Below are positions 1 through 64,000 of a DNA stretch of 64,000 bases, one piece after another; position 1 is the first letter of the stretch, and every line of letters begins with the position of its first letter. A program made the translations under genes and the position numbers. The notes under the pieces were generated by a model that worked only from the letters and a program-made list of their open reading frames with translations, ran no database searches and was not told the DNA's origin. The stretch is taken from NCBI GenBank assembly GCA_946535985.1, contig CAMNDY010000007.1, positions 1-64,000 on the forward strand, written 5' to 3'. This stretch comes from an uncultured Treponema sp. (GTDB lineage: Bacteria > Spirochaetota > Spirochaetia > Treponematales > Treponemataceae).

Positions 1-29
1 AATTATTCCTGTATGTTTCAACTTATGAA

Positions 30-142
30 GTTCAATTTTGTGACCCGCACAATTAATACTCTCACTATTTCCACCACAACTACAGGTGGTAAGAGTTATT
101 TGTGCCCGGGATGCAAAGTGTGAAAGATTGAACATTTTTTTT
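30..142 (+). ncRNA. Candidate structured RNA (long nested hairpin ending in a U-tract)
   Basis: Nested complementarity: GTTCAAT(30-36)/ATTGAAC(127-133), GCACAA(47-52)/TTGTGC(100-105), AATACTCT(55-62)/AGAGTTATT(92-100), CCACC(71-75)/GGTGG(85-89), followed by TTTTTTTT. The 5' end may lie outside the window. Confidence 0.45.
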
Positions 143-150
143 GGAAAATC

Positions 151-190
151 AAGACCACTTATCCTTTGGGTAGGTGGTCTTTTTTTTTAT
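151..190 (+). terminator. Rho-independent terminator
   Basis: AAGACCAC...GTGGTCTT stem followed by a T-tract. Confidence 0.7.
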
Positions 191-192
191 AT

Positions 193-221
193 AGATTATC
201 CGGTCAAGCCGGATAATGACA
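193..221. repeat. R2 REP-like palindrome
   Basis: agattatccggtcaagccggataatgaca. Confidence 0.75.
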
Positions 222-238
222 AGAGAGGAGGAAAAATT

Positions 239-1075
239 ATGAAGAATGAAAAAAACGATCTGCACGATTACAAAGATGTCGCAGAAAATTACGACAGGTA
301 TCTTGAAGTTATGTACAGAGACTTTGATGCTCACGAGGGCTTTCAGGACTTTTATCTTGAGCTGGCAAAAAAGTATGAAAAAGATGGGGTGATTGATGTT
401 GCTTGTGGAACCGGGGCTGTTTTGCTTTATCTTGCCCGGCATGGAGTGATGGCAGATGGCACTGATTTATCTGAAGAAATGTGCCGCGTCTGTTCAGAAA
501 AGGCGGCTGCACAAAATCTTAAACTCAGGATTTTTCCCGGCAACATGACAAGCTTTGATGCCGGCAGAAAGTATTCTCTTATAATTATTGCCCGCAGTGG
601 CTTTATGCATTTACCTGACCAAAAATCTCAGCGTGCGGCTCTGGAAAATTTAAACCGACATCTTGTACCTGGAGGCATCCTCACCCTCAATACCTTTGAC
701 CCATGGCCGCCGGTTCAGGCTCAGCAGATTTCTACAAAACCCGATGATTACTCTTTCCGCCTGGAATATGTGAACAGCGACGGTTACCGCGAAAAAATCT
801 ATAATGCAATTTCCTATAATCCCTACACACAGATTATGAGCGGCAACTGGAAGTTTGAAACTTATGATGAAGCCGGCAAGGTTATCGGCGAGCGGGTGCG
901 TCCTCTTACAATGCGACAGACCTACCGCTGGGAAATGTTTCTGCTTGCAGAGCTTTGCGGTTTTGAAGTTGTTGATATTTACCGCGGCTACAAGGGCGAC
1001 AAGGAAGATTTGAATGACCCCAACTCAGCCGCAAAATATCGCAGCAATCTGATCTGGATTTTAAGAAAGAAATAA
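239..1075 (+). CDS. Class I SAM-dependent methyltransferase
   Basis: VIDVACGTGAVLLYLA motif I. AGGAGG precedes the ATG at 239; the upstream part of the supplied ORF (from 86) overlaps RNA and terminator-like sequence. Confidence 0.85.
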   Translation: MKNEKNDLHDYKDVAENYDRYLEVMYRDFDAHEGFQDFYLELAKKYEKDGVIDVACGTGAVLLYLARHGVMADGTDLSEEMCRVCSEKAAAQNLKLRIFPGNMTSFDAGRKYSLIIIARSGFMHLPDQKSQRAALENLNRHLVPGGILTLNTFDPWPPVQAQQISTKPDDYSFRLEYVNSDGYREKIYNAISYNPYTQIMSGNWKFETYDEAGKVIGERVRPLTMRQTYRWEMFLLAELCGFEVVDIYRGYKGDKEDLNDPNSAAKYRSNLIWILRKK

Positions 1076-1078
1076 GTG

Positions 1079-1107
1079 TGTCATTGTCCGGCGTGACCGG
1101 ACAATCT
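1079..1107. repeat. R2 REP-like palindrome
   Basis: tgtcattgtccggcgtgaccggacaatct. Confidence 0.7.
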
Positions 1108-1121
1108 ATACGGAGATAAAA

Positions 1122-1625
1122 ATGATTAGACAAATAAATAAAGATGAACTCCCTCTCTGCCTTGATTTTATTCATCTGTGTTTTTCAACAGTTGCAGAAA
1201 AATTTGATTTTACACAAGAAAACGCTCCGGGGCATAATGCTTTTATGCCTTTGGAAAAGCTTGAAAACTTCTGGAACTGGGGCTTTTTGATGTATGGACT
1301 TTTTGAGGAAAATCAAAATGGAGAAAAGGAACTGCTTGGATATTTTTCCCTCAGTAAAGATCCGGAGAAAAAAGATACTTATGTTCTTCACAATCTTTGT
1401 GTTAAACCTCAGATGCGGAAACAAGGTTATGGCAAAGCGCTTTTAGATTTTGCAAAAGACAAAGTGCGCGAGCTTGGTGGAAAAATTCTCTTTCTTGATT
1501 TTATTGATGAATACAAGGAATTAAAGGAATGGTATTTTAATAATGGATTTGAACCAAAAGGTACAGTAAAATATGAGCATCTACCCTTTACCGTTGGATT
1601 TGCAGAATGTTTTATAGGAGAATAA
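1122..1625 (+). CDS. GNAT family N-acetyltransferase
   Basis: LHNLCVKPQMRKQGYGKALLDFA acetyl-CoA binding motif. Confidence 0.85.
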   Translation: MIRQINKDELPLCLDFIHLCFSTVAEKFDFTQENAPGHNAFMPLEKLENFWNWGFLMYGLFEENQNGEKELLGYFSLSKDPEKKDTYVLHNLCVKPQMRKQGYGKALLDFAKDKVRELGGKILFLDFIDEYKELKEWYFNNGFEPKGTVKYEHLPFTVGFAECFIGE

Positions 1626-1627
1626 AT

Positions 1628-2146
1628 ATGGAAGAAATAATCAGACAAATCAAAAATCAAACAGAAATTAATTTTATCAACATTCAGGAGCAGATTGAGG
1701 TTGCAGATCTTGAGGCGATTTTTGACGGAGTTAATGGCTCCAGATACATTTTTCACAACCTTCATTCCATGGACAGATTTTTTATAAATCCGGTTACCTA
1801 TGTTTATGAAGGTGAAAAACTCTTTGGCATCCCGGAAAACCTCAGTGTAATTTCAAGTGCCCGCGAAGGCTATGTAGCGGATACCTCAATTGTAATTCCG
1901 CGGGAAAAGCTGCTAGCCTATTTTGATTTTGTCAAAAATAAAATTGAAAAATATTTTGATGAACTTACAGCAGAGACACTTCTTCAAAAACCCGAGGACT
2001 GCGAGTATACACGGCTCGAATTGATTCTTGGTCAGTTCCGTCATCAAATGTGGCACGTGGGACTTTCCAGCGCCATCACCTTTGAAGGCAAGAAAATCTG
2101 GAATGAGTTTACGGGTCTTAATGGACTCCGCAAATTTATTTCCTGA
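1628..2146 (+). CDS. DinB-like/damage-inducible superfamily protein
   Basis: Helical protein with a LILGQFRHQMWHVG motif; ATG at 1628. Confidence 0.5.
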   Translation: MEEIIRQIKNQTEINFINIQEQIEVADLEAIFDGVNGSRYIFHNLHSMDRFFINPVTYVYEGEKLFGIPENLSVISSAREGYVADTSIVIPREKLLAYFDFVKNKIEKYFDELTAETLLQKPEDCEYTRLELILGQFRHQMWHVGLSSAITFEGKKIWNEFTGLNGLRKFIS

Positions 2147-2237
2147 TAAATGCCTTGTCCTGTTCCGGTATTTTATCATTGGTGTGGCGTGATGCACCAT
2201 TTTTTCCTGTGTAACAAAGATTTACTGTAATTGCCAT
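2145..2237 (-). pseudogene. Remnant of an antibiotic-biosynthesis-monooxygenase-like gene
   Basis: RBS + MAITVNLCYTGKNG at the N-terminus, then an abrupt junction with HHATPMI-like coding in another frame. Confidence 0.5.
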
Positions 2238-2269
2238 TTTAGTCCTCCTGCTTTTTTGCTGCAATATTT

Positions 2270-2746
2270 TCAGGTTAATTCTTTTTGATAAACAAGAGAA
2301 TCATAACCGTTGACTTCTTTCAATATCTTCAGAAAGGAAAAACCAAAGTTTTCATAAAGCCCTTTCTGGTCGGTAGAAATATATATTTTTTTAAAACCCT
2401 GATTTTTTGCAAGGCCACAGATATGGTCCATAAGTTTGCCAATATGACGCTTGCCTCTAAAAGCAGGAAAGGTAAAAACAAAACCAATCCAGGGAGTAAG
2501 CTCTGTATCTGGAATGTCATCGTGTTCGGCAAAGGTACAGAAAGAAAGCAGGTCTTTATTTTGGGTAAGCAAAAAAACTGTTGATTTTTGGCCACAAAGA
2601 TTTTTAAACTCATTATCAGAAAGAAGTTGAAAAAGATATTTACCGGCCCGCCAGTCAGATTCCCCGATTTTAGCCAGCCAGTATTTCTGCTCCTGGGAAT
2701 CCAGTTGATAAAAATCTTTTATCTGAAGGTTTTGTGTATCTGCCAT
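2270..2746 (-). CDS. GNAT family N-acetyltransferase
   Basis: FTFPAFRGKRHIGKLMDHI motif. Confidence 0.8.
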   Translation of the reverse strand: MADTQNLQIKDFYQLDSQEQKYWLAKIGESDWRAGKYLFQLLSDNEFKNLCGQKSTVFLLTQNKDLLSFCTFAEHDDIPDTELTPWIGFVFTFPAFRGKRHIGKLMDHICGLAKNQGFKKIYISTDQKGLYENFGFSFLKILKEVNGYDSLVYQKELT

Positions 2747-2850
2747 AACTTCATTAAATCATTTTTTTTATATCTTTTCTATAATGTGACAATTCCAGCC
2801 GCATCCCCTTATTGTAAACCCTTTCTAATCTCTTTATAATTACATACTTG

Positions 2851-3621
2851 ATGAATAACAGTCAATTTGCAAGAACACAACTGACTTTCGGAAAAGAAAA
2901 TATGCACAAGCTTTACAATGCCCGTGTAATTGTTTTTGGCATTGGAGGCGTTGGCAGCTATGTTGTAGAAGCTCTTGTTCGTTCCGGCCTTGGTGCAATT
3001 GATATTGTTGATGATGATAAAATCTGCCTTTCAAATTTAAACCGCCAGATTTATGCTCTACATTCTACAATTGGAAAAGATAAGGTTGATGTTGCCGAAG
3101 AACGCATTCACGATATTAATCCCGACTGTAAGGTTACAAAATGGAAAACCTTTTTTATGCCCGACACTGCCGACCTTTTTGATTTTTCGCAATATGATTA
3201 TATTGTAGACTGCATTGATACAGTTACCGGAAAGCTCGAAATAATCAGCCGGGCAAAGGCACTCAAAAAACCTGTTATAAGCAGTATGGGCGCCGGCAAC
3301 AAAGTTGATCCAACAAAACTCAAGGTTGCAGATATTACAAGAACTTCTGTATGCCCTCTTGCCCGTGTTATGCGAAACGAATTAAAAAAACGAGGAATCA
3401 AACGGCTCAAGGTTGTTTTCTCAACAGAAAAAGTTATTCCTCCGCTTGCAGAAGCAGATGACAATTTTGAAGACACCCCGGGAGCACAACGCAAAGGCTC
3501 TCCTAAAAAACAGACCCCCGGTAGCAATGCCTTTGTTCCTTCTGCCGCCGGCCTAATGATAGCTGCTGAGGTTATAAAAGATTTAACACAATTTCATGTA
3601 ACAGATTTGTTTAAAGAATAA
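2851..3621 (+). CDS. tcdA: ThiF-family tRNA threonylcarbamoyladenosine dehydratase
   Basis: ARVIVFGIGGVGSYVVEALVRSGLG...LSNLNRQIYALHSTIG; typical TcdA length. Confidence 0.88.
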   Translation: MNNSQFARTQLTFGKENMHKLYNARVIVFGIGGVGSYVVEALVRSGLGAIDIVDDDKICLSNLNRQIYALHSTIGKDKVDVAEERIHDINPDCKVTKWKTFFMPDTADLFDFSQYDYIVDCIDTVTGKLEIISRAKALKKPVISSMGAGNKVDPTKLKVADITRTSVCPLARVMRNELKKRGIKRLKVVFSTEKVIPPLAEADDNFEDTPGAQRKGSPKKQTPGSNAFVPSAAGLMIAAEVIKDLTQFHVTDLFKE

Positions 3622-3640
3622 TCAGATTTTTTAAATAAAA

Positions 3641-3669
3641 AAAGGGTGCACTCTTTTGAAGTACACCCC
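3641..3669. terminator. Bidirectional terminator between tcdA and xylB
   Basis: GGGTGCACT/AGTACACCC stem flanked by an A-tract, between convergent genes. Confidence 0.6.
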
Positions 3670-3689
3670 TGCTTAATTGCTAAATTAAA

Positions 3690-5174
3690 TTACTTATACA
3701 AAGGACTCAAAGTATCAACAACTTTTGTGTATTCTGAATAAGCTTTATCGTAAGCTGCAACATTTTCTGGAATTGGGTCGGCGCTCTTTGTTGTATCAAG
3801 TGTGATGTGTTCGGCACAAAGCTGGGCAATGTCGCACTTGCCTGTCTGATTCTTTAAGCACCACAAAGCCTGAACTGCACCACCAAGAGCTGCTGCTTCG
3901 TCCAATGCAGGAACGCGGATTGGCAGGTTCATGATATCTGCAGCAATCTGGCGCCACAAAGGAGACTTAGAACCACCACCAATCAAACGAATTTCGCGAG
4001 GCTTAAATCCAAGCTTGCGGAAGGCATCAAGACCACCACGCATTGCAAATACAGCAGATTCAAGAGAAGCGCGGGCAATGTTAGCACGGTTTGTATTTGC
4101 ACTTGTCATGCCTGTAATGCTTGCACGTCCGTTTGGAAGGTTTGGTGTACGTTCACCATTGAAGAATGGAACAACAATAACACCTTCTGAACCACAAGGA
4201 GCCTTAGCTGCTTCTCCGTCCAAAGCTTTAACATCAAGGTCAAAAAGACCGCGAACAAATTCTGTAGCAACTGTACAGTTCATTGTACAAAGAAGTGGAA
4301 GCCATCCGCCTGTAGAAGAACAGAAACCAGAAAGTCCGTTTGCAGGGTCAGCGATTGGCTTGTCAGAATAACCGTACAAGGTGCCCGATGTACCCATACT
4401 CATAGTCAAAAATCCGTCGGCAACAGTACCTGTTCCAACAGCACCCATCATGTTGTCTCCACCACCGGCAGAAACTGGAATGCCCTCTGGAATACCATAA
4501 GCAGCGGCAGCTTCGGCACTAACCTTTCCTGCAGGAGCTTCCGGAGCAATCAACTTAGGAAGTTTTTCCATCAAGCCTGCGTCAATAATATCACAGATTT
4601 TTTTAGACCAGCAGCGGTTCTTAGAATCAAAAAGTGCAGTACCAGAAGAGTCACCATATTCCATAACATATTCGCCGGTAAGCTTCCAGTTAAGATAGTC
4701 GTGTGGAAGCATAATATATTTAAGGTTAGCAAAAGCTTCTGGCTTATGACGTTTGAGCCAGAAAATCTTTGGAGCTGTAAAACCAGGGAGCATAAGGTTT
4801 CCAAGAGCGTCTATAACGGCTGCATCACCACCGGCAGCTTCTGTAATGATTTTACATTCTTCTGCAGTAGAAGTGTCGCACCAAAGTTTAATATTATAAA
4901 GAGCCTTTCCGTCTGCTCCAAGAGGAACAAAACCATGCTGCTGGCCGGAAACACCAATAGCCTCAATTGTTGCCTTATTGGCAGCGCTCAATTTTCCAAA
5001 ACAAACCTTAAGACCTTCATCAAACCATTCAGTCTTCTGTTCGCGTGTACCATCGGCTTCCGAAATCAAATTCATAGGGCAGCTAGCCTTTTCGATGATT
5101 TCCTTTTTTTCGTAATCATAAATTACAACCTTCATACTCTGTGTACCAAGGTCAATTCCAGCAACAGTTTTCAT
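3690..5174 (-). CDS. xylB: Xylulokinase (FGGY family)
   Basis: MKTVAGIDLGTQSMKVVIYD; GVSGQQHGFVPL; FGGY fold motifs. Confidence 0.92.
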   Translation of the reverse strand: MKTVAGIDLGTQSMKVVIYDYEKKEIIEKASCPMNLISEADGTREQKTEWFDEGLKVCFGKLSAANKATIEAIGVSGQQHGFVPLGADGKALYNIKLWCDTSTAEECKIITEAAGGDAAVIDALGNLMLPGFTAPKIFWLKRHKPEAFANLKYIMLPHDYLNWKLTGEYVMEYGDSSGTALFDSKNRCWSKKICDIIDAGLMEKLPKLIAPEAPAGKVSAEAAAAYGIPEGIPVSAGGGDNMMGAVGTGTVADGFLTMSMGTSGTLYGYSDKPIADPANGLSGFCSSTGGWLPLLCTMNCTVATEFVRGLFDLDVKALDGEAAKAPCGSEGVIVVPFFNGERTPNLPNGRASITGMTSANTNRANIARASLESAVFAMRGGLDAFRKLGFKPREIRLIGGGSKSPLWRQIAADIMNLPIRVPALDEAAALGGAVQALWCLKNQTGKCDIAQLCAEHITLDTTKSADPIPENVAAYDKAYSEYTKVVDTLSPLYK

Positions 5175-5213
5175 TAATTCCTCCTGATTTTTTTTTCTGA
5201 TTTTTTATTTTTT

Positions 5214-6440
5214 TTATTTTATCCAAGGATCCTTTCTAACAAATGTCTCGTTGCGTTCATAACCAACAGAAACAATTGTTACCGGAGTTTCGCAGTAGTC
5301 TTCGATGAACTTAATATAAGCACGGGCATTTTCCGGAAGCTCCATATATGAACGGCAGTTTTTAAGAACAGTTTTCCAGCCTGTAAATTTCTTAAGGATT
5401 GGTTTTGCTGTTTCAAGTTCTTTTACATTTGCAGGGAAGTCTGTAACTTCTTTACCGTTTATTTCGTAAGCAACACAGGCTTCAATCTGATCCATTGCAT
5501 CGTAAATATCAAGGTGTGTAAGAACAAGACCATCCAATGAGTTTACGCGGCAGGCATAGCGCAGAGCAACAAGGTCAAGGTAACCACAGCGGCGGGCACG
5601 TCCTGTTGTAACTCCGTATTCACGACCTGTATCGCGTACATACTGGCAAAGTTCACCTTCGCTTTCGTTGTTGAATTCAGAAGGCATTGGACCGTTACCA
5701 ACACGTGTTTCGTAAGCCTTGAATACACCAACAATCTGGTCAAGGTCATGAGGACCAATTCCACAACCAGAAGCAGCACCGGCAGCACAAGAAGCACCAG
5801 AGCTTACGTATGGATATGTACCGCTGTCCAGGTCGAGCATTGCTCCCTGAGCGCCTTCGAAAAGGATATTTTCTCCCTTTACTTTATACATTTCGGCAGC
5901 CATATTAACACGCATGCTCATAAGGCGGTCGCGATATTTATCAAGATATTCTTTGTCTTCGCCATCAAATTCAGCCATTTTTTCAGGCCAGTCTAAGTCG
6001 GCAAGGCGAACACCATCACGATGGGCTTTTTCGGCATAGGCAATACCCATACCGCGTCCTGTAGTTCCAATTGGTCGTTTTCTTGCAGCATCACGATCTT
6101 TATCCATCTGACGATAACGTGGAAGAATAAGCTGTGCGCGGTCAGAAATAAATACTCTGCCTTCCCAGTTAATTCCGTTATCTTTAAGCATCTGCAGCTC
6201 GTTGAAAAAAGCTTCTGCATCAATTACCATGCCCGAACCAAGAAATACTTTTTTATCGGCATAAAGAATTCCAGAAGGAACCTGATGAAGTGCATACTGT
6301 TTTCCGTCTACAACAATTGTGTGACCTGCATTTGGACCACCTGCATAACGAACAACATACTTAGCATCTTCGGCAAGATAATCAACAATTTTACCTTTAC
6401 CTTCGTCTCCCCACTGGGCACCAATTACAACTACATTCAT
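5214..6440 (-). CDS. purA: Adenylosuccinate synthetase
   Basis: VVIGAQWGDEGKGKIVDYLA; VRYAGGPNAGHTI; GTTGRGMGIAYAEK. Confidence 0.96.
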   Translation of the reverse strand: MNVVVIGAQWGDEGKGKIVDYLAEDAKYVVRYAGGPNAGHTIVVDGKQYALHQVPSGILYADKKVFLGSGMVIDAEAFFNELQMLKDNGINWEGRVFISDRAQLILPRYRQMDKDRDAARKRPIGTTGRGMGIAYAEKAHRDGVRLADLDWPEKMAEFDGEDKEYLDKYRDRLMSMRVNMAAEMYKVKGENILFEGAQGAMLDLDSGTYPYVSSGASCAAGAASGCGIGPHDLDQIVGVFKAYETRVGNGPMPSEFNNESEGELCQYVRDTGREYGVTTGRARRCGYLDLVALRYACRVNSLDGLVLTHLDIYDAMDQIEACVAYEINGKEVTDFPANVKELETAKPILKKFTGWKTVLKNCRSYMELPENARAYIKFIEDYCETPVTIVSVGYERNETFVRKDPWIK

Positions 6441-6563
6441 TAAATTTTACCTCCGCGATTTTTTTCGCACTTTAAACATTATATAGAAACAAAGGCCTAT
6501 ATTCAACAAGCGCAATTTACCTAAAAGGCCTAATCTGATACACTAGAATTTGAGGTTGCAATT

Positions 6564-7877
6564 ATGAAAAAATTTTTAACGCTTTTATTAATGGTAGCAG
6601 CTATTGGATGCCTTAGCTGCTGTTCTAAAAAATCAGAGAAATCTGAAACAAAGGAGTCCGACCAGGTGACAGAAGCAGCAGAAACAACGTCTTCTCCATT
6701 TACAGGTCAATTTGCCGGAAAAAAAATTACTGCTAAGCAGGGTGCAGCTGAACAGCAGGAAGAGGCAGATGATTTTGTAAAAGAAGCACGTCTTTGCGAT
6801 ATGGCACAAAAATACGGATTCAAACTTGGCGCTTGTGTTTCTTACAGTCAGTTAAATCGGGCAAGTTACATTAAAATGCTTGCAGAAGATTTTAACACAA
6901 CAACAGCCACAAACGAATTCAAAGCCTATTCTCTTTTGAACCAGCGAAAAAGTATGGAAAACGGAGTTCCTTCTATGAGTTACGGACAGGCAGATGCAAT
7001 TGCCCGCATGGCTCAGGAAAAAGGAATTGGAATCCGCGGACACGTACTTGTTTGGGATGCTTACATGACCCAGTGGTTTTTCCGCGAAGGATTTAAATCT
7101 GACGGAGCAATTGTAAGTAAAGAAGAAATGGAAAAACGCCTTAAGATTTATATCGAAGACGTAATCACCCATTTTGAAACAGAATTCCCTGGTCTTGTTT
7201 ATTGCTGGGATGTTGTAAACGAAGCCGTTGCCGATGGTGCAAATGAATGGATTCCGGATAATCCTTATCACATCAGAAAATCACGCGGCGGACAGACAAA
7301 CATTTTCTACCAGACAATGGGCGAAGATTACGTCAAATATGCCTTTAAGTGCGCCCACGACACAGTACAGAAGGTAAATCCAAACATCAAACTTTTTTAC
7401 AATGATTACTCCACCTTCTACCAGGGCAAGCGCGACGCAATTATTGCCTTGATTAAGTATCTCAACAAAGACGAAAAGCTTTGTGATGGCGTTGGAATGC
7501 AGGGCTATATTGGTGGCTATGGTCAGCAGAATGGTTGTATGAGCAACAATGATTTATCTCTTATAAAAACAGCAATCAAAATGTACAGCGACCTTGGAAT
7601 TGAAGTTCAGCTTACAGAAGTTGCCGTTAGAAATTACGATGTTTTACAAATGGAAAAACACGGAAAGTTCTACGGAAACTTAATGCGCACAATCATCAGT
7701 GCCTGCAACGAAGGAGCAAACTTCACAGGTCTTACAATCTGGGGAATTGTAGATAATCCAAACCTTTCAAAATCAGACTACAGCTACAAAATGAACGGCC
7801 CATACTGCGGCTTATTCGATAAGGACTTAAAATACAAAAAGGCCTATAAAGAAGTTTACGCTGTTTTGTCCGAATAA
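6564..7877 (+). CDS. GH10 endo-1,4-beta-xylanase, lipoprotein
   Basis: Lipobox CLSCC; CWDVVNEAV acid/base and VQLTEVAV nucleophile motifs. Confidence 0.9.
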   Translation: MKKFLTLLLMVAAIGCLSCCSKKSEKSETKESDQVTEAAETTSSPFTGQFAGKKITAKQGAAEQQEEADDFVKEARLCDMAQKYGFKLGACVSYSQLNRASYIKMLAEDFNTTTATNEFKAYSLLNQRKSMENGVPSMSYGQADAIARMAQEKGIGIRGHVLVWDAYMTQWFFREGFKSDGAIVSKEEMEKRLKIYIEDVITHFETEFPGLVYCWDVVNEAVADGANEWIPDNPYHIRKSRGGQTNIFYQTMGEDYVKYAFKCAHDTVQKVNPNIKLFYNDYSTFYQGKRDAIIALIKYLNKDEKLCDGVGMQGYIGGYGQQNGCMSNNDLSLIKTAIKMYSDLGIEVQLTEVAVRNYDVLQMEKHGKFYGNLMRTIISACNEGANFTGLTIWGIVDNPNLSKSDYSYKMNGPYCGLFDKDLKYKKAYKEVYAVLSE

Positions 7878-7882
7878 GACCT

Positions 7883-9112
7883 TTATTTTACACAGGCCCT
7901 TATATTTTTTGCAAATTCAGCAAATTCAGTAGGATTTCGCTGATAAACTGCAAGATAAAGGTCTGGCAAAGCTCCACCAGGACAAGATGCAGCCCAGAAG
8001 CGTACATCATCAGACTGTCTGTCGTATGCCTGGGCTCTAGAATGAACTGGTGCAAGCTTTGTTAGATTAGACAAATCGGCCTGAGCATCTTCTGTAAAAA
8101 ATTCGGCAAGATATCGTTTACAGTTTGAATTATCTGTTAAAAGCATACAAGAAATTGCAGGAGCAATAATTCCGTATTCAATTGTAGACGAAACCGGCGG
8201 AACTACAAACGATTCATATTTACTGATTGTTTGATAAGGAATATTTCTGTGATCTTTAAGAAAAGTAAAAAAGACACCAATATGATTGTCGTCTGCAAAA
8301 TAAAGCAGATCATTTTTTTGTCCATTAAACCATGCCGGATGTGTAAGGCCTTCTTTTGGCCAGGATTTAAGCATATCAAGAACAGAACGCAAGGTTACAT
8401 TAGGAGCTCCAAGATCTTTATCCAGCAATTCTTCAAAGTCTGTTCCGTTTTTTAATTCAGTAATAAGATTTTTATAAGCTTTTACACCGCCCATTGCTTC
8501 TATGAGGCTTCCTACAAAAGCTGTAAGAACCCTGTCATCGGCACCTGCACAGAAAAAGGGACTGAAAACATGATTTTTTGCCTGATTAAGATAATTCAAA
8601 AATGTTGGAAGACTGGATGGCATATTTTCGATTGTTTTACTAATAACATCTTTGCTGTAGGCAAGTTCACAGTGATCCAAAAGAATAGGTACGCATTTTT
8701 TATTGCGAAGACTGCTTGGCATACTTTCAATAATTTTAGTAGGGATATCTTCGCTGGAAGCTTCCAGGGAGTCTGTAATCTCTCCTTTCCAGGTAAAAAG
8801 CATATCGTATTTATCTTTGATAGCTGCAAGATCAATTGCACCCTCAGAAAGCACATCCATTTTTAAGATGATTTTATCTTCTACAGGAATTTTTTCCTTC
8901 AAAATATCTACATATTCTTCAGAAAGCCCGTAAAAAGCAATGCGAACAGTTCTTTCGGCCTTCTTCTTTTTTATTGTCGAAACTGTAGCAGTTACAGAGC
9001 TAATAACAACAGCAAGAGCCACAACAATAATTGCAGCCAATTTAATAACTTTATTTGTCTTCTGCGATTTTTCAGATTTTTGATTCATTTTTTTAGAGTT
9101 CTTCTTAGCCAT
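7883..9112 (-). CDS. Extracellular solute-binding-like protein
   Basis: N-terminal TM/signal anchor and substrate-binding-like body. Confidence 0.55.
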   Translation of the reverse strand: MAKKNSKKMNQKSEKSQKTNKVIKLAAIIVVALAVVISSVTATVSTIKKKKAERTVRIAFYGLSEEYVDILKEKIPVEDKIILKMDVLSEGAIDLAAIKDKYDMLFTWKGEITDSLEASSEDIPTKIIESMPSSLRNKKCVPILLDHCELAYSKDVISKTIENMPSSLPTFLNYLNQAKNHVFSPFFCAGADDRVLTAFVGSLIEAMGGVKAYKNLITELKNGTDFEELLDKDLGAPNVTLRSVLDMLKSWPKEGLTHPAWFNGQKNDLLYFADDNHIGVFFTFLKDHRNIPYQTISKYESFVVPPVSSTIEYGIIAPAISCMLLTDNSNCKRYLAEFFTEDAQADLSNLTKLAPVHSRAQAYDRQSDDVRFWAASCPGGALPDLYLAVYQRNPTEFAEFAKNIRACVK

Positions 9113-9218
9113 AAGTTTATTATCGGTTAAAATCCCCGTTTTGTGAATATTTTACAACTTCCCATACCTATGATATAATAGAATCTTATAATGTCTAATT
9201 AAAAACAAGGAGATTTTT

Positions 9219-10619
9219 ATGGAAAACGAAATCAAACCTCGCAACTCGTTTACCGGTTCCATCGGATTCGTACTTGCGGCGGCAGGAAGTGCTGTTGGTC
9301 TTGGTAACATCTGGCGCTTCCCTTATCTTGCAGCAAAAGATGGCGGTGGATTATTCCTGGTAGTTTATCTTGTGCTTGCACTCACCTTTGGTTTTACCCT
9401 TTTGATTACAGAAATTTCAATTGGTCGTAAAACACAGGAAAGCCCTCTTACAGCTTACAAAGTTATAAATAAAAACTGGGGCTTCCTTGGTGTATTCTCG
9501 TTTGTTGTTCCTTTCATTATCTACCCTTACTATTGTGTAATCGGTGGATGGGTAATCAAGTATATGGCTACATATCTTGCATTCCAGGGACAGGCTGCAG
9601 TTCAGGACGGCTTCTTTACAGGATTCATCACAGCCCAGTGGCAGCCAATTTTCTTTACAGTTTTGTTTGCCCTCATGTGCTTTGTTATTGTTTATAAAGG
9701 TGTTGAACAGGGAATTGAAAAATATTCTAAAGTTCTCATGCCTATCCTTGTAATCATCGTTCTTTTCATCTCTATTTATGCTTTGTTCATTAAATACACA
9801 GATCCAGAAACTGGAATTACAAGAACAGGTCTTCAGGGAGCTGCAATTTACTTTATTCCAGACTTCAAGGGCCTTACAATTAAAAAGTTCCTCACAGTTT
9901 GTCTCGATGCAATGGGTCAGCTTTTCTACTCACTTTCTATTGCCATGGGTATTATGGTTGCCTACGGTTCTTACATGAAAAAAGATGTAAACCTCGGAAA
10001 ATCAGTAAACCAGATTGAGATTTTCGATACAGGAATTGCTATGCTTGCCGGACTTATGATTATTCCTGCAGTATTTGCTTTCTCTGGCCGCGAAGGAATG
10101 TCTGCAGGTCCAGGACTCATGTTCGTAACTTTGCCAAAGGTTTTTGCAAGCCTTGGAAAATTCGGCGAGTTCCTTGGATTGATTTTCTTTGTAATGGTAT
10201 TGTTCGCAGCTCTTACATCTGCAGTTTCTCTTCTTGAAGCAATTACCTCAAGTATGATGGATAAGTTCAAGTGGGAACGCAAAAAGGCAACTCTTGTTAT
10301 GGCAGGTGCTGCAGGACTTGTTTCTCTGATTGTTTGTCTTGGTTACAACGTTCTTTACTTTGAATTGTTGTTCCCTACAGGTTCAACTGGTCAGATTCTT
10401 GATATTCTTGACTATGCTAGTAACAACGTACTCATGCCAATCGTTGGTATTCTTACATGTATTCTTATTGGTTGGGTTGCTAAACCAAAGACAGTTATTG
10501 AGGAAGTTACTCTCAACGGAGAAAAATTTGGACGTAAAACACTTTACGTTATCATGCTTAAATATGTAGCCCCAATTCTCTTGTTTGTAATTCTTCTTAC
10601 TGGTATTGGAGTTATCTAA
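9219..10619 (+). CDS. Neurotransmitter:sodium symporter (NSS) family transporter
   Basis: FVLAAAGSAVGLGNIWRFPYLAAKDGGG signature; multiple TM helices. Confidence 0.93.
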   Translation: MENEIKPRNSFTGSIGFVLAAAGSAVGLGNIWRFPYLAAKDGGGLFLVVYLVLALTFGFTLLITEISIGRKTQESPLTAYKVINKNWGFLGVFSFVVPFIIYPYYCVIGGWVIKYMATYLAFQGQAAVQDGFFTGFITAQWQPIFFTVLFALMCFVIVYKGVEQGIEKYSKVLMPILVIIVLFISIYALFIKYTDPETGITRTGLQGAAIYFIPDFKGLTIKKFLTVCLDAMGQLFYSLSIAMGIMVAYGSYMKKDVNLGKSVNQIEIFDTGIAMLAGLMIIPAVFAFSGREGMSAGPGLMFVTLPKVFASLGKFGEFLGLIFFVMVLFAALTSAVSLLEAITSSMMDKFKWERKKATLVMAGAAGLVSLIVCLGYNVLYFELLFPTGSTGQILDILDYASNNVLMPIVGILTCILIGWVAKPKTVIEEVTLNGEKFGRKTLYVIMLKYVAPILLFVILLTGIGVI

Positions 10620-11505
10620 TAGGACTTACATTAAACAAACTTCTGGTGGCTTCGTAAATTCTGCGGGCTACCAGAGGATTATTCATGGTGTAAAGGTGAA
10701 TTCCCTGAACACCATGGGTAATCAAATCTACAATCTGATCAATTGCATAGGCAATTCCTGCGTCGCGGATTGCTTCCGGGCAGTCGGCATATCTTTCCAT
10801 CATATCTGTAAATTTTTTAGGTAGTCTGGCGTTTGTCATGCTTACCATGCGCTCAACCGATTTTTTGTTTGTAACAGGCATAATACCGGCTTCTACAGGA
10901 ACATTAATTCCTTTTATCTGGCAGCGCTCCAAAAAGCGGTAGAACTGATTGTTGTCAAAAAAGAGCTGAGAAAGAAGGTGGGTAGCTCCGGCATCAACTT
11001 TTTTCTTTAAAAAATCTATGTCGTCATAAACCGATTTTGATTCCGGATGAAGTTCCGGATAGCAGGCAGCTAAAATATTAAACTTTTTGCTGCCTTTTTG
11101 AGCTTCATATTCTTTTATAAAAGAAATCAACTCGTTTGCATATTTAAAGTCGTTGCAAGGTTCTTTGCCTTCAACTCTGTCTCCGCGAAGAGCAAGAATA
11201 TTTTCTATTCCTGCTGCTTCAAACTGGTCCAGAACTTGAGTGGCATCTTCTTTTGTCATGTTTATACATGGCATATGAATAACAGGTTCAACCTTGCAAA
11301 CATCTTTAATTCTTCTGGCAATTGCAATTGAGTTTCCGCTGTTAGAACTTCCTCCTGCACCAAATGTTACCGAAATAAAATCGGGATTAAGACCTTTAAG
11401 CTCATCAAGTGTAGAAAAAATTGTGTCTATGGGCATATCCTTTTTTGGAGGAAAAACTTCAAAAGAGAATATTGTTTTTTTAGAAAGCTCTAACTCGTTC
11501 AACAT
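10612..11505 (-). CDS. metF: 5,10-methylenetetrahydrofolate reductase
   Basis: FSFEVFPPK; SVTFGAGGSS; ILALRGDR. Confidence 0.93.
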   Translation of the reverse strand: MLNELELSKKTIFSFEVFPPKKDMPIDTIFSTLDELKGLNPDFISVTFGAGGSSNSGNSIAIARRIKDVCKVEPVIHMPCINMTKEDATQVLDQFEAAGIENILALRGDRVEGKEPCNDFKYANELISFIKEYEAQKGSKKFNILAACYPELHPESKSVYDDIDFLKKKVDAGATHLLSQLFFDNNQFYRFLERCQIKGINVPVEAGIMPVTNKKSVERMVSMTNARLPKKFTDMMERYADCPEAIRDAGIAYAIDQIVDLITHGVQGIHLYTMNNPLVARRIYEATRSLFNVSPIR

Positions 11506-11522
11506 TTTTTGTCTCGCCTAAA

Positions 11523-12686
11523 TTAAAAATCCAAAACTTTAATATCAAAGCAAATGTAAGCGTTACCAGGAATTACTCCAGGATATCCTCTTTCGCCATA
11601 AGCAAGTGCCGGAGGAATTACAGTCTTACGAACTTCGCCTTTCTGCATATCCTGAACCATAAAGTCAAAGCCAGGAATCATCTGCTGTGCACCAGTTGTA
11701 AAGCTTAAAGGATCGTGTCCCTGTGGGTGGAATTCTCTGGAAGCATCGAACACAGCTCCGTCTACAAGATATCCCATATATCCAACAGTAACGTTTTTAC
11801 CCTTACCTACTTTTTCGCCTGCACCTTTTTCTGCAATCTTAAAGTAAACACCTTCTTTTGATTTTTCAAAACCCTTTGTAATTTCTTTAAGCATTTCTTC
11901 TGCACGTTTTGCTTCGCGGGCAGCCTGTTCCTCTGCAAACTTAGCAGCTTTCTTTTCACCTTCTGCTTTGAGCTTGTTAAAGCTTTCCTGAGTTACTGTG
12001 AACTTTTCTGCTTCGGCACCCTGGCGAATAATCTGCAAGGCCTGAATATGATCTCCCTGTTCTACTGCATCTACAATATCCTGTCCTGTTATTACCTGAC
12101 CAAAAATTGTGTGTTTATAGTTGAGCCAGTCTGTTGGAACGTGTGTAATAAAGAACTGACTTCCGTTTGTATTTGCACCGCTGTTTGCCATAGCAAGCTT
12201 ACCAGGCTTATCAAAAATAAATCCGTCTACAAACTCATCTGCAAACTTATATCCAGGGCCACCAGTACCGTTTCCCTGTGGGTCTCCACCCTGAATCATA
12301 AAATCAGAAATTACACGATGGAACAAAAGTCCGTCATAGAAAGGCTCGCCTTTTGCAGCATCCAAAGTTCCTTCTGCCAAACCTACAAAATTGGCTACTG
12401 TCATTGGTGTTTCTTTAAAGAACAACTCTAAAACTATCTGTCCTTTTTCTGTTTGAAGAACTGCAAACAATCCTTCTTTGCCTTTTAACGCTTCTAAAGT
12501 TTCTGCGCTCATTTTTATCTCCTGTTTTTTCTTAGTTGATTTTTTTTCTTCCTTTGGTTTTGCTTCCGAAATTACACTTTCCTGCTTTTTTTCGGGAGTT
12601 GTAGTTGTTTTTCCTTTTTTTGTGCTGCAGCAGGAAAGACAAGTTAATGCCATTAATGCCACCACAATTGATGTTAGCTTTTTCAA
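11523..12686 (-). CDS. Dual-domain peptidyl-prolyl isomerase (cyclophilin + FKBP), lipoprotein
   Basis: Cyclophilin FHRVISDFMIQGGDPQGNGTGGPGYKF; C-terminal FKBP VTVGYMGYLVDGAVFDAS...IPPALAYGERGYPGVIP; lipobox CLSCC. Confidence 0.9.
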   Translation of the reverse strand: MKKLTSIVVALMALTCLSCCSTKKGKTTTTPEKKQESVISEAKPKEEKKSTKKKQEIKMSAETLEALKGKEGLFAVLQTEKGQIVLELFFKETPMTVANFVGLAEGTLDAAKGEPFYDGLLFHRVISDFMIQGGDPQGNGTGGPGYKFADEFVDGFIFDKPGKLAMANSGANTNGSQFFITHVPTDWLNYKHTIFGQVITGQDIVDAVEQGDHIQALQIIRQGAEAEKFTVTQESFNKLKAEGEKKAAKFAEEQAAREAKRAEEMLKEITKGFEKSKEGVYFKIAEKGAGEKVGKGKNVTVGYMGYLVDGAVFDASREFHPQGHDPLSFTTGAQQMIPGFDFMVQDMQKGEVRKTVIPPALAYGERGYPGVIPGNAYICFDIKVLDF

Positions 12687-12703
12687 AATATCCTCCTAAT
12701 GAA

Positions 12704-12725
12704 CCCTTCGACAAGCTCAGGGACC
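12704..12725. repeat. R1 palindromic repeat
   Basis: CCCTTCGACAAGCTCAGGGACC. Confidence 0.85.
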
Positions 12726-12731
12726 ACGTTT

Positions 12732-13505
12732 TTACATTTTGCTTGCAAACCAACCGCTTATGGCATCCATACGGGCTGTCATGGATTCTGTAATCTTTCC
12801 GCGGACTCCGGGCATTTTCTTGCTGTCCAGGTCGGCACAAAGGTATACTACCATTCCGTCCCCGCATTCCTGAATAAGAAGATTAATTACAAGATCATGC
12901 GGCATTATTGCTCTAATAGGTCCAAGACCAAGATCATCTGTATTTGAAAATACTGTAAGTAATTCCCTTTCAGTCTGGCTGTATGTAAGCTTGTATCTTG
13001 TTTCGCCAAAGCTTGCATCATCCATAAGGCAGTAATATGTTTTACCGTCGCAATTCCCGGCATTCTTGTCGTCAATTGCAACAGTTGATTTTTCATTATC
13101 TATCATAAAGGCTTTTTTATAAAGAGGGATAACCTTTCGTCGCGTATTTGAATAATAATTGATTTCTGTCATTTTAGAAATTGAACGGGCAATTTCTGAA
13201 GATTTTTGAATACTTGTTGTTTTTGGTAAATAATAAAGGGCTTCGTATGTGTAGTAAAAATGTTTCGGCTTTTTTTCAATAAGATTTGATTTTATATTAT
13301 TTGCATACTGGGTTTGAGGCATGAGCTTAAGATTTCCTTTGCCATCCTCGTGTGTAACTACTATTTTTCCGTCTTTGATTAATTGTGAATAGTATTTGTC
13401 TCCAACAGTATCTTTGACACTGCTGGAGATTTTATTTTGACTATAAACGTTCGAACAAACTCCGAGTAATAAGGTTGTTGTAAATAAAAAAATGGATCTT
13501 TTCAA
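12732..13505 (-). CDS. Hypothetical secreted protein
   Basis: Signal peptide MKRSIFLFTTTLLLGVCSNVYS. Confidence 0.6.
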   Translation of the reverse strand: MKRSIFLFTTTLLLGVCSNVYSQNKISSSVKDTVGDKYYSQLIKDGKIVVTHEDGKGNLKLMPQTQYANNIKSNLIEKKPKHFYYTYEALYYLPKTTSIQKSSEIARSISKMTEINYYSNTRRKVIPLYKKAFMIDNEKSTVAIDDKNAGNCDGKTYYCLMDDASFGETRYKLTYSQTERELLTVFSNTDDLGLGPIRAIMPHDLVINLLIQECGDGMVVYLCADLDSKKMPGVRGKITESMTARMDAISGWFASKM

Positions 13506-13535
13506 ATCAACTCCTCGAAGAGTTTGTATATTTAC

Positions 13536-14240
13536 TTAGCGAATTCCCTTATACAATACTCTTACCTGCTTATATAAACCATCGCCTTCGCTTTTGGTTT
13601 CAACATCAGGAATGTCGTTGAGTGTTGTATGAATAAGGCGGCGTTCAAAAGGATTCATTGGTTCAAGCAAAATTGAGTTGCGGCGTGAACGAACCTTATC
13701 GGCAGTTGTGTATGCAAGACGAACAAGAGATTCTTCGCGGCGGATACGATAGTTTTCTGTATCCAAAATTACGCGAACATCTTCGTGTCCAAGGCGGCCT
13801 GCATAAATATTTGCAAGAAGCTGAAGAGCATCAAGGTTCTTTCCCTTGCGTCCAATCAAAATTGAAGAGCTTGAAGAATCCATCTTAATTCCGATTTTTT
13901 TATCTTCGCGGTAAGAAACCTGAACTTTAACATCATAGCCCATTTTTTCAACAATCTTAGAAATAAAGTCTATGAGCTTTTCTTCAAACTCACCCTGTGG
14001 AAGAGGATCTGCAACAAGGCGTGAATGTTTTTCTTCAACGTCAGCATCATCAAACATTGCGTGTGATGGCTTTACATCTTCAAGAGTATGAACTCTGATT
14101 TTTACATATCCTTTTTTGAAAAGAGAGTTTTTCTGTGTTTCAAGAATCTCTACATCAAACTGGTCTCTTTCGAGTCCAAGTTCGCTGGCTGCCAATTCAA
14201 TAGCTTCTCTCTCTGTTTTTCCTTCATATTCGTAAGTCAT
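13536..14240 (-). CDS. jag: Jag/KhpB-like RNA-binding protein (Jag_N, KH, R3H)
   Basis: Position next to yidC; KH SSSILIGRKGKNLDALQLLAN; R3H NPFERRLIHTTLND. Confidence 0.9.
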   Translation of the reverse strand: MTYEYEGKTEREAIELAASELGLERDQFDVEILETQKNSLFKKGYVKIRVHTLEDVKPSHAMFDDADVEEKHSRLVADPLPQGEFEEKLIDFISKIVEKMGYDVKVQVSYREDKKIGIKMDSSSSSILIGRKGKNLDALQLLANIYAGRLGHEDVRVILDTENYRIRREESLVRLAYTTADKVRSRRNSILLEPMNPFERRLIHTTLNDIPDVETKSEGDGLYKQVRVLYKGIR

Positions 14241-14289
14241 TTTAATACCTCGTATATTTTTGTGTGGTTTCGACTAGCTCAACCACCGC

Positions 14290-16161
14290 TTATTTTTTAT
14301 TCTTCTTAGCTTTTGGTGGCAATGTCTTCTGAACAACTTCCGGTTTTTTTACACCGGCATCTGCTCTTTTTTTAGCCATTATTTTATTAATCAAAATCTG
14401 CTGACCAACCTGCAGGATATTACTTGTAAGCCAGTAGAGCAAAAGTCCGGATGGAGCGCTATAGAAAATAAAGAAGAACATGAATGGCATACCATATGTC
14501 ATGAACTTCATTGTTTTTTCTGTCTGGCCATTACCTGTTGTTGGATTTGTTTTTTGAGTAATAATTCCCGAAAGAATCTGAGTTGCTACATAAATAATTG
14601 GCAAAAGTCTAAGAGTGTTTCCTAACAAAGGAATATTAAACTTAAAGGTATATACACTGTCGCCTTCTGTCAAATCTGGAATCCAGCCCGGAATAAATGA
14701 AGCACCGCGGAATTCAAAGTAGTTATTGAAAAGGTTATACATTGCAATAATTACAAGGAACTGGAAGATCATTGGCAAACATCCCGAAGCCGGATTATAA
14801 CCTGCTTCCTGATAAAGCTTGCCTGTTTCCTGCTGGAGTTTCTGAGGGTCTCCTTCATATTTTTTCTGAATAGCCTGAAGCTTTGGCTGCAGCTGCTGCA
14901 TCTTTATAGAGCTTGTAGACTGTTTCATAGAAAGAGGGAACATCAATATTCTAAGAATGATTGTAAGAACAATAATACAAATACCCCAGTTTGAAATAAC
15001 CTTATGAAGAGTTTCAAGACACCACTTTAAGATTGCTTCAAGCCAGCTGAAAAATCCACTGGACTGGAGGGCTTCTGTAATTTTGTATCCGCCAAAGTTC
15101 CATGCGTTTTTGTCCGGAGAATTGTAAACTCTAAGGCTCTTTTCTTCGCGGGGACCAAAGTACATGTAGTAGCTGTCCTGAATGTCTGTGCCTGTATAGC
15201 TGCGGCGTTCAAACAAAGCCTGAGCATTTGCATAGTCACCAGTTTCAACTTTTGCAGAATAAGTTGGTCTTCCCCAGATAGAAGAATCGGTTGGAATTAC
15301 AAGTTCAGTAAAATACTTACCTGCAATACCGCCCCAAAGAATTTCTTTTTCGTATTTTTTCTGTACGTTATTTGAAAGAATTGTCTTTTTAACTTTTTTG
15401 CCGTTGTAAGCAAGGAACTGTCTGTTTTCATAACGATTCTGTTTTTGATTAAAGCGTGGACCAATTGCCGGAGAAGTTCTTAAAGTATAAGCTGTTCCAT
15501 TAAAGTCCAGACCCGAAGCATCTTTTCCATGAATCATTATATCAAGCTTGAACATATATTCGTTTGGCTTGAAAGAATATTTTTTTCCGATTGCATAAGA
15601 ATGAAGCTTGCCGTTTGAATCTTTTATAGAAACATTCTTCTTAAAAAGAATTGTATAGGCATCCGGTTTTTCATAAGAAAAGATTTCGTTGATGATTTGA
15701 TTTTCGGCGCCACCAATTGCAAGAGCACAGGTTCTGTTTGACTGTGTAACGCTGTCAGAAAGCTGAACAAAATCACCAGTTTCTTTGTCGGAATGTCCAA
15801 TTAATTTATAGCTTATAATATCTCCGCCCTTTGTTGTAAAAATAACTTCTGCAAGGCCGGTATTAATTGTTATTTTTTCTTCTACAGCAGGAGCCTGACT
15901 TTCTGCAGCTTCTGCTTCGTTTTCTGTTTCTTCTTCTGCCTGAGAAAGAAGAGCACTAGTTTCTTCATCAAACAAAGTGTCTGTTAACACTTCTGCCTGA
16001 TTATTCTGACCATTAGCTGCTGTATCTTCAGCAACAACTTCTACAGAGGTCTGTCCTGCAGCATCTGCTTTGTTAACACCAAAAAGCTTTGGAATTAAAA
16101 AGTAAGATCCTACAATTACGAGTGTAGAAAGAACAATGGCCCATATGGTATTCTTGTCCAT
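14290..16161 (-). CDS. yidC: Membrane protein insertase YidC
   Basis: KWCLETLHKVISNWGICIIVLTIILR...MKQSTSSIKMQQLQPKLQAIQKKY; periplasmic domain present. Confidence 0.95.
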   Translation of the reverse strand: MDKNTIWAIVLSTLVIVGSYFLIPKLFGVNKADAAGQTSVEVVAEDTAANGQNNQAEVLTDTLFDEETSALLSQAEEETENEAEAAESQAPAVEEKITINTGLAEVIFTTKGGDIISYKLIGHSDKETGDFVQLSDSVTQSNRTCALAIGGAENQIINEIFSYEKPDAYTILFKKNVSIKDSNGKLHSYAIGKKYSFKPNEYMFKLDIMIHGKDASGLDFNGTAYTLRTSPAIGPRFNQKQNRYENRQFLAYNGKKVKKTILSNNVQKKYEKEILWGGIAGKYFTELVIPTDSSIWGRPTYSAKVETGDYANAQALFERRSYTGTDIQDSYYMYFGPREEKSLRVYNSPDKNAWNFGGYKITEALQSSGFFSWLEAILKWCLETLHKVISNWGICIIVLTIILRILMFPLSMKQSTSSIKMQQLQPKLQAIQKKYEGDPQKLQQETGKLYQEAGYNPASGCLPMIFQFLVIIAMYNLFNNYFEFRGASFIPGWIPDLTEGDSVYTFKFNIPLLGNTLRLLPIIYVATQILSGIITQKTNPTTGNGQTEKTMKFMTYGMPFMFFFIFYSAPSGLLLYWLTSNILQVGQQILINKIMAKKRADAGVKKPEVVQKTLPPKAKKNKK

Positions 16162-16221
16162 GTTTTTCTCCTAAATAAGGTAAAGCTAAAAAATGCTGGG
16201 CGCATTTTTCTTAACGCTTTG

Positions 16222-16485
16222 CTATTCATCAACGGCAGCACAGCTGCCTTTCTCAGGTACCGGGTCGTAGCCGCCTTCGTGAAATGGATTACATCTCAAA
16301 ATTCGTCTGATTGCCATAATAAGACCTTTTCCCGGTCCGTATTTTTGGATTGCTTCCAATGCGTATGCAGAGCAAGTAGGTGTATACCTGCATACCGGCG
16401 GAAACAAAGGAGAAATACATTTTTGATAAAAGCGAATTAGTAAACAGAAAAACTTAGTTAAAAAATTTTTTAACCACTTAAACAT
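16222..16485 (-). CDS. yidD: Membrane protein insertion efficiency factor YidD
   Basis: [30 protein letters not shown]; internal start MFKWLKNF preferred. Confidence 0.92.
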
Positions 16486-16835
16486 TATTCTTTTAATAAT
16501 CCTGCCTTTTGGCACAAACTTCGAAATTGTTCACATCGCGAGCTGAACGAATCATTTCCTGGATATACTAGAAACAACATATCATATCCGGTGTTCAGAT
16601 GTGATTTTATTAAACGATAGACTTCCCGGCTGTATCTTTTTGATAAGTTCCTTTCGACCGCGTTACCGTAGCCACGAATCAAAGGAAAACCAACTCTGTT
16701 CATTTCCAGGTTATTCTCAAGGTAAAACAACTTGGCACCCGGAATACTTATCTTTTTTCCTTTATTGTACAGCTTTTTAAAATCGGCGGGATTTTTTATA
16801 CGTTCGTCCCGTCTAAAAAATCCCGTTTTTATCAA
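16485..16835 (-). CDS. rnpA: Ribonuclease P protein component
   Basis: [17 protein letters not shown]...[18 protein letters not shown]; position. Confidence 0.9.
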
Positions 16836-16855
16836 GACTGTGTCCTTCCCTTAAA

Positions 16856-17011
16856 TTAGTATTTCTTGTGTTCGTCAGAAACAGTGAGCTTTCTGCGGCC
16901 CTTTGCTCTTCTTCTAGCAAGAACTTTACGTCCACCCTTAGTAGCCATGCGGGCTCTGAATCCAAATTTTCTATTGCGTTTTACTTTGCTTGGTTGATAT
17001 GTTCTTTTCAT
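16856..17011 (-). CDS. rpmH: 50S ribosomal protein L34 (missing from the ORF track because it is short)
   Basis: Translation [51 protein letters not shown]; position upstream of rnpA. Confidence 0.96.
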
Positions 17012-17146
17012 AGAACGCTCCTTTTATATATTAAAAAAATTGTTTTCTTGTTAAAAATCCTTCTGAAACTTGTTCAGAAAAATAGTACTCTAATATATCA
17101 TTATTTTTTGAAGTTGGTCAACATGTCACCAGGAAGGATTCATGCG

Positions 17147-17168
17147 CTCCCTGAGCTTGTCGAAGGGT
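17147..17168. repeat. R1 palindromic repeat
   Basis: gctccctgagcttgtcgaaggg. Confidence 0.8.
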
Positions 17169-17179
17169 GACCCATTTAT

Positions 17180-17647
17180 CTATTCTTCACCAAAAAACTT
17201 CCTTGTTTCCTCTTCGTTCTTACGCATGCGCTCTTCCATTTCTTCCCGGGCTTTTTTAAGGGCTTCTTCGTATACGTCTGTCTCTTTTTTTTCTTTACCC
17301 TTTAATCTGAATGCGAGCGACTGCACCTTAAGATCGGGACTTTCCATTGCAAGCCCCTTGATAATAAATTTCTGGTAGAACTTTAAATACTGGATCCAGC
17401 CCGGATGATCAGACTCAATTATGAGCACGCCGTTTTTAAGATCTACAACACGGGTATTAGAAGCAAGGCGTTCTCCAAGAGGGATGCGTTTATCTATAAG
17501 ATCTTCACGTTCAGAATTTTCTGCATTTGATTTTATACGCGAAACAACATTTCGCCAGACAGACGGAAGCTGGCCTTCATCCGATTGCGAAAAAATTCTG
17601 CACTGCTCAAGAATGCTTTGCATTGAAACAATATTATCTTCACTCAT
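17180..17647 (-). CDS. dciA: DUF721/DciA-like protein
   Basis: Follows recF; SLRGVLIIESDHPGWIQYLKFYQ-type DUF721 pattern (NGVLIIESDHPGWIQYLKF). Confidence 0.75.
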   Translation of the reverse strand: MSEDNIVSMQSILEQCRIFSQSDEGQLPSVWRNVVSRIKSNAENSEREDLIDKRIPLGERLASNTRVVDLKNGVLIIESDHPGWIQYLKFYQKFIIKGLAMESPDLKVQSLAFRLKGKEKKETDVYEEALKKAREEMEERMRKNEEETRKFFGEE

Positions 17648-18776
17648 GCCATTCACCATTCTCTATTTTATAAACTTTTGTGGTATCGTGCATATACCTT
17701 TCGTAGGGTTCGCCCGGTAAAAAAGTACAGAAAAGTTGTTCATATTCAGGCAGCATAGCTGTAAGTTTTGCTCGCTTGTCGGGGTCAAGTTCAAGAAGAA
17801 CGTCATCCATCAAAAGCACGGGTTTCATGCCGGTGGCGCGGGTATAGTAAATAGCTTGAGCAACTCTGAGTAAAAGTGAAATGAGGCGGCACTGTCCTGT
17901 AGAAGCCGTCTGTACAAAATTTTGTCCACCTTTCATAAAAAGAATTTTGTCGCGGTGCGGGCCGGCCATTGTTGTTTCCATTGCTTTATCCAAATCGCGT
18001 CGTGAAAGCAAAAGATCTAAGATATCCTGCGAAGCAGGAAAAAAATTTTTTTCGGAAAAAGCAGGTGAGTTTTGCACAGAATTATCAACATTTTGTGACT
18101 TTGGAAATTTCCAGGAGGGTTCATATACAATATTTACGCCGTCTATTCCTGTAATCTCTTCAAAGATTTTTCCAAAAATCTGGTTAAACTGAAAAATTGC
18201 TTTTTTTCTTTTTTGCTGAATCACAAGACCATACTGAGCCAGCTGACTGTCATATACATCAAGCATTTCGTACTGTTTATTTTTTAAAACAAGGTTGCGG
18301 CTTTTAAGAACTTTTTTATAATTACGCATGTCATCAATGTAAAGATTGTCATAAAGAGTGAGCGACTGGTCTATAAAAAATCGGCGGCACTCCGGTTCTC
18401 CGGTTGCAAACCTCATATCATCATGACAGAACAAAATGCATGGAATTGTATTTATAAGTTCTTTACGGTCCTGAATTTTTTTTCCGTTTTTTTCTATACG
18501 CTTTTTTCCATTTTCAAAAATCACGGAAATTTTTTGAGCAGAATCCTGGCCCTTATACATTACGTTTATGCTAAAATCTTTTTCACCCTTTTTTACAATC
18601 TGAGCATCCTGGTGTGTTCTAAAACTTATTCCGTAAGCAGCATAGTAAAGAGATTCAAGAATATTACTCTTTCCCTGCCCGTTCTGTCCAACAAAAAAAA
18701 TCTCTTTGTTAGACAAGTCTAACGTGTCATTTTTAAGATTGCGGAAATTATAAAATGTTTGAAAAAGAAAGGGCAT
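17640..18776 (-). CDS. recF: DNA replication/repair protein RecF
   Basis: FVGQNGQGKSNILESLYYAAYG; PVLLMDDVLLELDPDKR. Confidence 0.95.
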   Translation of the reverse strand: MPFLFQTFYNFRNLKNDTLDLSNKEIFFVGQNGQGKSNILESLYYAAYGISFRTHQDAQIVKKGEKDFSINVMYKGQDSAQKISVIFENGKKRIEKNGKKIQDRKELINTIPCILFCHDDMRFATGEPECRRFFIDQSLTLYDNLYIDDMRNYKKVLKSRNLVLKNKQYEMLDVYDSQLAQYGLVIQQKRKKAIFQFNQIFGKIFEEITGIDGVNIVYEPSWKFPKSQNVDNSVQNSPAFSEKNFFPASQDILDLLLSRRDLDKAMETTMAGPHRDKILFMKGGQNFVQTASTGQCRLISLLLRVAQAIYYTRATGMKPVLLMDDVLLELDPDKRAKLTAMLPEYEQLFCTFLPGEPYERYMHDTTKVYKIENGEWHE

Positions 18777-18778
18777 CT

Positions 18779-19915
18779 CTAACCCTTCAAAGGCATTACA
18801 ACGTGCTGATAATCACCTGCAGGTTCAGAGCGAATAATTACAGCTTTAGTAACAAGACCTTCGTCTTCGCGGTTTTCATCAACGTTGAATTCAACAACAA
18901 CATTTTCTGATTCAATAACCTTAAGAGGCTCTGTTACATAAACAAAGTTCATAGCCATTGTAATTGTCTGTCCGTCGTAGCGGCATGGAATCTCTTCTTC
19001 TGCAGCACCACTATCTGTTTCCGGCGAAATCAATTTAAGAACTCCAGAACTGATTCTGAAAATTACTCTGTAAATTTCTTTATCTGCCATGATAGTAATA
19101 CGCTTAAGAGCCGACTCCAAATCTGCCTTGTTAACCTGGAACTTAGTTGTAAGATTTTCAGGAATAACTTTTTTATAGTTAGGGAATCGTCCGTCAATCA
19201 AGCTTGAAGAGAATTCAAAATTTGCAAACTTAATGAAAATTGAATTATCAACTACAGCAACATTTACATTGCCTTCGTCAGAAAGATTTTTAAGAACGCA
19301 TGAAAGAATTTTTGTAGGAATATTTGCCGGTGGAAAATCTGGAACATTTGTTGCAGTTTTAGAAATACATGAAAGTCTGTTTCCGTTTGTTGCAACCATT
19401 GTAAGAGTGTCGCCTTCTTTTTCAAAGTAAACACCGGTCATAAAGCTGCGGCTCTTAATATCTTTTACATCTTTGAAAACTGCAAAAATTGTATGACGAA
19501 TCATCTCTTTAAATTCTTTTGCAGGAAGTTCAAAGAATGGAACGTTTTCTGAAGATCCAAGCTCCGGGAACTTATCGCTGGCCTGACTCTTAAGCTGGAA
19601 CTTAACACGCTTAGAAATTGGTTTGATTGTTACAGCAATATCTTCTTTGATGAACTCAATATCACCAGAAGGCAAAGAAGAAATAATACTCATGAACTTA
19701 TCACAGTAAATTGTTGTGCGTCCTTCTTCCTGAATATCAACCGGAATAGTAGTTGTAAATTTTACAGTAGAATCGGTTGCTTTAATTGTGAGCATATTGT
19801 TCTCTGCAATAATTAAAATATTAGAAAGAATTGTAACTGGACTTTTGTTAGTTATAATTTCCTGTGCAATAGCAATTTCTTTGATCATTGCATCTCTGTC
19901 GAATGTAAATTTCAT
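18779..19915 (-). CDS. dnaN: DNA polymerase III subunit beta
   Basis: MKFTFDRDAMIKEIAIAQEIITNKSPVTILSNILI; MALKG-like C-terminus VMPLKG. Confidence 0.96.
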   Translation of the reverse strand: MKFTFDRDAMIKEIAIAQEIITNKSPVTILSNILIIAENNMLTIKATDSTVKFTTTIPVDIQEEGRTTIYCDKFMSIISSLPSGDIEFIKEDIAVTIKPISKRVKFQLKSQASDKFPELGSSENVPFFELPAKEFKEMIRHTIFAVFKDVKDIKSRSFMTGVYFEKEGDTLTMVATNGNRLSCISKTATNVPDFPPANIPTKILSCVLKNLSDEGNVNVAVVDNSIFIKFANFEFSSSLIDGRFPNYKKVIPENLTTKFQVNKADLESALKRITIMADKEIYRVIFRISSGVLKLISPETDSGAAEEEIPCRYDGQTITMAMNFVYVTEPLKVIESENVVVEFNVDENREDEGLVTKAVIIRSEPAGDYQHVVMPLKG

Positions 19916-19974
19916 TTTTTTATTTCTCCTATATGATAGCAAACTTATTTTTGCCACATTTTATACGGTTCTTT

Positions 19975-20150
19975 ATTTATATTATAAATTTATAAATTTA
20001 GTAGTAGTAGTATTAAGTTATGTTGATTATGTGTAAAAGTGACTTATCTCTTTATATTATCACAATTTACAAAGTTTATAAAAAGTGATTTTCAATTCAC
20101 AAGTTATCCACTTTTCCACATCTTTTTTAACATAACTTGATTTATCCACA
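19975..20150. promoter_or_regulatory. oriC: oriC unwinding region: DnaA boxes, DnaA-trio and AT-rich DUE
   Basis: DnaA-box matches TTATCCACT 20104-20112, TTTTCCACA 20112-20120, TTATCCACA 20142-20150; TAGTAGTAGTAGTAT at 19999-20013; AT-rich tract 19975-19998. Confidence 0.8.
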
Positions 20151-20215
20151 ATTATACAACACTTTTTCAACATTTTAAAGAAAATTGTCGTCATTGCGAA
20201 TGCTGGTAATGCAAT

Positions 20216-21634
20216 CTATTTCTTATATTCTTTAATTTCCCTCATCATAATATTTATTTTAGCTTCAAGACTTGAATCAAGCTTTATGCTTTCTGCAATT
20301 TTGTCATAGGCATGCATAATTGTTGAATGATCCTTTCCGCCAAATTCATTTCCAAGTTCGGAGTAAGAAATTTCTGTAAGCTCACGGGCAATATAAATTG
20401 CAACCTGACGAGGGAATACATATTTCTTATCTCGTTTTTTACTCTTAAGATCAGAAATTGAAATTTGATAATTGTCAGCAATAACCTTTTGAATAATGTC
20501 CAGAGAAATATTTTGAGCAGAGTTAGAATTCAAAATATCCTTAAGCTGATTTTTGGCCATTTCCAAAGTTGGTTCCTGCTCGATAATATCTGCATAAGCA
20601 AGAATCTGTTTTAAAGCAGCTTCAAGCTCGCGGACATTTGTTTCAACATTTTTTGCAATGTAATCAATAATTTCTGCATCTAAAGTTTTGCCTGTCATTT
20701 CAAGTTTCTTTTTAAGAATGGCAACACGGGTTTCATAATTTGGAATTGTAATATCAATACACAAGCCGTTTGAAAGTCTGCTTACAAGACGGTCTGTCAT
20801 ATTTTTAATTTCTTTAATTGGACGGTCGCAGGTAAAAACCATTTGAGCCTGTTTTTCGTGAAGGGCATTAAAGGTGTGAAAAAGCTCTTCCTGAATACCT
20901 TTTTTATTATCAAGAAAGTGAATGTCATCAAGCAAAAGAACATCAAGGTTACGAAATTTATTTATGAATTGAGTTGTCTTTTTAGATGTTAAAGAGTTTG
21001 TAAATTCATTTGTAAAGCTTTCTGCAGAACCGTAATAAATCTTAAGTTTGTCGTCTCCGTTGCTGTAAATGTAGTTACCAATTGCCTGCATAAGGTGAGT
21101 TTTTCCAAGGCCGGAACCACCATAAATAAGAATCGGGTTATATAATTTACCGGGATTTTTTGCAACAGCCATAGAAGCTTTATAAGCAAAATTACTGTTG
21201 TCGCCAGGAATGAAAGTATCAAAAGTAAAAGTTTCCAGCAGCAAAGAATGCTTTTTAGCTTTAGGAGTTTCGCCTGCTTCTACCTTATTTTTATTTATAG
21301 CTTCCTGTTTTGTTTCTTTTGCAGGAGCCTGTTTTTCCGGAATATCATCAATTGTTTTTTCTTTATTTTCTTTGTCTACAAGGCATTTTATTTTTAAATT
21401 CTGACCAGTTATTTGTTTAAGTTTCTTCTGCAAAAGATCAAAATATCCTTTGGAAGTAATCATTGTATTCATAAAATCAGACACAACAGACACAGTGATT
21501 GTATCAATTGAGTCCTCAACATATTTCATATTAAACCAGAGAGAAAACTCATCTTCGTTGTTTTTTTCTTTGAATTCTTTTTCAAGTTCCTTCATCGCAT
21601 ACTGGAACGCTTCTTTAAATAACTCTTTTGCCAT
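20216..21634 (-). CDS. dnaA: Chromosomal replication initiator DnaA
   Basis: NPILIYGGSGLGKTHLMQAIGNYI; LLLDDIHFL; GGKDHSTIMHAYDKI. Confidence 0.98.
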   Translation of the reverse strand: MAKELFKEAFQYAMKELEKEFKEKNNEDEFSLWFNMKYVEDSIDTITVSVVSDFMNTMITSKGYFDLLQKKLKQITGQNLKIKCLVDKENKEKTIDDIPEKQAPAKETKQEAINKNKVEAGETPKAKKHSLLLETFTFDTFIPGDNSNFAYKASMAVAKNPGKLYNPILIYGGSGLGKTHLMQAIGNYIYSNGDDKLKIYYGSAESFTNEFTNSLTSKKTTQFINKFRNLDVLLLDDIHFLDNKKGIQEELFHTFNALHEKQAQMVFTCDRPIKEIKNMTDRLVSRLSNGLCIDITIPNYETRVAILKKKLEMTGKTLDAEIIDYIAKNVETNVRELEAALKQILAYADIIEQEPTLEMAKNQLKDILNSNSAQNISLDIIQKVIADNYQISISDLKSKKRDKKYVFPRQVAIYIARELTEISYSELGNEFGGKDHSTIMHAYDKIAESIKLDSSLEAKINIMMREIKEYKK

Positions 21635-21683
21635 GGGTTTATTATCATCTAGTTATGCAATTTCTTCAAGAGAATTTTCTTAT

Positions 21684-21843
21684 TGTTCTAAAAATTCTTT
21701 GTCGGCGGGTCCCAGCGACGGAAAAAAAAGCAAGGTATCCCCCGGCATCCGTGCGACGTCCGGCGTAAACGCGGCCGCCCCACTGCCGGTCCCCCCTTAC
21801 TTTCTTTTTCCTGCGTCCCACTCGCCAAAGAATTTTTAGAACA
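21684..21843. repeat. GC-rich element with perfect 18-bp terminal inverted repeats
   Basis: TGTTCTAAAAATTCTTTG (21684-21701) and CAAAGAATTTTTAGAACA (21826-21843) flank a GC-rich interior. Confidence 0.8.
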
Positions 21844-21913
21844 GGGCAAATCATTGAAAAAATTGCATAATTCAGATAAAATTGAAGAATTACATCAAAT
21901 AAAGGAAACAAAA

Positions 21914-23839
21914 ATGTCGGCAGATTACGGTGCAAGTAACATACAGGTTTTAAAGGGACTCGAAGCAGTTCGCAAACGACCTGGTATGTATATTGGTTCT
22001 ACAGGTCCTCGTGGACTTCATCATCTTGTTTATGAAACAGTAGATAACTCAATTGATGAGGCAATGGCCGGATTCTGTGATACAATTACAGTTGCACTTG
22101 AACGAGATGATATTGTTCGTGTTGTAGATAACGGACGTGGTATTCCTGTTGACATTCACCCTACAGAAAAAATCTCTGCCCTTGAACTGGTTTTGACTCG
22201 CCTTCATGCCGGTGGTAAATTTGATAAGGGTTCTTATAAAGTTTCCGGTGGTTTGCATGGTGTTGGTGTTTCCTGTGTAAACGCTTTGTCTGATTGGATG
22301 GAAGCAACAGTAAAACGCGACGGACACATTTACCAGCAGAAGTACGAACGCGGAGTTCCAAAAACAAAAGTAGAAATTATAGGCGATATTGGTCCGGACG
22401 AGCATGGTACAACAATCCGCTGGAAGGCCGATAAAACAATTTTTACAGAAACCACAACTTACGATTACGATGTTCTTAAAGACCGTCTGCGCGAGCTTGC
22501 CTTTTTGAATTCCGGTGTTGTAATTATTTTCCGCGATGAACGCCTTGAAAATCCCAAGGAAGAAGTGCTTAAGTTTGAAGGCGGTATAAACGAGTTTGTA
22601 AAAGAAATTGACGAAGGAAAAGCTGTTGTTCCTGCCGAACCAATTTACATCAAAGAAGAAAAGGATGATGTAATTACAGAAATTTCCATGCACTATAATT
22701 CAGGCTATTCAGAAAATGTACGCACCTTTGTAAACGACATTAACACACGAGACGGTGGTACTCACCTTGAAGGTTTCCGTTCTGCCGTTCGTTTTGTTTT
22801 GAATAAATTTTTTGAAGCCAACGAAAAGCTCAAGAAAAATTTGGACAAGGAAGAAAAGCTAACTTACGAAGATTTGAGCAGCGGTCTTACTGCAGTAATT
22901 TCTATGAAGGTTCCAGAACCTGAGTTTGAAGGTCAGACAAAGGAAAAACTTGGAAATACAGAAGTCCGCACAATCGTAGATCAGATTGTAAAAGAAAAGC
23001 TCACAATATATTTTGAACAGAATCCTGCTACACTCGAAGCAATTTTGAAGAAGGCCATTGATGAAGCCAAGGCTCGTATTGCAGCCCGCAAGGCAAAAGA
23101 CAATATGCGCAAAAAGACCATGAGTGATGGTTTTGGTTTGCCTGAAAAATTGTCTGACTGTTCAATGAAAAATCCTGAACTTTGCGAAGTATACATAGTC
23201 GAAGGAGACTCTGCCGGTGGTTCTGCAAAGAAAGGCCGCGACCCTAAGACACAGGCAATTCTCCCTCTTTGGGGAAAGATGCTCAACGTAGAAAAAGTTC
23301 GCCCTGAAAAGGTAATGAACAACGATAAACTTGAGCCTGTAATTGCTTCACTTGGTGCCGGCTTTGGAAAAGACTTTAACATTGATAAATTACGCTATCA
23401 TAAAATCATCATCATGGCCGATGCCGATGTCGACGGTTCGCACATCCGTACACTGCTTTTGACTTTCTTCTTCCGCTACATGCCTCAGATTATTGAGCAC
23501 GGTTATGTTTATCTTGCCATGCCTCCACTGTTTAAGGTACAGCTTGGAAAGAAAGATCCTGTTTACTGTTACAGCGATGCAGAACGTGATGCCGCCCTTG
23601 AAGCTCTTGGTGACCAGCGCGATAAAGCCGATGTTCAGCGCTACAAAGGTCTTGGTGAAATGGACGGAAAGCAGCTTTGGGAAACAACTATGGACCCTGC
23701 CCACCGTAAAATGCGCGTAGTTACAATCCCAGATGCCATGGCCGCCGACAGAATCTTCAGCGTATGTATGGGCGAAGAAGTAGAACCTCGCCGCCGCTTC
23801 ATCGAAGAAAATTCCAGCTACGCTAATTTGGATATTTAA
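21914..23839 (+). CDS. gyrB: DNA gyrase subunit B
   Basis: VRKRPGMYIGSTGPRGLHHLVYETVDNSIDEA; VEGDSAGGSAKKGRD. Confidence 0.97.
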   Translation: MSADYGASNIQVLKGLEAVRKRPGMYIGSTGPRGLHHLVYETVDNSIDEAMAGFCDTITVALERDDIVRVVDNGRGIPVDIHPTEKISALELVLTRLHAGGKFDKGSYKVSGGLHGVGVSCVNALSDWMEATVKRDGHIYQQKYERGVPKTKVEIIGDIGPDEHGTTIRWKADKTIFTETTTYDYDVLKDRLRELAFLNSGVVIIFRDERLENPKEEVLKFEGGINEFVKEIDEGKAVVPAEPIYIKEEKDDVITEISMHYNSGYSENVRTFVNDINTRDGGTHLEGFRSAVRFVLNKFFEANEKLKKNLDKEEKLTYEDLSSGLTAVISMKVPEPEFEGQTKEKLGNTEVRTIVDQIVKEKLTIYFEQNPATLEAILKKAIDEAKARIAARKAKDNMRKKTMSDGFGLPEKLSDCSMKNPELCEVYIVEGDSAGGSAKKGRDPKTQAILPLWGKMLNVEKVRPEKVMNNDKLEPVIASLGAGFGKDFNIDKLRYHKIIIMADADVDGSHIRTLLLTFFFRYMPQIIEHGYVYLAMPPLFKVQLGKKDPVYCYSDAERDAALEALGDQRDKADVQRYKGLGEMDGKQLWETTMDPAHRKMRVVTIPDAMAADRIFSVCMGEEVEPRRRFIEENSSYANLDI

Positions 23840-23855
23840 TCCTCGGGGTCAAATA

Positions 23856-24494
23856 ATGCTTTTTAAATCAGAACTCTATTCAATCGAATATGATGAAAAA
23901 AGCAAATCTCTTGTTCAAACTATAAACGAAGCCCTTAATCAAAATTTCAAACGTATTCTGGATTTTTGGGAAATTCAAAAGCTCGAAAACTATGTAGAAA
24001 TCCGGATTTTTTCTGATCTTGAAGAGTGGAAAAAATTTTACGAAAGTTTTGAAAGAGGTCCTTATCAGGATTATATTATTGGCTGTGCTGATGGTTCCAA
24101 AATTTATGTACTTGCTTATGATGAATACAAAAAAACAAATGTGCACAAAAATGATACCGTTGAGGATTTCCAGAAAATTATAGTTCATGAATTTGTTCAC
24201 ATTTGTCAGAATCAGATTTCTACACCTGAATCAACAACTTCTTTTATCATGGGTGAAGGACTTGCTACTTATCTTGCTGACCAGCCTTATAATCATGATA
24301 TAAAAATTGATTATCCTAAAGAAGATATTTTCAATTTTGAAAAATTATTTACACTTACAAATGATTTGTATTCTTTCGCTCAAAAGATTGTCCGAAAAAT
24401 AGCCGAACAGGTTTCACGTGAAAAACTAATAGAATATTCTTTAGATTACACAAAACTGTATAATGATTGGGAAAGCTTAGGATTTTCGGAATAA
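23856..24494 (+). CDS. Putative metallopeptidase-like hypothetical protein
   Basis: IIVHEFVHICQNQIS (HExxH) motif and a downstream GEGLATYLA motif. Confidence 0.55.
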   Translation: MLFKSELYSIEYDEKSKSLVQTINEALNQNFKRILDFWEIQKLENYVEIRIFSDLEEWKKFYESFERGPYQDYIIGCADGSKIYVLAYDEYKKTNVHKNDTVEDFQKIIVHEFVHICQNQISTPESTTSFIMGEGLATYLADQPYNHDIKIDYPKEDIFNFEKLFTLTNDLYSFAQKIVRKIAEQVSREKLIEYSLDYTKLYNDWESLGFSE

Positions 24495-24524
24495 AAATTT
24501 TTCATAAACTAAAGGAGAAATCAT

Positions 24525-25049
24525 ATGTCAAAAATAATTTTACCAACTCTGGAAACCGAACGCCTAATTCTCCGCCCACTTACTATTACCGACCGCGATG
24601 CCATCTTTAAGTGGACCGGTGACCCTCGCGTAAACAAATATATGATTTACCCTTTATACAAAAAAGCAGAAGAAGTTGTTGATTGGGTCAGCACCTTGTA
24701 CGAAGACGAAAAAAAGCTTGATTATGGATTTGTATTAAAAGAGACAGGTCAGCTCATTGGCAGTGGCGGCCTTTATTATCACGACGATATTGATGTATGG
24801 AGTGTAGGCTACAACCTTGCCTACGACTACTGGCACAAGGGCTACACCCCCGAAGCAATCAAACGCATTATAGAATATGCCCAGGAAAAATACGGAGTTC
24901 ATGTAATTGCCGGTACCTTTGCAATAGGAAACGAAGGTTCCCGCCGCGTCATGGAAAAGCTAGGCATGACTTTTTATAAAGACACAGAATACACCAAGCT
25001 CGACGGAAGCGAGACTTTTAAGGCAAAGACTTTTCACAAGGTGTTTTAA
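24525..25049 (+). CDS. GNAT acetyltransferase (RimJ/RimL type)
   Basis: LETERLILRPLTITDRDAIFKW...GNEGSRRVMEKLGM. Confidence 0.88.
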   Translation: MSKIILPTLETERLILRPLTITDRDAIFKWTGDPRVNKYMIYPLYKKAEEVVDWVSTLYEDEKKLDYGFVLKETGQLIGSGGLYYHDDIDVWSVGYNLAYDYWHKGYTPEAIKRIIEYAQEKYGVHVIAGTFAIGNEGSRRVMEKLGMTFYKDTEYTKLDGSETFKAKTFHKVF

Positions 25050-25075
25050 TTTTCAACAATAGAGTTTTTATGTGG

Positions 25076-25357
25076 TCACGCAATAAATAAAAGAGGATCT
25101 GAAACATCTTCCCCTTTTTCATAAATAACATAAGGATCAATGTCTATACAGTTTGTTTTGTCGTAAGTGCCATCTAAAGTCCAGGCAAGAGTTCCATTAA
25201 GTACAGTACAATTGTTTTTATAAAAATCAATATCCTTCAGGCATTCAAAAACGCCTTCTCCAACAAGATGAGAAACATCATATTTTTTTACAGCACCATC
25301 AACAAAGTAGACAATAACTTTATAATTGTCCTGTGGAATTACCTGAACTACTTCCAT
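25076..25357 (-). CDS. DUF2442 domain protein
   Basis: VIPQDNYKVIVYFVDGAVKKYDV...LAWTLDGTYDKTNCIDIDPYVIYE. Confidence 0.75.
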   Translation of the reverse strand: MEVVQVIPQDNYKVIVYFVDGAVKKYDVSHLVGEGVFECLKDIDFYKNNCTVLNGTLAWTLDGTYDKTNCIDIDPYVIYEKGEDVSDPLLFIA

Positions 25358-25366
25358 ATGGAACCT

Positions 25367-25627
25367 CTATTTCAAAGGCATAATTTTTTGAGGAAGCTGT
25401 TTTTGTTTAGCTTTCTCCCAATTTGAATTAAGTTCGTCTTTATGAAGTTCACTCCAAGCAAGAACAAGTTTTAATTTATTTGAAGGTAACGCTCCTTTTA
25501 AAACACAAGAATTGTTTATATCAACCAACGCTTCTGCTTCCCCATATTTTGCATGAAAATGTGGAGGAAGATGATCATCGAAATAAAAACAAATTTCAAT
25601 TCCTTCAAACTCACTTACTATTGGCAT
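25367..25627 (-). CDS. DUF4160 domain protein
   Basis: GIEICFYFDDHLPPHFHAKYGEAEALVDI; start at internal Met preferred. Confidence 0.8.
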   Translation of the reverse strand: MPIVSEFEGIEICFYFDDHLPPHFHAKYGEAEALVDINNSCVLKGALPSNKLKLVLAWSELHKDELNSNWEKAKQKQLPQKIMPLK

Positions 25628-25683
25628 TTGAACCTCTCTTGTTATAATTTTACGAGCAAAGATTAAAATGTGCAAGTTATTAA

Positions 25684-26088
25684 TTATTCAAATTCCCGTA
25701 AAACTTCATTTACATAATTTCGTACATCTGCAGCTATTGCTGATTTTAATTTGGCTGTGTTTTCTTTGTTTTTCTTGAAAGACTCACCTATTGGCATAAA
25801 AAGTTTTACTACGTCTATTTCCAGGGCTTCGGTGATTTGGGAGAGGGTTTTTTCTTCTGGATATGAATGAGCAAGTTCAATACTTTTAATAGTTGCTTCA
25901 GAAAGATTTGATTTTTCTGCTAATTCAAACTGAGTTAATTTTTTCTGTTTACGAATTGTACGAATGTTTTCTGCTACACGCATTCGTATTTCAAAATCCT
26001 GCATATAAAGTATTTTCAAGCAAAATTTTAGAATATTACATAGATACAATATAAATAAAAAGACAAAAAGTATATTTAAGCTATACAA
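25684..26088 (-). CDS. XRE-family helix-turn-helix regulator
   Basis: IRTIRKQKKLTQFELAEKSNLSEATIKSIE. Confidence 0.85.
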   Translation of the reverse strand: MYSLNILFVFLFILYLCNILKFCLKILYMQDFEIRMRVAENIRTIRKQKKLTQFELAEKSNLSEATIKSIELAHSYPEEKTLSQITEALEIDVVKLFMPIGESFKKNKENTAKLKSAIAADVRNYVNEVLREFE

Positions 26089-26151
26089 AAAGGGATATTA
26101 GTTTTATACTATTTTATAAAATGTGTATTTCACATATAAAAGGAGTAGAAT

Positions 26152-26508
26152 ATGAAAACAAAGAAAATTGTTTCCGGAATTATCATAACACTTATGATAA
26201 TTTCTCTGTTTAGTAGTTGTGTTACTTCAACACGAGTTAACATAAATACTGATGTTGATGGAGCTACAGTTTATATTGATGGTCAAGAAGTAGGAACTAC
26301 ACCAACACAAGTATCCTTAAGCAATGCTATATGGGAAAATCCAGATGTAGTTATAAAAAAAGAAGGATACAAAGATCTTCATACAGATTTAAAAAAGGAA
26401 GTAAAAGGAGTTAATCTCGTATGTGGTATTCTTATTTGGTATCCATCACTTTTATGGTGTTATGGTCCTAAAAGTAATCAAAATTATATTTTGATACTTG
26501 AAAATTAA
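26152..26508 (+). CDS. PEGA-domain lipoprotein
   Basis: Lipobox SLFSSC; TDVDGATVYIDGQEVGTTPTQVSLS. Confidence 0.75.
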   Translation: MKTKKIVSGIIITLMIISLFSSCVTSTRVNINTDVDGATVYIDGQEVGTTPTQVSLSNAIWENPDVVIKKEGYKDLHTDLKKEVKGVNLVCGILIWYPSLLWCYGPKSNQNYILILEN

Positions 26509-26882
26509 TGAAAAAAAAATATATTTTTTTAATTCTCATCTTTTGTTCATTTTTTGTTTTTTCTTGTAAACAGCAAATTAAAATAACGGGAGAATGGGAA
26601 AATAATGATAGGGTTCTTAAATTTGATGAATACGGAAATTTTCAAATCAAATATAAGAATCCTACTAAAATAAAATCTATTTCTGGTATTACTGCGATTA
26701 AAAAAAATATTTTAGTTTTGATTTTTGAAGAATACGAAACAACAGATGGTATCCAAGGATTTACAGATACAACCGACTTAGCAGGATATAAGGAAGTTCT
26801 ACAGATATCAATAACAGATGAAGTTTTATATACAAAAATACTTGCTTCAGGAAAAGAATATAAATACCAGAAAATAAAATAA
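26508..26882 (+). CDS. Small lipoprotein, unknown function
   Basis: FFVFSC lipobox; overlaps the previous stop. Confidence 0.6.
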   Translation: MKKKYIFLILIFCSFFVFSCKQQIKITGEWENNDRVLKFDEYGNFQIKYKNPTKIKSISGITAIKKNILVLIFEEYETTDGIQGFTDTTDLAGYKEVLQISITDEVLYTKILASGKEYKYQKIK

Positions 26883-26883
26883 T

Positions 26884-27020
26884 TTCGTGCGTTAGGGATT
26901 GTAGCACCTGCCGTCAGGCAGTCCCGAAGGGATGAGCCGCGGTAGACGGCGAAGTGCGAAAAGCCCGACCTATGTGGTGGTTGAGCCTGTCGAAACCACC
27001 ACATAGGGAACGCCCAAATT
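26884..27020. repeat. Composite structured repeat containing a variant R1 palindrome
   Basis: gcgttaggg...ggaacgccc outer arms; inner CTATGTGGTGGTTGAGCCTGTCGAAACCACCACATAG (26970-27006). Confidence 0.6.
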
Positions 27021-27023
27021 TTT

Positions 27024-27692
27024 TTAAATAATCCCCAGCGGAATCAAAACAGCCAGCAGTACTGCTACACTCGCCCACTCTATGATTAAAAAGCGGGTAC
27101 GTTTTGAGGCAGGCATGTCAGGAACATAATTGCTTGCAAGGAAAAATGGCACGTAGGTTGTGATGAAAACCGGAAGGACGCCCCACCATTTGTAAACCCA
27201 GATAAAAGAATGATTTGAAGTTGCGGCAAGGAAAGATTCAAAGAGGGCAAAGAGCAAAGCCATTTCAAGAGCAACGACTAACTTGCAGCTTATTCCTTTT
27301 TTTCCGTCTTTGGCAAAGTAGCGTTTAGTACGGTCCTGGGGCATCATCTTAAATGAAATAATTCCGGCCAGAGAGAACATCATCGAAAGCTCCCAGCACA
27401 CACCTACAAGCAGAATAAAGGTTGTAGACTCATTACTTACAGACCAAAGCGGATAGCCTGCAAAATGACCAATGATTGCGTTTGCAATTTCGTAGAGCCA
27501 GTGAACGCCATAAAGGGCCAGACCTGCAAAAACTGTTTCATAATTTTTTTTGTGAATCTCTGTCCAGTAAACGTAAAAGACTACTGCCAGAATAAAAATG
27601 AAAGTCCAGTTAAAATTTTCGGTGCTTCGAACACGGATGGCTTGAACCAGTTGTTTGGAAAGCTCAGAGCCGTCTCCCCAGAATTTGAACAT
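27024..27692 (-). CDS. Polytopic membrane protein, unknown function
   Basis: Several TM segments; RBS and MFKFWGDG start. Confidence 0.6.
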   Translation of the reverse strand: MFKFWGDGSELSKQLVQAIRVRSTENFNWTFIFILAVVFYVYWTEIHKKNYETVFAGLALYGVHWLYEIANAIIGHFAGYPLWSVSNESTTFILLVGVCWELSMMFSLAGIISFKMMPQDRTKRYFAKDGKKGISCKLVVALEMALLFALFESFLAATSNHSFIWVYKWWGVLPVFITTYVPFFLASNYVPDMPASKRTRFLIIEWASVAVLLAVLIPLGII

Positions 27693-27738
27693 AATTATTC
27701 CTCCTTTTTTTTTTATTATTTTAGGATAACATGAAAGA

Positions 27739-28524
27739 ATGAATACCGCCATAAAAAATTCACAAGAAATTCTTTTGGCTCTCAAGCAGCAGCTGGCTTT
27801 TGATTTTAATTGCCGCCCTGAGAATTTTGACAAAGAAGAAAATATTATCACCTTACCCGCTTTGAATGAAAAACGCCGGGTCTTTTCTAAAGAGACTTTC
27901 TTTTTGCAGATGGCAACTCTTGGAAACAACGCTGTAATTTCTGCTGATCAGAAAATTCATCCCTGGCTTGCAGAATGGGTTAAGGGTAAAACCGGCTTTT
28001 GGCTTTTTGAGCAGCATAATTATTTTGAACTGAATGACAAGCTTCGCGAGTTTGGATATAAGCTTAATCTTACACATCATATGTTTTTGCCTGTGCCGGA
28101 GCTTGTTGAAGTTGCGCCGGACTTTGAATACAAATTTATTGAAACCGCCCAAATTATGCAGTATTATGGCAGCCCGGAATTTCCCAATGCAATCTGCAGC
28201 GAGTTTAAACCTGAACGCCCGGATGTGTTGGCAGTGCTGGCAATGAACGGAGAAAAGATTATGGGCATGGCAGGATGTTCTGCAGACAGTCCTGAGCTCT
28301 GGCAGATTGGCATTGATGTTTTACCTGAATACCGTAGACGTGGAATAGGAACTGCACTTGTAAAATTGCTTAGAAACGAAACCTTCCGCCGCGGGGCAAT
28401 TCCTTATTACGGTACCAGTCTTTCCAATCTGCGTTCCTGGAAGATAGCACTTGCCTCCGGCTTTAAACCCGCCTGGGTAGAATGTGAAGCAAGCAGAATC
28501 GAAAAGAATGTATTTGAAAAATAA
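27739..28524 (+). CDS. GNAT family N-acetyltransferase
   Basis: IGIDVLPEYRRRGIGTALVKLL. Confidence 0.85.
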   Translation: MNTAIKNSQEILLALKQQLAFDFNCRPENFDKEENIITLPALNEKRRVFSKETFFLQMATLGNNAVISADQKIHPWLAEWVKGKTGFWLFEQHNYFELNDKLREFGYKLNLTHHMFLPVPELVEVAPDFEYKFIETAQIMQYYGSPEFPNAICSEFKPERPDVLAVLAMNGEKIMGMAGCSADSPELWQIGIDVLPEYRRRGIGTALVKLLRNETFRRGAIPYYGTSLSNLRSWKIALASGFKPAWVECEASRIEKNVFEK

Positions 28525-28535
28525 ATTAAAACCGT

Positions 28536-28557
28536 GGTCCCTGAGCCTGTCGAAGGG
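28536..28557. repeat. R1 palindromic repeat
   Basis: GGTCCCTGAGCCTGTCGAAGGG. Confidence 0.85.
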
Positions 28558-28595
28558 CCGCCTTTAGAATACATAAAATTACTTAGGAGTTCCGC

Positions 28596-29000
28596 ATGAA
28601 ATACTTTAGAATCCACACCTCCGACATAGCCTGGCTTACCAAAAAGCCGCGAGGAATTTTTACAACCGTAGGCAAACTTGTAGATGCCAAAACTCTCACA
28701 GAAGAAGACACTGCCGAATACTGGAAGCAGCGCGAATATTTTGAAAAGGTTCTTCCTGTTCCGCCATTTTATGAAAAAGGAAATCCAGACCATGCTGTTA
28801 CCTGGTTTAAGGATACCCCTCAAGGTCAGGACATCTGGAACCAACTTACTTTTTACCGTGAAATGTGTTCCAAGTACGGAGTCAAGCTCTATAAAACCGA
28901 ATGCACTACCCTTCCCGGCCAGGTTATCTACGAAGATGAATTTCAGATTGCAGTTATAAATGAGTCGGAAGAGTTGGATGTAAAGATATCAGAAATATAA
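28596..29000 (+). CDS. Hypothetical protein
   Basis: Intact ORF, plausible start. Confidence 0.55.
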   Translation: MKYFRIHTSDIAWLTKKPRGIFTTVGKLVDAKTLTEEDTAEYWKQREYFEKVLPVPPFYEKGNPDHAVTWFKDTPQGQDIWNQLTFYREMCSKYGVKLYKTECTTLPGQVIYEDEFQIAVINESEELDVKISEI

Positions 29001-29104
29001 AAAATCCTCACAACTACCACTCGTTAGTTACGCCAACCTAAAGACTAAAATCAAAAAATTTTGTATAATAGTATAATTATATAAATTTCATAGGGAAAAC
29101 AAAA

Positions 29105-31618
29105 ATGGAAGAAATCAAAACTGCCGAAGGTGGCTCTCTCATAAAAATTCCGATTGAAGACGAAGTTAAACAGGCCTATATTGACTATTCAATGTCTGTA
29201 ATTGTACAGCGTGCCCTGCCTGATGTTCGTGACGGTCTTAAGCCGGTTCATCGCCGAATTATGTACGCTATGGATACACTTCATCTTGCAAGCGGTGGAA
29301 AAACAAAAAAATGTGCTACTATCGTCGGTGAAGTTTTGGGACACTACCATCCACATGGTGACGCTTCTGTTTATGATGCTTTGGTTCGTCTTGGTCAGGA
29401 TTTTGCCCAGCGCTATACAACAGTAACTCCTCAGGGAAACTTTGGTACAATTGCCGGTGACCCTCCTGCAGCTTACCGATACACAGAAGCAAAGATGTCT
29501 AAGATCACCGAAGAGATGACCAGCGACATCAACAAAAATACTGTAGACATGGTCCGCAACTTTGATGATACCTGCGATGAGCCTGCAGTGCTTCCTTCTA
29601 AATTTCCATTCCTGCTTTGTAACGGTACTACCGGTATTGCCGTTGGTATGGCTACAAACATGCCTACCCATAACCTCCGCGAAGTAGCCGACGCTATCTG
29701 TGCTTACATTGATAATAAAGAAATCACAGTCGAAGAACTGATGCACTATATAAAGGGACCAGACTTCCCTACAGGCGGAATTATTTACGGTACAAGCGGA
29801 ATTAAAAAAGCTTACACTACCGGACGAGGAAAAATCGTAATCCGTTCTAAGTTCACAATTGAAACAGATAAACGCGGAAAAGAATCAATCGTATTTACAG
29901 AAGTTCCTTACGGCGTAAATACTACAAATATTATCCGCCGCATTAAAGAGCTTGTTCGTGATAAGCAGATTGACGGTGTTGTAAATGCAAACGATGAATC
30001 TTCTGATCGTTCCGGTATGCGTCTTGTTGTTGATCTTAAAAAGGGCGCAATTACAAAAATTGTTTTGAACCAGCTTTTTGCAAAGACAGATTTGCAGTCA
30101 AATTTTGGTGTTATAAATCTGGCACTTGTTCCACAGGTTAAGGAAGGGGCTCCTCGTTATGATGAACCAGGAATGCTTACACTTGCTCCAACTTATCTTA
30201 AGCCGGAAGTTCTTACACTCAAACAGCTTATTCAGCACTTTGTAAATCATCGTGATGAAGTTATTACCCGCCGCACAATTTATGACTTGAAGGTGGCAAA
30301 ACACCGCATGCATATTTTGGAAGCTCTGATTACTGCAATCAATAACATTGATGAAGTTATCCAGATTATCAAATCTTCTGAAAATACAGAAGATGCAAAA
30401 CTCAAACTCGAAAAGCGCTTTAACTTTGATGACGAACAGGCTCAGGCAATTGTTGATATGCAGCTCAAGCGTCTTACACACCTGCTCATTGAAGATTTGC
30501 AGAAAGAGATTAAAGAGCTTCAGGCTTTGATTGATTATCTGGAAGGTTTGTTAGCCGACCATAACAAGATTCTTAATCTGATTAAAGATGAAACCCGCAG
30601 CCTTGCAGAAAAGTATGGTGATGACCGCCGTACCGAAATTGTTGCAAACGAAGTTGAACAGATTAATGTTGAAGACATGATCAAAGACGAGGATATGGTT
30701 GTAATGATCAGCCGCATGGGTTATATCAAGCGTGTTCCTGTTACAAAGTATAAGAAGCAGGGAAGGGGAGGAACCGGAAGCAGTGGAACCAACCTTCTTG
30801 ATGATGACTATGTAAATCAGCTCTTTATTGGTTCTACCAAGGAGCATTTGTTATTCATAACTAACTTAGGACGTGCTTACTGGATGAAGATTCACGAAAT
30901 CCCGGAAAGTGAAAAAACTGCCCGTGGAGCTCATATTAAGGGCTTGCTGCAAGTTGGCCCTGATGAAGAAATTACAACCGTTGTTTCGCTCAAAGAATTC
31001 TCTGATGATATGTACCTCTTTATGACTACAGCACAGGGTATTGTAAAGAAGGTTCGTTCTACAGAATTCCAGAATGCCAAGACACGCGGAATTATTGGAA
31101 TTAAGCTTAATGACGGAGATAAGCTCATTAGTGCAATTCAGACAACTGGTGATGCTGATATTATGCTTGTTTCACGTCGTGGTAAAGCGCTGCGTTTCAA
31201 AGAAGATTCTGTACGCCTTATGGGACGTGCAAGCTGCGGTATAAAGGGAATGAAGCTTAGCGAAGGCGATGAGATTGCTTCTGCAGTTAAAGTTGAATCA
31301 GATTCAAACATGATTCTTATTACAGAGAAGGGTGTTGGAAAACGTATTTCTTTCGATCTTTATTCTGTACATGGCCGAGGAACTGGTGGTCAGAGAATAT
31401 TTGGAAATACAGAAGCCAAGGGTGAAATTATTGGTGCCCTAAATGTTAAGGATTCCGACGAAGTTGTTTGTATGACTAGCCAGGGAAAAACCTTACGCTT
31501 TAAGGCAACTGATATTAAAGAGCAGGGCGCCGGAGCTTCCGGTGTAAACGTTGTTCGTGTTACCGAGCCAGATTACATCGTAGGTCTTGATAAGGTTCAG
31601 GATAAGGATGATGAGTAA
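29105..31618 (+). CDS. gyrA: DNA gyrase subunit A
   Basis: IDYSMSVIVQRALPDVRDGLKPVHRRIMYAM; multiple GyrA C-terminal repeats. Confidence 0.97.
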   Translation: MEEIKTAEGGSLIKIPIEDEVKQAYIDYSMSVIVQRALPDVRDGLKPVHRRIMYAMDTLHLASGGKTKKCATIVGEVLGHYHPHGDASVYDALVRLGQDFAQRYTTVTPQGNFGTIAGDPPAAYRYTEAKMSKITEEMTSDINKNTVDMVRNFDDTCDEPAVLPSKFPFLLCNGTTGIAVGMATNMPTHNLREVADAICAYIDNKEITVEELMHYIKGPDFPTGGIIYGTSGIKKAYTTGRGKIVIRSKFTIETDKRGKESIVFTEVPYGVNTTNIIRRIKELVRDKQIDGVVNANDESSDRSGMRLVVDLKKGAITKIVLNQLFAKTDLQSNFGVINLALVPQVKEGAPRYDEPGMLTLAPTYLKPEVLTLKQLIQHFVNHRDEVITRRTIYDLKVAKHRMHILEALITAINNIDEVIQIIKSSENTEDAKLKLEKRFNFDDEQAQAIVDMQLKRLTHLLIEDLQKEIKELQALIDYLEGLLADHNKILNLIKDETRSLAEKYGDDRRTEIVANEVEQINVEDMIKDEDMVVMISRMGYIKRVPVTKYKKQGRGGTGSSGTNLLDDDYVNQLFIGSTKEHLLFITNLGRAYWMKIHEIPESEKTARGAHIKGLLQVGPDEEITTVVSLKEFSDDMYLFMTTAQGIVKKVRSTEFQNAKTRGIIGIKLNDGDKLISAIQTTGDADIMLVSRRGKALRFKEDSVRLMGRASCGIKGMKLSEGDEIASAVKVESDSNMILITEKGVGKRISFDLYSVHGRGTGGQRIFGNTEAKGEIIGALNVKDSDEVVCMTSQGKTLRFKATDIKEQGAGASGVNVVRVTEPDYIVGLDKVQDKDDE

Positions 31619-31726
31619 TAAAATCGCTACGCGATTTTTACGAGTTTACTCTTGCTCGCAAAAGGCTCGCATTTTTGCTGCGCAAAAACCGAGAAAACTC
31701 TAAGGCCGCTGGTGATCGATGAATAA

Positions 31727-31758
31727 AAAAGGCTGTTCGAATGAACAGCCTTTTACAT
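31727..31758. terminator. Terminator downstream of gyrA
   Basis: aaaaaaggctgttcgaatgaacagcctttta. Confidence 0.7.
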
Positions 31759-31771
31759 TTAACAAAGAATA

Positions 31772-32131
31772 TTACTTATAACGTACAGCAAGGGCTGTTG
31801 TTGTGTAAGTTCCCTTTTGAAAGAACAGGAATCTTGTTCCTTCAAAATCAACTGTAACATTTACCACATCGTTAGCAGTTGGATATTCTTTTTGTGCTTC
31901 TTCTAGAATTTTATAATAAAGTCCATAATTTTTTGCTTTTCCAAAAGAAAAGAACACAATACGAAAATCTGTATCAACCATTTTTACGCGACCAAGTACT
32001 TCATAGTTTGATAAGGTTAATGGAATATCTACAATTCCATCTCGTTGTAAAGGTGTTGCAGATTTACAAGATGCAAGTAAAAACAAAGCTGTACAAAGCG
32101 AAAGTACAAAAAATACTTTTGCAGTTTTCAT
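31772..32131 (-). CDS. Hypothetical lipoprotein
   Basis: MKTAKVFFVLSLCTALFLLASC lipobox. Confidence 0.65.
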   Translation of the reverse strand: MKTAKVFFVLSLCTALFLLASCKSATPLQRDGIVDIPLTLSNYEVLGRVKMVDTDFRIVFFSFGKAKNYGLYYKILEEAQKEYPTANDVVNVTVDFEGTRFLFFQKGTYTTTALAVRYK

Positions 32132-32209
32132 AATAAATTCCTCCTGATTTCAGTTTAGTATGAAAATCTATACATTGTCAATTAACGAATGATAGTTAGA
32201 TAAAATTTA

Positions 32210-32227
32210 AACTAACGACTGTTAGTT
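32210..32227. promoter_or_regulatory. TetR-operator-like palindrome
   Basis: AACTAACGACTGTTAGTT. Confidence 0.5.
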
Positions 32228-32283
32228 AGAAAATAATTTAAATTATTGTTGACAAAATAATAATTATGGACAATAATGAAGTA

Positions 32284-32375
32284 TAAGAAAAGGGAGAACT
32301 ATTACAAAATAGTTTAGGGGTTCTATATCATCATTAGGCAAGAAAACCAGCTGGATTTTTTCAGCTGGTTTTTTT
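32284..32375 (+). ncRNA. Candidate small RNA with sigma70-like promoter and intrinsic terminator
   Basis: TTGACA (32249-32254), 17-bp spacer, AATAAT (32272-32277); internal AACTATT-ACAA-AATAGTT hairpin; AAAACCAGCTG/CAGCTGGTTTT + T-tract terminator (32343-32375). Confidence 0.5.
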
Positions 32376-32397
32376 ATTTAACTCATCAGGTCAAAAG

Positions 32398-32427
32398 TTA
32401 TCCACATCTTATGCACACTGTGGATAA
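32398..32427. promoter_or_regulatory. DnaA-box cluster (left flank of parS array)
   Basis: TTATCCACA 32398-32406, TTATGCACA 32409-32417, TGTGGATAA 32419-32427. Confidence 0.65.
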
Positions 32428-32443
32428 CTATCGGTTAGAAGTT

Positions 32444-32977
32444 AGTTTCACGTGAAACTGTCTTTACTGATAATAATGAAATATGAAAAAACATCTGGCT
32501 CTCCTTGGGGAAGTTTCTGGACTCTATAGTTTTTAGAGCTGCTCGGATTGATGTTTCACATGAAACATTGTTTGAGCGGAAAAACAGAAAGAAAATAGGA
32601 TCTATCAGGTTTGCATACGAATGAATAAGGAAAAGAGTCTTTTGGATTTGTTTCATGTGAAACAAAGGTTCGTTATCCAGATGTAGTGTTTCATGTAAAA
32701 CAAAGCAGGATTCTTTGGTAGTGAAGGTTTTTTTGAAATGAATGTTTCACATGAAACGGAAAAGGATTTTTCAAAAAAGCTTATAGCGTTTGTGTTTCAC
32801 ATGAAACAATCAGGTTGAAAAGGGAAGGGGGAGAAAGTGTTTCATGTGAAACATATGCTGAAGTGTTTGTAGAGTAGGTTAGTATTGAAGGTGTTTATTT
32901 TTTTTTGTTGTTGTAAAAATGTTTCATGTGAAACGTTGTTGGTTTTTAAGATCTTTATTTTGGTTTCATGTGAAACT
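32444..32977. promoter_or_regulatory. parS: parS-like site cluster (9 sites)
   Basis: 16-mers at 32444, 32552, 32649, 32687 (degenerate), 32743, 32793, 32838, 32920, 32962 matching TGTTTCAYRTGAAACA. Confidence 0.85.
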
Positions 32978-33010
32978 TTTTGTATAAATAAGAAGTTGTG
33001 AAGAGTAAAG

Positions 33011-33040
33011 TTATCCACAATATGCACCGAGTTATCCACA
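33011..33040. promoter_or_regulatory. DnaA-box pair (right flank of parS array)
   Basis: TTATCCACA 33011-33019 and 33032-33040, direct orientation. Confidence 0.65.
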
Positions 33041-33173
33041 ATGAAAAAATAACGACTGTTTGTTAGTTTAAAGAATAACGAACGGTCGTATATAAAGACG
33101 CAGTTGATTTTTTATTTTCTACAAGATAAAGTTCTTGTGAGGCATGAAAATCATTTTTTTAAAGAATAAATAC

Positions 33174-33323
33174 AAAAAAATAGCGAGAAGTCGAATTTCA
33201 GATTACAAAAAGGCTCTACACTGCTGCCGCATAAGCGGCAACGTATATAATCAAGGCAGTGTAGCGCATAGGCGGTGAACCGCCGGTTTTGGAATATGAA
33301 ATTCGGCTGGTAGCTATTTTTTT
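33174..33323. repeat. Nested inverted-repeat (multi-branched) element
   Basis: aaaaaaatagc/gctattttttt, cgaatttca/tgaaattcg, ctacactgc/gcagtgtag, inner hairpins TGCCGCATAAGCGGCA and GGCGGTGAACCGCC. Confidence 0.75.
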
Positions 33324-33374
33324 TATATTTGAATTTATATATAATTAATTTTCATTCTTATGAGGATAAATAAT

Positions 33375-33893
33375 ATGAATAATATCGAAATTCGTTCTGT
33401 AAAACCAAAAGATGCCAAAGATCTTCTGAAAATCTATTCTTATTACGTAGAAAACACTGCAATCAGCTTTGAATATGTAACTCCTTCTGTAAAAGAGTTC
33501 AAAAAGCGCATAAAAACAATTACAAAGCGATTTCCTTATATCTGTCTGGTAAAAGAAGGTCAGATTAAAGGTTATGCTTATGCAAATACCTTCCATGCCC
33601 GAAAAGCCTATAACTGGTCGGTTGAACTTTCCATTTATGTTGATAAAGACTGCAGAAAGTGTGGTTATGGCCGAATCTTGTATACAGAACTTGAAAAACA
33701 GTTAAAATCCCGGGGTTTTAGAAATATGTATGCCGGTATTGCAACACCTTTGCAGGAAGATGAATATCTTGATTTTTCAAGCCATAAATTCCACGAAAAG
33801 ATGGGTTTTGTAAAGGTTGCAGAGTTCCATGGCTGCGGAATAAAGTTTGATCGTGTTTATAATTTGATTTATGTAGAAAAGGTGTTATCTTAA
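33375..33893 (+). CDS. GNAT N-acetyltransferase (phosphinothricin-acetyltransferase-like)
   Basis: VELSIYVDKDCRKCGYGRILYTELEKQLKSRG. Confidence 0.85.
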   Translation: MNNIEIRSVKPKDAKDLLKIYSYYVENTAISFEYVTPSVKEFKKRIKTITKRFPYICLVKEGQIKGYAYANTFHARKAYNWSVELSIYVDKDCRKCGYGRILYTELEKQLKSRGFRNMYAGIATPLQEDEYLDFSSHKFHEKMGFVKVAEFHGCGIKFDRVYNLIYVEKVLS

Positions 33894-34499
33894 TTCTTTA
33901 GAATCAGAACCAATTATATGTTGAGAAAGGCTGTTGTTAAGTTTTAATACCTTTTCGTAGTCTTCTTTTACTTGTTCTATAAAAATATAGTCTGGATGCT
34001 TGTTTATGATGTAATTAAAGCATTTTGAAGCATTATACAGGTGCTGCATAGCTTCCAGAAGATTTGAATTGTCGTTAGGGTTATAACCTGTATTTTTAAG
34101 ATATGAATCTTCGAAATTTCCATATGTCATGACAATTCTGCCTGTATCATATTCTGTTACGCCCATATGCATTATATATTCAAGATAATCTGTGTATTCT
34201 TTCACACGTCCGTAGTAATCTGTGAATGAATATACTTTTTTGGCTGTAGGTTGCTCGGTTTTGGACTTGTTTTCATCTATCTGGACTTCTTTTACGTTTG
34301 TTTTGCCCTGAGAATATGTTTTGTTGATAATAATCATGTATTCGTTGTATTTCTGTTTTAATTCTGCAGGAGCGGTGTCCGGATGGTATTTTTTTACGAG
34401 ATTTACATATTCTTTTTTGATTTCTGATAAATTGCCGGAGTTTTTGATTATCTGGAGAAAATTGGAAAGGTCGGATTTGAATTGGGTGGCTTGGTCCAT
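33885..34499 (-). CDS. J-domain-containing protein
   Basis: LVKKYHPDTAPAELKQKYNEYMIIINKTY (HPD motif), here N-terminal. Confidence 0.7.
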   Translation of the reverse strand: MDQATQFKSDLSNFLQIIKNSGNLSEIKKEYVNLVKKYHPDTAPAELKQKYNEYMIIINKTYSQGKTNVKEVQIDENKSKTEQPTAKKVYSFTDYYGRVKEYTDYLEYIMHMGVTEYDTGRIVMTYGNFEDSYLKNTGYNPNDNSNLLEAMQHLYNASKCFNYIINKHPDYIFIEQVKEDYEKVLKLNNSLSQHIIGSDSKELR

Positions 34500-34517
34500 A
34501 AAATATTAATAAGGCGG

Positions 34518-34623
34518 CCCTTCGACCAGCTCAGGGACCCCGGTTTTTACTAAAGGACCCCACGTTTCTGTTTGCGTGGTCCCTGGGTTTTGTTCCGATG
34601 TGGTCCCTGAGCTTGTCGAAGGG
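34518..34623. repeat. Inverted R1 doublet (BIME-like)
   Basis: cccttcgaccagctcagggacc ... ggtccctgagcttgtcgaaggg. Confidence 0.8.
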
Positions 34624-34635
34624 CTTTGTTTTTGT

Positions 34636-35934
34636 TTAGAAACACCTCATCAGGTCTTCAATTGTTTCTCTGCGGCGGATTTGTTTTACTTTTCCGTCGG
34701 AAGAAATAAGAACTTCGGCTGGGCGAGGGCGAGAGTTGTAGCTTGAACACATTGAGAATCCGTATGCTCCTGCATCAAGGATACATGCTAAATCTCCGTG
34801 TTGTGCTGCAGGTAAAAGTCTGTCTTTTGCAAGAATATCACCTGATTCGCAGATATTTCCTGTTACAGTCTGTTCAAGCATATCTGAACCGCTGTGTGGA
34901 ATAACTTTTCCGTCACGGATGATTTCTATATCGTGCCAGCTGTCGTACATGCTTGGGCGTACAAGAACGTTCATTCCAACATCTGTTCCAACAAAAGTCT
35001 TTCCGTTGTTGTGTTTTACTGCGTGAACGCGGCCCAAAAGAACGCTGCCTTCTGCAACACAGAAACGGCCTGGTTCTGACTTAAATAATGGGATTTTATT
35101 AGGAATTCCGCTTTTTGTAGGAAGCTTTGTATAAGTTTCTACAAAATCAGTCAGAATTGGCTCAAGGCGCTTTTTAAAATCTTCCATAGGGAAATCTTTT
35201 TCATCATCAAGCTTGTGGTATGGAATTCCGTAACCACCGCCAAAATCAATGAATTCAAGGTTTTCAAACTGATCTGCAATGCGCAAAAGGTTTGTAACTG
35301 CATCAAGATATGGTTGAGGATCCATAAAAAGCGAACCGATGTGCTGGTTTATTCCGGCAATCTTAAGTTCATATTTCTGGGCAATTTCAAAGATTTTTGG
35401 AATAAATTCTTCGGAAATACCAAACTTTGTTTTCTTTCCTCCTGTTACAACTTTTTCGTGATGTCCGGCACCAACGCCCGGGTTAATGCGGACTGCACAC
35501 TTTCTGTCTGCAGGAGCAATATTTAAGTCGCAGAATACCTGTCCTATTAATTCCAGCTGTTCAAGACTGTCTAGACTGGTTATTACATGATTTTCAATAG
35601 CGAACTTAAATTCTTCGGGTGCTACGTTGTTTGGAACAAAGAATATGCGCTCTGCAGGGAATCCTGCCTTAAAAAGCATCTGAATTTCTCCGACACTCAT
35701 TGCATCGCAGTTTATGCCTTCTTCAAGCGCGATTTTTAAGATATGAATGTTTGTATTAGCTTTTACGGAATAATTGGCAGTATACGGGTATTTTGTAATT
35801 ACCTGTGATACTGCATGCATACGATTGCGAAGAATATCTTCGTTGTATACATAAAGTGGCGTTCCATAATTCATTACGATTTCTTCTGGGTTGTTTCCCT
35901 TAAAAAAATCTACTGTATTAATAAATGATTCCAT
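34636..35934 (-). CDS. lysA: Diaminopimelate decarboxylase
   Basis: YSVKANTNIHIL; EFIDFGGGYGIPY; SEPGRFCVAEGSVLLGRV. Confidence 0.93.
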   Translation of the reverse strand: MESFINTVDFFKGNNPEEIVMNYGTPLYVYNEDILRNRMHAVSQVITKYPYTANYSVKANTNIHILKIALEEGINCDAMSVGEIQMLFKAGFPAERIFFVPNNVAPEEFKFAIENHVITSLDSLEQLELIGQVFCDLNIAPADRKCAVRINPGVGAGHHEKVVTGGKKTKFGISEEFIPKIFEIAQKYELKIAGINQHIGSLFMDPQPYLDAVTNLLRIADQFENLEFIDFGGGYGIPYHKLDDEKDFPMEDFKKRLEPILTDFVETYTKLPTKSGIPNKIPLFKSEPGRFCVAEGSVLLGRVHAVKHNNGKTFVGTDVGMNVLVRPSMYDSWHDIEIIRDGKVIPHSGSDMLEQTVTGNICESGDILAKDRLLPAAQHGDLACILDAGAYGFSMCSSYNSRPRPAEVLISSDGKVKQIRRRETIEDLMRCF

Positions 35935-35943
35935 TTTTTTCTC

Positions 35944-36924
35944 CTAAAGCATATGTGCTCTAATCTCATCCCCGCTGAGTGGGCTCAAATAAGCCGGTGC
36001 AATATCAAATACGGTCTTGCAGCCAATAGCACCTTCTTTGTTCAAACGATAGATTGCGCGGGCATAGGCAACAAGAACGCTTGAAGTAAAGGCTGGGTTT
36101 GAATCGAGCTTGAGACTATATTCGATGATGTTGTTGTATTCGTCGTTCCAACCTGTCTTGCCTGAACGGAAAACAAAGCCTCCGTGAGGGATTTCGGCAT
36201 GGTCACGCTTGAGTTCTTCCTCTGTGATAAAGTGAACTGTTGTATCGTAATCGGCAAAATAGTTTGGCATTTCTTTGATTTCTTTTTCGATACGGGCCTT
36301 ATCGGCACCTTCTTCGGCTACAACAAAGCATTCGCGGGTGTGCTTCTGGCGGGTTGTAAGTTCAGGATTTTTACCGGCACGAACTGCTTCCAATGCTGCT
36401 GGAACAGGTATTGTATACTGCTTTCCATCCTTTACACCTTCTATGCGGCGGATTGCATCTGAGTGCCCTTGGCTTACACCCTTACCCCAAAATGTATAAT
36501 CAGCTCCACCTGGGAGAAGGCTGTTTCCGTATAGGCGCATAAGAGAGAAAAGTCCAGGATCCCAGCCGCAGGAAATAAGGGCTGTGTGTCCGTTATCTTT
36601 GGCTGATTTATCTACATTTGCAAAGTGCTGTGGGATTTTGGCATGGGTGTCAAAGCTGTCTACTACGTTAAAATATTTTGCATATTCTGGTGTCTGTTCA
36701 GGCAGGTCTGTAGCACTACCGCCGCACAAAATCAGAACGTCAATTTCGTCTTTGTGGGCAAGAATATCCTTTACATTATAAACAGGAACTCCTGTTGTAA
36801 GAACCTTTACTGTAGACGGATCACGTCTTGTAAATACTGCTGTAAGCTGGGTGTCCGGGTTGTGCTTGATTGCACATTCAATTCCCTTGCCTAAGTTTCC
36901 ATAACCTAAAATTGCGATTTTCAT
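35944..36924 (-). CDS. ddh: meso-Diaminopimelate D-dehydrogenase
   Basis: IAILGYGNLGKGIECAIKHNPDTQLTAVFTRRDP; LISCGWDPGLFSLMRLYG. Confidence 0.93.
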   Translation of the reverse strand: MKIAILGYGNLGKGIECAIKHNPDTQLTAVFTRRDPSTVKVLTTGVPVYNVKDILAHKDEIDVLILCGGSATDLPEQTPEYAKYFNVVDSFDTHAKIPQHFANVDKSAKDNGHTALISCGWDPGLFSLMRLYGNSLLPGGADYTFWGKGVSQGHSDAIRRIEGVKDGKQYTIPVPAALEAVRAGKNPELTTRQKHTRECFVVAEEGADKARIEKEIKEMPNYFADYDTTVHFITEEELKRDHAEIPHGGFVFRSGKTGWNDEYNNIIEYSLKLDSNPAFTSSVLVAYARAIYRLNKEGAIGCKTVFDIAPAYLSPLSGDEIRAHML

Positions 36925-36939
36925 TTTTATATACTCCTT

Positions 36940-36957
36940 AACTAACGCTCGTTAGTT
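36940..36957. promoter_or_regulatory. TetR-operator-like palindrome upstream of ddh
   Basis: AACTAACGCTCGTTAGTT. Confidence 0.5.
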
Positions 36958-37659
36958 TTATTCCTGACTTAAAAGAACTATTTTGTTTTTAAGGGCTTCC
37001 TTCATTACGGTTACAAGATTTTTCTGTCCTGAATACAAACATGAATCATCATCGCTGCCGGTAAGTTCGCCTGTCATTACATATGTTGAATCAATGATTA
37101 CACGTAACTGTCCAGGTTCAGGATCTGTATGATAAATAATTGCTCCATCCAGGTTGTAGTTGCTGTCTGTCATGATTACAACTTTTTTACCGTTATTTAT
37201 AAGTTCGGTAAGCTCTTCTTCGTAAGCATCTACGATTCTTACCGAAGCAGAAATGTAAAGTCGTAGTCTTGTTTCTTTTATCATATCCAAAAGCTTGTTC
37301 TGAATATTTTTGGATCCAATGATTGTTATATAGCCGTCTGTTTCAATCTGCTTTTGTGGAGCGTGTTCTTTAATATAGTCTGCTTTTTGCTGAAGATCTT
37401 TTAGAACGTTGCTTGTAAAAGTTTTAACATCAACCGGAAGATATTTTGTGGAATCTCCCTGGATTAAATAAGCGGCACCTTTGTCTGTAAGGTTTGATAA
37501 AGCAGCATAAACGTTTGAACGAGATATACCTGTTTCTTTAGAAACCTCGTAGCCTGTCATTTCTCCGTGCGAAAGAAGGGTTGTATAAATTACAGCTTCC
37601 TGACGAGTAAGACCAAAGAATGTTAAATCATCGGTAAACTGAAGATTTTGCATTTGCAA
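36958..37659 (-). CDS. TrmB-family transcriptional regulator
   Basis: N-terminal wHTH FGLTRQEAVIYTTLLSHGEMTGYEVSKETGISRSNVYAALSNL. Confidence 0.85.
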   Translation of the reverse strand: MQMQNLQFTDDLTFFGLTRQEAVIYTTLLSHGEMTGYEVSKETGISRSNVYAALSNLTDKGAAYLIQGDSTKYLPVDVKTFTSNVLKDLQQKADYIKEHAPQKQIETDGYITIIGSKNIQNKLLDMIKETRLRLYISASVRIVDAYEEELTELINNGKKVVIMTDSNYNLDGAIIYHTDPEPGQLRVIIDSTYVMTGELTGSDDDSCLYSGQKNLVTVMKEALKNKIVLLSQE

Positions 37660-37688
37660 CCTCCTGATTTTTTGAATTTTTCATGTTT

Positions 37689-37710
37689 AGTAGTACTGTT
37701 TAATACTACT
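37689..37710. promoter_or_regulatory. Candidate operator of the TrmB-type regulator
   Basis: AGTAGTA-N8-TACTACT inverted repeat in the divergent promoter region. Confidence 0.45.
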
Positions 37711-37834
37711 TACAAGGGTTAATATACAGAATTTGTATATATTTGTCAAATTTAATTAGTTAAAAATTCAATTTGTATAATTATAAAATAGTTATATAAT
37801 GATTTACTCATTTAATTTTGGAAAGGAAAAATTT

Positions 37835-39604
37835 ATGTCATTACAAGCTCCTTCAAAAATCACTGATAATAATAAGCGATTTGATAATTTTGCTGATGGT
37901 AAAGTGTTTACAGGAAAAAAATCGGGACGTCTTCCTGCAATGGGTTGGAACAGCTGGAATGCTTTTGGCAGCGGTAATACAGAAGCATTGACTCGTGCCA
38001 TGGCTGATAAAATTATTGAGCTTGGTCTTGATAAGCTTGGTTATAAATATCTTGTTCTTGATGATGGTTGTTATAAAAGCGAACGTGTTGACGGAAAGCT
38101 TAGTAATGAGCCGGTTAAGTTTCCGGGTGGATTTAAGACTCTTTCGGATTATGTTCATTCTAAAGGTTTGAAGTTTGGAATGTATAATGATATTGGAACA
38201 AATCTTTGTGCGGGAGCTGCTGTAGGAACCTGCGGGCATGAGGATATTGATGCTCAGTCTTATATAGACTGGGGTGTTGATTTTTTGAAAATCGATAACT
38301 GTTATTATCTTTGGGATAATGCCACTTTTTCAAATCCGGAAAATGCCCGCTTTGTTTTTGCGCCAAAAATTAAAAGTGTGATTGTTGATGGTAAAAAACT
38401 TAGCGCAGTTGGGGATGGCATTTTGACAGGAGCCAGTGTAAAGGTTGATGAAAAAGGAAACTTTGTTTATGGAATCGGAACGTTAGACGGAACTAACACC
38501 GGAACTTCTCCTGTTGGGCTTCGCAGTGGTGAATTGATTTTTGAAGTAGATTCTGCTAGTGAAAAGTCTGTTGAATTACAGGTAGAGTATGCCAGCGGAC
38601 GTGAAGTTGGAATTGGTGAATGGCTGCAGCTTGCTGTAGGTGAAGGAAATGCTGCAGAATATTTTTATGATGATTTATTGCCTGTAACTTCTGACAAAGA
38701 TACTTTTGTTTTGAGCGCGCCTATTAGTATTCGTTTGCGAGCCGGTAAAAATAAAATAAGAATTATGAATCATCGCCGTCAGGAAAACACGCTTGATTCT
38801 TATGCTGCAATGTTAGAGGGTCTTAACAAAGCAAAGCCTGATCATGAAGTTGTTCTTTCAATGTGTGAATGGGGAAAAACTCATCCGCAGAACTGGGCCT
38901 ATAAGGTAGGTGACTCCTGGCGTATTTTGAATGATATTACTTTTAGGGTAGGCAGTGACGGAAACCCTGGTTTTGGTGCCTGGGCAGATCCTGGAACACC
39001 AAGTGTAACTTCGCAATATAATAAAGCTGTTGTTATGGATGTGTTTGCCGGACTGGACAAGGGCTGGAATGATCCTGATATGCTTATGATTGGAATGGAT
39101 GGTTTAAACCTTGTTCAAAATAAAACTCATTTTACCATGTGGTGTATGATGAATTCTCCGCTCATGCTGGGACTGGATTTAAGGCGGGTGAGCCTTGGCG
39201 ATGAGCTTTATAAAATAATTGCAAACCGCGATTTGATTGCTTTGAACCAGGATGCTCTTGGTGTGCAGGCAAAAAGAATTTTTACAACAGCGGATTGTGG
39301 CAGCGAGTCTCCAGACAAAGCATACATCGAAGATATAAATCGAATTGATGTTCTTGCCAAACCGCTTGCAGACGGAAATATAGCCTTGAGTTTTATTAAT
39401 GTAAGCGAGGAAAATTGGACAGGTAATATTAGTGTTTCTGTGAAACAAATTGAAAAAGCTTTTGGTAAAAAGTTAGTTAGTTCTAACAAATTTCAGGTTC
39501 GAGATTTGTGGAGCGGTGAGACTTGGGAAAATGAGAGTGGGGTTTTTGAAATTTCTGAGCTTGGGGCTTGTGATAATTTTACGATAAGAATAAGTCCTTT
39601 TTAA
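37835..39604 (+). CDS. GH27 alpha-galactosidase-like glycoside hydrolase with inserted domain
   Basis: PAMGWNSWNAFG; FLKIDNCY; CEWGKTHPQNWAYKVGDSWRI; MWCMMNSPLMLG. Confidence 0.9.
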   Translation: MSLQAPSKITDNNKRFDNFADGKVFTGKKSGRLPAMGWNSWNAFGSGNTEALTRAMADKIIELGLDKLGYKYLVLDDGCYKSERVDGKLSNEPVKFPGGFKTLSDYVHSKGLKFGMYNDIGTNLCAGAAVGTCGHEDIDAQSYIDWGVDFLKIDNCYYLWDNATFSNPENARFVFAPKIKSVIVDGKKLSAVGDGILTGASVKVDEKGNFVYGIGTLDGTNTGTSPVGLRSGELIFEVDSASEKSVELQVEYASGREVGIGEWLQLAVGEGNAAEYFYDDLLPVTSDKDTFVLSAPISIRLRAGKNKIRIMNHRRQENTLDSYAAMLEGLNKAKPDHEVVLSMCEWGKTHPQNWAYKVGDSWRILNDITFRVGSDGNPGFGAWADPGTPSVTSQYNKAVVMDVFAGLDKGWNDPDMLMIGMDGLNLVQNKTHFTMWCMMNSPLMLGLDLRRVSLGDELYKIIANRDLIALNQDALGVQAKRIFTTADCGSESPDKAYIEDINRIDVLAKPLADGNIALSFINVSEENWTGNISVSVKQIEKAFGKKLVSSNKFQVRDLWSGETWENESGVFEISELGACDNFTIRISPF

Positions 39605-39610
39605 TTAGAA

Positions 39611-39703
39611 ATTGTCGGGTCAAGCCCGACAATGACACGGCTTTTTCCAAGCCCGATGCTAAAGAGAACTTTTTTGTCATTACCGGGTTTGACCCGGTAA
39701 TCT
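39611..39703. repeat. R2 doublet
   Basis: attgtcgggtcaagcccgacaatgaca ... tgtcattaccgggtttgacccggtaatct. Confidence 0.8.
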
Positions 39704-39712
39704 GTTAGTAAA

Positions 39713-40144
39713 ATGAATATTTCAATAAAAAAATTTATAAAATTACTAGCTTCCTCTTATCCACAAGTATTACCCGCAGACCAGGCTAACTTACTGCTCT
39801 ATGCCCACACCCGTGGCTGGCTAGAAGATCAGGACGAACGCTTTTGTGACAAAAATTTAAACCGCCAGACAGCTGCCAGAATCCTGCATCAGTTTATGAA
39901 AATTGAGCTTAAAGTGCCTGACCTGCAGGATATTTCGCCTGCCAATGTTCTTGCAGATTTATATACCTGTCATACTTGTGTAAATCATATTGCCCAGATT
40001 TACCTACGGGGTATTATGGGGACACAAACGGTTGAACGGGACGGGGTGGAGTATAAAATATTTAATCAGGTAGAACTTGTTTCGGAAGAAGAAGGTAAAT
40101 TTTTTATTGAAAAAATAAAAGCAGGCGTTGCGGGCGGCGTTTGA
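39713..40144 (+). CDS. Hypothetical protein
   Basis: Intact ORF; C-terminus runs into a GC-rich element. Confidence 0.55.
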   Translation: MNISIKKFIKLLASSYPQVLPADQANLLLYAHTRGWLEDQDERFCDKNLNRQTAARILHQFMKIELKVPDLQDISPANVLADLYTCHTCVNHIAQIYLRGIMGTQTVERDGVEYKIFNQVELVSEEEGKFFIEKIKAGVAGGV

Positions 40145-40209
40145 GCCCGCAGAGGGGGTAGCAGAAGACCGCGGAGCGGGCTGGCGCGAGGGGGAGACTT
40201 CCCCCTCCT
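40125..40209. repeat. GC-rich structured repeat-like element
   Basis: GAGGGGGAGACTTCCCCCTC hairpin and gcccgc/gcgggc pairings in an otherwise AT-rich context. Confidence 0.5.
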
Positions 40210-41566
40210 AAATTAAAGCGTGTTTCTGCCATCTTTTGCTCTTCCAGCGAATTAGCATTGCAATTCCGCGGGTGGTTTCGTCGGTACCAATTCCAAGCCA
40301 GAAGCCTACGAGACCAAGGCCCATTTTAATTCCCATGATGTAGCTGCCCAAAACCATGATTCCCCACATTGAACAAATTCCGTAGAGAACCGGGAATTTA
40401 ACGTCGCCGGAACCTTTGAGGGCTCCAACATAAATGAGGTTGAGGGAGCGGCCAAACTCGATGTAGGTTGAAAAAATGAGCAGGGTACTTACAAAATCAT
40501 AAACTTCGTCTATGTCGGTAAAGATTCGGATGATTGGGGCTTTGACGAGGTTGACTATAAGAATCATAACCATGGAGCAGACGGTTGCAACCAGCTGATA
40601 TTTGAAAATCTTTTTGTAGGCAATATCGCTTTGTTTGGCTCCAACGTAATAACCAGTTTTGATTTGTGAGGACTGTCCAATTGCCATTGCGAAAATAAAT
40701 ACAAAGCGCACGATTGTCATTGTATAAACCTGGGCGGACATGGCGTTGGTTCCAAGTGTAGAAATCATTGCCATAATAACAATCTGACTGATGTTGTAAG
40801 AAAGGCTTTCGCCGGCGGTTGGAACACCTACAGAAAGAATGAGTTTGTAAACCTGTTTTGGAACCTGGAAGATTCCCTTGAGCTCGAAGGCTACGTCTTT
40901 TTTGCGGCGGATGATTATTGCAAGAAGTACGCTTGAAACAAGCATGGACATACCGCTGGCACAGGCAACACCAGAAACTCCAAGAATCGGAAGGCCGAAC
41001 CAGCCGTAGAGGGAGAGAGCGTTTCCTATTACATTTACAAAGTTTCCGATTATTGAAACTACCATTGCTTCGCTTGTGTAGCCGTAGCTTCGGAGGATGG
41101 CACCCTGTAAAGAGCTGAAGGCATTAAAAAAACAGAAGATTCCGCCAAAGATTATAAAGTATTTGAGGGCGTAACCACGAACTTCGTCTTCCAGCTGGTA
41201 GCAGCCAAGCAGGGGTTTGAATCCAAAGAAAACTAAAAGCATGAGGAAAACAGAAAGCAGGGTAATCATGAGGGTAGAAGCCTGAGCAATTTGATTAAGT
41301 TCCTTGTGGGATTTTTGTGCACCTATGAACTGAGCAAGAACGATTGAACAGCCTGTACTTATAACTGCAAAAAGAAGGTTTAAGAAAAATACATATTGCG
41401 AAACAAGTCCTACTGCGGCAACTGCATCGTTACTGTAAGAGCTGAGCATCATTGTATCAACAGACGAAACCAGGATGCGGAAAAACTGTTCCATCGCAAT
41501 TGGCAGGGTAAGCTTGACCATTGGCAAGGCGCCGCGGTTTTGTTTTTGTAAAGTTTTTTCAGGCAT
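40208..41566 (-). CDS. MATE family efflux transporter
   Basis: LPIAMEQFFRILVSSVDTMMLSSYSNDAVAAVGLV; start at MPEKTLQKQ preferred. Confidence 0.9.
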   Translation of the reverse strand: MPEKTLQKQNRGALPMVKLTLPIAMEQFFRILVSSVDTMMLSSYSNDAVAAVGLVSQYVFFLNLLFAVISTGCSIVLAQFIGAQKSHKELNQIAQASTLMITLLSVFLMLLVFFGFKPLLGCYQLEDEVRGYALKYFIIFGGIFCFFNAFSSLQGAILRSYGYTSEAMVVSIIGNFVNVIGNALSLYGWFGLPILGVSGVACASGMSMLVSSVLLAIIIRRKKDVAFELKGIFQVPKQVYKLILSVGVPTAGESLSYNISQIVIMAMISTLGTNAMSAQVYTMTIVRFVFIFAMAIGQSSQIKTGYYVGAKQSDIAYKKIFKYQLVATVCSMVMILIVNLVKAPIIRIFTDIDEVYDFVSTLLIFSTYIEFGRSLNLIYVGALKGSGDVKFPVLYGICSMWGIMVLGSYIMGIKMGLGLVGFWLGIGTDETTRGIAMLIRWKSKRWQKHALI

Positions 41567-41599
41567 AAAAGTCCTCCGTCCGTCAAAGTTTAGCTGCGC

Positions 41600-41621
41600 G
41601 GTCCCTGAGCCTGTCGAAGGG
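41600..41621. repeat. R1 palindromic repeat
   Basis: ggtccctgagcctgtcgaaggg. Confidence 0.85.
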
Positions 41622-41717
41622 CGCAACAAGAATAGATATATTTTACTAAAAATCCTCTTTTTTGAAATTGCCTAAATCTATTAAAAATTTGTAAGAAAAA
41701 ACAGGGGTGATTTTGGC

Positions 41718-42386
41718 TTATTTTTTCTTTTCCACAAGTGCGTAACTTTGTCGGGTCAGGTCGCAGAGTTTTTCAAAATTGGTGACTGCGGTGAGGAGGA
41801 TGGTGATCCAGTATTTTTTGTTCATGTGGTAGGCGGGGAAAATAGATTTCTGGTCTACAAGCTGCGGGATTTGCTCAGGGTCGGCTTTGAGGTTTACGAC
41901 CCAGACGGGTTCTTTGCTTGCAAAACCAAGGTTTTTGAATTTGATTTTCATTACAAGGGCAAACCATTTTTGATTAGGGCAGCGGAAGACTGTGCTTGTT
42001 GTGTCGCCGTCGTCGGACCAGGGGGTGTCGCCTGGGGCATTTAATTTTGTATTCAAAAAGTTGATGTAGGCCGGGTGCAGGTCTGTGCTTGTAAAACAGG
42101 TGGTGCGGATTTTTTCTATAAGGGCCTGGACTTCTTCGCGTAGCTTTCCTACAAAGGCGCCGTGGGCAGAAGGAACATCAAAGAGGATGTATTTTTCATT
42201 GGTGGAACTTTCGTAAACCTGGGCGGTCAGTTTTTGATTTTTGATATCCAGGGTTATGAGGGCGTAAAAATCTTTTTCCTGAAGGGGACTTTGTAAAACA
42301 AGGGTGTTTTGGGTTTGGGTAAAGCCGTAAATGAGGAGCTTGTCTTTTTGAGGAAGCGAAGTGTTGAGGATATGACTAAAGTCCAT
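41718..42386 (-). CDS. MmcQ/YjbR-like hypothetical protein
   Basis: NQKWFALVMKIKFKNLGFASKEPVWVVNLKADPEQIPQLVDQKSIFPAYHMNKKYWITILL. Confidence 0.75.
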   Translation of the reverse strand: MDFSHILNTSLPQKDKLLIYGFTQTQNTLVLQSPLQEKDFYALITLDIKNQKLTAQVYESSTNEKYILFDVPSAHGAFVGKLREEVQALIEKIRTTCFTSTDLHPAYINFLNTKLNAPGDTPWSDDGDTTSTVFRCPNQKWFALVMKIKFKNLGFASKEPVWVVNLKADPEQIPQLVDQKSIFPAYHMNKKYWITILLTAVTNFEKLCDLTRQSYALVEKKK

Positions 42387-42486
42387 GAAGTTATTATAGC
42401 ATAAAAGGCGGCGGGGCAAAATGTATTTTTATTTGTGAAAAGGTGGATTGTGGGTTATAATTTGTTAAACGATTAACAAAAAGGGC

Positions 42487-42555
42487 TGTCATTCCCGTGC
42501 TTGACACGGGAATCTCATAAATAAAGAGATTGTCGGGTCAAGCCTGACAATGACA
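42487..42555. repeat. R2 inverted doublet
   Basis: tgtcattcccgtgcttgacacgggaatct ... agattgtcgggtcaagcctgacaatgaca. Confidence 0.8.
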
Positions 42556-42574
42556 AAGTTCGAAAGGAAATTAT

Positions 42575-44239
42575 ATGCCAATGACCGAAATGCCAAAAAT
42601 CACTGCTGTGCCGGGTGGAAAAATCTGGACTCATACTTTTGAAAAATTTAAGGTTACTGTTTATGTGCCAGACAATGATTTAATGGACGATGTTCTCAAC
42701 TACGGTTTTATTGCACCTTACCTTTTGATTTTTGCCGAGCAGGATTATTCCAGCGACTTTGCCGGGGCTGTGGAATTTGCACGAAAAAATAACTTTGAGC
42801 AGATTGCTAAAAAATATGGTACAAGCGTTGTGTATATTTATCCTGTTGCAGAGGGCGGCTGGAAAAATGCAGCGGCGGATTTGTTCAGTGAAATTCTTTC
42901 TAATTCAAAGATCCATGAATATTATGAAGACGGAGTTGTAAAGTTTTATAACCGTTTTACAAAGACGCTCGAAGCCTATTATATCCGCGGTGGGATTTTT
43001 CACACAAATCTTTATGGTTTTGGCCAGGGTGCAGATTATATTGCCGCAAACTGTATAAATCATTTTGAAGGTGACGGCCTTTGGGGCAAGGCAGATTGCG
43101 CTCCGGTTGCCTGTATACTGACAGACTTGAGTGAAGGGGCTAAAATTAAGGTAGATGCCGACGATATACCAGTAGTATCTTATAGAAACACTGGTGCTGC
43201 AAACGAAATTTTTAAACAAAAATGCAAATATTTCCTTGAAAAAGAGACTCCAGATATTTATGCAGACTTTGAAGGCTTTGTAAAACAGTTCCGCCGAATG
43301 CTTGGTCAGCTTGAATTAGATCCTGATCTTGAAAAAGAGGGAATGAAAATTGAACCTGCAGTTGTAGAAGTAAAAACTTCGCCGGATAATATGGGAATTG
43401 ATAAGGGTACGCTTGAACATAAAATCGGTTATTTTGCATTTTATAACAAAGACATTTTTGAAAAAGGACCAGCTCCTCTGCTGCTTGCTTTCCATGGTGG
43501 GGGAGATTCAGCCTTTTATATTTCTTATATTTCCGGCTGGGCAAATATTGCACACAGACACAACTTCCTTCTTGTTGCCGTGGAACATCATTTGAACAGC
43601 ACCGCGACAGAAATGGTGGAGCTTGTGGAGCATCTTAAAAAAGTTTACAACATAGACCCAACCCGCATTTATGCAACAGGCTTCTCAATGGGCGGAATAA
43701 AAACTTGGGATATTATTCAAGAGTATCCGGAACTGATAGCTGCCGCCGCTCCAATGGACGCTACTGTAGACATCGGTGAAAATGTTTATTTTTCAAAAAT
43801 CGACAAGCCGGTAAATACAAGTGTAAGCGTTCCGATTTTCTATGCAGCCGGTGAACAGACTCCTTTAGCAGAGCTTCCATATCAGGAGCAAAAGTGTATA
43901 AACCGAATGGCCTATGCCCTTAAATTAAACGGGGCAACGAAAGAGTACAATGTAAAGCTGGAAGAAAAGGATAAGTGGCAGAATAAACTCTGGGGCGTTG
44001 ATGGTGACTACACAAGCTTTGTCATTGATCCTGCCCGCAAAGGTAAGCTTACAATGCATTTCTTTACCCGCGCCGACGGCAAGTGCTGGAACATTTTTGC
44101 CGGCATAGACAATCAGGGCCACGAATGCCGCCCTCACACCTGCGAATACGCCTGGAGATTTTTGAGCAATTTTTCCCGCGACCCAGACGGTACCATTGGT
44201 GGAGGTGATTTTGAAGAAATCAAAACTTCTCTTATGTAA
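42575..44239 (+). CDS. Alpha/beta hydrolase (esterase/PHB-depolymerase-like)
   Basis: LLLAFHGGGDSAFY; IYATGFSMGGIKTWDI nucleophile elbow. Confidence 0.75.
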   Translation: MPMTEMPKITAVPGGKIWTHTFEKFKVTVYVPDNDLMDDVLNYGFIAPYLLIFAEQDYSSDFAGAVEFARKNNFEQIAKKYGTSVVYIYPVAEGGWKNAAADLFSEILSNSKIHEYYEDGVVKFYNRFTKTLEAYYIRGGIFHTNLYGFGQGADYIAANCINHFEGDGLWGKADCAPVACILTDLSEGAKIKVDADDIPVVSYRNTGAANEIFKQKCKYFLEKETPDIYADFEGFVKQFRRMLGQLELDPDLEKEGMKIEPAVVEVKTSPDNMGIDKGTLEHKIGYFAFYNKDIFEKGPAPLLLAFHGGGDSAFYISYISGWANIAHRHNFLLVAVEHHLNSTATEMVELVEHLKKVYNIDPTRIYATGFSMGGIKTWDIIQEYPELIAAAAPMDATVDIGENVYFSKIDKPVNTSVSVPIFYAAGEQTPLAELPYQEQKCINRMAYALKLNGATKEYNVKLEEKDKWQNKLWGVDGDYTSFVIDPARKGKLTMHFFTRADGKCWNIFAGIDNQGHECRPHTCEYAWRFLSNFSRDPDGTIGGGDFEEIKTSLM

Positions 44240-44317
44240 TTAAACGCTGGTTATTAGAAAAAAATATCGTTATTTAAAATTCTAGACAATTGAAAATATA
44301 TGTCTCATAATGATACT

Positions 44318-47077
44318 ATGAAAACTTTCCATAAAAAACTGTCCGGAATTATTCTCCTTCTTCTCGTTTTTTTTACTTCTTGTGAAAATTTTAATGATGG
44401 TTCTAAAATCAAAAAAGAAATTGAAGATACTATTGCTTATAATAATTACCCCTTTTATACAATCAGCTTTGATTATCCGGAAAGTACCGGAGTAATGCGT
44501 TCTCCTGGCGGTAATGAAATTTCTAAAAAATTGACCGATTCTTTTACACTGTGGTTTGATCCTTCTACAGGCTATGAATTTATTTCCTGGAAAATAATTG
44601 ATGCAGATACAAAAGAAGAAATTCAAAATGGTGAATATCTTACTCTTGAAAATATTGATCAGGCACAAACAACCTGTACCTTTACAAAAGCGCCTGCAAA
44701 AAATACAAAGTTTTGTCTTATTCCTTTAATTGCAGAACGTCCTCAAATTATTTTTAATTCACCGGTTTCTTTAAGCACTTTAAAAGATTCTCGCATCCAG
44801 GTTCTTTTTGATCATGATATGGATCCATATTCAATTTATTATACAGAGGCAGAAATTGATGAATTAAAAAAATCAGGAGTTGAGGAAAAAGATTTTCTTC
44901 CACCAATAAGCGATGCTAATCAAAATCATTATGGTTATAAAAAGGCTGAAGAGATTTTCTTTAAAAATATCTTAATTAAAAATGGAAAAACAGGAGAAAA
45001 TATTAATAATTGTTTTAGCCAGCCAATTTTTGAAAATACCAGAAGTCTTACTATTCCTGTAAAAGAAAAAAACTCTCTCGAAGATTTTACACAAGTTTTT
45101 GTTACAATTGAAAGAGGATTTTATTATACAGAAAAAACTAAAGCTACAGATTTGCAAAAACCTGTACAAATGGCAGATAAAAAAAGCTGGATGTATCAGG
45201 TAAATAATAGAACAGATTCCCAACCTTTAATTATCCCTCATGTTGGCAATAAAGATCAATTTTTTGTAAAGCTTTCTGATGAAACAGAAATAAATCAGAT
45301 TCCTTGGTTAGGTAATATTAGTGAAAGTTTTGCAAACATAAAATATGTTAAAGACAATAAATTGAAGCTTGATATTCAGGTACAGGAAGAGGAAAGTGGT
45401 TCAGGACCGGAAAATTGCTTTGAACTTTATGCAACCAAACTTTTTGATGGAGCATATAATGATTTAAGAGTTTGGGAAAACAATAAAATCATTAGTCCGG
45501 AATATTATAAAAATCCTTGTAAGCTTGATTATCAGATATTAACTTCGGATGCCGGTTTGTTTAAAGGGATAGTAGATTTATCTGATTTAGGTGTTGATTC
45601 AGATGGAGTCTATAATTTGTATTGTGTTTTCTATGATAAAAGTGGAAATAGATCTGAATATCCAACAGCCACAGGAAACACAACTTTTTATTTTGCGGTA
45701 GATAATACTTTAAAGATGGCTGAGCCTGTAATTACCGATGAAAGTGTTTCTGAGATAAAGTTTAAAATTTCATGGACACCTTGTATAGATTTGAAAGAGA
45801 CAGTAATTCGTTATAAAAAAGAAAATGAAGAAATTTGGTCAGAACCTTTTATAATCGGACGTGTAGAAAATTATAAAATATTTACAGGTCTTGAGAATAC
45901 AACAACATATGATTTTGAAATTACATATTTTGATTTTGCCGGAAATAAAAAAATATATAATAAGAAGCAGACTTCAGATGAATGGGTTCTTCAAATAAAT
46001 GGGCAACCTTTAAAAACTTTATATAGAGTTGGAGAAAGCTTTAACAAGCAAGGGCTTTCTGTAAAATTAAAAAATGTATTAACAAATGAAGAAATTGAAA
46101 TTAACGAAAACTTATGGAATGTAGATTTAGATTTAACAAAAGGTGGAATTAATAAAAACGGATATATTACTTATAATTATAAGGATTCAATAAAAACAAC
46201 AAAAATTCTTACCAGTTTTAATGTAATGGAAGAAGATGCACTTACAGAAGAAATAATTAGTATTGATAAATGGAATTATAAGTTTGGAGATTTTCCACAA
46301 ACAATTGCAGAACATCAGGAAGATTCCTTTTATACAGAAAATCCTGTTTATAATGATTGCTGGTACTTGGGAGCAGATGGATATTTTTATGAAAAATGTT
46401 TGGAAAATGGTAGCGATCTTGTGAGAGAAAAATATAGCAATGGTTCTTTAGTTTTACAAAGTGATTCTAACAGTTATAAATATTTTAAAGTAGAACCTAT
46501 AGAGTGGACAATTATATGGACTCTAAAAGAATCAGAAACAATTTTCAAGTTTATACCAAAGAGAGTTCTTGTAGAAAAGCATTCTTATTATTTGAATTCT
46601 GATGAAAGAAATATTAATGGAAAAGCAATAAAACCAAATGATTATAAATATTCAACATTAAGGGCTTATCTTAATGGATCCTATGAAGAAGATGATACAC
46701 AGGAAAAAACTTATGAAGGAAAAGGCTTTTTACAAAAGGCCTTTACAACAGGGGCTTTGAATCATATTCTACAAAAACCTGTTGAATTCTATGGCCTTAA
46801 CGAAGAAGGAGTAACAAAACCTTTATCTACAAATGATAAAATATTTTTATTAAGCAAGAATGAATCTAAGCTATTACAAAATATCACTGTTTCTGATTAT
46901 GCATTAGCAAAGGGGCACGATCACGAAGATTATTGTGGTTGGACACATGACAGTGGAAATGATGATCGTGTTTACTCTTTTACTTATGAAAGTGATCAAG
47001 AACAGCTTGAACTGGTTACAGAAAAAAGAAGCATTATTCCAGGAATATTTGTTGATATACAAATAGAGGTATATTAA
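44318..47077 (+). CDS. Large surface lipoprotein with Ig-like/FnIII regions and DUF6273-like C-terminus
   Basis: LVFFTSCENF lipobox; FnIII-like WTPCIDLKETVIRYKKENE; C-terminal W/Y-rich DUF6273-like region. Confidence 0.65.
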   Translation: MKTFHKKLSGIILLLLVFFTSCENFNDGSKIKKEIEDTIAYNNYPFYTISFDYPESTGVMRSPGGNEISKKLTDSFTLWFDPSTGYEFISWKIIDADTKEEIQNGEYLTLENIDQAQTTCTFTKAPAKNTKFCLIPLIAERPQIIFNSPVSLSTLKDSRIQVLFDHDMDPYSIYYTEAEIDELKKSGVEEKDFLPPISDANQNHYGYKKAEEIFFKNILIKNGKTGENINNCFSQPIFENTRSLTIPVKEKNSLEDFTQVFVTIERGFYYTEKTKATDLQKPVQMADKKSWMYQVNNRTDSQPLIIPHVGNKDQFFVKLSDETEINQIPWLGNISESFANIKYVKDNKLKLDIQVQEEESGSGPENCFELYATKLFDGAYNDLRVWENNKIISPEYYKNPCKLDYQILTSDAGLFKGIVDLSDLGVDSDGVYNLYCVFYDKSGNRSEYPTATGNTTFYFAVDNTLKMAEPVITDESVSEIKFKISWTPCIDLKETVIRYKKENEEIWSEPFIIGRVENYKIFTGLENTTTYDFEITYFDFAGNKKIYNKKQTSDEWVLQINGQPLKTLYRVGESFNKQGLSVKLKNVLTNEEIEINENLWNVDLDLTKGGINKNGYITYNYKDSIKTTKILTSFNVMEEDALTEEIISIDKWNYKFGDFPQTIAEHQEDSFYTENPVYNDCWYLGADGYFYEKCLENGSDLVREKYSNGSLVLQSDSNSYKYFKVEPIEWTIIWTLKESETIFKFIPKRVLVEKHSYYLNSDERNINGKAIKPNDYKYSTLRAYLNGSYEEDDTQEKTYEGKGFLQKAFTTGALNHILQKPVEFYGLNEEGVTKPLSTNDKIFLLSKNESKLLQNITVSDYALAKGHDHEDYCGWTHDSGNDDRVYSFTYESDQEQLELVTEKRSIIPGIFVDIQIEVY

Positions 47078-47919
47078 ATAAAAATAATTTTACACTTCCC
47101 CTTTTCTGTGGTAATCACCTGATTCATATTTTCATCATCCCCCGCTTTTGGAAGAATGATTTTTCCTGAGGCGGGATTTTTTATTGAAACAAGGGGTGCT
47201 GTGAGTGTGGCGTGCACCGACGACTTTTCAAAAGCCAGGTCTGCATCATCAAGCCGGCAGTTTATAAGGCGCAGATTTTTGCAGTAGCAGAAGGGCTGGG
47301 TTCCGCTGATGGTGCAATTTTCGAAAGTAAGATTTTCTGAATACCAGCCGATGTACTCGCCTTTGATTTTGCAGTTTTTGATGGTCACATTTTTTGCGTG
47401 CCAGAAGGCGTCTTTTGTATCAAGCTGGGAATCAAGCACGCTGGACTTTCGCATGTATTGAAAAGAATATTTTCCGGTAAGGTTTAAGTTTTCTATTGTA
47501 ACGTTTTTTGTGTTCATCAAAAAATATTCGCTGGTGGTGCTGCTATTTTTAATTGCCAGCTTGTTTGTAGACCAGCCGAATTCCGGAGAAACAATATCAC
47601 ATTCATTTATAAAAACATTGGAGCATTCGCGCACAGCCTTAATGCCATGCAAAATGGAATGCTGAATAATCAGGTTTTTTGAATACCAGAGGGCTGCCCG
47701 GCAATTTTCGGTCATTTCGCAGTTTACGATTGTCGTATCATTATTATGCCAGAAAGGATAACGCAGATTAAAATAACAATGCTCGGCTACAATATCGCTG
47801 CTCTCTTTAAAGGCACTTTCGCCGTCTGCAGGCCCGTCAAAGCGGCAGTTTCGCGCAATCACACCCCGAGAATCATATAAAGCTCTTTCCTGATCATATT
47901 CCTGATTTTCAATTTCCAT
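47074..47919 (-). CDS. DUF3737-like beta-helix protein
   Basis: Repeated NxxxxxxxIKNCxI units, YPFWHNNDTTIVNCEMTENCRAALWYSKNL. Confidence 0.8.
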   Translation of the reverse strand: MEIENQEYDQERALYDSRGVIARNCRFDGPADGESAFKESSDIVAEHCYFNLRYPFWHNNDTTIVNCEMTENCRAALWYSKNLIIQHSILHGIKAVRECSNVFINECDIVSPEFGWSTNKLAIKNSSTTSEYFLMNTKNVTIENLNLTGKYSFQYMRKSSVLDSQLDTKDAFWHAKNVTIKNCKIKGEYIGWYSENLTFENCTISGTQPFCYCKNLRLINCRLDDADLAFEKSSVHATLTAPLVSIKNPASGKIILPKAGDDENMNQVITTEKGKCKIIFI

Positions 47920-48024
47920 ACTTTAAATATAACGAATCTCTATTAAAAAAAGTAGTGAAAATATATATAGATTTAGAATAATTTTGACATAACCTTTAGT
48001 TCAAAAATATGTTATAATATTTTC

Positions 48025-49410
48025 ATGCCTCGAAACTCCGGACATGCAGATCTTCCTCTTCATACGGGTACAGTGCCGCGTTGGCTGGCCGACAGAATGA
48101 TGGTGCTTGGTACGCTCATCACAGAATCTCTGGTGGAAAATTTTGGACCTGATGAAGTTCTTGTGCGTCTGAGCGATCCCCTCTGGTTTCAGTCCTTTGG
48201 CGCGGTTATGGGTATGGACTGGCACAGCTCCGGAATTACCACAAGCGTTATGTATGCTCTTAAGCGTGGGCTCAATCCCAGGGCAAAGGAGCTTGGCATT
48301 TATGTCTGCGGAGGCCGGGGAAAATATTCTCGCATGACACCGGACGAGCTTCTCCAGATTGCAGGACAGGAAGGCTTAAATGGAGACGAGCTGGTCCGTA
48401 ACAGTAAGCTTGTTGCCAAGGTAGATAACAATGCCGTGCAGGATGGCTTTCAGCTTTATCAGCATAATTTTATTTTAACGCGCAGCGGGCAGTGGGCCGT
48501 TGTTCAACAGGGAATGAATACCGCAGAAAAAAAGGCCCGCCGTTATCACTGGTGTTCGTCGGACCTTCGTTCTTTTGTGGAGGAGCCGCACACCGCAGTA
48601 GTTGGAGATAATCGTGGAAAGATTTTGAACCTCACCGACAAAAAAGCTGATGGGGCGCGCAATTCAATTCTTGAAATGTCTCATGAAAACCCCGAGCGCA
48701 TGATAAAAGAAATTGAGCAGATTGGTAAACCGGCGAGTGAGATTATTTTGCTCCAGGGAGGGACGGTTTCAAAGAAAACTGTGTCATTCCCGGGCTCGAC
48801 CCGGGAATCTCTTTTTGAGAGAGATTGTCGGGTCAAGCCCGACAATGACAGGCAGTTGTCTGAGAATGACATAATCCAGGGTACTCTCTTCCCCGAGTTA
48901 GAAGAAACTAACACCCCAAGCCAAATCCAATCTACTGGCCGCTCCATCATCATGCCTGCCCACCACGACGTACAGGCTCAGGATGTAGACCTCAAGCGTT
49001 TAGGCGGAGTGTTAGCCACAGCTTACGAAAGTCAGCCACAAGATTTTGAAAGCCTGCTGCTTACCCCTGGACTTGGCCCGCGTACTCTTCAGTCCCTTGC
49101 ACTTGTAAGCGAAGTAATTTACGGAACCCCAAGCCGCTTTACCGATCCGGCCCGATTCAGCTTTGCACACGGTGGCAAGGACGGACATCCTTTCCCGGTT
49201 CCTCTTAAGATTTACGATGAGTCAATCCGGATGCTGCGGGACAGCATAGAAAAATCAAAGCTTGGGTACAAAGATAAATCGGATTGTATACGCCGTCTGC
49301 ACGAAACGGCGCTGAACATAGAAAAAAACTGCGCTCCACAGGTAGACTTTGATGCTGCCATAAAGTTTGAGCGCCAGCATAGTAAAGAATGGGATGGTAA
49401 AACCGTATGA
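48025..49410 (+). CDS. DUF763 family protein, interrupted in frame by an R2 doublet
   Basis: PRNSGHADLPLHTGTVPRWLADRMMVLG; HDVQAQDVDLKRLGGVLATAYE; insert VSFPGSTRESLFERDCRVKPDNDRQ. Confidence 0.85.
   Translation: MPRNSGHADLPLHTGTVPRWLADRMMVLGTLITESLVENFGPDEVLVRLSDPLWFQSFGAVMGMDWHSSGITTSVMYALKRGLNPRAKELGIYVCGGRGKYSRMTPDELLQIAGQEGLNGDELVRNSKLVAKVDNNAVQDGFQLYQHNFILTRSGQWAVVQQGMNTAEKKARRYHWCSSDLRSFVEEPHTAVVGDNRGKILNLTDKKADGARNSILEMSHENPERMIKEIEQIGKPASEIILLQGGTVSKKTVSFPGSTRESLFERDCRVKPDNDRQLSENDIIQGTLFPELEETNTPSQIQSTGRSIIMPAHHDVQAQDVDLKRLGGVLATAYESQPQDFESLLLTPGLGPRTLQSLALVSEVIYGTPSRFTDPARFSFAHGGKDGHPFPVPLKIYDESIRMLRDSIEKSKLGYKDKSDCIRRLHETALNIEKNCAPQVDFDAAIKFERQHSKEWDGKTV
48782..48850. repeat. R2 inverted doublet inside the DUF763 CDS
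   Basis: tgtcattcccgggctcgacccgggaatct ... agattgtcgggtcaagcccgacaatgaca. Confidence 0.9.
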
Positions 49411-49874
49411 CAAAAGAAGAAGAAAACAAGACAAACTGGAGCCAATCTGTTGCAGGCGTCTGCATAAAAGACGGCAAGGTTCTGCTCGCAAGACACACCT
49501 ATGGCAACGGAAAAGGCATGCTCATAATTCCAGGTGGCTACGTTCAGTTTGGCGAGATTCCCCAGGAAACTTTGGTCCGGGAATACCTTGAAGAAACCGG
49601 TGTTACAGTAAAAGCCACAAAGCTTTTGGGAATGCGTTTTAGCGACAAAGACTGGTACGCAGTTTTTGCAGCCGATTACGTAGAAGGCCAACCTCGTTCC
49701 GATGGTGATGAAAACAGCGAAGTTATCTGGATGCCTGTAGAAGAAGCGCTAAAAGACCCGACTGTTCCAGGTCTTACAAAAACCATGATAGAAAAGGCCG
49801 TGAAGGGAAACGGTTTTGAAATCACTCCATACGAAACAAAAACCCCGGGAAGACATCTTTTTACTTTGAAATAA
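49407..49874 (+). CDS. NUDIX hydrolase
   Basis: GGYVQFGEIPQETLVREYLEETGV Nudix box. Confidence 0.92.
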   Translation: MTKEEENKTNWSQSVAGVCIKDGKVLLARHTYGNGKGMLIIPGGYVQFGEIPQETLVREYLEETGVTVKATKLLGMRFSDKDWYAVFAADYVEGQPRSDGDENSEVIWMPVEEALKDPTVPGLTKTMIEKAVKGNGFEITPYETKTPGRHLFTLK

Positions 49875-49876
49875 AA

Positions 49877-52420
49877 ATGAATTCTAAGCTTGATGAATAT
49901 CCTATAACTCCTTTTCTCGATGAGATTTGTGACAGTCTTAAAAAATCTCCTTCGCGATATTTGATTTTGACTGCGGAAACTGCGGCGGGTAAATCTACTG
50001 TTTTGCCGCTGGCCTTGCTCCAAAAATTCAGCGGAAAAATTATTATGACAGAACCTCGTCGAATCGCAACGTTAGGTGTGGCTAACAGAGTGAGCGAATT
50101 GTGGGAGACTGCCTGCGAGGGAAGTCCTGATGAAGTTGGCTACAAGATTCATCTTGAAAATAAAATTACAAAAAACACCCGGCTGGAAGTTGTAACAGAA
50201 GCAATTTTGGTAAGGCAGCTGCAAAGCGATCCGGCGCTGGAAGATTATAACCTTGTTATTCTGGATGAGTTTCATGAGCGGTCTGTGAACACAGATTTAG
50301 CGCTGGCATTTTTAAAAGAAGCCATGCAGCTGCGGGATGATTTATATGTAATTATTATGTCTGCCACAATTGATACAGACAGGCTACAAAAGTATCTGGG
50401 GGACGACACTCCTGTAATGAAGATACCGGGAAGGCAGTTTCCGGTAAAGGTGGTGTATGAGGCAGGGAAAAGTGTAGAGGAAGTTGTTATAGAGGAATTG
50501 AATCAAAAGAGAGATTCCCGGGTCAAGCCCGGGAATGACAAAAGGCAGCCCTTCGACAGGCTCAGGGACCACAAGCATTTCAGGAGCAGTGCGGTCCCTG
50601 AGCTTGTCGAAGGGACTGTAGAAGATGGAAACATCCTCGTCTTCCTCCCAGGCATTTCCGACATACGCAAGGCACAGGACAAACTTTTAGCAACCGGCCT
50701 CTTTGATGCAGACAGTGACAATGAACTCTGCATTCTTCATTCAAGTATAACGCTGCAGGAACAAAAACGAATAATAACTCCCCCACATACAGGCGAGCCA
50801 GAAAAACGTCGCGTTATCCTTTCTTCTGCAATTGCAGAAACTTCGCTTACAGTACCGGGAGTTACAACAGTAATAGACTCAGATCTTGCCCGTGTAAACA
50901 GTCTGGATTTGAATACAGGTATGGAAAAACTCACAACTCAAACTGAAAGCGAGTTTTCCGCAGAACAAAGAAAGGGACGTGCAGGACGACTTTGTCCCGG
51001 AACCTGTATTCGTCTCTGGAACCAGCATGATGCGCGTATAAAAGATTTTCCACCGGAGATTTTACGGGCAGATCTTGTGCCGCTTGTACTTGAATGCAGT
51101 GAGCGCGGAGTTTTTAATGTAGACGGAATTGACTGGCTGGACCCACCTTCTAAAGCTTCTTGGGATGAAAGTAAGTCGCTTTTGCTGGAACTTGGAATGA
51201 TTAAAACAGACGGACATATTACTCAAAAAGGAAAAGCTGCTTTAACTCTTGGACTTCATCCGCGGCTTGCGGGAATTGCACTTGCAGCTTTTGATAAACA
51301 AAGCGCCAGCCTTTTAGAAGAAGGCAGACAGCTTTTGATTAATTTTGGTTCCTATGCTCAATCTTCATCAGATATAAAGAACCGCTATATAAATGACCTT
51401 GAGCGCCGTTTAAAAGCCTGCCAATATATAAATGATTTTGATAACAAAAGAGACTTCCTCATTTTGTGCGGATATCCCGACAGACTTGCAAAAAGAACAA
51501 GCGAACCGGGCAAAGATCCTGCAGAATATCAGTTTGCAGGGGGAAGACAGGCAAAATTATACCTGAATGATAACGCCGGAGGGCGTAGTAACAAAAAGAA
51601 CCACGCAAAAACCTCGCTTGCCCCACAATACCTTGTAGCTCCGGATGTACTTTCGGGCCAGAAAGAGGCTGTCATTTTTGATTTTGTAGAACTGTCCGAA
51701 CCAGCAATAACAGATTATCTTGAAAAACATTCTACAATCCGTCAGGTATGTTCTTTCGAAAACGGTATTCTTCAAAAACAGGAAGAAAAATGTTTTGGTA
51801 AAATTGTCCTGTCAACTAAAAAAATCCAGACTTCAAAAGAAGATTATGCCCAAGCCTGGCTGACTGAAATTTCAGAAAAAGGAATAAGCTGCCTCCCCAC
51901 AAATGAAAAAGTCGAAAGCCTGCTGCTTAGAACAGAGTTTATAGAACAGCAAAAATCAGACAATCAAACAGCACAAACAATTCACAACAATTTATATTCC
52001 CGTTTACAAACTACAGCCTCGGAATGGCTCATTCCTTTTATGGCAGGAAAAACTCAACTTACCGCTGCAACAATTTACGACGCCCTCTACTGGTATCTGG
52101 AGGGAGCTCAGACAGACAAGCTTGCTCCGGAAAGTATTACTCTTGAAAATGGCCGCCGCGTTAAAGTAAAATACGAAAAGCTGGACCAGATTCGCCCTGT
52201 TATTGAAATTATTATTCAAAGAATTTTCGGCTGCTTTACTACTCCGCAAATCTGTGAAAAAAAAGTTTTGCTGCGGCTTCTTTCTCCTGCAAGCCGACCC
52301 CTTCAGGTAACCGAAGATCTTGAAGGTTTTTGGACCGGCGCCTGGGTAGATATTTGTAAAGAAATGAAAGGACGGTATCCTAAGCATAATTGGGATTATA
52401 GGGTGGTGGAAAAGGATTAA
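49877..52420 (+). CDS. hrpB: HrpB-like DEAH ATP-dependent helicase with in-frame repeat insertion
   Basis: LTAETAAGKSTVLPLAL; LVILDEFHERSVNTDLAL; SATIDTD; QRKGRAGRLCPGTCIRLW. Confidence 0.85.
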   Translation: MNSKLDEYPITPFLDEICDSLKKSPSRYLILTAETAAGKSTVLPLALLQKFSGKIIMTEPRRIATLGVANRVSELWETACEGSPDEVGYKIHLENKITKNTRLEVVTEAILVRQLQSDPALEDYNLVILDEFHERSVNTDLALAFLKEAMQLRDDLYVIIMSATIDTDRLQKYLGDDTPVMKIPGRQFPVKVVYEAGKSVEEVVIEELNQKRDSRVKPGNDKRQPFDRLRDHKHFRSSAVPELVEGTVEDGNILVFLPGISDIRKAQDKLLATGLFDADSDNELCILHSSITLQEQKRIITPPHTGEPEKRRVILSSAIAETSLTVPGVTTVIDSDLARVNSLDLNTGMEKLTTQTESEFSAEQRKGRAGRLCPGTCIRLWNQHDARIKDFPPEILRADLVPLVLECSERGVFNVDGIDWLDPPSKASWDESKSLLLELGMIKTDGHITQKGKAALTLGLHPRLAGIALAAFDKQSASLLEEGRQLLINFGSYAQSSSDIKNRYINDLERRLKACQYINDFDNKRDFLILCGYPDRLAKRTSEPGKDPAEYQFAGGRQAKLYLNDNAGGRSNKKNHAKTSLAPQYLVAPDVLSGQKEAVIFDFVELSEPAITDYLEKHSTIRQVCSFENGILQKQEEKCFGKIVLSTKKIQTSKEDYAQAWLTEISEKGISCLPTNEKVESLLLRTEFIEQQKSDNQTAQTIHNNLYSRLQTTASEWLIPFMAGKTQLTAATIYDALYWYLEGAQTDKLAPESITLENGRRVKVKYEKLDQIRPVIEIIIQRIFGCFTTPQICEKKVLLRLLSPASRPLQVTEDLEGFWTGAWVDICKEMKGRYPKHNWDYRVVEKD
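50512..50614. repeat. R2 + inverted R1 doublet inside the hrpB CDS
   Basis: R2 50512-50540; R1 50549-50570; R1 inverted 50593-50614. Confidence 0.9.
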
Positions 52421-52422
52421 TT

Positions 52423-53250
52423 ATGAATATTGTTTTAATAGTTTTAGGGGCACTCAGCATTTCATACGACGCTACTCTCATTCTCTTAAACCCTGGAACT
52501 TTCTGGGACAACGTTTTTTCATTTACACATATCTGGCTGGCACTGGGTGCTTATTTAATTTTTCTTGCAGTCTATCGCCTAAAAACAAAACACTCCTTCT
52601 GGAGCATCTGGAAGCGCTGGGTTAAACTAACAGTCGTTAGTTTGGGCGCTCTCGTAGCAATTATTTCAATAATAAACCTGACACTCATTTTGAATCCCGC
52701 AATAGTTGGAACAGAGGAAAAAGCAGATCACGTAATTCTTCTTGGTGGCGGAATCAGCAAGGACGGAGTTCTTCCAAAATCTGTTATAAGTCGTGTGGAA
52801 AAAGCCGCTGAATATTTAAACAAAAATCCGGACTCTATCTGCGTTGTAACAGGTGGAACTTTGGACTGGCTGCCTTACGCAGAAGCACCGGAACTCAAAC
52901 GCCAGTTAGCGGCTCGTGGAGTTTCACCAGACCGCATTCTTGTAGAAGATCAGGCAAAAGATACAATTCAAAATTTTCAGTTGAGCTGTAAAATGCTTGC
53001 AGAGCATAAGGGCATGACATATGCAGAAGTTCTTTCAACTCCAACTCTTATAGTTACAAGTCGTTTTCATTTGCGTCGAAGTCAGCGTCTTGCCCGTAGA
53101 ATGGGCTTTACAAATATAAAAGGAATTCCCGCAGCTTGTCCGCCGGTATATGTGCTTCATAATTATGTTCGCGAAATTTGTGCTTATGTAAAATTAAATC
53201 TCAGGATTCTGTTTACTGGAGAACCTCAAAAAATTCAGAATCCTCTTTGA
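52423..53250 (+). CDS. YdcF family (DUF218) membrane protein
   Basis: DHVILLGGGISKDGVLPKSVISRVEKAAEYL...VVTGG...LVEDQAKDTIQNF. Confidence 0.88.
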   Translation: MNIVLIVLGALSISYDATLILLNPGTFWDNVFSFTHIWLALGAYLIFLAVYRLKTKHSFWSIWKRWVKLTVVSLGALVAIISIINLTLILNPAIVGTEEKADHVILLGGGISKDGVLPKSVISRVEKAAEYLNKNPDSICVVTGGTLDWLPYAEAPELKRQLAARGVSPDRILVEDQAKDTIQNFQLSCKMLAEHKGMTYAEVLSTPTLIVTSRFHLRRSQRLARRMGFTNIKGIPAACPPVYVLHNYVREICAYVKLNLRILFTGEPQKIQNPL

Positions 53251-53722
53251 TAATAGCAGGATTTTCTTTTGCGTAATTCAATATTTTTTCCCTAAGCCCG
53301 GAATCTAAAAGCTCAAGAATTTTTTCACGAGGAACTTTATTTACTGCGGGACAGGTTGGCGTCAACACAACAGTATTTCCATTATCTATTTTATTCACAA
53401 CTCTAAAAGGCCAGATGCTGCAATCAAAAGGTTTTAATTCTGCCGGCAAAAGACATCCTTTATTTTTATCAAGAAAATAGCAGGGAACTTCTTCATCAGG
53501 ATTGTTAGTCTTGTATAACATAGAAAGATCTATAGTCATGCTTGATTTTCCAACAGAACGAAACATTGCATTAGGAAAATCCTCTTTTAATTGCTGCGCA
53601 ATTTCTTTTGAAAAAACAGGCGTTTCCCAAAGGCTTTGCCTGCGAAAACTACAGCAAAATTTACAGGCAGCACAATCAGATTTTTTTAAAATTGAAGAAA
53701 GCACAATAACTACTCCAGACAT
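53213..53722 (-). CDS. YkgJ-type cysteine cluster protein
   Basis: SDCAACKFCCSFRRQSLWETPVFS...DCSIWPFR. Confidence 0.8.
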   Translation of the reverse strand: MSGVVIVLSSILKKSDCAACKFCCSFRRQSLWETPVFSKEIAQQLKEDFPNAMFRSVGKSSMTIDLSMLYKTNNPDEEVPCYFLDKNKGCLLPAELKPFDCSIWPFRVVNKIDNGNTVVLTPTCPAVNKVPREKILELLDSGLREKILNYAKENPAIIKEDSEFFEVLQ

Positions 53723-54654
53723 CCATAAAATTTTTCAAGAATAATACTTGGTTTATATGAAAGCTTTGCTTTTCTAAGTCCTTCAACGCCCATGTCTTCC
53801 TCGCGGTTCAAATAAAGAAAATTGCTGCAGGCTTTTGAAAACTGCTGATTAATTACAGCATAAACTCCATCCTTTTCAAATTCCTCAATTGCTTTTTCAT
53901 AAATTACATCAAGCACAGAATCCGAAATTGGAGAAGCAAGAGTCATGGCTGCAGGTATTCCTTTTACATAAAGGACTCCACCCCGGATTTTAAGAACTTC
54001 AAAATTTTCAAGCGCAAGTTTTACACTTTGAAGTTCAAGGTTGAGCACAGGATTTTCATCACCATTTTTTTCTTCATACCATTTTTGGGCAATATAAAAA
54101 ATATCCTTTGAAATGTCACTTTGAGGAAACATTTTAAATTCCCAGTCATTTCCATAAATTCGATTAAAGCGCGAAACATGATTTCTTTTTTTCTGATAGT
54201 TTGAACCGGGCAGCAGCGCAAGATTTTCCTGAAGATAAAGATAATCACAATCATCACGATTTGTTTTCCAGGAAAGGGATTTTTTAAAATATTTTGAAAG
54301 GCATGAATCCAGTAATTCTTTCTGCTCCCGGGTAATAAGGCAAAAAGAAAACTTGCGTCCTTGAGCTTTAGCATCTTCGAAAATAAAATCCAGGGCTGAT
54401 TTTAACCAGGATAAATCGTTTTGCGGAAGCATTTGATTTTGAGATTCAACTTGCTTTTTCAAGGGAATAGGAAAACCATAACCGCTACGGTTTTCATCTC
54501 CGTAATAATATCGAAACAAAGTATTGTTGTGGATTTTCAGCCAGGTGTTGTATTTTTCCTGCAGCAAATAAAGATTTGCAATACAGGAATCACTTCCATA
54601 AAGGCTTCGAGTATCCAGATTATTTTGCAGATACTCAAAATCGAGCAAGTTCAT
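53710..54654 (-). CDS. DUF2156-like (phosphatidylglycerol lysyltransferase C-domain-like) protein
   Basis: YYGDENRSGYGFPIPL; YQKKRNHVSRFNRIYG; GVLYVKGIPAAMTLASPIS. Confidence 0.7.
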   Translation of the reverse strand: MNLLDFEYLQNNLDTRSLYGSDSCIANLYLLQEKYNTWLKIHNNTLFRYYYGDENRSGYGFPIPLKKQVESQNQMLPQNDLSWLKSALDFIFEDAKAQGRKFSFCLITREQKELLDSCLSKYFKKSLSWKTNRDDCDYLYLQENLALLPGSNYQKKRNHVSRFNRIYGNDWEFKMFPQSDISKDIFYIAQKWYEEKNGDENPVLNLELQSVKLALENFEVLKIRGGVLYVKGIPAAMTLASPISDSVLDVIYEKAIEEFEKDGVYAVINQQFSKACSNFLYLNREEDMGVEGLRKAKLSYKPSIILEKFYGCLE

Positions 54655-54736
54655 ACATTAAATTTATAAAAAAGGACTTTATAATACAAGTAAAAAAATC
54701 TACAAATGTGTAATAATTCTATTGTATAATAAAAAA

Positions 54737-55525
54737 TTATTTTCCAAGCTCAATAGAACGCTGACATGCTGCAGTTACAGCTTGAATTACAGCATTGCGG
54801 AAGCCATTTTCTTCTAAGGCTGCAACGCCTTCAATTGTAGTTCCGGCTGGTGAACAAACCATATCCTTGAGGGCTGCAGGATTTTTGTCTCCCTGCAAAA
54901 CCATTCCGGCAGAACCATAAACTGTCTGGGCAGCATAAGTATAAGCCTGAGCTCTAGGCATTCCACAGCGAACAGCAGCATCGGCCATTGCTTCGATAAA
55001 CATGAATACAAAAGCAGGTCCAGAACCACTTACAGCTGTTACACAATCCATAAGTTTTTCAGGAACAACTTCTACACGGCCGGCAGAAGATAAAATCTCA
55101 ATTGCTGTTTTAGCTTCGGCTTCTGTAATATTGCTGCCATAAGTTACTGCAGTCATAGCCTGCCCAATCTGTGCGCAAACATTAGGCATCATGCGGATAA
55201 AGCGGGCCTCTGGAAAAGTCATTTCCAACTTTTCAATTTTAACGCCGGCAGCCATAGAAATAAAAACTGATTTTGTAGAAATGGAACCAGCAACTTCTTT
55301 ATAAACATCATAAATAAACTGTGGTTTTACCGCCAGAAAAATATAATCACAATCCATCAAATCCTTGTTAGTCTTAACAAACGTAGCGCCTGTTTCTTTT
55401 GCAAAGGCTTTTCCCATTGCGGCATTTTTATCAGTTACTTTGATTTTACTAACATCATATTTTTTGCAGACAGCGCGCATAATTGCACCGCCCATTGCAC
55501 CAGTTCCAATACATCCGATTGTCAT
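54737..55525 (-). CDS. proC: Pyrroline-5-carboxylate reductase
   Basis: IGCIGTGAMGGAIMRAV; VSGSGPAFVFMFIEAMADAAVRCGMPR. Confidence 0.94.
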   Translation of the reverse strand: MTIGCIGTGAMGGAIMRAVCKKYDVSKIKVTDKNAAMGKAFAKETGATFVKTNKDLMDCDYIFLAVKPQFIYDVYKEVAGSISTKSVFISMAAGVKIEKLEMTFPEARFIRMMPNVCAQIGQAMTAVTYGSNITEAEAKTAIEILSSAGRVEVVPEKLMDCVTAVSGSGPAFVFMFIEAMADAAVRCGMPRAQAYTYAAQTVYGSAGMVLQGDKNPAALKDMVCSPAGTTIEGVAALEENGFRNAVIQAVTAACQRSIELGK

Positions 55526-55599
55526 TTTTGCACCTCATTTGTAGTATAGCATTTTTTCCTGCCCTTGCAAACATTCCTCTTCTGCGATAACTTTAAGGT

Positions 55600-56250
55600 A
55601 TGAAAAAATTTGCTAAATCATATTTCTTTGGATCCTTTTTTGTTATATTTTCCCTTTTGATCAGATTATTTGATGTAGAGCCCCTTGGACCGGAAGGTTC
55701 CCGCATTGGTTTTGCAAGCCTTAATGTTTCTGTTCACGACTTTTTTGGAATGCACCTTTTCTGGTACAAGCTAACACAGGTTCTTGGATATATTGCCATT
55801 TTACTGGCAGCTGTTTTTGCAGTGCTTGGATTTATTCAGCTTATAAAGCGTAAAAGTCTTTTAAAAGTAGATAAAAATCTTCTTTTGCTTGGCCTGGTTT
55901 ATATCCTGCTTATGCTTCTTTATGTTTTATTCGAAAAAATCCCTTTCAATTATCGCCCGGTTATTCTGGACCCGGCAGAAGGACTAGAGCCATCTTATCC
56001 TTCGACTCACACCCTGCTCATACTTACAGTTTTTGGAACAGCCCTACAGCTTGCTGCTGATTATTTAAAAAATCCAAAACTGCTGCTGACTGTAAAAATT
56101 TTGTCTCTTACAATTATGGCACTTACAATTGTAGGTCGTCTTGTTTGTGGAGTACACTGGTTTACAGATATAGTTGGAGGAGTTCTGCTTTCATTGTTCC
56201 TGATTTCTCTTTACAAGGATTTAATTCTTTTTACAAAAAAAGAGCAGTAA
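55600..56250 (+). CDS. PAP2 family phosphatase
   Basis: SYPSTHTLL and GRLVCGVHWFTDIVGG motifs. Confidence 0.85.
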   Translation: MKKFAKSYFFGSFFVIFSLLIRLFDVEPLGPEGSRIGFASLNVSVHDFFGMHLFWYKLTQVLGYIAILLAAVFAVLGFIQLIKRKSLLKVDKNLLLLGLVYILLMLLYVLFEKIPFNYRPVILDPAEGLEPSYPSTHTLLILTVFGTALQLAADYLKNPKLLLTVKILSLTIMALTIVGRLVCGVHWFTDIVGGVLLSLFLISLYKDLILFTKKEQ

Positions 56251-56255
56251 GATTC

Positions 56256-57050
56256 TTAATCAGAAAAGAGGGTTCCTTTAGCGCCGTCTTCCAGGAGCCC
56301 TGTTAATGCCTTTTCTTTTCCGCCGTTTGTCAAAAGCATTTGAATTCCATATTCGTTTACTTTTTCGGCTGCCTGGAGCTTGGTTTCAATTCCACCGGTA
56401 CCAAAACTGTTGGTCTCGCCTATCTTAATAGATTTGCGCAATTCCGGAATAGATGTTACGCTTTCTATAAGTTTGGCATCCTTGTTGGTTTTAGGATTAT
56501 CGGAATAAACGCCGTCAATATCACTGAATAAAATCAGCATATCTGCAGACCAGAGGATTGCTGTAAGGGCGCTAAGGTTATCATTATCGCCGATTTTAAT
56601 TTCATCAAAGCTTACACTGTCGTTTTCATTGATGATGGGTACAACGCCTTCGTCTACAAGGGTAAAAAGAGTGTTGCGGATATTTAAACTGCGGTGCTCG
56701 TTTTCAAAATCATCTTTGGTAAGGAGCAGCTGGCCAATGTGGAGACCCTGCTGCTGAAAAGCCTTGCGCCACTGATGCATAAGCTCAACCTGACCAATTG
56801 CACATAAGGCTTGGCGGTAGTGAACATCCTTTTTGCGGGCCCATTCCTTTGTTGTAGAAACACCTGCAACCTGAGCTCCGGAAGAAACAAGAATAATCTG
56901 TTTTCCCTCTTTTATAAGTTCTGCACATTGAGCTGCAAAGGACAGCATAAAATCAATGTTGGTTGTTCCGTCGGCCTTGGCAAGGGTATTGCTGCCTATC
57001 TTTATAACTATTTTACGGGCATTTTTTACGCTTTCTGCAATTTTACTCAT
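56256..57050 (-). CDS. proB: Glutamate 5-kinase (without PUA domain)
   Basis: KIVIKIGSNTLA; NENDSVSFDEIKIGDNDNLSALTA; FGTGGIETKLQAA. Confidence 0.93.
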   Translation of the reverse strand: MSKIAESVKNARKIVIKIGSNTLAKADGTTNIDFMLSFAAQCAELIKEGKQIILVSSGAQVAGVSTTKEWARKKDVHYRQALCAIGQVELMHQWRKAFQQQGLHIGQLLLTKDDFENEHRSLNIRNTLFTLVDEGVVPIINENDSVSFDEIKIGDNDNLSALTAILWSADMLILFSDIDGVYSDNPKTNKDAKLIESVTSIPELRKSIKIGETNSFGTGGIETKLQAAEKVNEYGIQMLLTNGGKEKALTGLLEDGAKGTLFSD

Positions 57051-58354
57051 CTTATTTGTCCTTCACCATCAATTAAATATTTTGTTGTTGTCAAAACTTT
57101 TATTCCCATTGGACCGCGGGCATGAAGCTTTTGTGTGCTTATACCAAGTTCGGCGCCAAAACCAAATTCTCCACCGTCTGTAAAACGGGTACTGGCATTT
57201 ACATAAACGCAGGAAGCATCAATCATAGATTGGAAAAGTCTTGTATTTGCCCGACTTTCGGAAATAATGCTTTCGCTGTGTTTAGTATTGTGGCTGTTTA
57301 TGTAGCTTATGGCTTCTTCTATTGAATCCACCACTTTTATGCAGCATTCATAATCAAGATATTCGTTGCCAAAATCTTCTTCTGTGGCATGGAGAAGGAT
57401 GGTGTGTGGCCCTTGGACAGGTTCAGGGACCCCAGTGGTTCCTTTTGTTACCACGCATTTTTTCAGTATTTCGTATGATTTTTCATCTGCATGAAGCTTT
57501 ACACGGCCTGCAAAAGTCTTTTCCAGCATTGGCAAAAACTCTTGAGCAACCTTGGTGTGAACTACAATACATTCAATTGCATTGCAAACGCTAGGACGCT
57601 GGATTTTTGCGTTTTCGGCAATACGGCAAGCCATTTCGAGATTTGCAAATTCATCTACATACAAGTGGCAAACACCACTTCCTGTTTCTATAACCGGAAC
57701 CCTTGCATTTTTAACAACATTTTGAATGAGCTTTTTACCGCCACGTGGAAGACAAACATCAATCATTCCTACTGCATTCAAAATCTGATCAACATCGCTG
57801 TGGTCATGTTCGTGTACTTCTACAAGTTCTATTGCTTCTGAAACTCCGCCTTCTACACCGGCAAGAGCTTCTTTTATAACTTTTACAATTGCAACATTCG
57901 AAAGATACGAAGAAGAAGAGCCTCGCAGTAAAATTGCATTTCCGCTTTTGTAGGCAAGGCTAAAGGCATCTACAGTAACATTAGGACGGTTTTCGTAAAT
58001 AATGGCGACAACTCCAAGAGGCACGCGAACCTGGCGGATGCTCATTCCATTAGGAGTTTTCCAGCCTGCAACTTCTTCGCCAACGGGGTCTGTCTGGCCA
58101 ATAACATCGCGAAGACTTGCAATAATTCCATCAATACGTTTGTGATCAAGCATAAGACGGTCAAGAATGGAATTACTCATTCCGGCTTCAAGGCCTGCGT
58201 GTAAATCATCTTTGTTAGCAGCAATAATTGCGTCCCGATTTTTATCAAGAGCCTTTGCAACTGCTTCAAGGGCTGCATTTTTCTGGCAGGCATTCTGCAA
58301 AGCAAGCTTTTGACTGGCTTCCCGCAGGGAATCTGTTGTTTTTTTAATGTCCAT
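57047..58354 (-). CDS. proA: Glutamate-5-semialdehyde dehydrogenase carrying an R1-derived peptide
   Basis: PLGVVAIIYENRPNVTVDAFSLAYKSGNAILLRG; TGVPEPVQGPH insert. Confidence 0.93.
   Translation of the reverse strand: MDIKKTTDSLREASQKLALQNACQKNAALEAVAKALDKNRDAIIAANKDDLHAGLEAGMSNSILDRLMLDHKRIDGIIASLRDVIGQTDPVGEEVAGWKTPNGMSIRQVRVPLGVVAIIYENRPNVTVDAFSLAYKSGNAILLRGSSSSYLSNVAIVKVIKEALAGVEGGVSEAIELVEVHEHDHSDVDQILNAVGMIDVCLPRGGKKLIQNVVKNARVPVIETGSGVCHLYVDEFANLEMACRIAENAKIQRPSVCNAIECIVVHTKVAQEFLPMLEKTFAGRVKLHADEKSYEILKKCVVTKGTTGVPEPVQGPHTILLHATEEDFGNEYLDYECCIKVVDSIEEAISYINSHNTKHSESIISESRANTRLFQSMIDASCVYVNASTRFTDGGEFGFGAELGISTQKLHARGPMGIKVLTTTKYLIDGEGQIR
57410..57431. repeat. R1 repeat inside proA CDS
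   Basis: cccttggacaggttcagggacc. Confidence 0.8.
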
Positions 58355-58369
58355 CAGGAACTCCTTGGG

Positions 58370-58391
58370 CCCTTCGACAAGCTCAGGGACC
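58370..58391. repeat. R1 palindromic repeat
   Basis: CCCTTCGACAAGCTCAGGGACC. Confidence 0.85.
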
Positions 58392-58439
58392 GTAAATAAA
58401 AAAGACCGGAACTTTTGGCTCCGGTCTGCATATTCTTTT

Positions 58440-58961
58440 TTAGTAGTTTGCCAGGAAGTACATTCCTAACATCATTGCTAACCGGCATTTTTCTTCTGAC
58501 CATTCAGTTTTGGGAGGAAGGTTTGAAATGTACCACCAGAAAATACCAAATTCGGGGTCAATGCGAAGAGTATATTCTGCAAAGTCTGGGGTGTCCGGTT
58601 TTTGACCAAACATAAGGAAAACTGCCTGATTAATTAACTGTAAGAACAAAGTATAATTGTCTGTCCAGTTATCGTTGCTAAGGAAGATTTCGAGCTGGTA
58701 CAAAAGCTGATCTTTAAGCGCAATATCAGATTTTTCTACCCATGTTTTTTGAATTAAAAGTGTAAGATTTTTCTTAAAGCTGTCTACAAGCTTATCTACA
58801 CCATCTTTTTTGATTTTTGAAAACCCCTTGTCCGAACCAAAGGCAATAGCAATAATATCTGCAGATGACTCGTAACCCTTTTCTTTTGTCAAAAAAGTTC
58901 CAAGTGCATCGATTGTTTTTGAGTCTAAAAATTCACTTATTTCATCTGCCTGTTTAGTCAT
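58440..58961 (-). CDS. Hypothetical protein
   Basis: Intact ORF, no recognised family. Confidence 0.55.
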   Translation of the reverse strand: MTKQADEISEFLDSKTIDALGTFLTKEKGYESSADIIAIAFGSDKGFSKIKKDGVDKLVDSFKKNLTLLIQKTWVEKSDIALKDQLLYQLEIFLSNDNWTDNYTLFLQLINQAVFLMFGQKPDTPDFAEYTLRIDPEFGIFWWYISNLPPKTEWSEEKCRLAMMLGMYFLANY

Positions 58962-59010
58962 ACTTAAATATTAAAGATTTATTAAAGGTTGGTCAATGTC
59001 TCTATTCTTA

Positions 59011-59877
59011 TTATTGAAACACAATATCCCCGGTGTCTACGCCCATACCTTGCAGGGTTTCTTTCATTGTCTGGGTGGTGGCCCAGATCTGGGGTTCGTA
59101 GCCTTTTCCTTCGCCTAAATAATTGGATGGCAGGTTTCGCCAGAAGCTGTCTACGCCAAAGTATAAAATGATTTTTAAGTCTTCATTTTTGAAGGTCTGG
59201 CAGTTGCCATAAGCCTGGCAGCCTCCGGAATGGGTGCCAATCAGGATGCTTTTCCAGGGATGTTCATTCTGCCAGGCAAAAAGGCGCCACAATTCACCGC
59301 CACTATAACTCCAGTTGTCTTGAAGAACTAGAATTGTTCCTGAATAAGACCAGGCATCAAGGCGGCCCATCAATTCAATCTGCGGCCCGTCGCTTCCGCC
59401 ATAGTTACTGCGGGCATCAAGAATTAAAAAATCCTTTTTAAGAACCTTTTCATATATTTTTGGCAGATTATTATGATATTCATCGCTTATACAGCTGTTA
59501 AAACGCACATAATATGCATTTGAAGTTTCTTTTTCAAAATATGTTTGTCCTGCAGGATCCAGACTTTCTGTTGTGCCTTCATCATGTGCAAATGGCTGAC
59601 GATATTCAAAATCTCTGACTCTCATATAAAAATGGCAGTCGTTCATATATTTATCGAAAAGCTTTGTAAGGTCAGAAAAGGTTTTGGCCTTAAAAAAATC
59701 CTTTTGTGAAAAACCAAGCTTTTCCATATCGTCAATGCCGGCATAATTGTCATCTAAAGTTTCCCAGATATATGTAAGCTCTGTTTTAGAAAGGCGGTCA
59801 GCGCGTGGTTTTGCAAAAATCAGAGCGTTGGCGGCACCAAATAACATCAAAATTGCAATTAATACCTTTTTTTTCAT
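59011..59877 (-). CDS. S41-like peptidase family protein
   Basis: Signal peptide; ILDARSNYGGSDG and NWSYSGGELW motifs. Confidence 0.65.
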   Translation of the reverse strand: MKKKVLIAILMLFGAANALIFAKPRADRLSKTELTYIWETLDDNYAGIDDMEKLGFSQKDFFKAKTFSDLTKLFDKYMNDCHFYMRVRDFEYRQPFAHDEGTTESLDPAGQTYFEKETSNAYYVRFNSCISDEYHNNLPKIYEKVLKKDFLILDARSNYGGSDGPQIELMGRLDAWSYSGTILVLQDNWSYSGGELWRLFAWQNEHPWKSILIGTHSGGCQAYGNCQTFKNEDLKIILYFGVDSFWRNLPSNYLGEGKGYEPQIWATTQTMKETLQGMGVDTGDIVFQ

Positions 59878-60470
59878 ACATTTTTTCCTTTTATCTTTTC
59901 TTCTATCATTTGTAAAAAATCGTCAAAAAGTTTTTCTCTCCTTCGGGCTGTTTCGTAAAAAGGTATGCTTAGTTTTTCACATTGTTCTTTCATAATAAGA
60001 CTCTGCTCCACAATATATTCAGCACCTTCGAGAAGCTCATCATCAGATCTATTAAAAGTATAATCCTTGGGAGTGTCGTATTTTCGCTGAATTTCAACAC
60101 GTTCCTGGGGAGTTACGTCGGAGGTAAGAAAATAAAATACCTGGCAATTAGCCCCGCGTAAATATTTTTCGTAATCCTGGGGTAAAAGCTGATACATATC
60201 AAAAACCATGCCGGGTTCAGACACATCATATTTTTTACTGTCGATCATAGCTCTTACAAAGGGAGCCATTTTTCCACTAATGAGTTTTAGCGTGTCCAAA
60301 GAGGATAATCCGCAATAAGTATTTACTCCTGTCTCTGGAAAACATTTTTCAAAACCCGCAATAATTGTATCCATACTGATATGTTGAAATCCAAAACGTT
60401 TTGAAAGAAGTTGAGAAATTGTACTTTTTCCAGCGCGAGGAACCCCGGCAATGATAATGTTGTTTTTCAT
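59874..60470 (-). CDS. P-loop kinase-like ATPase
   Basis: IIIAGVPRAGKSTISQLLSKRFG Walker A. Confidence 0.75.
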   Translation of the reverse strand: MKNNIIIAGVPRAGKSTISQLLSKRFGFQHISMDTIIAGFEKCFPETGVNTYCGLSSLDTLKLISGKMAPFVRAMIDSKKYDVSEPGMVFDMYQLLPQDYEKYLRGANCQVFYFLTSDVTPQERVEIQRKYDTPKDYTFNRSDDELLEGAEYIVEQSLIMKEQCEKLSIPFYETARRREKLFDDFLQMIEEKIKGKNV

Positions 60471-60511
60471 GTTTACTTGTGTAATTGTACAAAGATTGAT
60501 AAAATCAAGCA

Positions 60512-60796
60512 ATGATAGAATTAACAAGTAAACAAAGAAAAGAATTAGAAAGGGTTGCCCACGATTTGCAGCCGGTTGTTATTGTTGGTGGTGCAGGTGT
60601 TACTGACGGCGTTATGGATATGATAGACAAATCTCTGGCCGCGCACGAGCTTATCAAAGTAAAATTCAACGAATATAAGGATGAAAAACAGGAGCTTACC
60701 CAACAAATCTGTGAAAAAACAGCTGCTACTCTTGTAAGAATCATTGGTAACATTGCAATTCTTTTCCGCGAAAAGGAAGAAAAAGATGATAATTGA
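60512..60796 (+). CDS. yhbY: YhbY/CRM-domain RNA-binding protein
   Basis: LTSKQRKELERVAHDLQPVVIVGGAGVTDGVM. Confidence 0.9.
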   Translation: MIELTSKQRKELERVAHDLQPVVIVGGAGVTDGVMDMIDKSLAAHELIKVKFNEYKDEKQELTQQICEKTAATLVRIIGNIAILFREKEEKDDN

Positions 60797-61580
60797 TTTT
60801 CATGCTCATATATATCCGGAAAAGATTGCCGAAAAAGCTACTGCAGCTGTTGGAACTTTTTATGGAGATGCCCCTATGGCCTGGCATGGACGCGCCCAGG
60901 AGCTTATAGAAAGTGGGAGCAGAATTGGCGTAGAAAAATATATTGTCCACTCTGTTGCAACAAAAGCCGAACAGGTTGAATCAATTAATAATTTTATTAT
61001 CAGTGCCTGCGAAAAATACCCTCAGTTTGTTGGTTTTGCTACCATGCATCAGAATTATCAGAATTATGAAGCAGAACTTGATCGTGTTTATGCAGCAGGC
61101 CTGCGCGGTGTAAAACTTCACCCTGATTTTCAAAAGTTTCAGTGCGATATGCCGGAAATGGACGGACTTTACAGCAAGTGTGCAGCTCTTAATATTCCTG
61201 TTCTTTTTCATGCTGGAGACTGCCGTTATGATTTTTCCGGTCCAAAAAGAATTGCCCATGTTATGGAAAAACATCCCGACCTTATTGTAATTGCAGCTCA
61301 CTTTGGCGGTTACACGGAATGGGATAATGCAATGGAATATCTTGTTGGCAAAGATGTTTATTTTGACACTTCAAGCACCCTTTGGAAACTGCCTGTAGAA
61401 AAAGCCAACAAAATGCTCAAGGCCCATGGAATAGAAAAATTCCTTTTTGGTTCTGACTTTCCAATGTGGGACCACGAAGATGAAATGACCCGCTTTAATC
61501 AGCTGGATTTGAACCAGGAAGAAAGACAGGCTGTTTTATATGATAACGGTGCAGCGCTTTTAAAGAGGATTGGAGCATAA
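60786..61580 (+). CDS. Amidohydrolase family protein
   Basis: MIIDFHAHIYPEKIA; GVKLHPDFQ; LFGSDFPMWDHEDEM. Confidence 0.88.
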   Translation: MIIDFHAHIYPEKIAEKATAAVGTFYGDAPMAWHGRAQELIESGSRIGVEKYIVHSVATKAEQVESINNFIISACEKYPQFVGFATMHQNYQNYEAELDRVYAAGLRGVKLHPDFQKFQCDMPEMDGLYSKCAALNIPVLFHAGDCRYDFSGPKRIAHVMEKHPDLIVIAAHFGGYTEWDNAMEYLVGKDVYFDTSSTLWKLPVEKANKMLKAHGIEKFLFGSDFPMWDHEDEMTRFNQLDLNQEERQAVLYDNGAALLKRIGA

Positions 61581-61584
61581 AGGG

Positions 61585-61606
61585 CCCTTCGACAGGCTCA
61601 GGGACC
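61585..61606. repeat. R1 palindromic repeat
   Basis: cccttcgacaggctcagggacc. Confidence 0.85.
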
Positions 61607-61615
61607 GCAGGGCAC

Positions 61616-62992
61616 ATGCAAAACGCAGACGAACAATATAACAAGATGGTAAATACTCCGGTCTGGAAGCTTATTACAAAGCTTGCCATTCCGACAATTA
61701 TTTCCATGCTTGTAACTTCGCTCTACAACATGGCCGATACTTTTTTTGTTTCGCAGCTTGGAACAGAGGCCAGTGCCGCCGTTGGAATAGTTTTTCCTAT
61801 AATGTCTATTATTCAGGCCTGCGGTTTTACCCTTGGTATGGGTTCCGGAAGCCTTGTATCAATCCGTCTTGGTCAAAAACGTAACGAAGAAGCTTCAATA
61901 ATCAGTTCTACAGCATTTTTTGCAGCGCTTGGCGTTGGTATTCTTATTACATGCTTTGGAAATCTTTTTGCACAGGCAGTTTTAAGCTTTGTTGGTGCCA
62001 GCGAAAGTGTTCTTCCTTATGCAAAAGATTATGCCCGTTATATATTCTGGGGCGCTCCTTTTATGTGTGCTTCCTTTGTTTTGAATAATGATTTACGCGC
62101 AGAAGGAAAGGCCTTTTTAAGCATGATTGCCCTTACAACCGGCGGCATACTCAACATGATTTTAGACCCAATCTTTATTTTTAAAGATCTTCCACTTTTT
62201 GGACTCCATTTACGTGGTCTGGGCCTGGGCATTCGCGGTGCCGCTCTTTGTACCCTTCTAACACAATTTACAAGCTTCTGGCTGCTTTTTCAGTTTTATC
62301 TTAGACGCAAAGCAATTTGTCATATCAGTGTAAAAAATATAGCAAAATCGCCGGCTGTTTTGGGAAAAGTTGCTTCTACAGGACTTCCTTCTCTGGCACG
62401 TCAGGGTTTGGCAAGTATTGCTTCTATTATGCTTAATAAAACTGCTGCAAGCTTTGGTGTCAGCGCCGTTGCAGCCATGGCTATTGTTCTAAAAATCGTA
62501 ATGTTTATTGCCAGCATGATGATTGGAATTGGACAAGGCTTTAGTCCGGTCAGCGGTTACAACTATGGTGCAAAAAGATATGACAGAGTTCGAAAGGCTT
62601 ATGTTTTCCTTGTAGTAAGCGGGGCTTGCGTGATGTCTGTCTTTGCTATTCTTGCAGTAGTATTTGCCCCTCAGATTATCAGAGCTTTCCGCGATGATCC
62701 TGAAGTTATTGCAATTGGAAGCGTTACCTTGCGCTGGCAGGCAGCCTTTTTACCGCTTCATGCGCTTATTGTTGGTACGAATATGCTCATGCAGTCTACC
62801 CGCCATATAAAACAGGCAACTTTCCTTTCTATGAACCGTCAGGGCATATATTTTATTCCTGCAATTCTGATTTTACCAAGGCTGTTCGGACTTTTTGGAG
62901 TAGAAATCAGCCAGGCCGTGGCAGATCTTCTTAGTACCTTTACAGCAATTCCTTATATGATCTGGTTCTTCAGAAAATTGCCAAAATCATAA
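61616..62992 (+). CDS. MATE family efflux transporter
   Basis: KLAIPTIISMLVTSLYNMADTFFVSQLGTEASAAVG. Confidence 0.93.
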   Translation: MQNADEQYNKMVNTPVWKLITKLAIPTIISMLVTSLYNMADTFFVSQLGTEASAAVGIVFPIMSIIQACGFTLGMGSGSLVSIRLGQKRNEEASIISSTAFFAALGVGILITCFGNLFAQAVLSFVGASESVLPYAKDYARYIFWGAPFMCASFVLNNDLRAEGKAFLSMIALTTGGILNMILDPIFIFKDLPLFGLHLRGLGLGIRGAALCTLLTQFTSFWLLFQFYLRRKAICHISVKNIAKSPAVLGKVASTGLPSLARQGLASIASIMLNKTAASFGVSAVAAMAIVLKIVMFIASMMIGIGQGFSPVSGYNYGAKRYDRVRKAYVFLVVSGACVMSVFAILAVVFAPQIIRAFRDDPEVIAIGSVTLRWQAAFLPLHALIVGTNMLMQSTRHIKQATFLSMNRQGIYFIPAILILPRLFGLFGVEISQAVADLLSTFTAIPYMIWFFRKLPKS

Positions 62993-63064
62993 ACTTTTTT
63001 TACAAATATCCTTTCTCGTGGTATAATTTAAGTTACTATTAACAAAAACAATAGGAGTAGCAAA

Positions 63065-63901
63065 ATGCGTAAAGATGGTAGGAAAATTAAGACTATCGAC
63101 CCGATGTATAAGCTTATTTCACATATCATGGTAGAACGAAGTGATTCTATGAATATGATTGAGCTTACAGTTCAGCAGGATCCTATCAGAAAATATATAC
63201 GAAAGAAAAAGGATGAAGGATATACCTTTAGTCATCTGGCTGTTGTGCTTGCTGCATACATAAGAACTATTGCAGATTATCCCTTTTTAAATAGATTTGT
63301 AGTAAATAAGACCCTTTATGCCCGAAAAGAAGTGGCAATAGGAATGGTTGTTCTTAAACCCGGCGAAACAGAAGGTACAATGAGTAAAATGTACTTTAAT
63401 CCTGGTATGACTATTTATGAAATTCAGAATGTTCTTGATGAATATATTAATAAAAACCGTGGAGCAGGAAAAACAAACTCTACCGATAAGCTCATGGGAA
63501 TTCTTCTTTCTATTCCAGGACTTGCCCGAGTGGGAGTAAATTTTATTAAATTTTTAGATAAACACGGTTTACTTCCTAAGGCTGTTATTGATGCCAGTCC
63601 TTTTCACTGTACTATGACTATTACTAATCTTGCCAGTATTGGTACCAACTATATTTTCCACCATGTTTACAACTTTGGTACAACTTCGATGATTATGGCT
63701 ATGGGAAATACACGCGAGGATCCTGTAAAAAGACACGGCGAAATTGTTTTTGAAAAAGTAATTCCAATTGGTCTTGTTATGGACGAACGAATAGCAGAAG
63801 GTGTACAGTTTGCAATGGCTTGTAGAAAACTCCAGAGCATTCTGCAGAATCCGGAAGTTTTGGAACAGCCGCCAGAGCAAGTAAAAGAAGATATAAAATA
63901 G
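63065..63901 (+). CDS. Stand-alone 2-oxoacid dehydrogenase acyltransferase (E2 catalytic domain)-like protein
   Basis: CAT-like fold pattern, TMTITNLASIGTNYIFHHVYNFGTTSMIMAMG...GLVMDERIAEGVQFAMACRKLQ; no lipoyl domain. Confidence 0.7.
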   Translation: MRKDGRKIKTIDPMYKLISHIMVERSDSMNMIELTVQQDPIRKYIRKKKDEGYTFSHLAVVLAAYIRTIADYPFLNRFVVNKTLYARKEVAIGMVVLKPGETEGTMSKMYFNPGMTIYEIQNVLDEYINKNRGAGKTNSTDKLMGILLSIPGLARVGVNFIKFLDKHGLLPKAVIDASPFHCTMTITNLASIGTNYIFHHVYNFGTTSMIMAMGNTREDPVKRHGEIVFEKVIPIGLVMDERIAEGVQFAMACRKLQSILQNPEVLEQPPEQVKEDIK

Positions 63902-63907
63902 GCCCTT

Positions 63908-63945
63908 CCCTTCGACAAGCTCAGGACAAGCTAGGCTCAAGGACC
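63908..63945. repeat. Degenerate R1 repeat
   Basis: cccttcgacaagctcaggacaagctaggctcaaggacc. Confidence 0.65.
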
Positions 63946-63959
63946 ACAAGGATGTTTTT

Positions 63960-64000
63960 ATGAAATACTATGTAGACGCAAAGGTAGGGCAGACCGGAGA
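63960..64000 (+). CDS. Truncated CDS start at window edge
   Basis: ATGAAATACTATGTAGACGCAAAG = MKYYVDAKVGQTG..., resembling starts of beta-helix surface proteins. Confidence 0.45.
   Translation, partial: MKYYVDAKVGQTG

Follow-up and report, generated by a model that had tools for sequence, protein, structure and literature searches.

The hrpB gene of an uncultured Treponema species raises the question of how a helicase gene came to hold a cluster of palindromic repeats within its reading frame, and what became of its product. The window, the whole stretch of 64,000 nucleotides that was analyzed, comes from a host that is probably a gut Treponema, and probably a rumen one, judging from its relatives. 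A first-pass annotation had placed an R1/R2 cassette at 50512-50614, in frame in an HrpB-like helicase. The cassette is indeed present: a single R2 palindrome and two R1 palindromes in inverted orientation, all in frame in hrpB, occupy 50511-50614; only the left boundary differs, as the R2 start falls at 50511-50514 depending on the tail setting (Table 1).

The cassette and the HrpB protein

The reading frame is continuous, as had been proposed, and the product is a true HrpB by TIGR01970, Pfam, and fold. The protein scores 560.5 bits against the TIGR01970 equivalog cut-off of 546.15 bits, contains DEAD, Helicase_C, and HrpB_C (PF08482, E 6e-32) domains, and has E. coli HrpB (6EUD/6HEG) as its top fold match. 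The gene is under purifying selection: dN/dS is 0.14 and 0.10 between the window species (G000) and two repeat-bearing sisters (G008 and G026, respectively), with dS about 1.1, indicating that hrpB is maintained. The frame stays open through the cassette, which reads RDSRVKPGNDKRQPFDRLRDHKHFRSSAVPELVEG (residues 212 to 246), and the insert peptide runs RDSRVKPGNDKR...VPELVEGTVEDGNILVFLPG. On the minus strand, R2 is TGTC-ATTCCCGGG-CTTGA-CCCGGGAAT-CTC, in which the TGTC tag precedes a stem formed by ATTCCCGGG and CCCGGGAAT around a 5-nt loop. The R1 pair forms a 22-bp hairpin (-50 kcal/mol, z -10; whole cassette, -73).

Table 1. Coordinates of hrpB, its repeat cassette, and a neighboring repeat, numbered from the first letter of the window
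Feature	Position	Strand	Basis
hrpB, ATP-dependent RNA helicase, 847 aa, frame intact	49877..52420	+	TIGR01970, Pfam, fold
Inserted coding stretch, about residues 212-247	50510..50617	+	Orthologue alignment, AlphaFold
Single R2 palindrome, read as DSRVKPGND	50511..50540	-	Sequence, exact pattern match, genome-wide consensus
R1 palindrome, first arm, CCCTTCGACAGGCTCAGGGACC, read as PFDRLRD	50549..50570	+	Pattern match
22-bp spacer between R1 arms, HKHFRSSA, differs among species	50571..50592	+	Orthologue comparison
R1 palindrome, second arm, opposite orientation, read as VPELVEG	50593..50614	-	Pattern match, folding
R2 dimer in frame inside DUF763 gene 48025-49410 (PF05559)	48782..48850	+	G015 orthologue gap

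The insert had also been assigned to the linker ahead of the second RecA domain, and alignment with E. coli HrpB, the orthologues, and an AlphaFold model all agree with this placement. Aligned stretches end and restart at residues 188 and 212 of E. coli HrpB and at residues 192 and 247 of the Treponema protein; the gap between 192 and 247 thus locates the insert between the RecA domains. In the AlphaFold model, built with 27 orthologues (mean pLDDT 85), residues 216 to 248 fall below a pLDDT of 50, one of only two such stretches, and are predicted to form a disordered loop that follows helix 200-215 and precedes strand 252-256 of RecA2. These comparisons confirm an in-frame repeat insertion at the RecA1-RecA2 linker of HrpB. 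The insert is apparently translated, adding a disordered loop of some 35 residues, and HrpB has probably kept its function despite it.

R1 and R2 copies across the genome

R1 (CCCTTCGACARGCTCAGGGACC) and R2 (TGTCATTnnCGGGCTTGACCCGnnAATCT), palindromes that look like selfish DNA, are both present in many copies in the 2.78-Mb genome. Whole-genome searches returned 235 matches for R1 (at most 2 mismatches) and 183 for R2 (at most 1 mismatch), and reversed-pattern controls returned none, so their abundance is far beyond chance. A census of 1.93 Mb contained 267 copies (143 R1 and 124 R2). By a criterion that 70% of random positions pass (a frame open for at least 30 codons on each side, with coding-like flanks), 54 of these are in frame in 44 coding-like ORFs, comprising 45 of the 143 R1 copies and 9 of the 124 R2 copies. 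Both families avoid genes, R1 far less than R2 (p 6e-7). The hrpB cassette is additional to this count; the gene lies below the codon-score threshold of the criterion, and the census is therefore conservative in that respect.

Intragenic R1 copies are read as VPEPVEG (20), PSTGSGT (14), LRQAQG (8), and SLSLSKG (3), a bias toward the first two frames (p 7e-6 versus uniform); the PFDRLRD frame of the hrpB R1 is otherwise absent among them. Pfam families were found in 36 of 40 scanned repeat-bearing ORFs, and the repeats lie mostly outside or between domains. Between-domain cases include CobW, GH43, GH3, MutL, CarA, an ABC-ATPase pair, a shikimate dehydrogenase-kinase fusion, and an XPB-like helicase, and repeats within domains occur in LGT, UxaC, UvrD, ValRS, a pseudouridine synthase, and an RNA methyltransferase. 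In a comparison covering about a quarter of the genome of a relative (G015), the orthologues have gaps at the repeat in a GH3-like protein (17 aa), the DUF763 protein (13 to 23 aa), and a C60 ORF (10 aa). In other genes, the repeat fills a variable segment of comparable length, and this is not by itself proof of insertion.

Several further observations concern these repeats. An HrpA-like paralogous helicase of the same genome (L098:15052-17691) carries an in-frame R1, read as ALRQAQG. A uracil-DNA glycosylase (L051:3017-3814) contains opposite R1 arms in the same place in two species, read as VPEPVEG in G000 and as PSTGSGT in G015. The R2 dimer near hrpB shows a weak match to Wolbachia sRNA 46 (34.6 bits; gathering score, 65.3). 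A possible relation of R1 orientation to replication (49 versus 27, p 0.015 at 10 kb) was dropped because it is weak and depends on window size (0.06-0.08 at larger sizes) and because both orientations are mixed in the actinobacterium Plantibacter. Elsewhere in the window, positions 32537-32979 hold several GTTTCACATGAAAC-like inverted repeats, which we take to resemble ParB parS sites.

Orthologues and the origin of the insert

An orthologue alignment had been suggested as the check on this insertion. Compared with G015 and the majority of the genus, about 37 residues are inserted, and the repeat-free orthologues are shorter exactly here, rather than equal in length. Among the genomes compared at this site, which are fragmented drafts, the G015 protein (70% identical) reads KSVVVAVREALRASREGNILVFLPG and is without 37 residues, and most other members of the genus are similarly short. 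In the G008 protein (79% identical), which reads ...LERPFDKLRDHNGPAIPELVEGSSKKGNILVFLPG, an R1 pair occupies the same codon position and R2 is absent; the G026 protein (84% identical) reads KSVASVVPELVEGPACHGNILVFLPG, with a single R1 arm left. In all three repeat-bearing species (G000, G008, and G026), the last R1 arm ends four codons before the GN of GNILVF. A few relatives have unrelated long linkers (L007, L026, and L028), and the site therefore tolerates changes in length. A homologue in G003 (L005) is broken by a TGA and a frame change, which could reflect pseudogenization or faulty assembly.

The explanation that we regard as very probable is that REP-type families spread and that an R1 pair entered the hrpB linker ancestrally, where it was tolerated and came to be translated as a disordered loop. 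R1, usually as one arm or an inverted pair, and R2, of CGTC type, would have spread through the Treponema genome by copying. A single insertion of an R1 pair into the RecA1-RecA2 linker, with the frame kept, would have preceded the split of the three species; R2 would have been added in the window species or lost by its sister, and one R1 arm would have been deleted in the third species. We propose that the insert, near-neutral in its effect, was tolerated because the linker is exposed and flexible and because the repeats can be read without a stop in 4 to 5 of 6 frames. The product would be a helicase with a disordered loop that probably still functions.

The uniformity of the R1 arms counts against this explanation, as it is at odds with neutral drift since one old insertion. 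Within the arms, all 12 of 12 codons, a small sample, are without a synonymous difference between species, compared with 58% of comparable codons being identical elsewhere (P about 0.0015), and none of 535 runs of 12 codons elsewhere in hrpB is fully identical. Silent identity of this kind points to repeated entry at the site, to gene conversion by the many copies elsewhere, or to a constraint acting on the DNA. Repeated insertion would make the linker a hotspot that R1 and R2 entered independently in each species, a scenario to which we give some credence while thinking it the less probable. It would account for the lack of silent differences between species in the arms in spite of a dS of about 1.1, and it has parallels in the opposite R1 arms at one uracil-DNA glycosylase site and in Rickettsia, where different types of Rickettsia palindromic element (RPE) occur at the same locus (PMC3767692). 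However, the 3' junction falls on one identical codon in the three species, the R1 flanks show no evident target sequence, and gene conversion among the copies, which number more than 100, would be just as able to preserve identical arms.

Alternatively, the insert might be regulatory rather than neutral, its very stable hairpin slowing translation or being cut in the mRNA. The folding energies of the R1 pair and the cassette and the silent-site conservation are in keeping with such a role, but we think it improbable: most congeners are without the insert, one species has lost an arm, inserts occur in unrelated genes and in different frames, and Rfam yields nothing above the gathering score at the cassette. 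Repeats can misjoin assemblies, and the source assembly is a fragmented draft of 148 contigs with 86% completeness. The cassette might also have arisen by the joining of unrelated contigs, or hrpB might be a pseudogene whose frame is open by luck. Such an origin is very hard to reconcile with a gene that runs uninterrupted and keeps its frame to either side of the cassette, R1 at the same codon in two independent assemblies, a dN/dS of 0.10 to 0.14, and a score above the TIGR01970 cut-off.

Distribution of the repeats and relation to known families

R1 is patchy within the genus, with about 203 copies in G019, 181 in G000, 102 in G008, 43 in G026, 10 in G015, and few or no copies in most other members; R2 follows another pattern, with 214 copies in G019 and 194 each in G000 and G005. 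Exact copies of the R1 pair are present in genomes of rumen Treponema and Bacteroidales, in one Flavobacteriales genome, and in the isolate Plantibacter sp. VKM Ac-2880 (L155, L159, L164, and L175), a cultured actinobacterium in which R1 reaches 316 copies, some of them arranged as short tandem arrays. R2-like sequences are found in alphaproteobacterial plasmids and in a Treponema succinifaciens plasmid. A Microbacterium uvrC gene (L221:2035-3999) contains, in frame, a pair resembling R1 inside the region that matches the UvrC RNase H domain. A search of phage records gave no match to the repeats; exact R1 is present in 14 IMG/VR viral contigs (L207-L220), a possible carrier between species.

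A RAYT transposase (PF01797) was considered as the mover and rejected. Searches confined to the Y1_Tnp family, in a set that includes several incomplete genomes, gave no hits in G000, G008, G019, G026, G029, G015, and the RGIG Treponema genomes, nor in Plantibacter, and control genomes were positive. This agrees with the absence of a dedicated transposase for CGTC REPs (PMC3733652). Tentatively, R1 could be an uncatalogued, horizontally spreading palindrome, verbatim in Spirochaetota, Bacteroidota, and Actinomycetota, that has a non-RAYT mover, is unusually well tolerated in coding sequence, keeps its arms uniform even in genes, and repeatedly supplies disordered linkers to proteins. A literature search, limited to the text of a paper library, gave no paper with the R1 sequence.

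Events of this kind, in which a REP inserts in frame, are already known, and intragenic REPs and RPEs have been described, including in repair and pseudouridine synthase genes (PMC3733652, PMC3767692, PMC2229807). The Treponema case is a new and unusually rich example; our literature search found no earlier report of in-frame palindrome insertion in rumen Treponema. In-frame palindromes are best known from obligate intracellular Rickettsia, and here they occur on a similar or larger scale in a gut Treponema, in genes that include DNA repair and RNA modification functions (mutL, uvrD, UDG, mnmE, and pseudouridine synthase). Since sister species show the empty, pair, and half states of the hrpB site, the birth and decay of new protein linkers become directly traceable, and the R1 pair in a cultured actinobacterium offers a tractable host in which to seek the mover. 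The richness in a gut spirochete, the visible intermediates, and the cross-phylum occurrence of R1 make the system worth following.

Among known repeats, R2 fits the CGTC-tagged REP superfamily of Di Nocera et al. (2013), judging from its consensus. This superfamily, to which RPE-4 and RPE-6 of Rickettsia have been assigned, is known from Spirochaetes and inside genes, and has a stem of 8 to 9 bp starting with A-T pairs, a loop of 4 to 5 nt, and a 3-nt tail that is mostly CCA (PMC3733652). The R2 consensus, ATTnnCGGG-CTTGA-CCCGnnAAT, likewise has a 9-bp stem starting with AT and a 5-nt loop, follows a TGTC variant of the tag (0.99-1.00 in 124 copies, found with a search pattern that contained the GTC and not the leading T), and forms dimers. 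Unlike CGTC REPs, it ends in CT plus a variable base rather than CCA, and many copies are single; as most, not all, CGTC REPs fit CCA, the CT tail weakens membership and does not exclude it. R1, whose consensus ends in GnGGTC and GGCC and has neither a CGTC nor a GTAG tag, is by its sequence a different family from R2. Most R1 copies are single, and the inverted pairs, with short, variable spacers of 14 to 82 bp and a hairpin, resemble the REP doublets of REPINs (Bertels and Rainey 2011, PMC3116915). The REPIN/RAYT system differs in its Y1_Tnp/RAYT gene, not found in R1-bearing Treponema or Plantibacter, and in its figures for repeats within genes: about 31% of R1 copies are in frame in ORFs, versus 14 of 1,067 gene-overlapping 16-mers in P. 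fluorescens (PMC3116915).

The first-pass annotation had drawn an analogy to the Rickettsia palindromic elements, which holds and for R2 is closer than analogy (tag, stem, first base pairs, loop, and ATGAC). As with RPE-1 to RPE-7, described by Ogata, Claverie, and co-workers, the palindromes lie in frame inside conserved protein genes, in hrpB and in other ORFs, the inserts fall in loops, and orthologues share a locus while possibly carrying different elements (PMC3767692, PMC2229807). R2 also contains the ATGAC motif reported for RPE-4, RPE-6, and RPE-7 (PMC3767692), its comparison with RPEs being one of motif and CGTC architecture. In contrast to RPEs of 100 to 150 bp, R1 and R2 units are 22 to 30 bp long and pairs about 60 bp, R1 is another sequence, and the host is a Treponema rather than an obligate intracellular rickettsia.
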